A DNA stretch of 64,000 nucleotides from Rhizophagus irregularis (taxonomy: Eukaryota; Glomeromycota; Glomeromycetes; Glomerales; Glomeraceae): contig NC_089451.1 of the NCBI RefSeq assembly GCF_026210795.1, forward strand, positions 2,960,001 to 3,024,000. The letters are read 5' to 3'. The notes under the pieces were generated by a model that saw nothing but the letters and a program-made list of their open reading frames with translations, had not been told where the DNA came from and made no database searches. This document shows positions 1-64,000 of this stretch, in pieces; position 1 is the stretch's first letter; the number at the start of each line of letters is the position of its first letter. Position numbers and translations under genes: made by a program.

Positions 1-11
1 TGCCTATCTTA

Positions 12-2543
12 TTAAAAGGAGTCAATCTTGCTGCATACACGATCAAGATCCTCTTCATCCCAGTCATCGATGAGTCCATTGGCGGCTTCCCATTCACGTT
101 CCATATCAGTTTTTGGACGTTCCTCGGGGATCTCTCGCGCTTTACCCTTATCTGCCCTCATAGTTTCATAACCAGAGGGGGTGGAAATAATCTCGGCATC
201 ACGATTATCCTTGTATATTCTTATTAAATCTGCGAGTTCTTTACGGCTAGGTATTTTAGGTAAGTATCCATTATATTCGATCCAGTCCTTGAAGCGGTCT
301 ACTACCTCCATAAGGTAGTACTGGTACTCGTCCTCAATACGCGTTGTGGGACATTCCTCTATTTCAAACGCGAGTATTTCCCAGTCATATTTGTCTGACG
401 CGTCTTGGTACTTGGCCCATAATTCCTTACCTGTATTGTAGAGATCATTGAAGGCCTGGTCTTTTGAATTTTTAACCCACGGTTTGCGATCCCATCGGTG
501 TCTTTCATGCCAAGCCCAATGCGCTCGAGTGCCTTCCTTTGGTTCAGGATCCCGGTCAACTTCTGGTTCTGTGTCGGGTTCTGGGATAAATTGCTCTTCA
601 GGAGCCGGTTCTGGGTCAGGCTTAGTGACAGATGCAGAAGATTCTGCGGGAGATTCGGGTTGTTGTTCAGGAGTTGGGTTCACAGTTGTAAAATCTGAGT
701 CTGATAATAAGTCGTCTAAGACGTCGTAGTTATCTGGCTCGGGGGCAGACGGTTTTTCAGGAACTGGGTTTGCAGTTGTAGAATCCGAGTCTGATAACAA
801 GTCATCTAAGACGTCGTAGTCATCTAGCTTGGGGGCAGATGGTTTTTCTTCCCTTAACTCTTGTAAACGTTCTTTTAAGTGGTCAGGCTTGGGTGGAAGC
901 AGTGGAGGAGTTTTGCGAATTACAGGTGCGGGTTTTTCTTCAACGGGTTCGGGTTTTTCCTCTGTGGGTTCGGGTTTTTTCTCAGCGGATTTTTCCTCAG
1001 CGGGTTCGGATTTTTCTTGTACGTCTTGTGAATTGTTAGCTGGATTATATATATTTGCCAAGAACTTATCCAAGGCATTGGGGTCTGATGCGGGTTTCTT
1101 AGAAGTCTCTATATCAATTCCTTCTATATCTATCTCGTCTGTTTCGTGGATCCAGTTTTTGCCGAGGTATTTATTGTAAAGATCCTCCCTGGATATACTA
1201 TATACTCGGGTTAACTTTTTATTTATATAAGTCCGATTACTATTTATACTCAACTCATTTGATAGGATTCTAGAAGCGTTTATCTTTGATAAGGGTGTAA
1301 TGCCACGAGTTTCGCAATATGAAGTATATACCCTATAAAATTCTTGAACAGGTAGGTCGGTCATATAATTTTTCACTATGAGGTATGTGTCCTTTATAAA
1401 TTGGAATAGCGGTGGAAGAGTTGAGATGATATGTTCCTGTTTGGATGTTGTCATGGGTGGCGGATTTCCATTGAAGTCTGAGTAAGTATTCGCAATGGCT
1501 CTCAAATAAGCATAGAATGCCTCACTGGCGCCTGGGTATTTCATAGCGTCACCGAGTTTTTTGAAGTAGTTGAGGTCTCCCTTGCGGGATGGTGACACAT
1601 CCAAGAACACTGTGCGCCTATCATCATTATCCACTCTGAGAGCATTTTCGTTGGTTAGGACGATAGTAGACATAAAGTTTTTATAATGTGTTGGTGTCTT
1701 GTATTTTTCATGGATTTCCATTATGTCACTCGTTACCTTATCCTTTAAAGAGCGATACAGATTATTCCACTGGCTTTTTTCCGTGGGCATTTCCTCGAGA
1801 AGAAGAAGAATCTTACCCTGTAATTGCCCATTGAAACTTCCACGAATCGTCTGAGGATCGCTGGTCTTATAAACGAGTTGAGTGCCTAGGACGCTGCGCT
1901 GAATGAAATCTGTTATAATGCCTTTGCCCCAACCCTGTCCAGATTTCAGGTAAAGGATCGAGTACATCTTCCTTCCAGCAGATACACCGGCCAACCACTT
2001 GATGATATACTCAGTGAGATTCCAATCACCCGAACACCAGATATCCTGAATGTGAGAGAAGATAAATTTAACCGCGAGGTGAATTGTAGACTCAAAGGTG
2101 GATATCGGACGCAAGACGTGGAGGAATCCCGGGAAGATATTTAGATAGAGTTGGCCGGTTAAGGATCTGAAGATTCGCTGTTTATGGGGATCACAGGTTG
2201 CATTACATACATCGGTATTCTCGACCATAAACCATTTGTAGATGTTGAACTCGGTCTTTTGAGAGGGTCCTTGTTCAGGTTGTGTGTAGAATACCTTCAT
2301 AATTGGACGGATAAGTTTACCAATATTTTTGTCAATAACGTGTTTCAAACTTTTACTATCCGGGTCCCACCAGAAAACCCCATGAGGATCTGCACAGGGA
2401 ATGAAATAACTGCAAAGATACCTCTTGGCTTGATCGAGGTCACTCATACTCTTTGCAGCGACAATAAGCCGTTTAAGCTCATTGATACTAAAGGCTTTCG
2501 TTTGTTCACCGAATTTGGGGATAACTTGAGCTTGAGTGGTCAT
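12..2543 (-). CDS. Superfamily-3-type helicase, element copy 1
   Basis: An 843-residue protein in one exon. Seen: a P-loop SGQGWGKG at residues 201-208, a Walker B ILLLLEEM at 245-252, a motif C-like strand TIVLTNEN at 293-300 ending in the diagnostic Asn, and a basic DDRR pair at 307-310 that could be the arginine finger. This order is that of SF3 helicases (P4/D5/NrS-1-type C-terminal helicase domains), which unwind DNA as ring-shaped hexamers during replication. Residues about 480-700 are low-complexity, rich in Pro, Glu and Asp. They include two copies of a module reading YDVLDDLLSDSD. The last 140 residues form a separate, charged, probably folded region that I do not recognise. No primase, HUH nuclease or transposase motif is visible. 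The start is the ATG at 2543, at a boundary shared with copy 2. The helicase class is well supported; the role in a mobile replicon is inferred. Confidence 0.8.
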   Translation of the reverse strand: MTTQAQVIPKFGEQTKAFSINELKRLIVAAKSMSDLDQAKRYLCSYFIPCADPHGVFWWDPDSKSLKHVIDKNIGKLIRPIMKVFYTQPEQGPSQKTEFNIYKWFMVENTDVCNATCDPHKQRIFRSLTGQLYLNIFPGFLHVLRPISTFESTIHLAVKFIFSHIQDIWCSGDWNLTEYIIKWLAGVSAGRKMYSILYLKSGQGWGKGIITDFIQRSVLGTQLVYKTSDPQTIRGSFNGQLQGKILLLLEEMPTEKSQWNNLYRSLKDKVTSDIMEIHEKYKTPTHYKNFMSTIVLTNENALRVDNDDRRTVFLDVSPSRKGDLNYFKKLGDAMKYPGASEAFYAYLRAIANTYSDFNGNPPPMTTSKQEHIISTLPPLFQFIKDTYLIVKNYMTDLPVQEFYRVYTSYCETRGITPLSKINASRILSNELSINSNRTYINKKLTRVYSISREDLYNKYLGKNWIHETDEIDIEGIDIETSKKPASDPNALDKFLANIYNPANNSQDVQEKSEPAEEKSAEKKPEPTEEKPEPVEEKPAPVIRKTPPLLPPKPDHLKERLQELREEKPSAPKLDDYDVLDDLLSDSDSTTANPVPEKPSAPEPDNYDVLDDLLSDSDFTTVNPTPEQQPESPAESSASVTKPDPEPAPEEQFIPEPDTEPEVDRDPEPKEGTRAHWAWHERHRWDRKPWVKNSKDQAFNDLYNTGKELWAKYQDASDKYDWEILAFEIEECPTTRIEDEYQYYLMEVVDRFKDWIEYNGYLPKIPSRKELADLIRIYKDNRDAEIISTPSGYETMRADKGKAREIPEERPKTDMEREWEAANGLIDDWDEEDLDRVCSKIDSF

Positions 2544-2712
2544 TTTTTCGTTCTATTAAATCGAGTACTAATTTATAGTTACCTAATCTTCAATTGCCGA
2601 ATATATTTTTTCCAAAGATCCGCGCTTCTACCCGGTTATCTCTCTGTGGCTTTACAGACCTTCTAGGGGCTATTAACCTACCTGTTTACTCGGTTTGCTA
2701 TCTCACTGCTTC
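2544..2712 (-). promoter_or_regulatory. Conserved leader upstream of helicase copy 1
   Basis: This stretch aligns closely with 5830-6000 upstream of copy 2, including the words CGAGTACTAATTTATAGTTA and CTTCTAGGGG. Conservation of non-coding sequence between the copies, next to an array that differs, suggests a promoter or 5' leader. No clear TATA box was identified. Confidence 0.4.
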
Positions 2713-2957
2713 CGACAGATGAATAGACTGAATCCTGATCATATGACAGATCTATGACAGAATGACAGATCTGGGGGGGTAAAATCAAAACTTTTTTCTG
2801 GGAGTATCCTCTCCCGATTTTTCTGAAACATCTGTCATATCCGTCATATCTGTCATACCCCTCTGATTCTATCGTATTTTCCTCTCTTTTCCCTTATTTC
2901 ATTCTTTTTTAGTATATTATTATATGACAGATGTTAATGACAGATGGTGACAGATAT
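2713..2957. repeat. Iteron-like array, word ATGACAGAT (copy 1)
   Basis: By eye there are about seven exact TGACAGAT words plus several one-base variants, in three clusters: direct at 2713-2770, inverted at 2829-2857 and direct at 2933-2957. A G7 run and the tract CTCTCTTTTCCCTTATTTC separate the clusters. The arrangement resembles initiator or transposase binding sites. One CTGAAACATCTG at 2823-2834 has the form used throughout copy 2. The function is inferred; the repeats are seen directly. Confidence 0.7.
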
Positions 2958-3055
2958 AGGGGATTCCCTACCCCACGGAGGGGAGATGTAGGTACTGCGA
3001 GGCCGCGAGGCCGAGGTGGGTTGAGCGTAGCGAGACACACTACCAGCCCGACGAC
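2958..3055. other. GC-rich element terminus, copy 1
   Basis: A GC-rich block with short inverted words (CCCCACGGAGGGG; GAGGCCGCGAGGCCGAGG). It matches 6250-6340 of copy 2 in order and spacing. It marks the outer end of the repeated unit and could fold into hairpins. A short reading frame on the minus strand across 2934-3185 is not supported, because copy 2 does not keep it. Confidence 0.5.
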
Positions 3056-3256
3056 TCGGATACCGAGATTGGAGTCGCTGTCCAAGTTTTGCTATTGCTC
3101 CTCTGGAAAATCTTGCGCCTGAATACTGTAATTCTTTGATATCCGGTCTTGTAGGTAAAGCACGGACAATCTTTGAATAAACCATTTGATGTATTTATGA
3201 ATTGTGTTCAGTTGTAATATAGGTTTTTTATACAAAAAATATAAGATAACTAAGAA
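3056..3256. other. Single-copy spacer between tandem elements
   Basis: About 200 bases between the two helicase units with no counterpart elsewhere in the window. The part nearest copy 1 is moderately GC-rich and the rest is A/T-rich. I see no gene. Confidence 0.4.
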
Positions 3257-3268
3257 GTGCTTATCTTA

Positions 3269-5829
3269 TTAAAAGGAGTCAATCTTGCTGCATACACGAT
3301 CAAGATCCTCTTCATCCCAGTCGTCGATGAGTCCATTGGCGGCTTCCCATTCACGTTCCATATCGGTTTTTGGACGTTCCTCGGGGATCTCTCGCGCTTT
3401 ACCCTTATCTGCCCTCATAGTTTCATAACCAGAGGGGGTGGGGATAATTTCAGCATCACGATTATCCTTGTATACTCTTATTAAATCCGTGAGTTCTTTA
3501 CGGCTAGGTGTTTTGGGTAAGTATCCATTATATTCGATCCAGTCCTTGAAGCGGTCTACTACTTCCCTAAGGTAGTACTGGTACTCGTCCTCAATACGCG
3601 TTGTGGAACATTCCTCTACTTCAAACGCAAGTATTTCCCAGTCATAGTCATCTGACGCATCTTGATACTTGGCCCATAATTCCTTACCTGTATTGTAGAG
3701 TTCATTGAAGACCTGGTCCTTTGAATTTTTAACCCACGGTTTGCGATCCCATCGGTGTCTTTTATGCCAAGCCCAGTGCGCTCGAGTGCCTTCCTTTGGT
3801 TCAGGATCCCGGTCGACTTCTGGTTCTGTGTCGGGTTCTGGGATAAGTTGCTCTTCGGGAGCCGGTTCTGGGTCAGGCTTAGTGACAGATGCAGAAGATT
3901 CTGCGGGAGACTCGGATTGTTGTTCAGGAGTTGGGTCCATGGTTGTAGAATCCGAGTCTGATAATAAGTCGTCTAAGATGTCATAGTTATCTGGCTCGGG
4001 GGTAGACGGTTTTTCAGGAACTAGAACCTCAGCAGATTCCTCGTCAGATAGATAACAGTCTGAGAAGTTATCTATAGGTTTATCGGTGTTTGACTCACTA
4101 GTATCTTCATCGGGATCCGGTTGTTCTTCCCTTAACTCTTGTGGACGTTCTTTAAGTGGTCAGGCTTGGGTGGAAGTGGTGGAGGAGTTTTGCGAATTAC
4201 AGGTTCGGGTTTTTCCTCAGCGGGTTTGGGTTTTTTCTCAGCGGGTTTTTCCTCAGCGGGTTCGAGTTTTTTCTCAGTGGGTTTTTCCTTAGCGGGTTTC
4301 TCTTGTATATCTTGTGAATTGTTAGCTGGATTATATATATTTGCCAAGAACTTATCCAAGGCATTGGGGTCTGATGCGGGTTTCTTAGAAGTCTCTATAT
4401 CAATTCCTTCTATGTCTATCTCGTCTGTTTCGTGGATCCAGTTTTTGCCGAGGTATTTCTTGTAAAGATCCTCCCTGGATATGCTGTAAACCCGTGGTGT
4501 CTTTCCACCCTTGCGTACTACTTTGCTATTTATACCCAACTCATTTGATAGGATTCTAGAAGCGTTTATCTTTGATAGAGGTGAAATGCAATGAGTTTCA
4601 CAATATGAAGTATATACCCTATAAAATTCTTGAACAGGTAGGTCGGTCATATAATTTTTCACTACGAGGTAAGTGTCCTTTATAAATTGGAATAGCGGTG
4701 GAAGAGTCGAGATGATATGTTCCTGTTTGGATGTTGTCATAGGTGGCGGATTTCCATTGAAGTCTGGGTAAGCATCCGCGATGGCTCTCAAATAAGCATA
4801 GAACGCCTCACTGGCGCCTGGGTATTTCATAGCGTCACCGAGTTTTTTGAAGTAGTTGAGGTCTCCCTTGCGGGATGGTGACACATCCAAGAACACTGTG
4901 CGCCTATCATCGTTCTCCACTCTGAGAGCATTTTCGTTGGTTAGGACGATAGTTGACATAAAGTTTTTGTAATGTGTTGGCGTCTTGTATTTTTCATGGA
5001 TTTCTATTATGTCACTCGTTACCTTATCCTTTAAAGAGCGATACAGATTATTCCACTGGCTTTTTTCCATGGGCATTTTCTCGAGGAGAAGAAGAACCTT
5101 ACCCTGTAATTGCCCATTGAAACTTCCAAGAATCGTTTGAGGATCGCTGGTCTTATAAACGAGTTGAGTGCCTAGGACGCTGCGCTGAATGAAATCTGTT
5201 ATAATACCTTTGCCCCAACCCTGTCCAGATTTCAGGTAAAGGATCGAGTACATCTTCCTTCCAGCAGATACACCGGCTAACCACTTGATGATATACTCAG
5301 TGAGATTCCAATCACCCGAACACCAGATATCCTGAATGTGAGAGAAGATAAATTTAACCGCGAGGTGAATTGTAGACTCAAAGGTAGATATCGGACGTAA
5401 GAAGTGGAGGAATCCCGGGAAGATATTTAGATAGAGTTGGCTGGTTAAGGATCTGAAGATTCGCTGTTTATGGGGATCACAGGTTGCATTACATACATCG
5501 GTATTCTCGACCATAAACCACTTGTAGATGTTGAACTCGGTCTTTTGAGAGGGTCCTTGTTCAGGTTGTGTGTAGAATGCCTTCGTGATTGGACGGATAA
5601 GTTTACCAATATTTTTGTCAATAACGTGTTTCAAACTTTTACTATCCGGGTCCCACCAGAAAACCCCATGAGGATCTGCACAGAGAATGAAATAACTGCA
5701 AAGATACCTCTTGGCTTGATCGAGATCATTCATACTCTTTGCAGCGACAATAAACCGTTTAAGCTCATAGATACTGAAGGCTTTCGTTTGTTCACCGAAC
5801 TTGGGGATAACTTGAGCTTGAGTGGTCAT
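3269..5829 (-). pseudogene. Helicase copy 2, frameshifted
   Basis: This copy is almost identical to copy 1 from its ATG at 5829. It keeps the P-loop, Walker B (here LLLLEKMP), motif C and the DDRR pair. Copy 1 has four T on the plus strand at the matching site. Here there are three (4151-4153), so the minus-strand frame shifts about 565 residues in and ends at 4132 after DHLKNVHKS. The remaining C-terminal part (3269 to about 4150) stays open in the shifted frame, and no other stop is seen. The linker between differs from copy 1: one acidic YDILDDLLSDSD module rather than two, plus a unique SDCYLSDEES stretch. The complete helicase domain lies before the break, so a truncated helicase could still be made. 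A sequencing error in a homopolymer is the main alternative. Confidence 0.75.
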
Positions 5830-6024
5830 TTTTTGTTCTATCAAATCGAGTACTAATTTATAGTTACCTAATCTTCAATTGCCGAATATATTTTTTCCAA
5901 AGATCCGCGCTCCTACCCGGTTACCCTCCTGTGGTTCTACAGTCCTTCTAGGGGTTATTAACCTATCTGTTTACTCGATTTGCTATCTCACTGCCTCCAA
6001 TAAGAAAACGAACGGAATCCTGAA

Positions 6025-6249
6025 TCAGTTTCAGATGTTTCAGAAGTTTCGGATCTGGGGGGGTAAAATCAAAACTTTTTCTGGGAGGGTTGTCCTCGCC
6101 TGACTTTTACCAAAATTGCTGAAACATCTGAAACATCGAAACACCCTCTCTGATTCTTTCTTATTTTCCTCTCTTTTCCCTTATTTTATCCTTTTTTGCT
6201 TATATTGTTATGTTTCAGATCTTGTTTCATATTGTTTCAGATGTATAGG
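6025..6249. repeat. Iteron-like array, word GTTTCAGAT (copy 2)
   Basis: The array occupies the same three positions relative to the leader and GC-rich end as in copy 1: direct at 6027-6055, inverted at 6118-6143, direct at 6211-6244. The word is GTTTCAGAT or a close variant (about four exact TTTCAGAT, the rest one or two changes away). The intervening G7 run, the AAAATCAAAACTTTTTCTGGGAG tract and the pyrimidine tract all match copy 1. Only the repeated word has changed. Confidence 0.7.
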
Positions 6250-6339
6250 GATTCCCCGCCTCACGGAGGAGGGATGTAAGTACTGCGAGGCCGTGAGGCC
6301 GAGGTGGCAGAACGCAGTGACGACACTACCAGCCTGACG

Positions 6340-6376
6340 ACACAGGCTGATCAGTGATCGGACAGAACTGAAGCCT
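6340..6376 (+). repeat. Left inverted end of P-type element
   Basis: Exact reverse complement of 13445-13481 over 37 bases. It starts directly where similarity between the two helicase elements stops. Confidence 0.85.
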
Positions 6377-6387
6377 TATAAAACTGG

Positions 6388-6838
6388 GGAAAATCTTACC
6401 ACACCACCCTCGGTTACACAGTGACATTTAGCGTCACATTGTCACGTGATTAAGGTTGCTTGCCGAAACCTAGGGGTTTAGGCAAGATGGCGTTTCGCCG
6501 AAAAGCGAAATTCTGCCAAAACTATATTAAAGTTATATTAAAAAACTGGCGAAACTTTGGAGAAAGGCGAAACTGCCGAAACTTATTATAAATGCCGAAA
6601 CTGCTGAAACTCTGCCGAAACTATAATAAATCTATAGTAAAATTTTGATGAAACTAATCGTAGGATTTTGAAGAGGTTTAGACAAGCAACCTTACACGTG
6701 ATATCCGCGTTCGCATTTTTTATATTTATCTGAGGGACTTAGTTTTTTTTACTAGCCTGATCCTTATTTGTCACAACCTCAGAAATCACACCCCAACAAA
6801 TATTTTGTGTAACCGAGGGTGGTGTGGTAAGACTACCC
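6388..6838. mobile_element. MULE-like MITE with 9-bp target duplication
   Basis: The ends read GGAAAATCTTACC and GGTAAGACTACCC and continue into perfect inverted words CACACCACCCTCGGTTACAC. Both sides are flanked by TAAAACTGG (6379-6387 and 6839-6847), a 9-bp target duplication typical of Mutator-like elements. There is no coding capacity. The internal core has GTGACATTTA and ATCTGAGGGACTTAG followed by a T run, both shared with the MITE at 13540-13717. It is interrupted by a second MITE at 6451-6694; without that it would be about 200 bp. Confidence 0.8.
6451..6694. mobile_element. hAT-like MITE nested in another MITE
   Basis: Its 244 bp start TAAGGTTGCTTGCC and end GACAAGCAACCTTA, with CACGTGAT duplicated on both sides (6443-6450 and 6695-6702). 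An 8-bp target duplication and this type of end fit hAT-like elements, although P elements also make 8-bp duplications. Inside are repeated TGCCGAAAC or GGCGAAACT words and a terminal hairpin, CTTGCCGAAACC against GGTTTAGGCAAG. No ORF. Confidence 0.75.
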
Positions 6839-6847
6839 TAAAACTGG

Positions 6848-7262
6848 TTACACAAGCGAAGCCTCGATATTAAAAATTTAGTTTTTTTAGTTTTTCTCGC
6901 CACATATACATAGAAAAGCAGCCGATCTCAAAAACTAAGACCATTTATGCTAGCTCTAAATAAACAAATTGTTTTTATCAAAATCAGACCACTGTAGCTT
7001 TGCAAGGGTTACTTTTTTTCTTGTTAATTTATAAAAACATATTGAAAAGTTATCATTTTATCGTTTCATACTTTTATTGCGTGAATTTTGGCTTTAACAA
7101 GTACTTTATTCTGTAAATTTTGGCTTCGCTATATTACTATTCTACAAAAATTTGTCCTTTTGATATGGCTTCATTGGAGAAGGGAGTTTCTTTTTTAAGG
7201 TGATCCAAAATTAAAGGTATTAAACTTTTTTTTTTCTTGTACCTTGCTTTGTCCCCAAAGGC
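6848..7262. other. Non-coding left arm of P-type element
   Basis: A/T-rich sequence between the nested MITEs and the transposase stop codon. It contains loosely repeated GCTTTAAC/GCTTCG words but nothing I can assign. It probably holds the transposase 3' UTR and subterminal sequence. Confidence 0.4.
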
Positions 7263-10200
7263 CTAAAGTAACCACTGTAACTCACTTACTAAAAACATTT
7301 TTGAAAATTCTTCTTCAGCGCCATCCAATTTTACCCAGATTTGAAGCTGTACTAATGCAAGAATAGGATCCTTTGGAACATTAGATTTTTTCATCAATGT
7401 ATGTGTATTTTTAGTTTTGGAGGTTTTGGATGAATTTTGAATATCATTTCGCATGGCTTTCAGGTTTTCTCTAAGACTTGAGGTGCCTTTCTCAGGAATG
7501 AGATCATTGAATTTTCGCCAAGACTTTTGCCTACTCTTCATATAGATAGAAATAATTCGTTCGTAAAGAAAATTTTTAGCATCATCTTTTAATTCCTGTT
7601 TTTCAGGTTCGTGTATAGAGAGCATTTGACTGGAAATATTAAAAAGTGCATTAAAAGCTCCTAACAATAGTGAGTTGCACATTAAACTATTATTTATATA
7701 ATGCAGAATATTGGGACCAAGTTCTTTGTGCTTTTCAAATAACAATATTATTAATGACTCCATTTTGTACATGAATTTTAAAAAATCTTGGCCTGGAACT
7801 ACATTTGTCGTCTGTGATCGAACATCTTTTTCATAGACAACTTGTTTTGAGCTTAGAATCATGAGGTGAGCACGAATGATATCAAATTTGGGATGTGATC
7901 TTGTTATTTTATCACTTTTTGTTAATTTATATATAACCCATCCAATGATGTAAGAAAACTTTAATGCTTCAGCTGGTTCTAAAACAAGAATTTTTTCAGG
8001 TTCCAGATAAGAATCAGCCGAAAAATGAGTGTGTATACTATTTGGTGTTGTTTTCTTACTAAAAGTGAGTTTGATTACATTTTGTAAAAGTAAGTATGCA
8101 ACAAGCCTTTGAGTTGGAGAATCATTTAAATTAGTTATAAAAAGAAAGTCTTGATACCAAATCCCTGAACATTGATAATTATTAAGATAAATTTCAAGGT
8201 GAGAACTCCAACTGGCTAACCATTGAATTCCTGTTTTTTTTGGAATAGCTTCACTCGCCATTTTTTTAATAATGTCTTGCCATTTATGTAGTAATTTATC
8301 AATAGAATCCTGGTAAAGTATAGTTTCTATAAGATTACATCGTTCCTTTTGAAAGAAAGCAATTCTAACATTTTCTTGATTAACGTGTTCATCATGTGAT
8401 TCTAACGGAATCTCAATTCTCCCCATAATCAAATTGTCTGCGAAAAGGTTTTTAAAGACATTACTAAAAAGAGATGATAATTGTGCCAAACGGATAAAGT
8501 GCTTCTGATCGGTAATATTTTCATCATTTTTTACTGAAATTTTTTTATCTTTTCGATAGTCTCTAATTGTTAAATAATATTTTAGATAATATTTGTATGA
8601 ATAGGGACAATAGCGTACAAGTAAGGATATGTGTTAAATAAAATTATAATATATACCTTCTTTCTAATGTAGTAATGCCAGCTCCAGTACTATCAGCTTT
8701 TCCATAATTAATACTTTTTACTTCAGATGAAACTAATGCTGTCACTTGATATTTATTTAGAGCATGTCCATAAGATTTGAGAGTATGTGTTGAGGAGTCC
8801 CTACCAAGTTCACGAATATTACCAAAAAGCTCTTCAAGCATATCTTGTGAAATGCGTCTTGGTTGAATCATTGAACCTGGATACTTTTTCAAAAAATAGT
8901 TAATCATTCCAAGAAATCCATTAATAGATAAAATCAAATCAAATTGGCATTGTGATGAAATCCATTCTTTAGGATCTTTTTTTGTTTATTACCATCTACA
9001 AACCAATTATATATTTCTTTTAAAGTATTAATACGTGGATCTTCTAAAGATTGAAAACCGATTTTACTATGCATAATTTGACGATATTTTCGTGAATATT
9101 TAATAAATTCCTATAAAAAAAGTAAATATTTTAAAAATTATAAAATTATATTAATTGTAATAATTATTTTGTACTTACTCTTGTTCCTTCTGAGATTTTT
9201 TTAAGTTCATCAATAGATGCCAATGCATCTTCAACTTCTTTTGATATAGTATGTTCTGCAAGATCAACACGCATCTTGCTCCATGAAGTTAACCATATAT
9301 GATGTTTTGTAAGTTTTGTAGCTTGAGCTGTTGCATGTTTAATTGTATGATCATATACGCCTTTTATGTGCTTCCAACTAATCTCCTTTCCATTAAACAT
9401 TATTTCTCTGGAATTTTTTTCATCTATATGGCTTTTTGATAAGTTATTTCTTAATTTCTTAAATACATGTGTAGGATCACTAATAAAGAACCAATCTTCT
9501 CCAGTAATAGGATTTATTGTTTTATAATTTGTTGAAAGTCATTCAATATCATGAACAGGTCGAAGAAATTCACTAATATGATGATTAAAAACTTGCCATT
9601 CTTCAATAGGTTTATTTTTTGATCCAGGAATTTCTACAGTAAATATTGATGTAATAGAATCAAAATTTGTAATTTTTCCTAAATACCATTGATTATCTTT
9701 TGGATTTTTAAATTCACAAAATTCATTAATATTCCATTCTGATTTTAAAGGTGTTTGTGGACGAATAAAAGCTCGATCAATTGTAATTTTTGTAAAACTA
9801 TCCCAATCAAGCTGACGTACAGTAAACTTTATCTTTTCAAAATTGCTATCTACAATTTCTGCTACATGATAAGATTTTTTGTCTTTTCTGAAATTAACTT
9901 CTACAAGATCACCAGATGACCACTTTGATGCATACCAATCAAAACTTTTGATATGGTTTCTATTTTCACCTGCTCCATCACAAATTGAACCAATTGTATG
10001 TATACCTATACATTCTAATTTTGCTGCAAGACTAAAAATCAATGTGTTTAAGTTATGTGCTGTCATATTATTAATGCCATAATATGATATAGGAAAAGAA
10101 AAATTATGAGTTATTGAATGCCAAACAAATTGGTGAACTTGAGTTGCAAGTTTGCGATCCTGTTTTTCAGATATAGAATTAGATAGGGAATTCTTTTCTT

Positions 10201-11900
10201 TTAATATTTCATGTTGACATTGTATGGCAAATTCTTGATATTCTTGCATTTCATCTTCAAAATCCAAATAGTCAACATAACAATTTTCACGTTGACTCCA
10301 AAGAAGACCTATAATTTCAAATAATTTATTTCAAAGTTAGTTATATGTATTTGTTTAAAAACAGTTAAAAATAAATAAATAACCTTTTTGAATTTTAAAT
10401 GAATCATGTGAAAAAAACCCTATTCATCCATATCCCCAAACTTTATTTGTTGTTAAACTTGCTAACATTTGATGAGCAATTTTGTCTTGCCATCCCGAAC
10501 ATTGTTCATTTTCATTTATGTAACTTTTAAGTGTGGAGATTGATGGTAAACGCATAATTGTTTTCATTGCATTATAAGCCGCATATCCAGATTTACTATA
10601 TACAGATATAGCCCAGCGCAAAAACCTGCAATAAAGAAATATTAAATTTTTTTTTTGCAAATGAATTACCATTATTTGTTTTACTTACATTGGATGATAT
10701 CTTGTTCCATTCAGCTTTTTTGCTTGAATGTGAATAAGTTCTTGAAAAATAGGATGCAAGTTTGAAATATCTACATTTTTGCTAGCAATATTTTCAGAAA
10801 CAGTATGAACAACATTTGCAATTTTAGTTGACACTTGTATTTCTTCTTTTTCTATTTTTTCTTGCAATCGTTCTTTTATATTTGAGATTGTTTCATTTTT
10901 CAATTTAATAATTTTTCGTTGTTCATTAACTTTTTCTGCAAGAACATCTTTAGATGCATGTATGACTTTCACAGAATTTATGCCAGCCAAATATCTTTGA
11001 CGAATTTGCTGCATTGTTTTTTGTAATTTTTTCACAAGTATGCAGTCTATACGTCGGTATGCTTCACCTGGTTGACCTTGTTTTTCCAAAAAAGCAAAAG
11101 GAACGTGCTCTTTATTGGTAGTTTGTGCATTATTAATAAGCTGAGTTCCTCGAATGTATACTACATCACTAAAACCTTAAATTTCAAAATATTTGTTTAA
11201 AAAAATATATATACATATATAAAATTATATAGTAATAACTTTTAAATTACCATTAGTGTTTTGTCCATAACAAATTCTAAGAGAAAAAATATATTGTGTA
11301 AGGATTTTTATTTCGTCAAGAGATCTTTTCATTGGTTTGGCAGGAAAAGGAAGATGTGCTTCTTGTAATATTTTATCAAAAACACAAACTTCATATCCAA
11401 GTAAAACACCTTTAGCTATAATTATCATTTTCTTCTCTAATTGTCCCTCTCTTCCAAAAAAACGAAACTCAAGACCATCAGTAATTTTTTGTACTATAGT
11501 TCCCGAAAATATTCCCTCTAGAAAAATCTTTTTTTGAATTAACAAAAAAATTTCCTAAAGACTTGTATACGTAGATGTTTTCCAGTATGAAGAATAATTT
11601 GATTCACCAAGAATTGATGCAATTGATGGGCTATTAGGATTTGGTTCCAAAAAAATAGTTGCAAAGCTGACCTATGTCCTTTAAATAATCTTAAATTTTT
11701 TAGTGCAGTTATCCATTTAGAGAAAGTATCATACTTTCGATCATTCTTAACACTGTATATATAAGCTTTTTTTTCCTTTGCGTTGTAAACGGCCGAATAT
11801 CAAGCACGAAAAGATGATAAAATTCAACCGCCAAATGTAATTATCAAGTATTAAGAACGAACAAATTAATCGTGGATTGGTGTGGATGGATAAATAATTA
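7263..11900 (-). pseudogene. P-element-like transposase relic, multi-exon
   Basis: Splice sites can be followed on the minus strand: exons 11251 and upstream, 10689-11175, 10625-10384, 10308-9179, 9110-8657 and 8562-7263, with GTAAGT/GTATAT donors and TTGCAG/TATAG acceptors in matching phase. Motifs typical of P-type transposases are GIHTIGSICDGAGENRN in the RNase H-like region, DPTHVFKKLRNN, and RRISQDMLEELFGNIRELG near the C-terminus. The last exon encodes a 408-residue C-terminal region starting near IRLAQLSS. Lesions: in-frame TGA at 10424-10426 and at 9539-9541, both where Arg would fit, and a missing base in the T run at 8977-8983. The N-terminal exon region (11545-11900) is further eroded, and no THAP zinc finger can be read. 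The protein would have cut and joined element ends; it is very unlikely to be functional. Confidence 0.75.
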
Positions 11901-13444
11901 GCCGAAAAGGATAAACATTTAAGAAGAGTAATGATCTACATGATGTAATATTTATTGAATGATTGACAAAGAACCAATAGGATAAATAGAGTCGATCATT
12001 TGCGGCTTAGCGATCTTTAACAATAAGAATGATAAGAAAGAATAATTATAAGCCACAAAAGATAGATTATAAGCAAAACACATAAAGTAGATTAAAAGAA
12101 CATATAAAATAATGTCGGAAAGATTAAAGAATACAAAATAATATAAAAGATAATATGAAAAGAAAGTATAAAGATGGAATATAAAAGATAACATATTAAA
12201 AAGAACATATATAAAGATAACACAGCCACAAAGGATGGGTTATAAATTATTTCTTTACGATGTAATATTCGAATAATAGAAAAGATAATATATAAAATAA
12301 TATATAAGATAGCATATTAAAAGATAGTGTATTTAAAATATAGATAGTATATTAGAAAGATAGTTCAAAGATAATATATAAAGAACAGAAAAGATAGTAT
12401 ATAGATAGAATAGAAAGTAGCATAAAAATTGTATATATAGAGAACGGAATTCAAGGTAATTCCATAGTTCGCATCCACAGAACTCAATAAAATATAAGTT
12501 TTATTTTTTAATTATTAATGAAGTTTAATATTAATTAAAGGTAATAGGTTCGCCCTAAACTTTAATTAATGTTTGATTAATTAATTTTAATTAATGAAAA
12601 TTTAAGATGAATTAAATATATACCTTTGGAAGATAATAATTCGTAGCGAGAGCTATCGCAGTTTGAAATCGAAAGTGGATATAAATTGAGAAAAATTCAG
12701 AGAAGTTAATTTTATTTTATACCGTTCAACGCTTTATATTACTAACGCTATTTATTTTGTGAACCAAGAATGTTGTTGTATATTGTTCGCTGATGTTGTT
12801 GTTCGTTAATTATGTTTTGATCACGTGTTTGTTCGTTTGATTGCTCGTTCGTTCGTTTGTTTGTTCGCTCATTCGTTCGTTCGACCATGAGAATGCCCGT
12901 TCGATGTGGCAACCTTGTAAATTGATGACAGGGGGAATTGGGGGATCTCAGCGTCAAACATTATCACGCCCTCAAAGTATTTATCCAATGCCGGGAAAAA
13001 ATAAACTGTTTTTCCTTTGAGATCAGGCCTGATATGCACAAGTTCTTGCAGTGTTTCTATCTTTTTTTGCTTTTTTACTGGTGGGGAATCACTGGTACCC
13101 TTAAAAGATCATTTTTCTTGATTCTGTTAGTCATAGAAATATAAAAATATTACAATTTATTTCAAAAAAAAATAGTAACAGCGTTAGTTTCTTTTTGCAA
13201 TTCACCATTTCTCCAAGTTATCTCTAATATTTGTCTAATTAAAAGGTATCTAGTTCACTGATCCAGTTTTTTTAAAGAACTAAAAGACGAACTGCAATAA
13301 AATTTATACTGGAGATAGTCACGCGTTACATTGTTTTCGGGGTGGTTTTTTTTTGAATAATCATTAATTGGTATTCGTGGCTTTTACTTAAGTAAAGTAG
13401 CGTTTTACAAAGATTATCATATAATTTTATATGTTTTTCATATG
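11901..13444. other. Non-coding right arm of P-type element
   Basis: A/T-rich sequence with degenerate AGATAATATA-type repetition at about 12050-12440, a GTTC/GTTT microsatellite at 12827-12883, and AATTAATTAA-rich sequence at 12540-12620. No supported gene. The short frames here, including one across the microsatellite, look accidental. Confidence 0.5.
12827..12883. repeat. GTTC/GTTT tetranucleotide microsatellite
   Basis: Interrupted runs of GTTC with GTTT and GCTC variants over about 57 bases. Confidence 0.8.
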
Positions 13445-13481
13445 AGGCTTCAGTTCTGTCCGATCACTGATCAGCCTGTGT
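13445..13481 (-). repeat. Right inverted end of P-type element
   Basis: Exact reverse complement of 6340-6376. It is followed by unrelated sequence starting AACCTTGAG. Confidence 0.85.
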
Positions 13482-13539
13482 AACCTTGAGTTGGCCCCCC
13501 CGTTTATTTACCTATCCCCTAGGAATTACCAAAAGGCAA

Positions 13540-13717
13540 GTTTTGTGGGCGCGGTTTGTGTCGATCTTTCCATATAAGGAACAAGTGACATTTAAGTGTC
13601 ACTGATCACGTGCAGCCACGAGTTCAAAAACATTAAGTATCTGAGGGACTTAGTTTTTTTTTAGTGTCAAAAATTTATTTGTCACCCCCGTGACACAAAA
13701 AACCGCGCCCACAAAAC
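13540..13717. mobile_element. MITE with shared core but different ends
   Basis: Inverted ends GTTTTGTGGGCGCGGTTT... (13540 onward) and ...CCGCGCCCACAAAAC (to 13717) enclose GTGACATTTAAGTGTCAC, a CACGTG, ATCTGAGGGACTTAG plus a T run, and TTATTTGTCAC. These inner words match the MITE at 6388-6838, but the ends do not. No convincing target duplication was found. No ORF. Confidence 0.65.
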
Positions 13718-15302
13718 CGGGGTGCAAGGCCAAACGGGTATGACGTCATTTCAGAGAGAAATTTTTTTTTTTTTATATAGCCATCTTTTTTTTTCTTCGT
13801 GTAAATATTTTTGGATTGTTGGGTTATTTATTGGTTTTTTTTTTTCAGGTTAGTCTAGCTTTGCTCTAAATGGTAAACTGTAGATTTGGTTGAGGGTGTC
13901 TTTTAGATTTAGTGAACGCCAGTTGGGACTGGCTTAGGTCGAGACCTTTTTGTCAAGCGGGATCTATCCATGACGTTTCTGTGGTTTTAAGGGATTAGCC
14001 TTTTTTTTCACTTTTTTTTTTGTATATATAGATTTAGATGGCGTCTGGTGTAAACTAGTTTAGTTTTTGCGTAGTATAGTAGCGTAGTTTAGAGAAAACA
14101 ATATTAATTTTTAGTCAAACACAATTAGTTAAACTTTAAATTAGAATTCTTGATCCGAATACTTAGAGCTAAGAAAGATAAACTTTCTACACCCTATAAC
14201 TAAGTGCTTTTAATGTAATTATACGATCCTATTTGGATCCAGATAATTCAATAAAGTGCGTTACTATTTTTTTTTTTAAAAAAAAAAAAAAAAAATACCG
14301 AAACGGTTGTACAATGGATTTCTTGGTTACAAATTCTCAACCTCGAGACTGTGTCACTGTGACCCATGGGTCACAATTGCCTTATGTCGAAAAATACAGA
14401 ACTGCGCATATACTGTACACGTAGTACAAAAATTGAATGAGCATCACAATCGTCACATCCTCTTTTTTACAAAAAATGTTTATTTAGAAATGGGAATATG
14501 GAATAATTATTGCAACGATTATTAAATTTCTGGCTTATTTATTGGTCGGAAACTGCTTCAAAAATTACGTATAGTTACCTAAATCATATGACACCTTAAA
14601 CATTTTTTCAGTGTTTCACTCGGTGTTATGCCTTATGATAATCTATATCGTAAACGACGAGTAAAAATAGTGAAATATGAGAACGTGACATGGGCATTTG
14701 TATTTCCGAGAGGATATGTATATGTTTTGGGAAGATGATTTTTATATGTAACACAAAACGAAACAGTATAGGGAATATTGCATTAAACGCAAATGGAAAT
14801 TTTTCGTTCATTTCTACTTTAATTATACTACTACAGATGAGATTTTAATAACTATTTTCCTTATGAAGTTAAATGTTTCCAGCTGTGGATACACAATTTA
14901 CAAAATAGGCTGGTAACATGCCTCGAGGTATTTTTGACATTAATGTATGCCCTGGTATAATTAATAAAGAAATGCATTGCAACTTTTTTTTTTAAAAAAA
15001 AAAATTTAACGTGATCGAATAATTATAAATATTACAAAATATATCTATAGGAGTCACTGCAAAAAAAAGTACGTATTTGATGTAATTTATTCTTATTTAT
15101 ATTTATCATATTTAATTTGTTTATTCCATTAAGAATATAAAATAAAAAATAAAAAATTCTATTAATAATTTTAATTAAATGCTTAATAGATATAACTTAT
15201 TATATTATAAATTCATATTTTCCTTAACTAAAAAAAATTTAAAAATTGAAATATTATATAAAGTAATCCCAAAAGTGAATATATATTATAATTATCATAC
15301 CT
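13718..15302. other. Intergenic region with LTR-like hints
   Basis: No supported gene. 13740-14270 is less A/T-rich and holds TATATAGATTTAGATGGCG and, near its end, AATAAAGTGCG before a T12A18 run. That is a loose resemblance to a promoter/poly(A) unit or a solo LTR, without recognisable ends. The rest is A/T-rich with another T/A palindrome near 14990. Confidence 0.3.
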
Positions 15303-15944
15303 TTATAAAAATTTTTTTAATAATTCTCTATTTCTATATTTATGTAAAAAAATTCTAGATTCCTTTTTAAAATCTCTTTTATGTTTTTTTGTTTCAATTT
15401 CTTTCTTATATTTTAATATTAAGTGATGATCTATAATATATTGTGGATGTTTAAATCTACAAAAATTTTTTTTACAATTAGCCCCATACCAACACATTCG
15501 ATCATCGGAAATTGGTAATTTTTTAATCATATCTTTATTACGTCTCTCTTTAAAAATGGTTTGTGAAAATTTTTCTGGTAAATCTTCGTTAATTATATTT
15601 GCTGTTATCGATGAAGTTTCCGTTTTCTCTTTTTCTTTAACTGGTGATCTATACTTGACTTGTTCATTATGTTTAAAAGAATGAGTTTTATATTGACAAA
15701 TATTTTTCATCAAATTATTTAATTGATTTCTTGCATCATTAATTTTATTTTCAAATGGAGGATTTTCTTTTTTCTTATTAATATAAATTTTAATTTGTGC
15801 AGGATTTATTTTTGTATCAATATAAATATAGGTACCAGTTTTTTCTGAAATGGGTTTTAGGTTACGTCCTTCACGACCAATTAATTTACCGATCTCAACA
15901 TTTTGAGGGATCGAAATTGATAATTTTTGAATTTGTTTTGACAT
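15303..15944 (-). CDS. KH-domain protein with CCCH zinc finger
   Basis: 213 residues, single exon. A KH-type RNA-binding core lies near the N-terminus: IGKLIGREGRNLKPI with the GxxG loop GREG at about 23-26, followed by ISEKTGTYIYID. A CCCH zinc finger, CWYGANCKKNFCRFKH (C-x5-C-x4-C-x3-H), sits at about 150-165. The C-terminus is Lys/Arg-rich. Known of the families: KH and CCCH domains both bind single-stranded RNA, so an RNA-binding regulatory role is likely; the target is unknown. Its paralogue lies 1.8 kb away on the same strand and lacks the finger. A TATAAATA box lies about 90 bases upstream of the ATG. The stop TAA is directly followed by AGGTATGA, so an alternative spliced ending cannot be excluded. 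Confidence 0.8.
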   Translation of the reverse strand: MSKQIQKLSISIPQNVEIGKLIGREGRNLKPISEKTGTYIYIDTKINPAQIKIYINKKKENPPFENKINDARNQLNNLMKNICQYKTHSFKHNEQVKYRSPVKEKEKTETSSITANIINEDLPEKFSQTIFKERRNKDMIKKLPISDDRMCWYGANCKKNFCRFKHPQYIIDHHLILKYKKEIETKKHKRDFKKESRIFLHKYRNRELLKKFL

Positions 15945-16030
15945 TTTGTAAAGAAAGTGAAAAGAAATTTAAAATTATTTTTTATTTTTTTTTTATCCAA
16001 CTATGTTAAAATAAAAAGTAACGAAGGGTA

Positions 16031-16038
16031 TATTTATA
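16031..16038 (-). promoter_or_regulatory. TATA box of KH-CCCH gene
   Basis: TATAAATA on the minus strand, about 87 bases upstream of the ATG at 15944. The same word sits at a similar distance before the second KH gene and the kinase gene at 34091. Confidence 0.5.
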
Positions 16039-17726
16039 ATGAAAATCATCTTTTCTTTTAACAAAAGCAAAAGTATATTATTTATTTATTTATTTATATT
16101 TATTTTGTATTTGTTTAAATTTTCAATTACGTATTAAATGTTATTGTAATGTTTATTGTTAAAAGATATTCAAATAACGGAGATCATTGTCCGAAAAGAA
16201 TGACGCGGGGACGATAAATGAATTACTTACTATATTCATACAACAAAAAGGAAATTCCATGAAACGATCTTCGAATTCTGTTTTGTGTAACATTGTCAAT
16301 TCACGAATAATTTTTTTTTTTAAAAAAAAAAGTAATAATTTATCTCTAAAATAACAAGGAATTATATTTCGAAATTTAATAATATTATTGCTATGATAAA
16401 ATCCAATTGTTGAATATTATTTGACGTATTTCTAAAGGATTAAATGTTTAAAATAAAAAAAAAGTAATTCACACTTAAAGGATCATCTAGAAGCTAATTA
16501 TTTGTTACACCTTCAGAAGATCATTGCTACGATTAAAGGATCATCCATTATTGAAGAATCTTCTAGAAGTTTAATCGGTACTACGGCTACTACGCTTTCA
16601 GAAATTAATTTTTCCGGAATCTAAATGTTAGTACCAGATGCTTAAAGAATAATCTAGTAACTTCACGTACTTAATAATTTCACTTACTTGAAAAATAACG
16701 TTCCAGAACGGAAATCTAATAATGAATCGGAATCACATTAATTAGAATATAAAAAAGAAAGCTCAGCGCAGGAATAATCATAAAAATTATATGTCATAGT
16801 AATTTTCGCATTTAGTTATACACTTTATACTGTATTGATTTTAGTATACCCTCGCCAGATTATGCAAGGATCACAGGAAAAAATTTTGCAGTGATTTGAA
16901 CGTCAACATAAAAAAAAAACTTGATGAAATTAATCAGATAATGCAAAGCCATTACCACCATCTCCGCTATACCCAACTATAACACATACATCCTAATGAT
17001 TTAAGTAGTAAGCTTTCAAAAAGACTTTGCTTCCACTTATATTTTAATATTAAATAATCACATGATTTCAAGCTTTCTCTCGCCAATTACGTGACCAGCA
17101 GACCAAACACTTGATATACCTATGTTTTATTTCTTAAAATGTGGGTATTAAGTTATATATTACTAGATAATGAAAACAATTTTTTTTTAACGTAAAAAAA
17201 TATATGAGACTCACGAAACAAAAAAATCAATATAATATAATACTTCTAAAGAAAGGAGATTTTAAGGAGCGGCTTTAACTACTTAGTGACGAAATTGAAT
17301 TTCGTTATGATGAAACATTTTTCTCAGTGAATACTAGAAAGAGTGACTAATTGATTTTTGATTTTTGAATACTAACCTATTTTGGTTAGGAATTCTTTTA
17401 TTTTTTTTTAAAAAAAAAAGTTTATATAAGGATATTTTCTATAACTAAAAAAAATGCATAAATAATAAATAATGAAGACTGAAATAAATGATAAAAAATA
17501 AATGCTTAATTGAGTGATAATAAAATGAAAAAAATTACATAATTGATAATTGATAATAAAAATTAAAAGAAAAAAAAAAAGGTTTAATTGGATTGATTGT
17601 GATTCATGTGGTTTACAGGAACGTTTCTTTTAACATTTTCCTTATTTCGTGACTAAACATTTATCGGAGGAGAATGAAGAATATTTTATATTAATAAAAA
17701 AATCATCAAATAAAATGTTAACAAAT
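16039..17726. other. Intergenic region
   Basis: A/T-rich with T(n)A(n) palindromes near 16312 and 17400 and loosely repeated AGGATCAT/TCTAGAAG words at 16470-16700. No gene seen. Confidence 0.4.
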
Positions 17727-18191
17727 TCATAAATTTTTGAAATATCTTACTTGTCGTGTTTTGGTCGTATGCGGCATTTTTCGTTTAAACTTTTTTCTTT
17801 TTTCCTTCGGATCGTTATCTTTATGATTTCTTGGTGTTGCTTGTTGATGGTTACCATTATCTGAAATTCTAACATTTTTTTCCTCTTTTTCTATATCTTT
17901 TCTTCGATTTCTTGTCTCAATATCTTCTAGTAACTTGTCAATTTGAAATTTTGCTTCGTCGATCCTCTTCCCAGGAGAACTATTTCCAACTCTACCTTTA
18001 ATTATTTTAATTCCAATCTGTGCTGGATTTGTGTTGTCGATCACATGTATATGTGTACCAGTCTTTTCAGCAATGGGTTTTAGGTTACGTCCTTTACGAC
18101 CAATTAATTTACCAATTTCGATATGTTTAGAAATTTCAATAGTGGTCGAAACGACTGAATATCTGATGGAATTTTGCCTTTGCGTTTCCAT
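17727..18191 (-). CDS. KH-domain protein (possible further exon)
   Basis: A 154-residue reading frame starting METQRQ. The KH core IGKLIGRKGRNLKPIAEKTG closely matches the neighbouring KH-CCCH gene, as does the following NPAQIGIKI strand. The last half is charged, with RKKFKRKMP. The frame ends eight codons after CGACAAGTAAGATATTTC. GTAAGA is a good donor, so the real protein may splice out at about 17745 and continue. An acceptor such as ATGTTTAG near 17660 is possible but unproven. A TATAAATA box lies about 100 bases upstream. RNA binding is inferred from the KH fold; no zinc finger is visible in this exon. The two genes are probably a local duplication. Confidence 0.7.
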   Translation of the reverse strand: METQRQNSIRYSVVSTTIEISKHIEIGKLIGRKGRNLKPIAEKTGTHIHVIDNTNPAQIGIKIIKGRVGNSSPGKRIDEAKFQIDKLLEDIETRNRRKDIEKEEKNVRISDNGNHQQATPRNHKDNDPKEKRKKFKRKMPHTTKTRQVRYFKNL

Positions 18192-18289
18192 TTTGAGAAG
18201 GATTTAGATGATTTATTATTATTATTTAAGAAGGAAAAAATATTTTAATTTTTTTTTTTTTTGAAAAATTCGAACTCGAAAAAGGGGAG

Positions 18290-18297
18290 TATTTATA
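18290..18297 (-). promoter_or_regulatory. TATA box of KH gene
   Basis: TATAAATA on the minus strand about 100 bases before the ATG at 18191, like the neighbouring KH gene. Confidence 0.5.
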
Positions 18298-21200
18298 ATT
18301 AATTTAGCAGATATCTCAAAATACAAACAAAACCATTTTATTAAAAGTTTTAATATTATTTTTTTCAACAAAAACATTGTTTTTTATTAACAAAAAACTA
18401 AATGATTTTCACAATAACCGGGAGAAACTACTTTTTAAAATAGTAGACTTTTAAACATGAAAATAATTTTTATATATATTTATATTATTTGTTATTGAAG
18501 GATTTTCATGTGATTGATGAGCGAGACTATCACAATAGGGGTATGGCTGGATACTTTTGTCCGGATCATCGTGTCTTGCGGCGTAAATTACCTTATTCAT
18601 TAACAAATACAAATGTTTTGTTACCAAAAAAGATAATTTAATTTTCTCATTTTGTACTGCGTTAAAAATAATAATTATTACCCGTTTTCAAAATAGTTGC
18701 ATGTTGTAAGGTATGAGCCCGTAATAAGTCACGTTTTCCATCTCATCCTTGACAAAATAATTCTTTATTCATAACAATAAAATATACATAATTACTAATT
18801 AATATCCCGAGTTCACGCTTAGTTCTAATAAAATATAAAGAAATTAAAATAAACTAATAAAAATATAACTCCTTCTTCCAAATATCTCAATATCACTAAT
18901 AAATTCTTATTATCCTAACGTTTGAATTCCAAACTTCGATAGTTTCCCCTAAGTAAATAATAATTCTCATTTCATACTTATTAATAAATTTTCAATACCT
19001 CATCGGAACAAAATAAAATTTTTAATAAAATATTATCAAATTTCCCACTTACTAATATTTATCAATTATTTAATTATTCTCATACATTCTATATAGTTTC
19101 CTGAATATAAAATTATCTTCTCATTGTTAATGTTAATTCTTAAATTCTTAAATTCCAATGTCATTATCTGTTATCACAATGATCATCATTCCGTAGTTCA
19201 TATTTCCATTGATCTACATTTCTTTCCTTTGTGATAATCATACTGATCCTTTTCAATATTACTAATCCAAATAAATATACAAATGAATAGACCAAAATAA
19301 TTCGTAAACAAACACATATGATAGTTTAACGTCATTCCGGCCGCAGAAAATAAAATAAAATTTAAGTATCTAAACTAAATATAATACTGCGGCCCATACT
19401 TAATAAATTCACTAGGTAAATTCCATGTCGAATATCGATCACGTAAGGCGGGAACCGAAAAACAATATAAACAATAATATACAGTATTTATATATATAAT
19501 AATTATAAAAAAAATATAGTATAGATTATAAAGGAAAATTAAAAATATTTGAAAAAATTTTTGATTTTAGAAAAAATCAAACCCGAAAAAGGAAAGGTTG
19601 AAGAAGAAAAAAGTCGTTTAAAAGAAAAAGGAAAAAAAAAATAGTTTTAAAAAAAACTTTTTTTTTTATTTTTTTTTTAACCAATTTTTTTTTTAATATT
19701 TTTTTTCGGTTTTTTTTTAAAGATCGGAAGAGGAAATTCATACAAACCAATATCGATATATTTGTCAAAATCTCATTAACCGGAATTGGATTAGTCACAC
19801 AAATGGCCATTTGAACTTACAACTTATCACGTGTTCCACTTTACACAATTCACGAAATCTATTCTAAACGTCAGAAGAATTTTTTAATTATATAAATGAG
19901 TATTTTTTTAACATCACATTTTATGTTATTTTGTTATCTCCGAATATGATTTATTCTTAGATTCTCATAACGTAAATGTTAAGTCCACTTGATGGAATTT
20001 TTTTTACTAAAGTAAAAAGAAATTTAACTATTAAAGGATTCATCACTTGCAGTGCCAATAATGAAAATCGAAGTTAACCTTCAAAAATGTACCCGTTAAT
20101 TTTGATTATTTTTAATGTTACTCATGATTTTAGACTTCATCTTTTAATTTTGGTAGAAAAAGTATGTGCTCGTGTATTTTTATTATGTACATTACTTCAG
20201 TGTCTTTCTGTCCCGCGCGCTTATCGACCAATTAGATATTGTTTTTAGCTTGGGCTTTCATGTACACAAAATTTTGCAAATTTAAAATAATCTCTTTATT
20301 ATAGATACAGCTCTGCAGTATAGTTTTGGAAATGGCGACACTATATCTAAAATTCAAATTTAACAATCTTATCCAGTAGTATTCACACTAAACCTCCCAA
20401 TGTCAAAGTTTCTTCAAGCAAATATGGCTTACAGTACCTATTAGGGATTGGAAAGTGTTTATTAACGAAATATATAGTATGTAAGATTAGTTGTCATATT
20501 GGATTCATGGAAAAAGATGTCAAATTTAATATTAAAAAAAAAAAAGAATATCCAAGGAAAGTGCAGTGTTATAATATGCCGTAATGTTACCTCTTTAATT
20601 CATCCTTTTTTTCAGTTGTAAAGAATTTACAGAGAAAGAGTATTAAACCAATAATTTCATCAAAGAACAATATATACTGTGTATTCGCGAAAAATAGCTT
20701 CCAGTTATACACCATGAAAAAAGAGATGTTTCTACAAGAGAATGAGGGATAATGAAAATGATATGCTTAAGATAAGCAAAAGTAATAATAAATAAAAAAA
20801 AATTATAATGATAGATGATAGATGATCTAATCGTTGATGACTTTATGAAAGAACATTATATTTATAATAGAATTTATACTTAAAAGAAACAGAAATTATG
20901 AAAGAAGTTTGCGAGTGTAAATCTTCGCAATTTTCGCAGCAATTAGAGTATTTATCATCTGCCGGACTTTTTTCGGTATCAAGGTTCAAAATTTGTCATA
21001 AATTTAGTAATAAGGGACAATAGAATCACCTTTATTCCAATCCAAAGGTATTAATGAAAGTTTGGACGTATGCCCTTATATTTTGATTGTACGTACGCTT
21101 ACAAATCTAATAAATATTATAATAGTACGTACAAAAATTTAAACTATTTTTGTACAACTTTAAATTTTGTACAACTTTGAATTTTTCGTACACCTCCAAG

Positions 21201-23034
21201 GTATGATAATTTTTTAATTTTCATTTACTCTTTATTCATTAATTTATGTAATTGTATAATTGCTGATTTTATTTGTTTCCTTTTTTGTCTTTTTTTTTTG
21301 AAAGTATTGTATTTGTAGCAGTACCAATAGGAATAAATACCCATATCAACTTTTTATCTTATATCACAAGAAAATAAAAGACAAAAATTTCTTGAATGGT
21401 TTATGTCTCATAGAAAGTTGCAAGCATATTTATAGCTGATTTACAAGAACTGGATTATTTCAAACCCAGAGTACAGTTAAAACAATGGCTAAGGAACTTT
21501 TCAACAGAAATTAATTACTGCCCGAGGAAAGTGAAAAGCAAAATTAGTGGAAGAGAGGTAGAGTAATAATAAAAAAAATAACTTTGAAAGATTTAAAAAG
21601 GGAATCATCTATTTGGTTGAAAAGATAATAGTCAAAAAAATCCTGACTGATTATTTTTTAAAGGTACGTCTGAGTAAGATGATTTGGGAGATGATGATTT
21701 GATTCCATCAATTAATGTCTTGTCGGTAATTTTAATCAGGATTTAGCGCAGTGCTTTTTGGGAGTTATAAATGATAAATCAGATAACTAACCTGATCAAA
21801 GACAATAATTATACTGTAGTTCATGAGATTTTTTTTCTATTTAAATAAGTCCTATAACATACAAAAACGTTTGTAGATTGCGTAGTCAAAGAAAATCCAT
21901 TAAGGTATTGAATTTGGTAGCACCGTAGCAGTACTAAGTTATGACCACCCCATAACCCCATTCCGGTCCTATAACACAGAGTTCACTGGGATCGGTGTTT
22001 TGTGTCTGCAGTTTACACTTCCTGGTATAGAATTGGACATTGCTTTCGTTGTGATATGTGACACAATTTACTAATAAATTTTGGATAACTAAATTCACGT
22101 GAGTGTTAGGAAATTGTGCAACTATTAAAATACATAATTCGTTACTCTTCAAAATACATGATAATTTGCAATTACTTTGCCGATCATTTCAATTTATCAC
22201 ACGATATAAGTACTGTTGTGAGATTTTATTTTTTGAAAAATTCTACATATTAAAATATTCCTCAAATTTTGCCATCTAGTTGGTAATTTAAGCATATTTA
22301 TTTTATTAAATCTATTTGTTATTGAACTTATATATGTAATAACTTATTAATTTAGCATTTTTATATATTTTTTTGATGCAAATGTCTTGGCAGATTAAAA
22401 TTTCACATAATAAATATTACTCAAACATTCTAAATTAACAAATGGTAATTTAATATATCTGTTTCTAAAATTTTATTAAAATTTAAAGTAAAATGAGGGA
22501 CTTTAATATGATCCATCTATTTAAAATTAAAATCAAATCTAATTCTTATGGCAAAATTATAAATAATTTGACATGCATGTATGCTATGAATATGATTCTA
22601 TAATCATTTAAAAGAGGAGAATGAAAGCTTAAAAATTGCATTAATTGAATCACTGGTTAAAGACTAATTTCGTCCAATACATTAATTTTTTATTTTTTAG
22701 CCTGATCATTAATATCTCTGCATGACATGATCAATTTGATTTCAAAATTAGAGTACAATTTTATCTTTCAAAATAATACTAAATTATTTGGTTAGTATAT
22801 TGAAACTATATCGTCCAATTTATTTTCGATACGCAGTTATACGGATCGGCAGAATTTTGCCAATTATAATTCTGGCCAGAATTATGCCGATCATTAAACG
22901 GGAAGTTGAATTTCGAATTTTGTCAAAACCGGTTTGTAAAATTGATCTCTAATTCAAAGCACATGATTTTGCAGAAATAATTACCAATAAATACTACAAA
23001 TATTTTGGCTTATTAATTAATTATAAATTTTATA
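18298..23034. other. Long intergenic region
   Basis: About 4.7 kb without a supportable gene. A poly(A)/poly(T)-rich repeat at 19557-19800 ends with TCATTAACCGGAATTGGATTAG-type sequence shared with 62100-62150. An isolated CTGGCCAGAATTAT with inverted context lies at 22860-22890. Short frames (for example at 19577-19810 and 21934-22152) are low-complexity or unsupported. Confidence 0.4.
19557..19800. repeat. A/T-run repeat sharing a tail with 62.1 kb
   Basis: Alternating long A and T runs with CCCGAAAAAGGAAAGG, followed by CATTAACCGGAATTGGATTAG. The same tail closes the purine-rich tract at 61490-62150. It is probably two members of a dispersed repeat family. Confidence 0.45.
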
Positions 23035-23460
23035 ATTTCAATCTTAAAGTTATAACCAACTTAGGAAAAATATTTGAACAATTAAAATGTATTAGAATCT
23101 GTTCATTTCATTTATTTCATTTATTATTCTTTTGATACTTAATTTTACTCAATAAATTATTAATATAACCAAACCATTTATTTATTCAAAAATCCGGTGA
23201 TTGTTTAGAGAATTTCGGATATGGATTTGATTGGTTATAATAATCTATTATTAAATCAACACTTTCTTGTAAAATATTGTAAAAATATCAATTTTTTTTT
23301 TTGATTTTTATGAATTTGAAAATCAGAATATTATCGTAACGTTAATATTAATTAAATTATTTACTTATTTAATTGAAATCTCTAAATTTATCCAGCATTT
23401 AATTTAATTGAAAAATCTTAATAATCTTTCTATTATCAACGTCGGTACATGTTGATTTTT
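23035..23460 (+). pseudogene. F-box/LRR protein relic (copy A)
   Basis: Plus-strand pieces resemble the middle of the intact F-box/LRR gene at 27892-29502: IFEQL, then QKSGDCLENFG corresponding to QKSGNYLENFG. Stop codons and frameshifts are frequent (TAATAA follows shortly after). No F-box is preserved. The same relic, inverted, lies at 39330-39680 with the same following repeat. Confidence 0.6.
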
Positions 23461-23686
23461 TTTAAAAAAATAATAATTTTGTAAATATTAATATAATATT
23501 TTATTTCTTTATGTTAACTAATTCTTAAGTTACATATTATATTGATTAAAAAACAAATAATAATTTTGTAAATATTAATATCATATAATTTTTATCTCTT
23601 TATTTAATAATAAAGTTAAAACTAATTACAAAAAATTCAAAAAATAAAAATTTAATGAAGTTAGATTATAAAAACTTTTGCTTAAT

Positions 23687-24518
23687 ACCTGGTCTTGATG
23701 ATAATAACTTGGAGATAATTAAATAATCAATAATGATCTATAAATAGAAATAAAAAGGTTATCCTATGATCACTCAGATAAATGAGTTATTGAATTACTA
23801 GACTATTATCAGAACGCTCATCCACGCTTACTCAGGCATATATACCAGATTTCATCTAGACTCACAAAGAATCCCGACAAATATATATATTTGGAAAACC
23901 TTAGACATATATATACGTGAGCAGACCCATGAACTAAATCGTAAAAAAGCCTTCATTGTAATTAAAGCTCAATTGAACACAATAACTCACCTAATATTGC
24001 TGATAATAAATAAATTTCGTTAAGAATAAGGTGGTATCACCCGATCAGAATAATTAAAAATATTTCTGGAATTTCTACCTGTCTTGGATGATAATAACTT
24101 GGAGATAATAACTTGAAGATAATTAAATAATCTATGAATAGAAATAAAAGGTTATCCTATGATCACTCAGATAAATGAGATATTGAATTACTAGGCTGAT
24201 ATCAGAACGCTCATCCACGCTTACTCAGGCATATATACCAGATTTCATCTAGACTCACAAAGAATCCCGACAAATAAATATATTTGGAAAACCTTAGACA
24301 TATATATACGTGGGCAGACCCATGAACTAAATCGTAAAAAAGCCTTCATTGCAATTAAAGCTCAATTGAACACAATAACTCACCTAATATTCCTGATAAT
24401 AAAATAAATTTCGCGTTAAGAATAAGGTGGTATCTTCCTGATAATAAAATAAATCTTCCTGATAATAAAATAAATTTCAGTTAATAAAATAAATTTCGTT
24501 TAATAATAAGGTGGTATC
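23687..24518 (+). repeat. Dispersed repeat in tandem
   Basis: A unit of about 350-360 bp starts ACCTGGTCTTGATGATAATA, runs through GAACGCTCATCCACGC and ATTTCATCTAGACTCACAAA, and ends near AATAAGGTGGTATC. It occurs at 23687-24038 and again at 24077-24434. A short third echo of the end (CCTGATAATAAAATAAAT repeated) reaches 24518. An inverted partial copy is at 38863-39089. It has TATA-like words, so it may be a solo LTR, but I see no TG...CA ends or target duplications. Confidence 0.65.
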
Positions 24519-24605
24519 CTTTCTATAAGACTATAAAGGTCCAAAACTACTCCTATTTATAAGAAATTTTTACATTATATTTAATATCTACTTGATATTT
24601 TATTA

Positions 24606-25080
24606 CTTATAATGAGTTATAATTATTAATATTTACAATAAGATAAATAATTACAAACCCTGATTACTAATTTTCCATAATATTCTTTTTCAATTAAAAT
24701 AACTTATAATGAGTCATAACTATTAACATCTACAATAAGATGAATAATTACAAACATTACTAATTTTCCATTATATTCTTTTTCAATAAAATAACTTATA
24801 ATGAATCATAACTATTAACATTTACAATAAGATAAATTAATTACAAACCCTGATTACTAATTTTCCATTATATTCTTTTTTTCAATAAAATAACTTATAA
24901 TGAGTCATACTAACTATTACTATTTACAATAAGATGAATAACTACAAACCCTGATTACTAATTTTCCATTATATTCTTTTCAATAAAATAACTTATAATG
25001 AGTCATAACTATTAACATTTACAATAAGATGAATAATTACAAACATGATTACTAATTTCCCATTATTTTCTTTACTTAAT
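24606..25080. repeat. Minisatellite, about 92-99-bp unit, five copies
   Basis: Units begin CTTATAATGAGTCATAACTA at 24606, 24703, 24795, 24894 and 24992. Each contains ACAATAAGATGAATAATTAC and ACTAATTTTCCATTATATTC. Confidence 0.85.
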
Positions 25081-27891
25081 TATTAATTATTAAAATAAAA
25101 CTGTATTAATATTTAATAATGCTTAACTTTATAGAATATTATTCATTATTTTACATTTGGTAAATTGGACTATAGTTACCAATTTTTATAATGAAGTGAT
25201 TTATAATGAGAAATTTTTATATATTTTAACACATATTCTGTGCTACAATATTTCATATGACTTGCTATGCCCAAATTTATTAATATGTCATATTTCTTTT
25301 GATTTGCTGTTTCTTAAATTATATAATAAGATTCTAAATAATACTGATATAACTTACATAATAATTTACATATAATTTATAAAAATATATTTTTTAAACT
25401 AGTTTGTATAAATTGGTTAATTTTTAATTTTTAATAACTTGTAATTTGGATTTGTATAGCGCTGGCCCAAATTACAAAATTCTAAATCACGAGGTTTCAG
25501 ATAAACTTTACACAAAATTTTTGTTATAAATCTAAATCTGGCCAGAATTATAAACTTTGCTGGAATTACCACCAATCACTGTTACCCATGTAATAAACAT
25601 TTTATTTTAATGCAAAAATATAAAATTTAATGATTTAACTGTTAATTGTTTAAATTATCATTGAAATTGCTCTGCTACAAATTTAATAGTACAATTGAAC
25701 TTTAGAATCGTGTATCAGGCAAAAATACGTGTATCAGGCAAAAAAATTTTGTATCAGGAAAAAATTCAATATATCAGGCACGTAGATCATGTAACAATTG
25801 TAACATCGCTTCGCTTGTAATCAAGTAATTCTAACTTATGTTCTTTAATTGCATATGTTAATAATTTAACTCCATATTTCAAATTATTATTTATTACATC
25901 TAAAACCCATCCATCTAATTTAAAATCATAATAATTTGGTAACGGCAAAATTTATTACAATTCGAAGTTATTCCGAAACTATTTATTGACGATAAGTTGG
26001 CAAAATTTTTACGAATCATAAAAATTTCGCCAAGATAGTCATCTGCGTATATTTCCTTAAACATAATTTATACAAAGAAAACTTTATCCCATGATAAAAA
26101 TAGTTTACTATTTTTAGTATCACCTCAAAATTGATAATCAAATATTTTTTCACTTTTGTTTCTAATTTTTTTCTATATTTTTCTTTTTCGTTTCTAATTT
26201 CTCTCTTTCTTTTATTTTTAGATCTCTAAGTTCTTCTGGTTTTGCGTCAAAAGTAGGTCATTTTTTCCTTTTCTTTTTTTTGCTTTCATCTTTGCTTTCT
26301 TATTTCTTACTATGATAACTATATTTTATTTTTAATTTATAGATTTCTATTTTTCACTCTCTAAACTTTAATGGTTGATCTTAAAATTTCGTGGTTATTT
26401 TCTTAATCTTTGTGGGTTTCATCTTTAATCATTATGGGCTTCATTATTCACTTGCTACTTCTTAAGTTTTTCATCTTTTTATTTTTCATTGTTCTTTCAT
26501 CTCCATTTTTTTCACTTCTTTCGTTCTTCTTCTTTTCATCTCTCTTTGTTTCTTATTTTTCTTTTCATTATTATTTCACCATTTTATTCATTCCATTATT
26601 TTCATTAATTTATTAGCACAATTTCTCCTTCTTAATTCATTTTGCCATTGTCAAGTTTCTCTTTTTGTATTATTATTACTAGCCATTAAAAATCAATAAT
26701 TAAAAAATTTTGGTTTTGAATAAAAGTATGAATTTTAAAAAAAAATTAGTCAACTAAAAATTAATTTTTTTTATTTTCCAAATTTAGAAAATGGACCAAA
26801 TCATTTATTAAACCATTTGATATTGAACTAAAGTACTAAACAAAATTAGATCATTTAGATGTGACTGAAATTAATTATTTACATCAGCCCAAGTAAATAT
26901 CATAATCAACAAAGCCATCTTGCGTCATGTTTATAAAACCTTATGGCTCTGTTACTTGTTTTGCGTCAATAATGAATTAGATTACAAAGAGAAGGACTAT
27001 CTACGCACTGCACTATGATCGATCCTGTAAATTTCTATGTCCCTTCACGTCATCGTCTTATGAAATCGCAAATTTTAGGTTTATCTTTTTTTTTACTCTG
27101 ACTTACAACGGTTTCCGTTTCCTTAGTTTTTAAAAGAGTTCAGTTTATTAATATTAATAACAAAAGAAAATATTCTTTATTTACAAAGAAAGAAATCGAC
27201 AGTAAATTTTTTAAGTTGCATGATCATACTAATTCACTTGAAATTTAAAATGCTTACTATTTAGCATAAAGGTGTTTGTATTATTTGAATCTAAATTAAA
27301 TAAAGATTCCTTTATACCAGTACAAAGTTTTATTAACACTATTTTATTTTGTTTTGTTTTATCTTTTTTTTTAACAAAATTAATCTAATGTAATTCTTCT
27401 TTTCAATTGTAAATTTAAAATGGCACAATGTAGAAAAGCGTAGTAACACATCTCCTTAATAATATACAAGGACGGAATTATTTATTAGCGTTAATTATTT
27501 TTATGGTATATTAAATTCATTTTTAGGAAATGGACCCGTCTATTATATATGACTTTATACAAAACTTTTATGAAATAATGTGCGGTCTGTGCATGTAAAA
27601 ATAATCTGAATTTCCAAACACTGATGTAAATCATAAATAAAGTACGTATAATGACACTTATTCAATAAAGTATAATATGTATAATAAAATTTCTTGATAA
27701 TCTCAATAATGAATAAACAACTTTATTTAAAATAAGTTAAATATATTCTAATAATCAGTGTTAAACAAAAACTATATCAAATAAAGAATGTTAATACTTT
27801 AAATACTGTATATAAACATAAATATATAAATATAACTAAAGAATAGGTAGGAATTTATAAACAACTTACTGTATATAAAAGAATATCTCTA
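25081..27891. other. Intergenic region
   Basis: No supported gene. It contains CTGGCC-AAATTA words at 25462 and 25547, GTATCAGGCAAAAA repeated three times near 25710-25760, and a pyrimidine-rich tract with TTTC/TTTTC runs at 26160-26640. The tract produces accidental Phe/Leu/Ser-rich frames. Confidence 0.4.
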
Positions 27892-29502
27892 TTAATTAAT
27901 TTCCTTTATATAATTATACGAGTCAATCTTTAAACTCAAATAACTTTGCACTTCAATATTATATAACCTAAATTCATCCACCTCATAATTCAGTGAAAAC
28001 AACTCCTTAACATTATGACTATAACTACCAAATGTATATTCACGGGAAGAATCACTAATAGCCAAATACTTAACCCTTTTCCTTTTCATGATATATTCTT
28101 TTATAGAGGGCAAGATATCTTGACCTTCATTGCTATTGATTAATAATTTTTTAATAAAAGTATGTTGAGATTGTCTTAGAAATTCTTCAAATTCACTTGC
28201 TTTAATGTAATGAAGATCAAAACATAAATATTCTAGTTTAAAAGGAAGGTAAGATCCTAAATGTAATAATATGGTTGAACTACTAGAACCAGTATTATCA
28301 TACCATACATCGATTGAAAGATAATTGAGATTTTGTTGGATACTTTCAACCAAATAGAGTAATTGATAAGTACTTAGACTTTCAGGACCACGAAAATCAA
28401 AAAATTTGATATTTTTACAATAGTTTGTAATTAATACTAAAAATTGTTCATATAATGGACATATTAAACCATGAATATTAAGTACAATTCCAAAATTTTC
28501 TAAATAATTGCCAGATTTTTGTAATAATAATTCCATTGTTTCAAATTGTTGTGGTTTCACTTCTATAAATAAAGATTTCAATTTAAATGGTTTAGCCAAA
28601 TCATTAATTTCTTGAATAAAATTATTACTTAAAGAATGACAATAAAGGAAATGAATAGATTCTAAAACATTTAATTGTTCGAATATATTCTTACTCAAAC
28701 AATTCAAATTGATTTTATAGAATGTAATTGTATTTAAGGTATTTGAACAATTAGAATCTTTTGATAATAATAATGGTAGATATAAAGGAAAACTAGTATC
28801 ATCCATTAAAATCTTTTTAAGATTTTGTTGTAAATTAATCATTTGTAATATATAATTATTAATTAACTTATATCCATTATTATTGTTGGAAAATAAACCA
28901 GATGAACTACAAACAAAAAGATTTATATTTTTAATATTATGGATGAAATTTGTATTTTGTAAAATTAACTCCAAAATATTTTTAAGGTATGTATAAATAT
29001 AAGCAATACTTGAGAATTCAATTTCAAGGGTATGTAATTTTACTTCATTTTCAATAAATATTTTAAATAATGATACAAATATATCAACCTTTTTTTTAAA
29101 ATCAGATAAGCGTGATAAATTTCCTGGGTTTGAAGTTCTAATAGAATTTTCAACCCAATTCTGAACAGAATAAACAAACTTTTTATTTATTCTCAAATAT
29201 TTTAAAAAACTAGGATAATTGAATAATGTATCCGGAGGTAATGAATTATTTTCAATAATTTTATATTCAATTAATTTTGTTTTAAAATCACTATTTGAAT
29301 TATGTGAGTAAATTATAATAAAATTGTAGTTTTTGATAGGAATAGAAAATGGATCTTCCCATAATAATGGAATCGCTATACGACACCATAATCTGTTAAC
29401 TAAAATGCACGAGTGTAAAGTTGAATAATCATTTTGAAGATATTTTAAGACCCCATAAATTAATTCGGGCAAATCTCCTGAAAATATTTTTGAACATGAC
29501 AT
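27892..29502 (-). CDS. F-box/LRR-type protein
   Basis: About 536 residues from the ATG reading MSCSKIFSGDLPELIYGVL. An upstream in-frame ATG at 29544 adds 14 hydrophobic residues. I prefer the inner start because related proteins begin right before the F-box. The F-box spans about residues 8-50 (LPELIYGVLKYL, then CILVNRLWCRIAIPLLWEDP), the surface that binds Skp1 in SCF ubiquitin ligases. The remainder is a series of irregular leucine-rich segments such as LKSLFIEVKP, NLNYLSIDVW and LEYLCFDLHY, expected to recruit substrates. There is one exon without stops, so it looks intact. Two eroded relatives lie at 23035 and 39330. The substrate is unknown. Confidence 0.8.
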   Translation of the reverse strand: MSCSKIFSGDLPELIYGVLKYLQNDYSTLHSCILVNRLWCRIAIPLLWEDPFSIPIKNYNFIIIYSHNSNSDFKTKLIEYKIIENNSLPPDTLFNYPSFLKYLRINKKFVYSVQNWVENSIRTSNPGNLSRLSDFKKKVDIFVSLFKIFIENEVKLHTLEIEFSSIAYIYTYLKNILELILQNTNFIHNIKNINLFVCSSSGLFSNNNNGYKLINNYILQMINLQQNLKKILMDDTSFPLYLPLLLSKDSNCSNTLNTITFYKINLNCLSKNIFEQLNVLESIHFLYCHSLSNNFIQEINDLAKPFKLKSLFIEVKPQQFETMELLLQKSGNYLENFGIVLNIHGLICPLYEQFLVLITNYCKNIKFFDFRGPESLSTYQLLYLVESIQQNLNYLSIDVWYDNTGSSSSTILLHLGSYLPFKLEYLCFDLHYIKASEFEEFLRQSQHTFIKKLLINSNEGQDILPSIKEYIMKRKRVKYLAISDSSREYTFGSYSHNVKELFSLNYEVDEFRLYNIEVQSYLSLKIDSYNYIKEIN

Positions 29503-29544
29503 ATTGTAGACAAAGAGAAAAAAAGAGAAGTATCTGTGTATCAT

Positions 29545-30394
29545 AATTATTTAAACTTTCGGAACGGCGGAATGAGGAGTCCGACATTGTCGCACAATTC
29601 ATGCCAATTAATTGTGTGTAAGTAAACATTAGGTGTAAGGATGATCATCATCACTGTGACGCCAGTGTGACGGTCTTGTCGGTCTACTCATGCTTATGCT
29701 TATATGACAATTGTCAATACATAGAAATAATTTTTTTTATTAAAATGTAAATTCATACAAAAAAATTTTATTATTGTATTTTTTTTTATAAAAAAAATAA
29801 TTACGGTAAAATATTTTTTTTAGTAGCTGTAACCAGTTACTACTTTTATGAAAAGAATAAAGTGTATATTGCGATCTTATTGTTACAAAAAAATTTTTTA
29901 CTATATGAGTTATTGTAGTTATTGTTATCACTAAAAAAATTTAATTTTATACTTTTTAGTATTAGTAAAACTCCAGTTACCGGAAACTAATAAATAATAT
30001 CGCAGCAAAAGGGCACAATACGTGATTTGAGAAGTCTTCATTTAAAGTCACATGATCATTTACCGATCATCAAAAAAATTGATTTTTCAAAAATGGTTCT
30101 TTTTAACCTAAAACGAAATTTGCAAGGAATTAATTGAGAACATTATTTCTCTAGCTCTCTATTATCAAAATAAAATAAAATACTATGCTCCTACTTATGC
30201 ATGGAATAGATCAGATGAATCACGCGTTGCACAATTCAAATTTATTTATACGGGTTAATCTAAATCAATCTTAATTATCATATCTTAAAAATCCATAGGT
30301 AAGTATATTTGGTTTGTTTATTTTTTTTAAAAAAATCTATTGAAAATATATTATTAATGTTTATATATATCATTCATTAGGTGAATTACCATCA
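29545..30394. other. Intergenic region upstream of F-box gene
   Basis: A/T-rich with the short inverted word TCACTGTGACGCCAGTGTGAC near 29650. No gene seen. Confidence 0.35.
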
Positions 30395-30990
30395 TTTCTT
30401 ACGCCCAAAATTTACAAGCATTAAAGAGAAAATATACAGTAATTAACGCTACAGATGAAATAATTGATGCTTATTTAAAAAGAAATAATATTGGATGGTC
30501 AAAAGGTTTTTCTTTTCCAAAAATTTTAGAAAAATACGAACCGATAGCAAATAAAATTTTTGGAAATCTTACCAATAATCAAACTATACGACAATATGAA
30601 GATGGATTCGTTGCTTATTGAGTAGTATAATAAGGCAAGTAAATTAAATAATTTAATGAACTTGGATACTGTTATAATTATGGATATAGCATTAAGAAAA
30701 GTCTTAAAGAAGCGTCAAGTTTATATAAGTTTGCTTCTGGTAAAAGTTTAAATATAGCTACATATTTCTTGCGCTTAATTATGAATTTGATAATGAAAAA
30801 AATAGTTTTGTTGAGGCGTTCAAATTATATAAAAAATCAGCCTAAAAAGGATTTATGACCTCTCAATATAGACTAGTCACATTTATGAAATAAGCCTTAA
30901 AATGGTACAAACTATTTTTAGAGATTATAATCCAACATATATAACATTAAGGATAGCATAATGATAAACATGTTCAAATGAGAGCTGAAA
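30395..30990 (+). pseudogene. Sel1-repeat protein relic
   Basis: Fragments in changing frames spell typical Sel1-like repeat sequence of this fungal family: KKSLKEASSLYKFASGKS, then NYEFDN, EAFKLYKKSA, GFMTSQYRL and later WYKLF. A TAA replaces the residue after KKSA, a TGA ends an upstream frame at about 30621, and at least one frameshift separates the pieces. The upstream part (EIIDAYLKRNNIGWSKGF) reads like the region between a kinase domain and Sel1 repeats. It is clearly dead. Confidence 0.6.
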
Positions 30991-31734
30991 TTACAAAAGT
31001 AGACATTTTCATTAGAATTTACTATTAAAATCGTCGGCTGTAGATTATGGGTATACTTAGGCATATTGTATTTTTCAACAATTAAGAACTCTCATTCCTT
31101 GTAATCAGTGCTGGCCAAATTATATATTATGGCAATTAAATTATTATAATATGGGATAGGGTCTGCTTTGCTTAATTACAAATAAAATATGTAAAATGCA
31201 CTTCCGGTTATTATTGAATTGCGAATTAAATTTTTAAACGTAATTTTTGACGAATCAAGAAACAATAAATTAAAAAAATTTAAATTTTAAACAAACTCGT
31301 ATAAAAAAGACCTTTATTTAATTAGTAGAAATTTAGATTTAAATAATTTAAATAAAACTGATAATTAATCTCATTAATAAAGATTTTGAAATATAGTACA
31401 ATCTTTTTATTAATGAAAATACAAAAATTAACACATCTTTACATATTTCAACAATTTGGAATCCTCGAAAGATACTTTTCAGATATTAAATTCCTTAGTT
31501 GCAATAATTGTTTAAGTATTAAGTAATGTTTTTAGATTAATTAACATGAATATGCAAAATTAATTAGTGAATTAGAATTTATTGTTGAAATGTTCAAAAA
31601 TAATTACGGTCGTTAACTCGGTATTGAAAATTCCCATAAAAACTTGGATAATATTTGTTATGTAAAACAATTATAATAACTTTTTTATGATAATCAATTG
31701 TTTTGCAAAATCTTCGTTTAAATGTACACTCCTA
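30991..31734. other. Intergenic region
   Basis: A/T-rich, with one GTGCTGGCCAAATTATA word near 31108. No gene seen. Confidence 0.35.
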
Positions 31735-32115
31735 TGGAAAGCCGTCCTTGACAAAAGGTTGATGTCCAAACATCATGAAATATAATGTTTAGACATCATG
31801 ATGGTATGTCTAGACATCATGTTTGATATATGTAGGATGATGTTTGTACATTATTTAACATGATGTGAAAGACATCAACCGACATGATGTCTAGACATCA
31901 TGCTGATCAAATTACCAAATATAGTATATTTATGAGTTACACAAAATAAAATTTACTATATTTGGTAACATGATGTCTAAGACATCATGTCGGTTGATGC
32001 TTGAGCATCATGTTGAATGATGTACAAACATTATTCTACATATATCAAACATGATGTCTAGACATTATCCAACATGATGTCTGGATATCAACCTTTTGTC
32101 AAGGACGGCTTTCCA
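31735..32115. mobile_element. Long fold-back MITE, TA target duplication
   Basis: The 381-bp sequence is almost wholly one inverted repeat. The ends start TGGAAAGCCGTCCTTGACA and are flanked by TA on both sides (31733-31734 and 32116-32117), as for Tc1/mariner-type insertions. The arms, roughly 170-185 bases each with few mismatches, meet near ACCAAATATAGTA. Within the arms the word GATGTCTAGACATC and its halves recur many times in both orientations. There is no ORF. If transcribed, it would fold into a long double-stranded RNA hairpin. Confidence 0.8.
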
Positions 32116-32446
32116 TACAGTATTTCCCCAACCTTAGCGTTAGATTTCAGAAAATATTTTTCAGATGATTTTTTAATTTCCGATCCATGTGATTTACGTT
32201 TATAAAATTTTTTTTACTTTGAAAATTAAACCTTAAACTACGTCAATATCAAAAACATTTACGTTCAAATAAATTGATAAATTTTGAAATTCAAGGAAAT
32301 TTTATTTCTAGAAACGGAATTTTACAAATAATAATTATATATAAACTTTAAACATAAGTTTTAAGTTACTTAATTTATCATAAGCTTACATGATTTTAAA
32401 GTTATTTAAGCTACCAATTATACTATAGCTTATAAATAAATTATAT

Positions 32447-34091
32447 TTAATTCACTTGATTATCAACCTTGTTTTCATCGTCGGTATCTAAATATCAGCA
32501 ATATAAATAATAATATAAATATTATTAGTATAATTAAATGTATAAAAATAAGTGGTAAATTATATTTAATGTACCTCTTAATTCTATTGAATTAGATACT
32601 TCCAAGTCGATTAATTGAGAGTCGCAAACTATTAAAACAATAAAAAGTTAATGATTATCAATTATTTAAAAAAATAAAAATGTTTAAAAATAGAAAATAC
32701 CTTCATTATTAACATATGAAGTAATAATGGATGAATTAACGGGTTTTGGTAATAAATTACTAAATGTAAACGCTCTACTAGTATATACAGCATCTGAATT
32801 CTTTTCATATGAAGGTGAGATATTTGGTATTTCCTTATCAGCTTCTTCAAATGCCGCTTTAATTTCTTTTCCTTTATAACCGAATTTTTCTATTCCATTA
32901 TTCCTATCTTCAATAGAGACAATCCAAAAATCAAATATATATTTTAATTCTTCGGCTGTTGGTCTTTCATTTGGATTGGCATTCATGCATTTATAAGCTA
33001 ATTTCTTATAAAATTCAGGAGTTCCTTTTCCAAATTCTGGTCTGAGTCCATTACATATGGCTAATGATAAGTTAAAATCATGCTTATTATTGTGAAAAGG
33101 TGGTCTTCCTGATGATAATTCGGCCATAATTACACCTACACTATAAATATCGGATGATTTTGTATATGATTCTCCGTTTAAGACTTCTGGTGCAATATAT
33201 GGCATTACTCCATATACTACTTTATCATCTGATTTTTGTTTATTTGCTGGTCCTGATAATCCAAAGTCTGAAACATAAGGGGTATTATTAATTTGTAAAA
33301 TATTACCACTATGAAAATCTTTATGGCAATATTCTAATTCATGTAATGAATTTAAGTCATATAATATAGTATACAAATAGATAATTTTATTTTTCCACAT
33401 AGTGTTGTTAAAGTTATTTGAAAGACTACTTCTCAAACTTCCTTCACCAGCAAATCGCATAATCATCATAAATTCTTTAGTTTCCGGGTGTTTAGTTAAT
33501 CCATGAAATTCTAATCCACCTCTATTAGAAATTTCCCAATGTATTTTAAGCTATATTTTAATAAAGTTAAAATAAAATAATTTAAATGATTATTAATATT
33601 AAACACCTAAATGAAATAAATTAAACAAGATACAAAATAGTATAAAAACGTACTTCATTTAAATATTTATCCGAGATATTCTGTGATCCATTTAACCTTT
33701 TTAAAGCAACTTCTATAGATTCGGTTTCTCTTTTTTTCCAACTTCCATCATCATTTTCATAGTACTCTGATTTGCCATCAATCCAAGTTGCACAATATAC
33801 TTTGGCAAATCCACCTTCACCAATTTCTTTTATATCTGTAAATCTATCAAATGGTACCCATTCAAGAAATTTATTGTTGTTATAAATTGATTTAATTTTT
33901 GCATTATACATTGTATCATACATTGTATCTTTTATAAACTTATCAATAACAGAATTTCCACTGGTACATCCTTCCATTATTCTAAATGGGTCACATTCTT
34001 TACACCATAATTCTTCAGTAAGGGGTTTATTACAATACGAACAATTTTTATGATTATCTGAGATTTTTAATTTACTATGTTCGGTTCCCAT
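32447..34091 (-). CDS. Protein kinase with WCxxC ribbon, four exons
   Basis: Exons on the minus strand: 34091-33654, 33550-32701, 32628-32575 and 32487-32447, joined by consistent GT/AG sites. The protein starts MGTEHSKL. CSYCNKPLTEELWCKEC is a putative zinc ribbon. The N-lobe follows: FTDIKEIGEGGFAKVY (glycine loop), VALKRL (beta-3 Lys) and YLNE. The C-lobe shows CHKDFHSGNIL (HKD in place of HRD), VSDFGLSGP (DFG), APEVL and DIYSVGVIM. The tail has AVYTSRAFTF and ends with the short exons SQLIDLEVSNSIELR and DTDDENKVDN. All catalytic residues except the HRD arginine are present, so it should be active. The family is greatly expanded in these fungi; its pathway is unknown. A TATAAATA box lies about 83 bases upstream. 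Confidence 0.85.
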
Positions 34092-34173
34092 TAGGTTATT
34101 TTCGTAATATACAGTATTTAAAAAAAGAAAAATCCAATTATCTTTTTTTTTAGACGAAATATTTTTTTTTTTA

Positions 34174-34181
34174 TATTTATA
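34174..34181 (-). promoter_or_regulatory. TATA box of kinase gene
   Basis: TATAAATA on the minus strand, about 83 bases upstream of the ATG at 34091. Confidence 0.5.
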
Positions 34182-34943
34182 ATGAGTTACTAAAAAAGGC
34201 TACTTTAAATCAAAAGCGGAAATTACTCCGATTATTGTACAATTCAAATGATCATTTGATTTTTTTTTTTTCGGGCCGTATTTTTTCCGATTCATTGATC
34301 TGCATTAACGGTATCACGATTCACGAGACATTTTCCAAAATTTTATAACTTTAAAATTTTTTTTTATTATAGTTTATATTAGTTATTGATGAAAGTAACA
34401 GGCGTTTGTAAAATTAAATCAAATTTAAAATAAAAGTTCCAGAAATAATCTTCCGTTGAATTTCTGAACTAAACCCTAATTAATAAGTAAATTTAGTTGA
34501 TATTTTTATTTTAATTCTTTTATATTTTTGAGCATAGCTAATATTGTTTAAATATGAATATAAAATCGAAATAAAGAATATTCATTATGTTAACATAGTA
34601 TTTTATGAAAGAAAATAAAAAATTATGTAATTAAAAATAAATTACTAAATATGCACAAGCCAAGTATTAAAAATCTTATTATAACTGTATCAGCTGTATC
34701 AAACATCATCATAAACAAATTATGATTGTTACATTCAAGTTTGCGATAATTCTTTCGCTCTTTTATTATTAATACTTTGTACTCTTAATCCCTATAACAA
34801 GATATCTAATGATGTTTCTTCCTTGAATGATATACTTGTCAACACATGAATTATAATAATTATGTCAATAAATTAATTTCAAAAAATAATGGAAATTTGA
34901 TATTAAGTTACTAGAAATTACAAGCAATAAACTTTGATGATCA
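34182..34943. other. Intergenic region
   Basis: A/T-rich; no gene or repeat recognised. Confidence 0.35.
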
Positions 34944-35024
34944 TATGTTATTGTACAGGCGGGGTATGATGTGGCGCTTCGCTCCACATCAGATCATTAT
35001 TAAGCACTCCTGTACAATAACATA
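34944..35024. repeat. 81-bp inverted-repeat mini-element
   Basis: Perfect ends TATGTTATTGTACAGG (34944-34959) and CCTGTACAATAACATA (35009-35024) enclose a second hairpin, GATGTGG and CCACATC around CGCTTCGCT. It begins and ends with TA. It could be a minimal Tc1/mariner-like derivative or a structured terminator-like hairpin; nothing distinguishes these. Confidence 0.5.
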
Positions 35025-35468
35025 CAAATATTTACTGAAATTGAATAATATCTTTAAATAGAACAAAATATAAGTAAGTATAGTTGCTTAATAATTGATT
35101 GTGAACCCAACTACTTGACATTTTATGAGGAAATCAAGAACAATGGAGGCAAATTTTCAAGAAACAAAGTGAAATGGAAATGAAAGTCATATTTTGGTAG
35201 AAAAATTACCAGCAATTGAAAACAAATGAAAAAAAAGATTATTTACATTATATATTTACATTATATAAAAATTGTTTATGTCCTTTATTCCAAGAAGAGG
35301 ATATGTATTAGTCATAGTTTCTTAACAATATTACAAATAATCTAGTAAATATTATTTTAACATATACCGGTATATTTCAAATGATATTATATATAAAAAT
35401 AATTTTTATAAATTTGCATTTGAAAAGTCATTGAATTTTTATCATTAGTTTGCTGACGATAGCGTATG

Positions 35469-37051
35469 CCCTATAAGAAATATGTATACGGAAAGGATAC
35501 GTTTTGTATACATTTTATGTACGTTTCTATAGATTCCGTATACAAATTCCGTATATTTAATAAGCAATTCATTTTTGAACATTTTTTAAAAAACTAATGT
35601 ATACGGAAAAAATCAATCATACGGAATGTATACGGAATTTTTAAACTTAATATTTTTAGAAAATAATTTTACAAAAATCTCGTATCATAACACGAGATCA
35701 CGTGATTGTTTATTGTTTTGTTATGATACGTTTTTTGTTTTTATATAAACCCTTACTTTGATGAGTTTGATCTTCCGATCTTCCTTTCTGTCTTTCCCCT
35801 TCCTTCTCTTTTCTCTCGTCTTATTTTTGTTATTTTTTCTAAATTTTTCTTCTTTTTTCGTCATCTCCCTTTTAAAAAAAATTTTTTTTTCTCGTACCTC
35901 ACTTTAAAAATTTTTTTTTTTCATCACTCTCCTTTAAAAAAAAATTTTTTTTTCGTCACTCCCCTAAAAAAAAAATTTTTTTTTGATTTTATTCTTTTAT
36001 TCCCACTCTTTTTTTTTTTAAAAAAAAATTTTCTTCTTTCTATTTCTATTTCCTCTTTATAAAAAATTTTTTATTTTTCTAACTTTGACGTCCTCCCTTT
36101 AAAAAAAAATTTTTTTTAACTTTCCTAACTTCGTTACTCTCTTTTTAAAAAAATATTTTTTTTTGATTTATTCTTTATTCCCCTTTCTTTTTTATTTATA
36201 TTTATCCCTTTTTTTATTTCATAGGCCAGCAGATTTTTTTTTGTGAGAAGATTCAGTTTCTTTTTTCTTTTTTGTAGATCAGTTTGGGAGTCCTTTCCTT
36301 TTTGTAGGATTGTTCAGGATTTTTTTCTTTTTTTAGGTCATTTCAAATTTTCTTTTTTTTTTTTTTGTAAGTTGGGTTCAGATTCTTTTCTTTTTGTAGG
36401 TTGTTTCAGTTTTGTTGCTTCAGAGTCTTCTTTTTTTGTAGGTCAGTTTTGGATTTATTTTGTTGTTTTGGTTTCTTTTTCATCAGATGCTTCATAATTC
36501 TTTTCATTTATGTAGGTCAGACATTCTGGAGTTCTCTTTCTTTTTTTGTAGGAATGCTGACCTTTGGTGACTTGGACGATTGCAGATACTATATGAAGGG
36601 GGGTTTTGTTTCCAATTAAGTTAGACGTTCTTATGTTTCTTTTCTTTGTTTTTTTTAGGTTGTTTGACTCCAAATGAACCTGAACTTATAGATAATTTTG
36701 GTTGCAATAGGTAGTTTTAATAAGGAGGGAATTTTCATAATGTATTTGTATTTTGTTTATTTTTTATTTTTTATTTAATTTAATAAAGTAAAATTAGATT
36801 TATGTAAATATAATTATAATAAACTGTAATACAAATAGTAAATTCAGTGACAAAATCGTATAAATTTCGTGATAAAATCAGTGATCAAATCATGTAAATT
36901 CCATATGAATTCCGTGCAAATTCCGTATCCAAACCATATTTTTAGTGATACGGAATTGTGCATTTTTCCGTATCCTATTATGATACGTTATTTCTAAGGA
37001 AAAAAATCGTATAAAAACTTTATAAAAAACGTATCCAATTTTTTTATAGGG
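35469..37051 (+). mobile_element. CCCTATAA-ended non-autonomous element, copy 1
   Basis: The 1583-bp sequence starts CCCTATAAGAAATATG and ends ATTTTTTTATAGGG, with ATG on both sides as a possible 3-bp duplication. Subterminal parts hold many GTATACGGA, GGATACG and GTATCC words in both orientations. The middle is pyrimidine-rich. First come several CACTCTCCTTTAAAAAAAAA-type units (35860-36160), then degenerate TTTTTGTAGGTCAGTTT units (36220-36560). There is no transposase, and short frames in the T-rich part are accidental. An inverted copy is at 44830-46254. Confidence 0.75.
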
Positions 37052-38862
37052 ATGTACTATGACGTATTTTAGTAATCGCCACAGTCACATGAGGAACCAT
37101 AAATATATTAAATAAATTTTCTAATATTTCGGAACGTTGTCATTTGTCAATATTAAAAATAGTCATAAACCGAAAAAGAAAATTCATCCTATGAAATATT
37201 CGTCTAGAAATCAATTTTTGTTCCAATTTATGATGAAGATGGGCTAATTCACGTGATGACTAAAAGATATAATTCTGTTTTTTATACAGTTTAAGGCACT
37301 TTAAGTATAAATAATAATTTATTCACAATTATGTATCGTGGATTGTGGATTATGTAGATAAAAACCAGAAATTTTTCTAGAAAAATACGTGTGCAACAAA
37401 CGTGTTATCTGATTTGTACGGTATCTCTTTCATATATATAAACTAAGGTGGCGTCAGGAATCAAGTTGGCACGCCCTTTAATATTTTTTCAGTTAATATG
37501 TTGTTTATTGTGAGTTGTGTATTTATGTTTATGTTTGTAATAATGTAGAATATATTAAGAAAAAGATTCTGTTTATAGATTTTTTTGCTTTATTATCAAT
37601 TCTCTCATCCGCTTTTAAGTATCTACATTTTATATTAAATTTGTCAGCAACATTTCCCTTTCCAACAAATTCATTAACATTAAGTTTGATACTTTTAAAT
37701 AAATTATCATCATCTTGTACTTGTCTTATAACGTAACCAATGAGAAAAACAGAGATTGAACTAATCGTCAAATGTGCTGACATCCACATCATATTTAAAT
37801 TTTAAAATATTACAGTATCTGGTATGGTAATTATTGATCCTACCAATAAATGTATCTAGAAAATATAATATGTAATTCAACGAATAACGGTTGTACTGCG
37901 TCAATTCTCATTTTTAATTTTTGTCATTATTTATATTGTTTCTTTTAGGTGTTTTGAAAAAATAAAAAAGTTTTTATTGTTATTTTTTTTTGAATTAAAG
38001 CTTATCATTTTTAATAAAATATGAATTTATGATAAAAAAAAACTCCTCGTATATACAGTGTACAAAAAAAAATATATTTATGTACTTGTACATAAAAAAA
38101 AATTAAAAATTAACCTATGGTGGAACCGTGGAAGTAATGTAGAAAAGACTGAGCCTATTTTCGTTAAAAATGAAACATTTTTTTTTTTTAACCTTGTTCT
38201 ATTTTATTAATAAATATTTCTACTGCGGGTTCATAGGATCCATAAAAAAGTGACCTAAACATAATTGGAAAATATAAGCACACACCATACGAACCAGGTT
38301 TTTCTTCGGGTTTTTTATTAAAAAAAGAATTTTTTTTTTTCAAGTAAAAAGAAAATGAAAAACATGCAAGTGAACAATAATAACGTGGCTATGTCGATTA
38401 AACAAATCTTTTTTACCGAAATAATTTAAAAAGGATAAAACGGTAAAACAACAATGACTCTTTATCTTAATAAAAAAAAACAATAATATATTACTATATA
38501 GTATCCATCTATACTGAAACAAATAATGAAAAAAAAGAGATTCTAGGTATTAAAATAATAAGTTTATACAATAGGTGTATGTCATTTAAAAATAAAAAAG
38601 TGTCATTTAAAATAAAAAAACTTTTTCGTAAATCAATATTTAAAAATATTTTTTAATTTTCATATGATTGTTTTGAATTTTGATATTTTGATGATAAAGG
38701 ATTGGTTACACTTTACACTTTGTGTATTCCTATTCTATTTTGCACAACTTACTTCGCCGCGGCTATTTACATGAGTCATTTTTATTCATGAGAGTAGTAC
38801 AAGGAATTTTCATTATAAATAATAATGAAAAGTATATAATATGATAAAAAAAATTAAAAATA
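37052..38862. other. Intergenic region
   Basis: A/T-rich. Apart from the short frame at 37529-37792, nothing is supported. Confidence 0.35.
37529..37792 (-). CDS. Small hypothetical frame, uncertain
   Basis: An 87-codon frame starting MMWMSAHL, with a hydrophobic stretch (ISSISVFLIGYVI) followed by a charged, non-repetitive part (LNVNEFVGKGNVADKFNIK). The sequence complexity is higher than in surrounding accidental frames, so it may be an exon or relic. No family is recognised and no splice context is clear. Confidence 0.25.
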   Translation of the reverse strand: MMWMSAHLTISSISVFLIGYVIRQVQDDDNLFKSIKLNVNEFVGKGNVADKFNIKCRYLKADERIDNKAKKSINRIFFLIYSTLLQT

Positions 38863-39089
38863 TGTATATATATGTCTAAGGTTTTCCAAATATATTTATT
38901 TGTCGGGATTCTTTGTGAGTCTAGATGAAATCTGGTATATATGCCTGAGTAAGCGTGGATGAGCGTTCTGATAATAGCCTAGTAATTCAATATCTCATTT
39001 ATCTGAGTGATCATAGGATAACCTTTTATTTCTATTTATAGATCATTATTGATTATTTAATTATCTCTTATTATCATCAAGACCAGGTA
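38863..39089 (-). repeat. Inverted copy of the 23.7-kb dispersed repeat
   Basis: Reverse complement of the first two thirds of the unit at 23687-24038, from the ACCTGGTCTTGATGATAATA end to CCTTAGACATATATA. Together with the adjacent F-box relic it forms a duplicated block inverted relative to 23035-24038. Confidence 0.75.
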
Positions 39090-39329
39090 GAAACCCAGAA
39101 AATTGAAGAAGTTCCAAAAATATTTTTTATTAATAATATCTTTAATTAAATTTTTATTTTTTAAAATTTGTTAACTTTATTATTAAATAAAGAATTATAA
39201 TATCATATTAATACTTACAAAATTATTAATTTTTTTTTTAAATCAATACAACATGTAACTTAAAAAATTAGTTAAATAAAGAAATAAAATATTATATTAA
39301 TATTTACAAAATTATTATTAAATATATCA

Positions 39330-39680
39330 TTGACCGATCATGTTGATAGAAAGATAATTAAGATTTTTTTCAATTAAACTAAACGCTAGATAAATAATTT
39401 GATTTTCAAATTCATAAAAATCAAAAAAAAATTACAATATTTTATAAGAAATTGTTGATTTAATAATAGATTATTATAACCAAATGAAATTCACCAGATT
39501 TTTGAATAAAAATTTTAATTCAAATGGTTTAGTCAAATTAATAATTTTATTGAGTAAAATAATTATCAAAAGAATAAACAAATAAATGAAATGAACAGAT
39601 TCTAATACATTTAATTGTTCAAATATTTTTCCTAAGTTGATCATAAATTTAAGATTGACGTAATGTAAAATAATAATCAT
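39330..39680 (-). pseudogene. F-box/LRR protein relic (copy B)
   Basis: The minus strand reads GKIFEQLNVLESVHF, matching KNIFEQLNVLESIHF of the intact gene, then LTKPFELKFLF matching LAKPFKLKSLF. Many stops follow. It aligns with copy A at 23035-23460 in inverted orientation. Confidence 0.65.
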
Positions 39681-39689
39681 AATTATTTT

Positions 39690-42012
39690 TTCACAATTCC
39701 TTAATTAATCCGAATTTCATTCTACACTCAAACGTCAAATCATTAATATAAATAGCTACATTATTGTAAATATAATTTATATATCACTATATTAAATTCC
39801 TAATTATAAACAAAAACTCTTTAATTTAATAAGTATTACATTATAATACTAAAATTTTCCATTTAAACAAACTAATTGGTCCCGGTGTGAAGCAACGAGT
39901 GACTGTTAGTCGGTAATTAATAAATTTCAAATTAATTAAATTGCTAAATCTCATCAGTAACTTTGTGTAGAATGCTAACTAGTGATGGGTATAAAATACA
40001 TAGTAAAAGACTAACTAAAGTAAGTTAACGAGCACGCACCCATAAGGGGTTCACTCTTTGTGTAGAAAAAGAAAAAAAGAAAGAAAACTAGCTATCATTA
40101 CTTATCAAATGTTTTTATAAAAAAAAAAAATCTTTTTTTTTTAGGTGAATAAGGATGAGTAAAAATGATGAGTAATAATAATTAATATTTTTACCTTTTA
40201 ATCTTAAACGTCATTTTTTATTTACTGTATAAACCCTTTATGGAAAATTATGGATAACGTGAAGTTTCACTTATTGTAACTTCCGGAGTCCGGACTTGCT
40301 TATCAAACATAATAATAATTAATTTTGGAAAATAAAATATTTTTTTAGAATAATATTTTTCTTAATATTAAAGAGAAACAAAGAATTATCGTTTATAAGT
40401 TTTAACGATGAATTATGTAACTGGATTTATTTATTGACTGTATTTTTTTCATATGATTGGCTATTCTTAAAATATTACATTAAATGAATTATAAATTTTT
40501 GGATGTAAAAGAATAAAGATTTTTTATAATCCTTTATCATAATCAACTTCCTTGATTTGTATTTTAGTCATTTTAGCCCTCGGCTAGTCGGCTTAAAAAA
40601 TAAAGAAATCAAGTTTCTTGGAACTCAAAACGTACTACAAAGTTTTACACATGTAAGGATTATGCATGCATTATAACTTTATTTGACTAAGCTTGACATA
40701 TTTAGAGAAGGATATTCAAAAATTTTAGCCTATTATAGAACGCATCAATAACAAAAACCGACATGTCGGGTATTGCATGCACGACGCGAAGAAAAAAAAA
40801 AGAATTCTGTAAATATCATTTCTCGAAAATTTTTTCACGCGGAATATCTTTTCCTTATTATAAATTAAGTATTGTTAGGTAATTACATGCAATTTACATC
40901 AGTCGTCGAATGATAATAAATTATTATATGTCATACGTCTCATACGTCATGTCCATCCACCAATAATAAAAAATTTTGATTACATAATAAATTGTAATCA
41001 CGTGAACTGCTTATTTTATTAAATCATCTGCCTTGAAGGAACCATAGTTTAGATTTTTTTATTTTCTTTTCTACTTTACTGTACTTTTATATTCTCTGTA
41101 ACTTATCTTTCTGGCCAGAGTTAATAAAAAAACCTTGTTAATGCTTATTTGTTAATGCTTATTTGTAAATGCTTATTTGTAAATGCTTATTGGTTAAGAG
41201 TGTACATAACTTATATAATTTTTTTAATCGTTAAATAACATATTGTTATATGTCAGTTCTTTGTATGCTTAAAATTAAGCGGCAAATTAAATGTAAGCAG
41301 AAGGATTAATAGGGTCGGAAATTAACAGGATCGGCGTCAATCTTATATTCAATGTAAATCCAACGTAAAATCCGATCAAATGCGAATATGGTATAGCTCT
41401 CCAAATAGCCTATACGATCAGTCGCAAATAAAGGATTAAGCTAAACAAATATAGACAATGAATAAAAAAAATGTATAAGAAATAGTAACACGAAAATAAA
41501 GTGTATATAAAAAAATAAACTTTATTAGAGGTTTATAAAGACTGTTCGTTAATTTTTATTATATTCTAATTGCAGTTATTCTTTTCTAAAGCGCATTTAC
41601 GCTGTCTTTTTATAACAAATTTTTATAAAAGAAAAATATCTAATATATCGAACAAATCCGATAAATGCTATATATTTGATAAATGCTATATATTTGATAA
41701 ATTCGATAAATGCTACATATTCCACATATCGAACATGTCGAACATATTCGACATTTGCGACATTGATCAACATCACGGGTCCGGTTATATCATGTGATTG
41801 CTGCGCGACTTTTTACTGCGTAACAATATAATATAATGTAATTTTTTTTTGTTTTACACGTTGTAATTCGATAAAAATTTTCTACCTTTTTACGTAAAAT
41901 CTTAAAATAATAAAAACTTAATACATAAAATAATATATATATAAAAGCCATTCGAAAGAAATTTTTTTTTTTAAAAAAAAAGGAAATTTACATAAATTTA
42001 CATAAATTTACA
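39690..42012. other. Intergenic region
   Basis: No supported gene. ATGCTTATTTGT(A/T) is repeated in tandem at 41140-41190, and ATAAATGCTATATATTTGAT is repeated near 41660-41700, followed by CGAACATGTCGAACATATTC words. The T(n)A(n) palindrome just below the HMG gene is near 41965. Confidence 0.4.
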
Positions 42013-42585
42013 TCAAAATAAATACTCACTCCAATCAAAATCGAATTTATTAAAAAATTCACTAAGAATATCGCTTGAAGAATCTGATTCACTTTCTGAA
42101 TTATAAAAAAAATAAATGGATTCAATTAAATCAATTGGTGCAGGAGCTGCAGGTGCTAAAGTTGGTATTACTTTATTGAATGTTTCTCTGTATGAAGGAG
42201 GCCATTCAGTAATTGGAGACGGTTGTTGTTGAACTTTTGGTTTTGGATCATAATTTAAAGGTGTAAGAATATTACTAAAGGAAAGTGAATTACGAGGTAT
42301 TCTTTGACGTCTTTTGTCTAATTCTTGGTCAATATCTTTGGCGATTTTTCTGTAGTGTTTTTTAACCCTACTTGGTTCACTATTCCAATGGTCTGATGCC
42401 AATTTCGAAACTTGAGTCATTGGAAATCGGCAATTTAATTGCAAGAGATGTTTGGTGTATATTTTTCGATATACGAAGAATGCATTTGGCCCTCGACTAT
42501 TATTTCGCAAATCATCGATATGAATAAAATCTTCTATTTTATATCTTGGAGGGAATGATGGTCGAAAGACATCACTTGAAGTCAT
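42013..42585 (-). CDS. MATA-HMG box protein
   Basis: 190 residues, single exon. The HMG box runs from about residue 30 to 95: GPNAFFVYRKIYTKHLL, then ASDHWNSEPSRVKKHYRKIA, the spacing and the conserved W and K/Y residues of MATA-type HMG boxes. The C-terminal half is Pro-rich and then acidic (SESESDSSSDILSEF), like a transactivation tail. Known of the family: sequence-specific DNA-binding proteins that include fungal mating-type regulators. In arbuscular mycorrhizal fungi the family is greatly expanded, and most members are not proven mating-type genes. The gene sits between inverted copies of the CCCTATAA element. No homeodomain partner is present here. Confidence 0.85.
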   Translation of the reverse strand: MTSSDVFRPSFPPRYKIEDFIHIDDLRNNSRGPNAFFVYRKIYTKHLLQLNCRFPMTQVSKLASDHWNSEPSRVKKHYRKIAKDIDQELDKRRQRIPRNSLSFSNILTPLNYDPKPKVQQQPSPITEWPPSYRETFNKVIPTLAPAAPAPIDLIESIYFFYNSESESDSSSDILSEFFNKFDFDWSEYLF

Positions 42586-44829
42586 AATTCTTTTCTTAAT
42601 TTTTTTTTTTTTTTAAAGAAAAATAAAATAAATAAAATATAATTTTATTTTTGCAAGAAAACAATGAGAGTAGATAAACAATTATATATTTTTTTTTAAA
42701 AAAAATAAACTGTTAGGAGCGAATTGAAAGGAAAAATATTCTCTTCTTTTTTATAACTAATTTTCATGTGTTGTTTGTGCTCAGATTTTCGTCATCAGAA
42801 AAAAAAAATTACAAAATAACAATGTTGATTTTTTTCTAGTTTTCCAAAAACGTTCATTTACGGTTATTCACGGACAATCATGAAACAAAATCGTAAAAAA
42901 AAAATTTTGGGAAGTATAACAATAAAAACGCGCAATATTGCAACATTCCAATTTCTAGAAAACAAAAGAAAAAAAAAGTGGAACATAACACAAAAAATAT
43001 AAATAAAGAAAATGGAGATCAATCATGAAAAATTTATATTTCATGTTATTTCTATGAATGTATCATATTCACGGGATTTATAGTTAAAAATTATCTAAAT
43101 TATTAGCGTATATGTTTCATATTCACGGGTTCACGGAGTTTTGCGGAAATAAAATTATATATATATATATATCAGGGATAGAACACATTATTTTATTTTT
43201 TTTTTTTGCAAGACAACCCAAACTCCGATATAATGATATTTTGGATCTATATGAAAGAAATTCTTCGGAAAATATCGGCGTATCAAAATTATGTCGACAT
43301 TTATATATTCTCTTAATATAGTGGGAGAGTAATTATATATCAATATCAGTATATATCTAGATATCATGATTATACAACAACATAACAGTAACGTCTTTGT
43401 CTAATTTATTTAATAAGATTTATAGCTATATAAAAATTGGCATCAATACGATTCGAAGAGGAAAACCTTTGAAAGACAACCAATAACCAATGGATAAATA
43501 AGCTGCGGCTCCATAGTGATCTTTCCTATATCGTTATTACCTATTAATAAATATGCATAATTACGTTATCACGTGAACGCGAATAAACCTGCTGATACGG
43601 ACCACATGGTTAGTACAAAAACCGCCTAATGACATCACTGTTTCAGATCGATTTGTAATCAATTTACTGTTGTAACACCAACAATTAATTAAAAAATTCT
43701 ACTCCACGTGATCGGTGTTCGGTGACATTTAAGGGTATGTGAAAAAAATAATTTCGAGGGAACTGTCCTCAGTATACATAAGTAGTGAAAACGATGCCGG
43801 TGATGAAATTTTTAGGTCACGTCACTCACGGGAAGAAAATTACTGGGAAAAGTGGTTTATTAATCATGCGCATCATGTGATCATTTAAAAATATAAAATT
43901 TTTAATTGTGATGCTTATGATCGAAAAAAAGTATTTATTGAGGGTAATTTTTTTTTAAATATAACACAAGTAAGTGATGCAATCAAATGTTAAAAAGCAT
44001 GTGAATTAAGCGATTTAAGAAAAAAAGTTGAGAAAATGTATAAAATTATAAAAAACGAGTAACTAAAAAAAATTATTAATAATAATAAAACGCAAATAAA
44101 ATTGACTTACGCTATTCAATGAATTACAAAATATAAATAAAAAATCATAGAATCATTTTTACTCATTTAAAGTTTATTTTTTTGGTTATTAACTTCGAAA
44201 TTTTGAATTTTTCTTAAGAAGAAAAGAAAAAACAAGGGATGAAATTTTTAGGGGGGACGAAATATTTACTTTTAGTGTAATTTGTAATTTTAATTGATTA
44301 ATTAATGATTCGTAATACAATAAGTAATCAACATAAAAATCTGAAAAAGTTTGAACTTAAAAATATTCGCATTTTCGAATAGATCTTCGAAATATCACAT
44401 TTTGTGATGAAAAAAAAAAAACGCAGACAATCACTAAAATTAGACATAATGCAAATGCACAGCCACTTTAAGAGAGGTTTAATAAACGACCATGAAATTT
44501 TTTGATTGATTTTTTAATATTCTTTCACATGGAGAATCGATTCCTAATCTATAAATAGAAGGTAAATCTTTCCCTAATTTAATTAATTTAATTACCAAAT
44601 AACAACCTTCGGAGTTTCAAATTATAAATTTATTTAACCTGAAAAGAATTTATGAGATTTTTTTGTTTACAAAATTAAAGATAAAGAAGATAATTGTTTT
44701 TTATTGGTTTTCATAATTGATAATATTAAAGTTTTAAATTGGATATTTAAACGGGAATGTTTGGTTTTGAATTTTTTTTTTTCTTATTATCACATAACGG
44801 AAATTTATATATTTGTATATTGATATGCA
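42586..44829. other. Intergenic region upstream of HMG gene
   Basis: A/T-rich with a T(n)A(n) palindrome near 42690, a short AT microsatellite at 43157-43173, and CACGTG at about 43570 and 43706. No gene supported. Confidence 0.4.
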
Positions 44830-46254
44830 CCCTATAAAAAAATTGGATACGTTTTTTATAAAGTTTTTATACGATTTTTTTCCTTAGAAATAACGTATCA
44901 TAATAGGATACGGAAAAATGCACAATTCCGTATCACTAAAAATATGGTTTGGATACGGAATTTGCACGGGATTCATAGGTAATTTACATGATTTGATCAC
45001 TGATTTTATCACGAAATTTATACGATTTGGTCACTGAATTTACTATTTGTATTACAGTTTACTATAATTGTATTTTCATAAATCTAATTTTACTTTATTA
45101 ATTAAATAACAAACAAAAATAAACAAAATACAAATACATTATAAAAATTCACTCCTTATTAAAACCACCTATTGTAACCAAAATTATCTATAAGTTCAGG
45201 TTCATTTGGAGTCAAACAACCTAAAAAAACAAAAAGAAAGAAACATAAGAACGTCTAACTTTAATTGGAAACAAAACCCCCCTCATATAGTATCTGCAAT
45301 CGTCCAAGTCACCAAAGGTTAGCATTCCTACAAAAAAAGAAAGAGAACTCCAGAATGTCTGACCTACATAAAAGAAAAGAATTATGAAGCATCTAATGAA
45401 AAAGAAACCAAAACAACAACAACAAATAAATCCAAAACTGACCTACAAAAAAAGAAGACTCTGAAGCAACAAAACTGAAACAATCTACAAAAAGAAAAGA
45501 ATCTGAACCTAATTTACAAAAAAAAAAAGAAAATTTGAGCTGACCTAAAAAAGAAAAAATCCTGAACCATCCTACAAAAAGGAAAGGACTCCCAAACTGA
45601 TCTACAAAAAAGAAAAAAGAAAACTGAATCTTCTCACAAAAAAAAATCTGCTGGCCTATGAAATAATAAAAAGTGATAAATATAAATAAAAAAGAAAGGG
45701 GAATAAAGAATAAATCAAAAAAAATAATTTTTTAAAAGAGGGGTAACGAAGTTAGAAAAGTTAAAAAAATTTTTTTTAAAGGAGGGTGACGAAAAAAAAA
45801 CTTTTTTAAAGTGAGGTACGAAAAAAAAAAATTTTTTAAAGTGAGATACGAAAAAAAAAATTTTTTTTTTAAAAGGGGGGGTGACGAAGAAAGAAGAAAA
45901 TTTTAGAAAAAATAACAAAAATAAGAAAAGAGAAAAGGAAAGACAGAAAGGAAGATCGGAAGATCAAACTCGTTTATATAAAAAACAAAAAACGTATCAT
46001 AACAAATCAATTAACAATCACGTGATCTCGTGTTATGATACGGGATTTTTGTAAAATTATTTTCTAAAAATATTAAGTTTAAAAATTCCGTATACATTCC
46101 GTATGATTGATTTTTTCCGTATACATTAGTTTTTTAAAAAATGTTCAAAAATGAATTGCTTATTAAATATACGGAATTTGTATACGGAATCTATAGAAAC
46201 GTACATAAAATGTATACAAAACGTATCCTTTCCGTATACATATTTCTTATAGGG
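44830..46254 (-). mobile_element. CCCTATAA-ended element, inverted copy 2
   Basis: Reverse complement of 35469-37051 over most of its length, with internal deletions in the pyrimidine-rich units (1425 against 1583 bp). Both ends are kept (CCCTATAAAAAAATTGG and TTCTTATAGGG). The flanks are GCA on the left and ATG on the right, so no clean target duplication is visible. Confidence 0.75.
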
Positions 46255-46566
46255 ATGAATTTGCCAGTGTACTAAAACAATACATATTATTCTGTATGAA
46301 ATTTATGTATAATTGTACATTGATATGAGTTGGTAAATGTACTAAAACAATGCATAGATTTTTGATTAAGTTATAATTATCGATTTATGATAAGGAACTA
46401 GATCTATTTTTTTAGACATTAGAGAAACTACATCACCACTATATATAAATTTATCACGTTACCACCATGAGATGTCACACTCCTCCATTTTGCGTCTTTA
46501 TTATTTATTCTAGTCGGCAAAATCCTATTTGTCGCCCTTTTATGTTACACTGGTTACATTGGTGAC

Positions 46567-47130
46567 TAGGGTGAGACGTCGCCTAATTAATCAAATCTAT
46601 GTCAGCAACATTGATTATTTTACTATTAGCTGTAACCTGTTGCGTTGCAACAGATAGAATTAAAAGAGTTTAAATCAATATAACAATAAAACATTTAAAT
46701 AAGATAAAAATTCATAAAAAAAATATGTATAAAAATAAATGAAAAATTTCAGAAAAAACAATATGTTTGCTTTTTTTTCACGATCATTATCTTCAATATT
46801 ACAATTGACACATTTTAAAATATTTCACCGCATGATGAAAACATGGCTTTGCCTTCAAATTTTTATGACAAGTCTATAGATGGTTTAAGAAATATATCAA
46901 ATCATTTTTAAAACCTTTGTAAAAAAAAAAAACGTAATTACTTTGAGATGGTTCTTAAGAACAGTTTTCAACCAAAAGAAAGTTGAAAAATGTACACAAT
47001 ATTCGAGTTTTATTTCATAATAAATTATTATAAAAAGATTATTTAATAAATTTTATAGTTTTACATAGTATATGGTAATATATCAATGTTGCTGACATAG
47101 TTTTGATTAATTAGGCGACGTCTCACCCTA
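46567..47130. mobile_element. MITE with 9-bp target duplication ATTGGTGAC
   Basis: The 564-bp element starts TAGGGTGAGACGTCGCCTAA and ends with the inverse. The inverted arms continue nearly perfectly for about 45 bases (to ATGTCAGCAACATTGAT). ATTGGTGAC flanks both sides (46558-46566 and 47131-47139). A 9-bp duplication favours a Mutator-like mobiliser. No ORF. Confidence 0.85.
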
Positions 47131-47139
47131 ATTGGTGAC

Positions 47140-49115
47140 GGTCAGGATCTTTAGCAAAACCCTTAATTAATAATATGAATAGTTTTTATCTTATATCTAA
47201 ATTTAATCTTCGGTTTAGTGAATTAATTTAGGTTATTTGTTCAATAAACGGAATTAAATTCGGCATTCTACCCATGATTGGCAAATTGCCAAGAGTATAA
47301 GTTTAAATTTTGATGATTATTGATAATAATGATTTTTCCAATCTATCTCGTACGCCAAATAATAATTGCTCATTCGTATAAATAAAATGATAATATTAAA
47401 ATAGTTAACAGATAGATGTGTAATTGATTTAAAATAGGTATGATTTGTGATTTCTTGTTACTTTTTTTTATTTGCAAGAATTTAAGTTTAAAATATTTAT
47501 ATAATTTGAATAAAGATCATTATTAATGTTATTATATTTATTTGCTTATGAAGAATTAATGAATTCTGTATTGAACATTCATGAAAATTTAAAACATATA
47601 TGGTTTATTACATTGCGTAAAAGGTTGACCAAGCTTAATTAATAATTTATCTTATTTCTATTATCCTTAATTATTTGCTCTAATCTTAATGGCATACTTT
47701 TAATTAAATTAATAAAAATCTCCGAGAAAGTCGTTTTGGCCTTCCTGGACGCTCTAAAGAATTTTTTTTTTTTTGAGTTTTCTTATATAATAATATATTG
47801 TAGGGAGTGGGATAGAGGTTAAAGAGTGTTTTTAGCGTCGTGGGCTACCATTGTACAATGTTACGCAAATTTCCGTAAGACTAATCACGTAAGCAGTGTA
47901 ACCAGGATGTATTTATTGTAAAGATTTTCAATATATAATTTCGCGCACTAATTACAAAACCTTTTTCCGTAAAACAACAATATTGGAAAAAAAGAAATTA
48001 TTTACGCGTCAAAAGATACTTATTCAAACAATCCGAGCAATATTAGTTTCGGCATACGCGATTACCTAATATGATAAAGAAACAAAGTAAAAAAAGGAAA
48101 AGAAAAAAGAAAAGGCTAACGAATACTTATCGTTAGCCACGTGAGCTCGCTCAATTCTCCTCTCTAACGGACGAACTTTTCAACAAATATTAATTCTTTT
48201 AAAAAGCTTTATTAGTGGACTGGTTAACATGTGCGTAATGTGAAATAGTGTCATAAATACTTCCTTCTTACGACTATGTTTAAGTTTTCATAAATTAATT
48301 AAGAAATACATTCATTTTATACACTGATTATAATAACGAGGGATAAAGAATTTTTTTTTCTTCTTAAACAATAATAAAAAAAGGAATATTAATTATATTA
48401 TACATAATAGATAAAATGATTTACATTATTTTATTACAAACTAGTATAGTAAAATTCTATCTTTTAAAAAAAACACAATTAGCCCAATTACGCTTACAGT
48501 CCGTTTCCCGACAGAACATTTTCCCGATTGCCTAACGCTGGCCGTTTGATCACGTGTTCATGCATAACACTGCATAACTCTGACCAAACCTGTATGGCAA
48601 ATTCCCTGTCGCCGTCGGGTAATTCTAATAATTCAAATTTCGAAATCGTTATTCTAATTTCGTGAATCCGTAAAATACACAAAATCTGATTGACAAATAT
48701 TTCAAATATCGTTGAAAATCTCTCACTTTCTATCTTTCGTATTTAAAAACCATTCGTACATTCGGATTAGTAAGATTAAATTTGATTTTTATAAATAAAA
48801 TAAAATGATTTTTCTTTCTTTTAAATTTTAAGTACTGAAATAACTTATTATAATTAAAAAAAAAAAAATAATAATTTGATTATGAACTTATTTTTAATAA
48901 AATTAGAATTATGAAACACTTTATTAAATATGTTTACAGTATATTTAACATGTCACTTAAAAAATAGTTAAATTCGCATTTATTTATTTATTTATTTATT
49001 TGTTTAGAATACATATCTTTAGCATAAGTTTTCAGCAATATAAAATAATTGTACATTTTGTTTCATTTTTAAAATTAAAAGATATTGCATGATTTGATCT
49101 AACTAAAATATTTCA
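47140..49115. other. Intergenic region
   Basis: A/T-rich except for a GC-richer patch at 48480-48680, listed separately. A TTTA microsatellite lies at 48978-49001. No other gene seen. Confidence 0.4.
48494..48682 (-). other. GC-richer short frame, possible relic exon
   Basis: A 62-codon frame (ELPDGDREFAIQVWSEL within it) in a patch of clearly higher G+C than its surroundings. It reads as plausible protein but no family is recognised. It may be an exon fragment or the end of an unknown repeat. Confidence 0.25.
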
Positions 49116-51329
49116 TTATACTATATTTAAAGTTTCAGCAATTGAATTCATTTGCGGATGAATTTTTTCTGTCAAACGCAATGCTTCTTTTCTCCATTCA
49201 GGTTTATCATCCTCAAGTTTACCCATTATAGGTTCTACAAGTATTTTCAACATAATGTCAAACCATTTCTTAGCTTCTTCAAACAACTTGAGTTTTGAAT
49301 TGATTATTATAATATCAAGGATTATTATACGAATTTCACTCACACGAAATGTTTTATATAAATCATATACCTCTTTCAAAATAGATAGAGCCTTTTTATT
49401 ATTTCCAATTTTAAGGTAAGCAAATGCCAGGGTATTGCTAAGTTCTATCGTATTGAATCCTAGATCTGGATGTTCTTTTCGAAGACTACGTAATTCAGCA
49501 ATTAAATATTCTAATTCTTTAATATGAGAAGGTTCAACACTATGTGGTTTTGATACTTTAGGATAAATTGATTCATGATAAGCTTTCAAGAGTTGTGCCA
49601 TTCTAAGTTTAATTTCTTGTGATTCAGATCTCTCCAACTTGCACATTCTACATTGGCAATCTATGTTAATACATTTAAGATAACTTAATCGTTCCTCATA
49701 GCTAAAGGTAGTAGCATTTCTGTAATTAATAATGAGCTCTTCACCTTTTGAAATAGGCCGATTAGTTCGAATGAATAACAAATCACCAAGAAAAAAATTG
49801 TATACATTTTCATCAATACATGCATGATTAAAAAAAGATGGCAAGGTCCACAGCCCTAAACCGGTTATTTCAGTTTTAAGATTAAATTCATCATAGTTTA
49901 AACCAATATTATTGTGCATGAGAGCTTGTATAATTAATTCAATATGTATTGAATTTTTCCTGATTATTTCAATTTTTTCATTTCTGCTAAGATTTAAACC
50001 ATTATAAAGTTGATACACTTCCGGACAATAATAAGGTTCTTCAAAAAGTTTCCGAGTAATACATGTAGTTAATTCTTCAGCACACGAACTTGCACCTTTA
50101 TCATTTGAGGTATTGCTTATCATAGTTCCAAAAACTTCATTACTAAAAACTACTTTAAATGCTTTAGAGACCATCAGCAAAGTATATTCAGGAATGTCAC
50201 ATTTAGCGATCCAACCTCTTCCTTTTCCTTCTACAAGGTCAATTTGAATATTGTCATTTAAAAATTCAGCATGATCCAATCTTGGACCTGTTTCATAAAT
50301 CCAAACATCATTACCCTTACTATCCTTTTTAATTTTAGACCTCTCATGGAATTCATCAATGATACGTAAATAATCATATTTCCCATTTTTATTTTCATAA
50401 GACAACATTTCTGCATGTTTCATAATTTGTTTAATTGAAGTATTACCTTTCATTCTTTGATATAAATTTTGAAGTGTATTAGTGGCATCCTTATAATGTT
50501 TGAGACCACAAAGAGCTTTACCCTTGCGATAAGCTGCTTTTAAATTATTGGGATCATACATAAGAGCAATTTCTGTATCCTTAAAAGCATTATGAAATTG
50601 ATACAATCGAAGGTAAGCTTCTGCTCGGTTATTAAGTAAAGTGACATTTTGTGGCTCCAATTTGATGCCATTTGAATATTTATCAATAGCTGCAATATAA
50701 TTACTTGAAGCAAAATAATCATTCCCACAACGACGAAAATCATCGGCATTCTTTATCTCGACTTTCTTTTCATTCGTGGACCATTTCACGTCATCAAACA
50801 ACTTGTTATTATGATCGACGACGATGACATCATCAGGGTTATTAGAACGAATTATGGTTATATTACTAGTGGCAACTTCATAAGATATATTCTTGATGAC
50901 AAGTAGAGTTCCAATTGATAAAAATAATTGATCGATAGATTTAATATTTGATTGACCTTCTTTTGTCCAATTATACAAAGCAAGTCTTTCAACATTACCC
51001 TCTGGATCTTCCACAAGAGCTAAAAGAGCAAATAATTTCACGAATTTGGAAATCACTCGACATAATAAGAATCTTCCAGTGGGTACATTATTAACTTTTA
51101 AATTTGATATTGATATCCGAAGTTGAATATTTAGAGTTAAATTCTCTTGTTTATTGATATTATGAACAACATATTTTTTCTTATCACATATATTATCTAG
51201 CCTTTTATGTTCATCAATTAATTGTTCTCTGCTTTTTACTTGAGAAAAATTATCAACAGTCAAACGTAAAATAGCATTTTGCACAACTTCAAATGAATCT
51301 ATTGTTCTGATTACAGTTGTATATTTCAT
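49116..51329 (-). CDS. TPR-SET domain protein (lysine methyltransferase-like)
   Basis: 737 residues, one exon. Residues 1-180 form an N-terminal region typical of fungal TPR-SET proteins (PTGRFLLCRVISK at 83-95). TPR repeats span about 195-300 (FRRCGNDYFASSNYIAAIDKY; NNRAEAYLRLYQFHNAF; AAYRKGKALCGLKHYKDA). The split SET domain starts with GKGRGW (368-373), continues with NHAC at 501-504 (NHSC in classic SET) and GEELIINYR (529-537), and ends in a post-SET cysteine set, CINIDCQCRMC (553-563). Helical repeats follow. SMYD-like enzymes use S-adenosylmethionine to methylate lysines. The substrate and activity here are inferred. No internal stop or frameshift is seen. Confidence 0.85.
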   Translation of the reverse strand: MKYTTVIRTIDSFEVVQNAILRLTVDNFSQVKSREQLIDEHKRLDNICDKKKYVVHNINKQENLTLNIQLRISISNLKVNNVPTGRFLLCRVISKFVKLFALLALVEDPEGNVERLALYNWTKEGQSNIKSIDQLFLSIGTLLVIKNISYEVATSNITIIRSNNPDDVIVVDHNNKLFDDVKWSTNEKKVEIKNADDFRRCGNDYFASSNYIAAIDKYSNGIKLEPQNVTLLNNRAEAYLRLYQFHNAFKDTEIALMYDPNNLKAAYRKGKALCGLKHYKDATNTLQNLYQRMKGNTSIKQIMKHAEMLSYENKNGKYDYLRIIDEFHERSKIKKDSKGNDVWIYETGPRLDHAEFLNDNIQIDLVEGKGRGWIAKCDIPEYTLLMVSKAFKVVFSNEVFGTMISNTSNDKGASSCAEELTTCITRKLFEEPYYCPEVYQLYNGLNLSRNEKIEIIRKNSIHIELIIQALMHNNIGLNYDEFNLKTEITGLGLWTLPSFFNHACIDENVYNFFLGDLLFIRTNRPISKGEELIINYRNATTFSYEERLSYLKCINIDCQCRMCKLERSESQEIKLRMAQLLKAYHESIYPKVSKPHSVEPSHIKELEYLIAELRSLRKEHPDLGFNTIELSNTLAFAYLKIGNNKKALSILKEVYDLYKTFRVSEIRIIILDIIIINSKLKLFEEAKKWFDIMLKILVEPIMGKLEDDKPEWRKEALRLTEKIHPQMNSIAETLNIV

Positions 51330-53921
51330 GTTTGTCGTGTTTAATATAATATATATGTATTTTTTTTTTTATGGTTAAGAAAATAACAAATGAAGAAGAA
51401 TAAAAAATTTCCTTTTTTTTTCTTATCAATTCAATAATCAATATTTAAGTTAACCCCTTAATAATGAACGAATTATTATGTCATTATTAGCTAATAATAT
51501 TATTATTTAAAGGTGTTAGAAGCTGATCCTGAGAAAAATCATGCATGATGCCATTGATGCCTGTAATACTTTTTTTTTACTCATGAATTCATTGAACCAA
51601 TCATTTATAATCATTTAAAAATTTTTTAAAATAATCACTAACTAGCTATTTCGTTATTTTTATATATACCGATTAAAACATGTTCAATTTTCTTCTCTCT
51701 CATTAATAATAACGCAACTTTTCTTCAAAAATTTTCTTCAGCCTTCTACTTCCTAAATAATGAAAAATAACAATGTAATCAAAAACTTTTTATTACATTA
51801 TACAGTATATTATGCATTGGTATTATTAATGATTATAATGATTATTATGTTATTTGTAACATGTGTCAAATTTTTTTTTTTAACTTAAATTTAAATCATC
51901 CTGAAATTTGATGAATAAACATTAAACATTATGATTAATGAACAAAGAAAATTTTCATTTTTAAAAATATGTTTTTGTTTACTATATACTTACGTAAAAC
52001 TTAATCGTTTGCGCAGATTATTTACGTATTAATAAAGACAAAATAAAATCATTTTTTTATTAAAAAAAAGGTTAGTAAAATTATCTTTTTCATCAATTAA
52101 AAATTACCGAATTGACTTGTAAAAAATATCAAATTAAAAGATCAAAATATTAATTAATTATTATTAGACGACATAAAGTTATGGAATCTGTTCTCGTACG
52201 GTAATTTTTTACGTTCAATAAATTGCTTTAAACACGCGATAAACTAAAGCTTGTTAGGAATTTCATGGAATCTATTGGTTTGAGTATATATTTATTATAA
52301 TACTAGCTGTAACCTATTAGTTTTGGATCTTTATTTTTTACTTTTCTCTCTGTTTCAAGTTGAATAAACGTAACGTATAGGGTTTGATTTTCTTAGAACT
52401 GGGAGGAGAGTATAGCCTAAAAGGTCGGTCTCAAGCAGATCTAGCCAATCAAATTAAACCTCAACCAACCGAAAATGCAACCGACTGGAAATGAACAGGC
52501 CTTATGTTTTGCAATGACGTCATGTAATTGTAAAAAACTAGAGGTGAGAAAGTGACAGATCAAGTAGCAAAAATCTTTATAAAATTTATGCCATGGCCTT
52601 TTTTTCTTTTTATGCCACTGGCTTAAATATTTTCAGAGAAGAAGCCATTTGGATTGAAGCATTAACAACACTTCATATTATATTTATAGTAAAATTGATG
52701 CGAAGAAGTATGGTAGCCGCATTATTATCATAAAAACATTTAATTTATGATTTATAATCAATATAATATAATATTTTATTTATCATTAAATAAAGAATGA
52801 ATAATAAAAAAAAATAACAGCAATCTCTTTTTTATTGGCATTAATCATTATTAATAATTAATAAACAAAAATTCAACAGAATGTAAAATAATAATAAAAA
52901 AACCTATTTAAAAAATAATAATAAAATAAATGATAATAAACGACCTAAGAATAAAAAAACCATTATAAACTAGAGATTCTTTTATTGGTTTTGAACAAAA
53001 TAAAAAAAAATATTTTCAGTAACTGAAAATAAAAAACTAATTAAAAAAATTTATTTTTTTGGTTTGAAACAAAAAAAAAATAAAAAATAAAAATAAAATG
53101 ATTAAAATAATTTTATTTCTAAGAAAAAATTAATTGAAAAATTTTATTTTTCATTTTGAACCGAAAAATAAATAAAAAAATGATTTGCATTTTAATCAGT
53201 TTCAAGATATCAAAGAGTAACGAAAAGACAATGAATTATAAATATACATTTTATTTAAGGACTATTTGATATACTAAAACCTTATGCAATTTTATAAGTC
53301 TGCAAAAAAATTTACGTCTGGTGATTATAACAACATTTACAGTGGCAGTGGCAAAAAAATAAGAAAAATCAGAAACACCGTTGAACCGTATTTTTTGGAT
53401 AACAAATCAAGGATTAATATAATTATTGTTATTGAATTCAAAGCCGCAAAAAGATACTTTGCTTAGTCAAATAAATAATCCACTCTGATTCATCTAAATA
53501 ATCATAAAATATCTCATTCTACATTGATATCGTTAAGTAGATAACAAATTTTATTAAATAAGATAATAACAACTAAGTAAATAAATGAAATATAAAATTA
53601 AAAAGAAATAATATTTCCTAAAAATCATAAGCTCTACTCCCATGGATGCATAACATAATAAAATTAAGATATTCCGAGTACAAGTTATTTCTTACTGTAC
53701 ATTGCTTCTTGTAGTAGGTTCAGCTACTTGTATTTCTTAAATAATATCTGTGGGTAATAACTTTTTAGTAAGTTATAATTAAACCTAAATATAAAATTGA
53801 ACTTTAAATATGCTTAACAATATTTCGAATTGGCAATATTTGTACAAAAGTATAGTAATTACATAAAAAAAATAAATAAAACTTCGAAAATTATCTACCT
53901 ACTAATAGTTAATACTTTCTT
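51330..53921. other. Intergenic region
   Basis: No supported gene. 52740-53180 is dominated by A-rich low complexity (AATAATAAAA, GAAAAATAAAAA). A 60-codon plus-strand frame at 53284-53466 has no recognisable content. Confidence 0.4.
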
Positions 53922-56900
53922 TTATAAATCATCAATTGCACAATCAAAACATTCAGAGGGAAGATCTTTTGTAAAAGAATTAAGTAATCGAGATGTATAA
54001 ACAGCTTGTGGGTGTGTGGTTGACTGGATATCTTTAATAGATATGGGATTTTCTTTTCTGTATTCTTCTGCTTCTTTAAATTGCTTTTCAATTTCATAAT
54101 GTTGTTGTTCCTTCTCAATTTTCATAATATATTTAAATTTTGATGCATTTGATATATATGAATTATAAAATAACCAAATAAATTCTTCAATTTTAAAAAC
54201 ATTTGGCCTATTAGTTGGATTTGAATTCCAACACTTTTTCATTAAATCAATATAACATTTTGGTGCTTTTGGCTCATTTATTTCAGGTCTAATTTCATTA
54301 CATATATCTAATGCCAAAAGTTTATCATGGGCGCGATCAGAAAAAGGTTGTTTTCCAGTTGCTACAAAATACATAATCATCCCAAAGCTATATATATCTG
54401 CTGCTTGAGTATAATGTCCACCTCTTAACACTTCAGGAGCTACATATGGCATAACTCCATAAATTTTTGTTTCATCATTATTACCGACTTCTTTACATAA
54501 TCCCATATCAGATATACATGTATTGTTATATTTGATATATTTAAATAATATGTTTCCTATATGAAAATCACGATGAACCATATGTTTTTGATGAATTTTT
54601 TTAAGACCTCTAATAATATCAATTAATATTTGTAATTTATTTAACCAATCAAAAACTTCATGATTTTTATATAAATAACCATTAAAATTTCCTCCTTCCG
54701 CACATTCAAGAATCATGATAAAATCCCCTGTATCCGGATTCTGAGATATCCCATATATTTTAATAATATCTTCACTTGAATATGCCCTATATGCTTTAAC
54801 CTATTAAAAATTTTGTATATAAATATAAATTACTATATTAAGTCATAAAGGAATTTTATATTCATACCTCATTTAAAAATTCATTAATGAAATTATGAGA
54901 GTTATGTAAGCATTTCAAAGCAACTTTCTTATATCTCCATATTGCTGAATATACTGTAGAAAAACCACCTCTGCCCATTTCTTTAATATCATTGAACTCA
55001 TTGTATGGTACCCAATTGAATTTAAAATCATCAATAAAATCAAAAATTTTCATACTTTTCTCATTTATTGAACATAGTAATTTGCACCATTTATATATTT
55101 CATTTGTATATTTCTCACCACAGTTCTTACAACACTTTTCAATATATTTCTCACAAAAAACCAAAATATAATCTTTAGTATTTGGATTTTGAGATATTCC
55201 ATAACTAATAATACCTTCTGTTAAATGTGATTTCATCTAAATATATACAAGATTTTAAATAAAATAATTTCATAATAGATAAATAGATAAAAACTTCATA
55301 CCTTATTTAAAAATTCAATAGAAACATTTTGTGAATTATAAAAAAATTTTAAAGTAACTCTTTTATTTAAATTTCTTTGATATTTTACTGATTCATTATT
55401 AAATGTTAATGGGCCATTACTCCATATTGCTGTAATAAAACTTTGTATTTCAGTTTCTTTAATATCAATAAACTGATTATATGGTATCCATTCAAACATT
55501 ATGTCCTGTGAGCTATTGATTAGCAATTGTTTTTCTTGAATAAAATCATCAATTTGCTTATTTCCACTGGTCCAATTTGTAAAACTGCTTTTCAAAAAAT
55601 CAATTTGACATGGTTTACACCATCTATACATTTTATCTGTATATTTTTCATCACATTTTAAACAATATATTTCAAAATAATTTTCATAAAAAACCAAAAT
55701 ATAATCTTTTGTATCTGGATTTTGAGACATTCCATAACTGACAATATCTTTTGGTTTAATCTATAATAATAAATTATATATTTTGTTAATAAAAATATTT
55801 CAAACTCAAAATTCAAATAAAACCCTATAAAAAATAAATGTCCAGAAATTGTCTAGAAAATATTTGATACAGTATTTGTCCGGAAATTGTCCAGTTGTTT
55901 GACACAATTTAAATTTTCAAAATTTTGTAATGTCCAGTTTCTGTCCAGAATATGTCCAGTATTATAATTCAGGACAATTTCAAGACAGACAAACCTGGAC
56001 AAATTCTGGATATAACAAAATTACGACAATTTGAACTGGACAATTTCCGGACATAACTAAATTCTGGATAAATTCAGGATGTTGGTTTCTAAAAAAGGAT
56101 AAATTAATTTTATAAAAAACTGTAAAAAGCAAAAAAATTGACATTCTAAACCTTCTTTGTCATATTAATTAAAATTGCAAAGGCAAAAATACTATAAATT
56201 TGTGATATAGTTTAAGTTAAAGTGGATATAGTAGTAATGATCATCAGCATCTGCTAATCATTTTTTATGGCAAATTCTTGATATATCCGAATTCTGGACA
56301 AATTCTGGACATATTCTGAATGTCAGAAATGGTCAAGATTTGGAACATTTCCTATACATTTTCCGGACAGTAAAAATGTCCAGAATTTGTAAAATTTATC
56401 CAGATATTTTCCAGACATATTCTGGACATTTATTTTTTATAGGGAAATATATACCTTATCTAAAAATTCATCAAGGATATCTAGTATATTATATAAATAT
56501 TTTAAAGTAACAGTTTTACATTTTCTTTCATATTTACTCAAACCTTTATTAAATGTTAATGGACCATCCTTCCATATTGCTGTAATAAAACCTTGTATAT
56601 CTGTCTCTTTAATGTTGAAAAACTGATTGTATGGTATCCATTCAAACACTGTATTCTGTGAGTTATCAATTTTCAATTGCTCTTTTTGAATAAAATCATC
56701 AATTTGCTTATTTCCACTGGTCCAATTTGTAAAACTGCTTTTCAAAAAATCAATTTGACATGGTTTACACCATTTATATATTTTATCTGTATATTTTTCA
56801 TCACATTTTAAACAATATATATTAAAATAAATTTCATGAAGAACCAAAATATAATCTTTTGTATCTGGATTTTGAGATATTCCATAACTGCCAATACCTT

Positions 56901-59009
56901 TTTGTTTAATCTATAATAATATAATATATATTATATTCAGTTAATAAAAATATTTTAAAATCAAGATTATAAATGGACTGCATACCTTATTTAAAAATTC
57001 AATAGAAACATTTTGTGAATTATAAAAAAATTTTAAAGTAACTCTTTTATTTAAATTTCTTTCATATTTTACTGATTTTTTATTAAATATTAATGGACCA
57101 TCCTTCCATCCTGTTTTAATAAAACCTTGTATATCTGTCTCTTTAATGGAGAAAAACTGATTGTATGGTATCCATTCAAATACTGTATTCCGTGGGTTAT
57201 CAATTTTCAATTGCTCTTTTTGAATAAAATCATCAATTTGCTTATTTCCACTGGTCCAATTTGTAAAATTACTTTTCAAAAAATCAGTTTGACATGATTT
57301 ACACCATTTATACATTACATTTGTGCCACAATTCTTGCAACATGTTTCAAGATATTTTTTATTAAAAACTAAAGCATAATTTTTTGTTTTTGGATTTTGA
57401 GATATTCCATAAATTCTAGTAATATCCTTTGATTTAATCTATAATAATATTCATTAGCATAAAGGATAAAAAGAAATGCTTACATAACTTAAACTCACAT
57501 ACCTTACTTAAAAACTCATTAGAAATATATTGTAAATTATATAGATATTTTAGGACAACTTTCCTATTAAATATTAAACTGTCTACTGAATCATTTGAAT
57601 CATCTGAATCACCTGAATCATCTGAATTATATGTAATATAGTTCCACTTTGCTGTGGCGCCAATATTTTTTATGTCTTCAATATCACTAAACTGATCATA
57701 TGGTATCCATTCAAATTGCTTTTCTTGAAGAAAAGCAATAAAAGTTTCAGCTTGTTTGATTTTACTGGTCCAGTCTACAAAATTACTTTTCAAGTAATTG
57801 ATATGACATAGTTTACACCATTTGTATATCTTAGCTGTATAATTCTCACCACAATTCTTACAAAATGTTTCAAGATATTTTTCACCAAAAATCAAAATAT
57901 AATCTTTTGTATCTGGATTTTGAGAAATTCCATAAAAATTACCATTAACATAACTATCCTTTGTTGTTAAATATGATTCCGCCTATTAAAATATATTATA
58001 TAAATAAAATAAAATGTATTTAAAAGAAACAAAAACTCCATGAATAGTTTATACCTTGTTTAAAAATTCATCAGGGTTATTTTGTGAGTTATAAAAAAAT
58101 TTCAAAACAAATTTTTTACGTAAATTTCTTTTATAATTTTTTGAATATTCACTATACTTTAATGGACCATCCTTCCATATTGCTGTAATAAAACCTTGTA
58201 TATTTGTCTCTTCAATGTCAATAAACTGATTATATGGTACCCATTCGAATACTGTATCCCATGGGGTATCAATTTTTAATTGCTCTTCTTGAATAAAACT
58301 ATCAATCATTTTATTTCCACTGGTCCAGTTTGTAAAATTTAAATGGATTATAAGACACGGTTTACACCATTTATATTTTTCATCTGTATATCCTTCACTA
58401 CATTTTTCACAATATTTTTCAAAATTTTTTTCATAGAATTTTTCATGAAAAACAAAAATATAATCTTTTGTATCATTATTCTGTGATATTCCATAACCAA
58501 TTCCTTCTGATTTAAACTATGATAGATATCATGATTATTAGTATATAAAGAAACTATAATTTAAAATCCAAAATTTATAAATAAATTTAATACCTTATTT
58601 AAAAATTCAATTTTTATTGAATATAATTTCGTCTATTAAATTACACACACAAGTAAATAAATATATAAATAAATATAAAAATTATACATATTTATTTTTT
58701 TAAAAAAAAAAATCTCCGTACCATGTTTAAATATTTTAAAGCAACTTTTCTATTCGATTTTCTCTCCCATTTCTTTTTATTAATATTAAAATGTAATGGC
58801 CCATTCTTCCATGTTGCTGTAGAAAATTCATATCCTATTTCTTTAATATCACTAAACTGATTATATGGTATCCATTCAAATATTATATTGTCTGATACAT
58901 TTGATTGGTTTTTTTGAATGAATGCATCAATTTCTTTATTTCCACTGGACCAATTTTTAGAATTATCCTTTAAATAATTTATTATATCTTTATTATCTAT
59001 TTCCTCCAT
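53922..59009 (-). CDS. Nine-exon kinase with tandem N-lobe modules
   Basis: Exons on the minus strand: 59009-58722, 58632-58594, 58516-58055, 57982-57503, 57438-56986, 56910-56455, 55760-55302, 55236-54868 and 54800-53922. All lengths are multiples of three and all introns are phase 0, giving about 1294 residues without a stop. Exons 3-8 repeat one module: YGISQNPDTKDYILVF (the strands that normally follow the N-lobe helix), a CxxC...WCxxC ribbon, NWTSGNKQIDDFIQ, FEWIPYNQF-DIKE, a beta-3 V(T/A)LK and EFLNK. Exons 1-2 supply a shorter first module. Only exon 8 has a normal glycine loop (MGRGGFSTVYSAIW) and VALK. Exon 9 gives the C-lobe: HRDFHIGNIL, ISDMGLCK (DMG for DFG), APEVL, DIYSFGMIMY and an AVYTSRLL tail. 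The terminal kinase should be active; the modules before it look like pseudo-N-lobes. Single-transcript status is inferred from phase and reading frame. Separate dead genes are the alternative. Confidence 0.7.
55823..56444. mobile_element. CCCTATAA-ended MITE in a kinase intron
   Basis: The 622-bp element has perfect ends CCCTATAAAAAATAAATGTC and the inverse, with AAA on both sides. Inside, TGTCCAGAA, TCTGGACA and variants recur many times in both orientations, clustered toward the ends. It lies in the intron between exons 6 and 7 of the kinase gene, its right end ten bases from the exon 6 boundary. It shares the outer CCCTATAA with the 35.5- and 44.8-kb elements but not the internal word. 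Confidence 0.8.
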
Positions 59010-59627
59010 CGATAAGAAATTTTTGAAAAGAAATCAGTATTTGATAACGAAAATAGAATTAAATGCAAGTTGGCTAGCAAATTGCATTTGTACGACTAAC
59101 AAAAACAAACAAGATCGTCAGATAGTGACGTAATAGGACCCCGAGCAATACTGAAATAGGTAACAAGAAATAACGCGTAGAATAGGCTAAAATAATCATG
59201 AAAATCTTTCCTTTTTTAGATAAATTTTGATAACGTTGGTAAGAAATATATTACTTTATTTAGTAACTGACTGACATTATCATAATTCCGGCCCTGAAAA
59301 AATGCGTAGAGCTAATAGTAAAATTTTGCCAATTTCCTATGACCTATTTATATATTGTTCGGGGTCCTGACGTAATTCTTTAGTTCGGCAGTGCTGATCA
59401 TCTTGGCATTTTCACGTGAATTTATAGACGCTAAATCACGTGAATTTAAATGATTTTTTTGGAATGAATCAGATTTCATTTCAAAATCCTAAATTATAAA
59501 ATTCTTTATTACGTTTCACATTCGTTGAAAATTACGAATAGTTAAAAATAACTTCCAATAATTTTATTTGAACCTTTAATCTTAACTATTACTATACAAG
59601 GTCTATTATTTTTATATTTATGAAATC
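59010..59627. other. Upstream region of kinase array gene
   Basis: It probably holds the promoter of the nine-exon gene. No TATAAATA was found near 59100. Two CACGTG words lie close together at 59414 and 59436. No gene seen. Confidence 0.35.
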
Positions 59628-59755
59628 TTATTGAATTAAATCATCTAAAGAAGTTGTTCTAAATAATAATTTATATTCATATTGATTAATTTTTGTTATT
59701 AAATCATTATTTTCTAAATCTTTCTTTATATCAATCCAACTTTTCCCTTACCATG
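59628..59755 (-). pseudogene. Short coding relic
   Basis: The minus strand reads GKSWIDIKKDLENNDLITK, then QYEYKLLFRTTSLDDLIQ and TAA, about 40 codons of non-repetitive protein-like sequence without a start. It is probably the C-terminal remnant of a gene; the family is not recognised. Confidence 0.3.
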
Positions 59756-61489
59756 CGTAAGGCGAAAGATCATAAACATAGTAAAAGGTAATATCGTTGA
59801 AATTTTTTTAAAGATTTTTTTTTTAAAAAAAAACTTTGACGCAATAATATTTTCTGTAACAGAAACGTAACAAGATAACATGAAATAAATAAATAAATAT
59901 TATTAAAACAAACAAGTTGAAAAAAGCTTCAAAAAAAAGATAAGATTACGAGACTTAACGGGATTAATGGAACTATGTATAGGTCGTATGACTATTTTTT
60001 TTAATAATAAAGTTACAGTAATGAAAAATAACAATAAAACCAAAGAATATTTTATTACAAAAATATGCATTTAACACTATTAATGATATCGAAATTATGT
60101 TTAATACGTCATAAATAATGTAATTTATTACCCATCAACTGAGCTTAAATATTAATTAGCTTGATTTTTCCAATCAGCCGATATGATTTATATTGGAAAT
60201 ATGCAAAACTATAATAAAAAACAAATTATTTATAACGTCCTAATTTGTTATATACGTTACACAAAATACATTGAAAGAACGCCACATGTCGATCACGTGT
60301 TCAGAATTATTAAAGAAATTTCGCGATTATAATCTGTTAGTAGATTTGATTATTTGACATTAATTAATTATATAAAGCACGAAAATTAATTTTTTTGTTT
60401 ATTATTTCTTATAAATTATTAATTATAGTCGTTCTGAATTGAGTGATACTTTTATAATTATACTTATTATTCTAATCTTAATGTTGAAGATAATTTTTCG
60501 GTATCTAAATGTTTTGAAAAATTCCTTATCATTTGCATCAGTAATTCCGATCGAATATAAGGGATTATTGTGATAAAAATGTTTCGTTACTTGTTATGTA
60601 AAATTAAAATAATAAGAGGTTATTATAAAAAATTTGACAATCTAACCTTGTACAATATTTTATTGTCGTACTTTCATGAGGTAAAGATGACATGTTGATA
60701 AAAGCAAGATTATTCTTTCAACTTGCTTTAATAAATTCGTGTATAGCGAATGGAATAATCTGTGATGTTTATTATATAAATTAATTTTCGCCTACAAACT
60801 AAGAATTTTGTAAAATATTTACTACTCTAATCTTAGTGTTTAAATAATCCAAGATAAATAAATAAATAAATAAATAAATCATGATAATAATTTAAAATAT
60901 AAAAAAAAAATTGTTCAATGATTCAAAATCCATCTAAAGATAAAATTAACGAATTATAATTAGTTACATGCTCTATAAAGAAATTTATTGTTTAAGAGCT
61001 TACCGTCAGAAATTTCCAGTTCATCTTGTAACACGAAACAAATGTTGCAGTACTGTGAAATTTATGATTTATTTATATAATTACAAAATTCATTACAAAG
61101 ACAATTTTGTATAGTAATTTATTGTTACATTGTTACAAAAAAATCTTTTTTTTTATCTTAAAAAAATTTCATTGTAGCATTAAAAAAAATTACATCTTCT
61201 GCTGAAAAAAATACATATATATTGTTATTATATCTCAAAGAAATTCATTATAGCAATCTATTGTTATAGAAAAAATTTACCTCACTAATTAATATGAAAA
61301 AAAATTCCGAAAAACTTAACTTCTATTGTCATGAAAAAAAAAAAAATTCCCAGAAATATTAATTATAATGATCAAGCTTGATACAGCCAAAAAATGTTAT
61401 TATTATTAATAATAAGAATCGAGAATTGTAAAAATAAAAAAAGGTAATCGCCGTGGCGCCGCAGCATCGACCCAAACCTAAATGGTGAA
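59756..61489. other. Intergenic region
   Basis: A/T-rich with a T(n)A(n) palindrome near 59820 and an AAAT microsatellite at 60850-60880. No gene seen. Confidence 0.4.
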
Positions 61490-62150
61490 AGAATGTATTC
61501 AGGAAAAAAAAATTCGGTTTTAAAAAAAACCAAACCGAAAAAGGAAAAGGGGAAAAAAATTTCGGATTGGAGAAAAAGCCAACTGGAAAAAAAACGGAAA
61601 AAAAATAAAAATCGAAAAATAAAAATTGAAAAAAAAAATGAAAAAAAAATTGAGAAAAGAAAAAGGTTAAAGAAAGAAATCGGTTTAAAAAAGGGAAATT
61701 TTCAAAAAAAAATAAGTACCGAAAAAAAGGATAATAATTCGGTCCAAAAAGACCGAAAAAAAAAAATTCAAAAAAAATTAATAATAGAAAAAAAATAATA
61801 TATAAAAAAAAAATCGGTCTTAAAAGACTTGAATAACAAGATTATTTAATAAAAAAAAACAATAATGGTTTTCGGTTTAGGGAAAAAAACCAAATCTAAA
61901 CGGGGAAGAATGAAAAAAAAACAAAAAAAAATTTCGGTTTGGAAAAAAAAACTGGAAAAGAAAAATCTTTTAAAAAAAGAAATGAAAAAAGAAATGAAAA
62001 AGGTGTTTCGAAAGAGAAAAGAGAAAATTTGAAAAAAAAGAAAGAACCGAAAGTAAAAGATCGGTTCAAGAAAAAAAAACAAAGGTAGATTGAAAAGAAA
62101 AGGAAAAAAAAATTCTGATTAAAATTTCATTAACCGGAATTGGATTAGAT
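61490..62150 (+). repeat. Purine-rich tract with CCGAAAA words
   Basis: About 600 bases in which one strand is almost only A and G, interrupted by TTCGG, CCGAAAA and GGTT words. It ends in TTCATTAACCGGAATTGGATT, also found at 19764. The Lys-rich plus-strand frame (61493-61798) and Phe-rich minus-strand frame (61846-62082) follow from composition and are not called genes. Confidence 0.6.
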
Positions 62151-62294
62151 GTACAACATGACTTGCCGATCAAGCAGGTTTTTTATCACAAAATCCGATC
62201 AAATTGTAAAAAATTTTTATTCAGGTGAATAAAATATAAAAGTTAAATATTTTCATATATTAAAGTCATATGCTAATTATGATTACATGTATAG

Positions 62295-64000
62295 AGCGAA
62301 TGTTCTTCGTCTAATAATTTAGATGACTCGGTTGCATTCAGAATACCAATGCTTGAAAATACGCTCAACAGTTGTATCCTTGAATTAGAAATGAGCGGAC
62401 TTACAACGCCTAATGAAAAAGCGGAAGTGCTTATTAATAAAGATTTGACTAAAATAGAAAATTTGTTTGCTCTTAAATTACTTTTTGAAAACCCACTTAA
62501 TGAAATTTCGCCTGGAATCCTTCGTAATTCTTTAGTTACTTTAGCGAATCCAACACTTTTTGATTATTATGATAAATTAAGTGTGGCTAGGCTAGAGTTA
62601 CATATTCGTACCTGGGTTGCTGTATTGGAAAAAATTTGCTTTACACCAATGCGCTTAAGTAAAGAACTTCGAGATAAAGTTTATAATTCTTTAGCAAAAT
62701 TTGCAGAAATTCATAAAAAAACAACGCAAGTAATGCAAGAAGGAATTGATAATAATTATAGGTCTGACTTTAATCAATTCAATCAATTACAGGATAATAA
62801 AGAAGATGAAGGTATTATAAACAAACGAAATTATAATATTGACTTCTTATTAATTCACTTACGGGATACATTGCATAGTTTGCGTGATGATGAGACTTGG
62901 TTTCAAGAAATTATACGAAGAACTAAGAAATTGTTTAAAACTCTATTTAGCCTTGCACTACAAGAAGCAAATAGTGTTAGTCCAAATGAAATTGGTTCAA
63001 TACTTACTCAATTACGCGAGGGAGTAAGTTTTAAGTATCCAGTAGCGTCATATTATGTAGATTGGAGAATTATGTTGATAATTCAACATAATCTATTCGA
63101 ATTGTCTGGAAGCGTCAGTAGAAAATTTCAAGAAATGGTATTAATGGAATATTTTTGGAGTTATTTGGAAAAAGAATGGACTATTGTTACTAACAGTTCT
63201 ATTTTAGATTTACAATCCAAATTTAATGAAGTATCAAATAAACTTGTTAAAGTTTTAAGAAATACTGGGAATTTCATCAATGATCTTGCTGGAAATGAAC
63301 CTCTCACTTTACCACATACTTTATGGTTTGGGATTTTAGATCTTGCACAAAATCTTATTCAAAATTCTACTCGAAAATCCACGCATGGTCTTTGTTATTA
63401 TTTGGCAATTGAATCACTTAACAGAGCTCCAAGCAGTTTCATTCAATTTAAAGCAATTGAAATATTATTTCACTTGCGTAAAATTGATGATCAAATGTTT
63501 TCAATAATTAAAGCTGACTTTGATCAATACATTCAAAAATTAGATGAAAATAATTCAGAAGAAGTTCAAAAGTTATTAATATTTGTTGATAACAAATGTT
63601 CTGATGATTTTAATTTATTAAATAATAATCAAGGAAAGGAAAAAGGAAAGGAAAAGGGAAAGGGAAATCAAAGTGCATGTTTTACAAATGTACAAATATC
63701 AAAATCGGATATTTTAGGGATTATTGCGATTGAAATGACTTGTCCAATTGATCGTGAACCAACGGATCAATTGTGTGTTCTAAAATGTCAACATTTATTA
63801 TCATTTAATAATTTTAGGAAATTAAAACACAAAAATTGCCCTAAATGTCGAGAAAATATTGAATATAATGACATTAGATATTTACCACAAAATGTTATTT
63901 ATAACCACTTACGTTCGCAATTTTTTGAAGCTGGACATATTTTACCTTTAATTAAATCGGAAGAATTATCATGTGATAGTGATTCAGGTGATTCAGAAGT
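62295..64000 (+). CDS. Large protein with RING-like C-terminus, cut by window end
   Basis: The frame is open from 62295 to the window edge. The first ATG is at 62349 (MLENTLNSCILELEMSG), giving at least 550 codons. A plausible intron acceptor (TGTATAG) directly precedes 62295, so the true start may be in an upstream exon. Most of the protein is alpha-helical in appearance and not assigned to a family. A Gly/Lys/Glu linker (GKEKGKEKGKGN) at about 430 precedes a RING/U-box-like module: CPIDREPTDQLCVLKCQH at about 465 and NCPKCRENIE near 500. The usual second cysteine is Asp here. Such modules bring E2 enzymes to substrates, so an E3-type ubiquitin ligase role is plausible. It is the only intact gene on the plus strand. 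Confidence 0.65.

What the first reader, a model, noticed from the sequence alone, without database searches (positions are those of the whole stretch)
53922..59009. Tandem kinase N-lobe array spliced onto one C-lobe
Seen: seven consecutive modules, each an N-lobe through the helix EFLNK, joined directly to the strand pair YGISQNPDTKDYILVF that would start the next lobe, then a ribbon and another N-lobe. Catalytic loop and activation segment occur only once, at the end. Exon lengths 288, 39, 462, 480, 453, 456, 459, 369 and 879 are all divisible by three and every junction is phase 0. All seven modules keep the beta-3 lysine and the EFLN helix. The first six have lost the glycine loop (for example ETDIQGFITAIW). 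Inference: this is either a multi-pseudo-N-lobe receptor-like or decoy kinase, or a set of kinase genes fused by deletion of their C-lobes. I know of no described kinase architecture with serial N-lobes only.
Basis: partly seen in the sequence, partly recalled or inferred. Interest (0 to 1): 0.9.

Follow-up and report, generated by a model that had tools for sequence, protein, structure and literature searches.

The report
Kinase with tandem half-kinase repeats
A fungal gene, one of dozens of its kind in this genome, encodes a protein kinase preceded by a row of repeated half-kinase modules that have lost the ATP-gripping loop but appear to be kept intact by selection; what the half-kinases do is unknown.

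Summary
On the minus strand (59009 to 53922), nine GT-AG exons, all phase 0, join into one 1,294-aa frame: seven kinase N-lobes and one C-lobe. The N-lobes are therefore complete; six follow a four-cysteine ribbon, five of these also a WTS helix.

The gene is not unique. Three capped searches list 268 module places on 23 of 32 contigs, with 65 clusters of two or more. I examined 34 arrays closed by a C-lobe. The N-lobe next to the C-lobe keeps its glycine loop in 33 of 34; upstream module ORFs keep it in 2 of 186. Upstream modules keep the ribbon cysteines (at least 98%) and β3 lysine (87%), with dN/dS about 0.4.

This looks like a real, selected architecture: one active-looking TKL-type kinase behind serial pseudo-N-lobes that Pfam hardly sees. 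It probably arose by a fusion that deleted a C-lobe, then exon duplication. My preferred mechanism (docking or allosteric modules) is inference. No RNA evidence was available. I found no description of such arrays in the papers searched.

The parts
58722..59009 (-). Exon 1: start codon, WSSGN helix, EWIPYNQF, first N-lobe up to the beta-3 lysine (VALKYLNM); no ribbon, degenerate glycine loop (IGYEFSTATW)
   Evidence: compare the first exons
58594..58632 (-). Exon 2 (39 nt, TKLYSIKIEFLNK): rest of alpha-C of the first N-lobe
   Evidence: ATAG acceptor, GTATTA donor, phase 0
58055..58516 (-). Exon 3, inner module: beta-4/5 of lobe 1, four-Cys ribbon, WTSGN helix, N-lobe 2 to alpha-C
57503..57982 (-). 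Exon 4, inner module (N-lobe 3; WTSKI variant of the helix; Asp/Ser-rich insert between beta-2 and beta-3)
56986..57438 (-). Exon 5, inner module (N-lobe 4)
56455..56910 (-). Exon 6, inner module (N-lobe 5)
55823..56444 (.). MITE-like element in the intron between exons 6 and 7: 44-nt terminal inverted repeats, 91% complementary, many related copies in the genome
55302..55760 (-). Exon 7, inner module (N-lobe 6)
   Evidence: AlphaFold model of low confidence
54868..55236 (-). Exon 8, last module: beta-4/5 of lobe 6, ribbon, no WTSGN, N-lobe 7 with intact glycine loop, VALK lysine and alpha-C Glu
54949..54975 (-). Glycine loop GRGGFSTVY, the only intact one of the gene
   Evidence: translation; coordinates counted by hand from it
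53922..54800 (-). Exon 9: beta-4/5 of N-lobe 7, hinge, C-lobe (HRDFHIGN, DMG, APE), C-terminal tail, stop codon
   Evidence: (PF07714 E 2e-34)
54552..54575 (-). Catalytic loop HRDFHIGN
   Evidence: translation; coordinates counted by hand
32684..34100 (-). Comparison, not part of the array: ordinary single-N-lobe kinase of the same family (ribbon, TSGN, GEGGFAKVY; intron; HKDFH, DFG) with its intron at the same place

Best explanation
One gene makes one long kinase. Its N-terminal three quarters is a string of modules, most of them a four-cysteine ribbon, a WTSGN helix and a complete kinase N-lobe (beta-1 to beta-5 plus alpha-C). In every module of this gene but the last, the glycine loop is shortened or lost and there is no C-lobe, so the lobe should not work as an ATP-using domain. 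The last N-lobe is intact and pairs with the single C-lobe, which keeps its catalytic residues, to form a TKL-type kinase. Shown: gene anatomy, recurrence, position-specific loss of the loop, open frames in most modules, and dN/dS below 1. Inferred: the modules are protein-binding units. I think it most likely that they bind other kinase N-lobes of this very large family, or the protein's own terminal kinase, through the N-lobe/alpha-C surface that TKL kinases such as RAF use for allosteric dimers (recalled), so that the array is a multivalent scaffold that gates the terminal kinase. Origin (inferred from exon anatomy): a deletion fused the beta-5/hinge point of one kinase's C-lobe exon to the ribbon of the next kinase's first exon. 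That made a symmetric phase 0-0 exon, which then multiplied, perhaps by unequal exchange in the short introns.
For: Splice sites: GT follows the alpha-C-Glu codon in 190 of 196 modules; an in-frame TAG (a phase-0 acceptor) stands directly before the ORF in 136 of 180 modules, against 340 of 1,565 ORFs of the same DNA, which include the modules themselves, Fisher p 1e-46. Single unit: median intron 71 bp (n 134), of which 92 would shift the frame if kept; Met before the WTSGN motif in 27 of 32 first exons but between acceptor and YGIS in 14 of 119 inner exons. Intron absent: in L022, L012 and L032 two units are joined without an intron at this junction. Position rule: loop kept in 33 of 34 last and 2 of 186 upstream module ORFs. 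This also argues that the last N-lobe, and not an upstream one, is regularly joined to the C-lobe. Constraint: ribbon Cys 160/161, 160/161, 162/165, 163/166 and beta-3 Lys 157/181 in inner modules; dN/dS over disjoint pairs 0.16 (C-lobe, 10 pairs), 0.22 (last N-lobe, 9), 0.43 (inner, 27), taken from the most similar pairs. Under simulated neutral drift of 0.05 per site, 138 of 150 modules gain a stop; the rows listed (151, 150 and 150 matches reported) show a stop in 3, 3 and 4, but these are the best-scoring matches and so biased to intact ones. Ribbon motif YKWCKPC: 70 exact DNA matches genome-wide, none for the pattern read backwards. C-lobes: HRD, N, D(M)G and APE kept in most arrays.
Against: No transcript or protein data. 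No direct evidence for any binding partner. The AlphaFold model of one module is poor (mean pLDDT 57) and Foldseek found nothing, so the fold of inner modules rests on sequence homology and predicted secondary structure. Inner modules are less constrained than the last N-lobe (0.43 against 0.22), and the closest inner pairs show dN/dS near or above 1 (t below 0.3: 1.10, 15 overlapping pairs; 16 of 160 inner pairs above 1, one of them significantly), so very recent copies may be under little constraint. At least eight fetched stretches carry a broken module or C-lobe. Only one genome was available.
Confidence: 0.55

Rival explanations
1. Decoy or sensor array: the pseudo-N-lobes imitate kinase targets and bind foreign or non-self proteins (plant, bacterial or other fungal), and binding switches on the terminal kinase, comparable in logic to the partial kinase units of plant tandem kinase resistance proteins (recalled).
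For: Module number (3 to 11 module ORFs) and loop sequences vary between arrays; the former ATP loop and the beta-2/beta-3 insert are the least conserved parts (pooled NG86 dN/dS 0.81 and 0.87 in inner modules); youngest inner pairs show dN/dS about 1.1 and one of 160 inner pairs is significantly above 1. Published: high-copy kinase genes of R. irregularis form strain-specific accessory sets proposed to act in perception (PMC8647823, passages seen).
Against: No disjoint inner pair has a significant excess of dN over dS (0 of 27); the least conserved parts may simply be relaxed, and the beta-2/beta-3 insert is as variable in last lobes (0.80); no ligand, localisation or expression data.
Confidence: 0.25
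2. Cassette array for alternative splicing: the inner exons are symmetric 0-0, so any subset can be skipped and one gene yields kinases with different numbers of modules.
For: Phase-0 donors in 190 of 196 and in-frame TAG acceptors in 136 of 180 modules; skipping every inner exon would leave first exon plus C-lobe exon, the plan of an ordinary kinase of the family.
Against: If upstream N-lobes were often spliced straight to the C-lobe they should keep the glycine loop; 184 of 186 module ORFs do not. Symmetric exons are also what duplication inside a phase-0 intron gives. It does not exclude skipping that keeps the last module.
Confidence: 0.13
3. A graveyard of kinase fragments: unexpressed or decaying tandem duplicates with no function.
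For: Loss of the glycine loop; broken units (L003, L004, L011, L015, L017, L022, L025, L026); the youngest inner pairs have dN/dS near 1.
Against: Mostly open frames, conserved splice sites, conserved ribbon cysteines, dN/dS below 1 at larger distances, and a position rule that drift would not give.
Confidence: 0.05
4. Assembly artefact.
For: Tandem repeats can be misassembled.
Against: The modules of the window differ from one another (identity to exon 7 of 48 to 73%) and module matches lie on 23 contigs.
Confidence: 0.02

Closest known systems
Expanded tyrosine-kinase-like kinases of Rhizophagus irregularis (single N-lobe; 2,533 kinases reported in PMC10234402, passage seen)
   Same: Ribbon, TSGN helix, EW[IV]P motif, kinase domain, intron after alpha-C (window 32684-34100). 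In the PF07714 scan of this genome about 136 of the 147 listed matches (counted by eye; best 145 candidates only) begin at profile positions 43-73, that is at this junction.
   Different: One N-lobe with a glycine loop instead of three to about twelve, of which as a rule only the last has one.
Pseudokinase-kinase tandems (JAK JH2-JH1) and plant tandem kinase proteins (WTK/TKP)
   Same: Inactive kinase-derived units in cis with an active kinase (recalled; Rwt4 described as 895 aa with putative tandem kinase domains, PMC10027608, one passage seen).
   Different: There the partner units are whole or nearly whole kinase domains (recalled); here they are N-lobes alone, in long arrays, alternating with ribbons.
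RAF, RIPK1, TAK1 and other TKL kinases
   Same: The terminal kinase matches TAK1, Roco4, CTR1, RIPK1, B-RAF and also EGFR/ITK/SYK in the PDB. N-lobe contacts drive RAF dimers (recalled).
   Different: No tandem N-lobes (recalled); DFG reads DMG here.
MLKL-like proteins with Sel1 repeats reported only in Glomeromycotina (PMC8778642, passages seen)
   Same: Kinase-related signalling family expanded in the same fungi.
   Different: Described there by Sel1 repeats; I tested no Sel1 link.

Membership tests
Protein kinase superfamily, TKL-like (terminal domain) | Significant match to the kinase-domain profile over both lobes | tested here: met
   PF07714 E 1.7e-42, residues 963-1208 of 1,294, profile 4-256 of 258
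Protein kinase superfamily, TKL-like (terminal domain) | Catalytic residues: Gly loop, beta-3 Lys, alpha-C Glu, HRD Asp, Asn, DFG Asp, APE | tested here: met
   GRGGFSTVY, VALK, FLNE, HRDFHIGN, DMG (Phe replaced by Met), APE
Protein kinase superfamily, TKL-like (terminal domain) | TKL group rather than TK | tested here: inconclusive
   The best sequence match in the PDB is EGFR (summed over two copies in one chain); TKL kinases make up much of the rest, beside ITK, SYK and ROS; no group tree was made
Active protein kinase (inner modules) | Both lobes and a glycine loop | tested here: not met
   No C-lobe between modules of the window gene; loop pattern in 2 of 186 upstream module ORFs; no Pfam model reaches its cut-off on a single module
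Ordinary R. irregularis ribbon-TSGN kinase | Ribbon with two Cys pairs, TSGN helix, EW[IV]P, intron after alpha-C | tested here: met
   within the window gene exon 1 lacks the ribbon and exon 8 lacks TSGN
Ordinary R. irregularis ribbon-TSGN kinase | A single N-lobe | tested here: not met
   Seven N-lobes
Plant tandem kinase proteins | Two or more kinase or pseudokinase domains in one chain | tested here: not met
   Only one C-lobe is present
Zinc ribbon | Metal bound by two Cys pairs | not testable with these tools
   Cys pairs nearly invariant, but no ribbon model matched above its cut-off and metal was not tested

The most novel reading that the evidence does not exclude
Half of a kinase domain, the N-lobe, has become a free-standing repeat unit like an ankyrin or LRR repeat. 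Dozens of genes in one fungus string it together with ribbons to make variable-length recognition arrays wired directly to a kinase: a signalling-receptor class for arbuscular mycorrhizal fungi that current domain models hardly see.
Probability: 0.25. Interest if true: 0.92.

Novelty: new variant of a known kind. Interest (0 to 1): 0.76.

Why it matters
The two-lobed kinase fold is usually treated as indivisible: pseudokinases lose residues, not a lobe (recalled). Here one lobe without its partner is multiplied, conserved and placed in a fixed order before an active-looking kinase at dozens of loci. If the proteins exist as read, it shows that an N-lobe can be a stable, selectable module and gives a natural set for studying N-lobe-mediated regulation. 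It may also give part of the huge, unexplained kinase repertoire of arbuscular mycorrhizal fungi a testable function. Single modules reach no Pfam cut-off, so domain-based annotation would tend to report a kinase with a long featureless N-terminus.

Tried and rejected
Rejected: separate genes (few Met in inner exons, 71-bp introns, no C-lobes between). Alternative first lobes that would each make an active kinase (loop rule). A circularly permuted lobe within one exon: the first exon has no β4-β5 and the last exon begins with it, so pairing across the intron is the simple reading.

Led nowhere: AlphaFold of exon 7 with seven other window sequences (pLDDT 57) and Foldseek with it (299 matches, none with E of 0.001 or lower); PDB and Pfam searches with the modules (best hits eL43 ribosomal ribbon E 0.28, HypA, C2H2 fingers, RE_NgoBV, VHS, all below cut-offs). 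Paper searches on wheat tandem kinases gave no passage on partial kinase units, so that comparison stays recalled; passages of PMC7490403 were not used. NG86 dN/dS was replaced by a codon model with F3x4 frequencies because third positions are about 84% A+T; the low-dS bin there (1.53, 16 pairs) is biased by binning on dS and was recomputed by total distance and on disjoint pairs. One search also printed '116 of 116 exons divisible by 3'; as exon ends were taken in one reading frame this is so by construction, and I do not use it.

Choices that affect counts: the first, strict loop pattern gave 13 of 13 last lobes intact in the first set and 15 of 19 in L011-L030, with 2 upstream matches; L019, L020 and L028 differ by one position (DKGGFSTVY, DKGGFATVY, GGFATVN), so the pattern was loosened after seeing them and the hold-out is not blind. 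The 34 arrays are by definition rows closed by a C-lobe (a broken one in L022 and L026). ORF fragments of broken modules are counted as units, and one ORF of L002 holds two modules. Left out: L001 first array (one module at the edge), L013 second (one module), L010 plus-strand fragments, L017 and L031 (no C-lobe closes the row), and C-lobe matches of other kinases on the plus strands of L021 and L024. Arrays were picked from clusters of the best matches, not at random. The codon-model pairs are the most similar ones (45, 45 and 160). The profile for the ORFs was built from the window and L001-L010. The starts of the PF07714 matches were counted by eye.
Full report
Where it is. The window is G000:C23:2960001-3024000 of a genome of 146.7 Mb in 32 contigs. 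No name is given. Size, the 32 contigs and the kinase type fit Rhizophagus irregularis, whose assembly is described as 32 chromosomes with an expanded repertoire of 2,533 kinases (PMC10234402, passages seen); this identification is my inference.

The gene. On the minus strand, nine exons with GT-AG introns and phase 0 throughout join into 1,294 codons with one stop, at the end. Pfam sees the terminal kinase (residues 961/963-1208; PF07714 E 1.7e-42). In the first 960 residues only PF19501 reaches its curated cut-off (22.2 bits against 22.1 for the whole protein), with no stretch significant by itself, which I treat as chance; no single module exon reaches a kinase cut-off, exon 8 included. The terminal kinase has GRGGFSTVY, VALK, αC Glu, HRDFHIGN, DMG and APE and resembles TAK1, Roco4, CTR1, RIPK1 and B-RAF, with EGFR as top score.

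What a module is. The ordinary kinase of the same window (32684-34100, minus) has a four-Cys ribbon, TSGN, EWVPF, an N-lobe with GEGGFAKVY, then an intron directly after the αC Glu, then β4-β5 and the C-lobe. In the PF07714 scan of the whole genome about 136 of the 147 listed matches begin at profile positions 43-73 (counted by eye, best 145 candidates only), so this junction is common in the family. An inner exon of the array therefore begins as a C-lobe exon begins (αC end, β4, β5), then instead of the hinge has a ribbon, and then ends as a first exon ends (WTSGN helix, EWIPYNQF, β1-β3, αC). Spliced together, the protein is a row of complete N-lobes with ribbons between them, closed by one C-lobe.

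It recurs. A search with exon 7 reports 151 matches and 4,172 first-look candidates of which 150 were scored; two further module queries report 150 each. Together, with coordinates copied by hand, these give 268 distinct places on 23 contigs, 122 clusters at 2.5 kb, 65 with two or more and 37 with three or more modules, with a median spacing of 538 bp. These are lower bounds because each search scores only 150 candidates. An exact DNA pattern for the ribbon motif YKWCKPC has 70 matches in the genome and none when read backwards. I fetched 33 stretches and read them with profiles built from the window and the first ten. In 34 arrays a row of 3 to 11 module ORFs is closed by a C-lobe.

The position rule. 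Across these 34 arrays the N-lobe next to the C-lobe has the glycine loop in 33; upstream module ORFs have it in 2 of 186 (Fisher p 1e-35; the pattern was loosened after the hold-out, see Tried and rejected for the strict counts). The exception, L021, has a degenerate last lobe and also NMG in place of DMG in its C-lobe, so both catalytic halves decayed; its middle module carries one of the two upstream matches. The other is the fourth module of L023. By columns (195 inner rows, which include first exons, and 35 last rows): loop Gly 72/180 against 29/32 and 54/179 against 31/32; β3 Lys 157/181 against 33/33; αC Glu 84/164 against 29/32; ribbon Cys 160/161, 160/161, 162/165 and 163/166 in inner modules.

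Splicing evidence without RNA. The codon after the αC position starts with GT in 190 of 196 modules, most often GTATGA; the ORF of a module begins directly after an in-frame TAG in 136 of 180, against 340 of 1,565 ORFs in the same DNA, modules included. Introns that could be measured have a median of 71 bp, and 92 of 134 are not a multiple of three, so keeping them would shift the frame. First exons have a Met before the WTSGN motif in 27 of 32, inner exons have one between acceptor and YGIS in 14 of 119. In L022, L012 and L032 two units are fused without an intron at this junction; L022 is the clearest, with a junction as long as the spliced ones of its relatives by my reading. Loss of the intron through a spliced RNA is the usual reading, but I did not prove it.

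Selection. With a codon model (GY94, F3x4; the 45, 45 and 160 most similar pairs) disjoint pairs give dN/dS 0.16 for C-lobes (10 pairs), 0.22 for last N-lobes (9) and 0.43 for inner modules (27; 21 below 1, 12 significantly, none significantly above). At t of 0.5-0.8 the values are 0.20, 0.28 and 0.38; at 0.8-1.2 they are 0.14, 0.20 and 0.15. At t below 0.3 inner modules show 1.10 (15 overlapping pairs); of all 160 inner pairs 16 exceed 1 and one does so significantly. New copies may be free for a while or diversify; I cannot tell which. Simulated neutral drift of 0.05 substitutions per site puts a stop in 138 of 150 modules, while the listed rows show stops in 3, 3 and 4. Broken units do occur, in L003, L004, L011, L015, L017, L022, L025 and L026, so a share of arrays is damaged or holds sequencing errors. 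By pooled NG86 the least conserved parts of inner modules are the former ATP loop (0.81, against 0.44 in last lobes) and the β2-β3 insert (0.87, against 0.80); the ribbon region is intermediate (0.63, against 0.70), and the helix and β4-β5 are most conserved (0.36, 0.35).

Evolution. For 27 of the 31 last modules compared, the nearest relative is a last module of another array. Of 142 inner modules, 63 have their nearest relative among inner modules of the same array and 60 among those of another; the rest are nearest to first or last modules. So whole arrays were copied and inner exons also multiplied locally. The hybrid make-up of the inner exon points to an ancestral fusion in which the C-lobe and intergenic DNA between two neighbouring kinases were lost; I made no tree to test a single origin. 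L031 shows another combination: a pseudo-C-lobe (HCDLNSSN, ANF) followed in the same open frame by ribbon-N-lobe units.

How it may work. Shown: a fixed order, intact ribbons, N-lobe homology by sequence, no ATP loop upstream, and an active-looking terminal kinase. Inferred: inner N-lobes have lost nucleotide use and serve as binding units. I favour docking or allosteric modules acting on N-lobes of the same family, because TKL and EGFR-type kinases are regulated through the N-lobe (recalled). A decoy or sensor for foreign proteins is the main rival. The structure model of exon 7 is too weak to help (mean pLDDT 57; its strands and αC fall where an N-lobe would have them).

Known or new. Papers on R. 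irregularis name kinases among the high-copy families and propose perception (PMC8647823, passages seen; also PMC10234402, and PMC4219462). None of the rows listed points to serial N-lobes; these searches cover open-licence PMC papers only, I saw titles and abstract starts, and the pseudokinase survey cited in PMC10234402 (Kwon 2019) was not held. I file the terminal domain as a protein kinase and the whole as a new variant of the expanded fungal kinase family.

Noticed in passing
window 55823-56444: A 622-bp MITE-like element with 44-nt terminal inverted repeats (91% complementary) and internal GTCCAGAA-type repeats sits in an intron of the array; related copies (134 matches listed from 40 scored candidates) lie on many contigs, one 86% identical over its full length on the same contig.
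   Followed up: partly
L031 (G000:C28:3001501-3008500), 1-4459: A kinase with a long N-terminal region of unknown kind, one N-lobe and a pseudo-C-lobe (HCDLNSSN, ANF for DFG) runs on in the same open frame into ribbon-N-lobe modules: a different fusion order.
   Followed up: no
L033, strand +, 2100-2895: The last module ORF carries an Asp-rich low-complexity insert of about 90 residues before beta-4.
   Followed up: no
C-lobes of the arrays: The DFG motif reads DMG in nearly all array kinases where it was found, while the single kinase of the window has DFG; some have HCD, HHD or HCY for HRD.
   Followed up: partly
L021, strand -: The only one of the 34 arrays whose last N-lobe lacks the glycine loop also has NMG for DMG: both halves of the catalytic site are changed.
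   Followed up: partly
L004, strand +, 3772-4863: About 1.1 kb separates two modules instead of a short intron, and the following module holds an in-frame stop.
   Followed up: no
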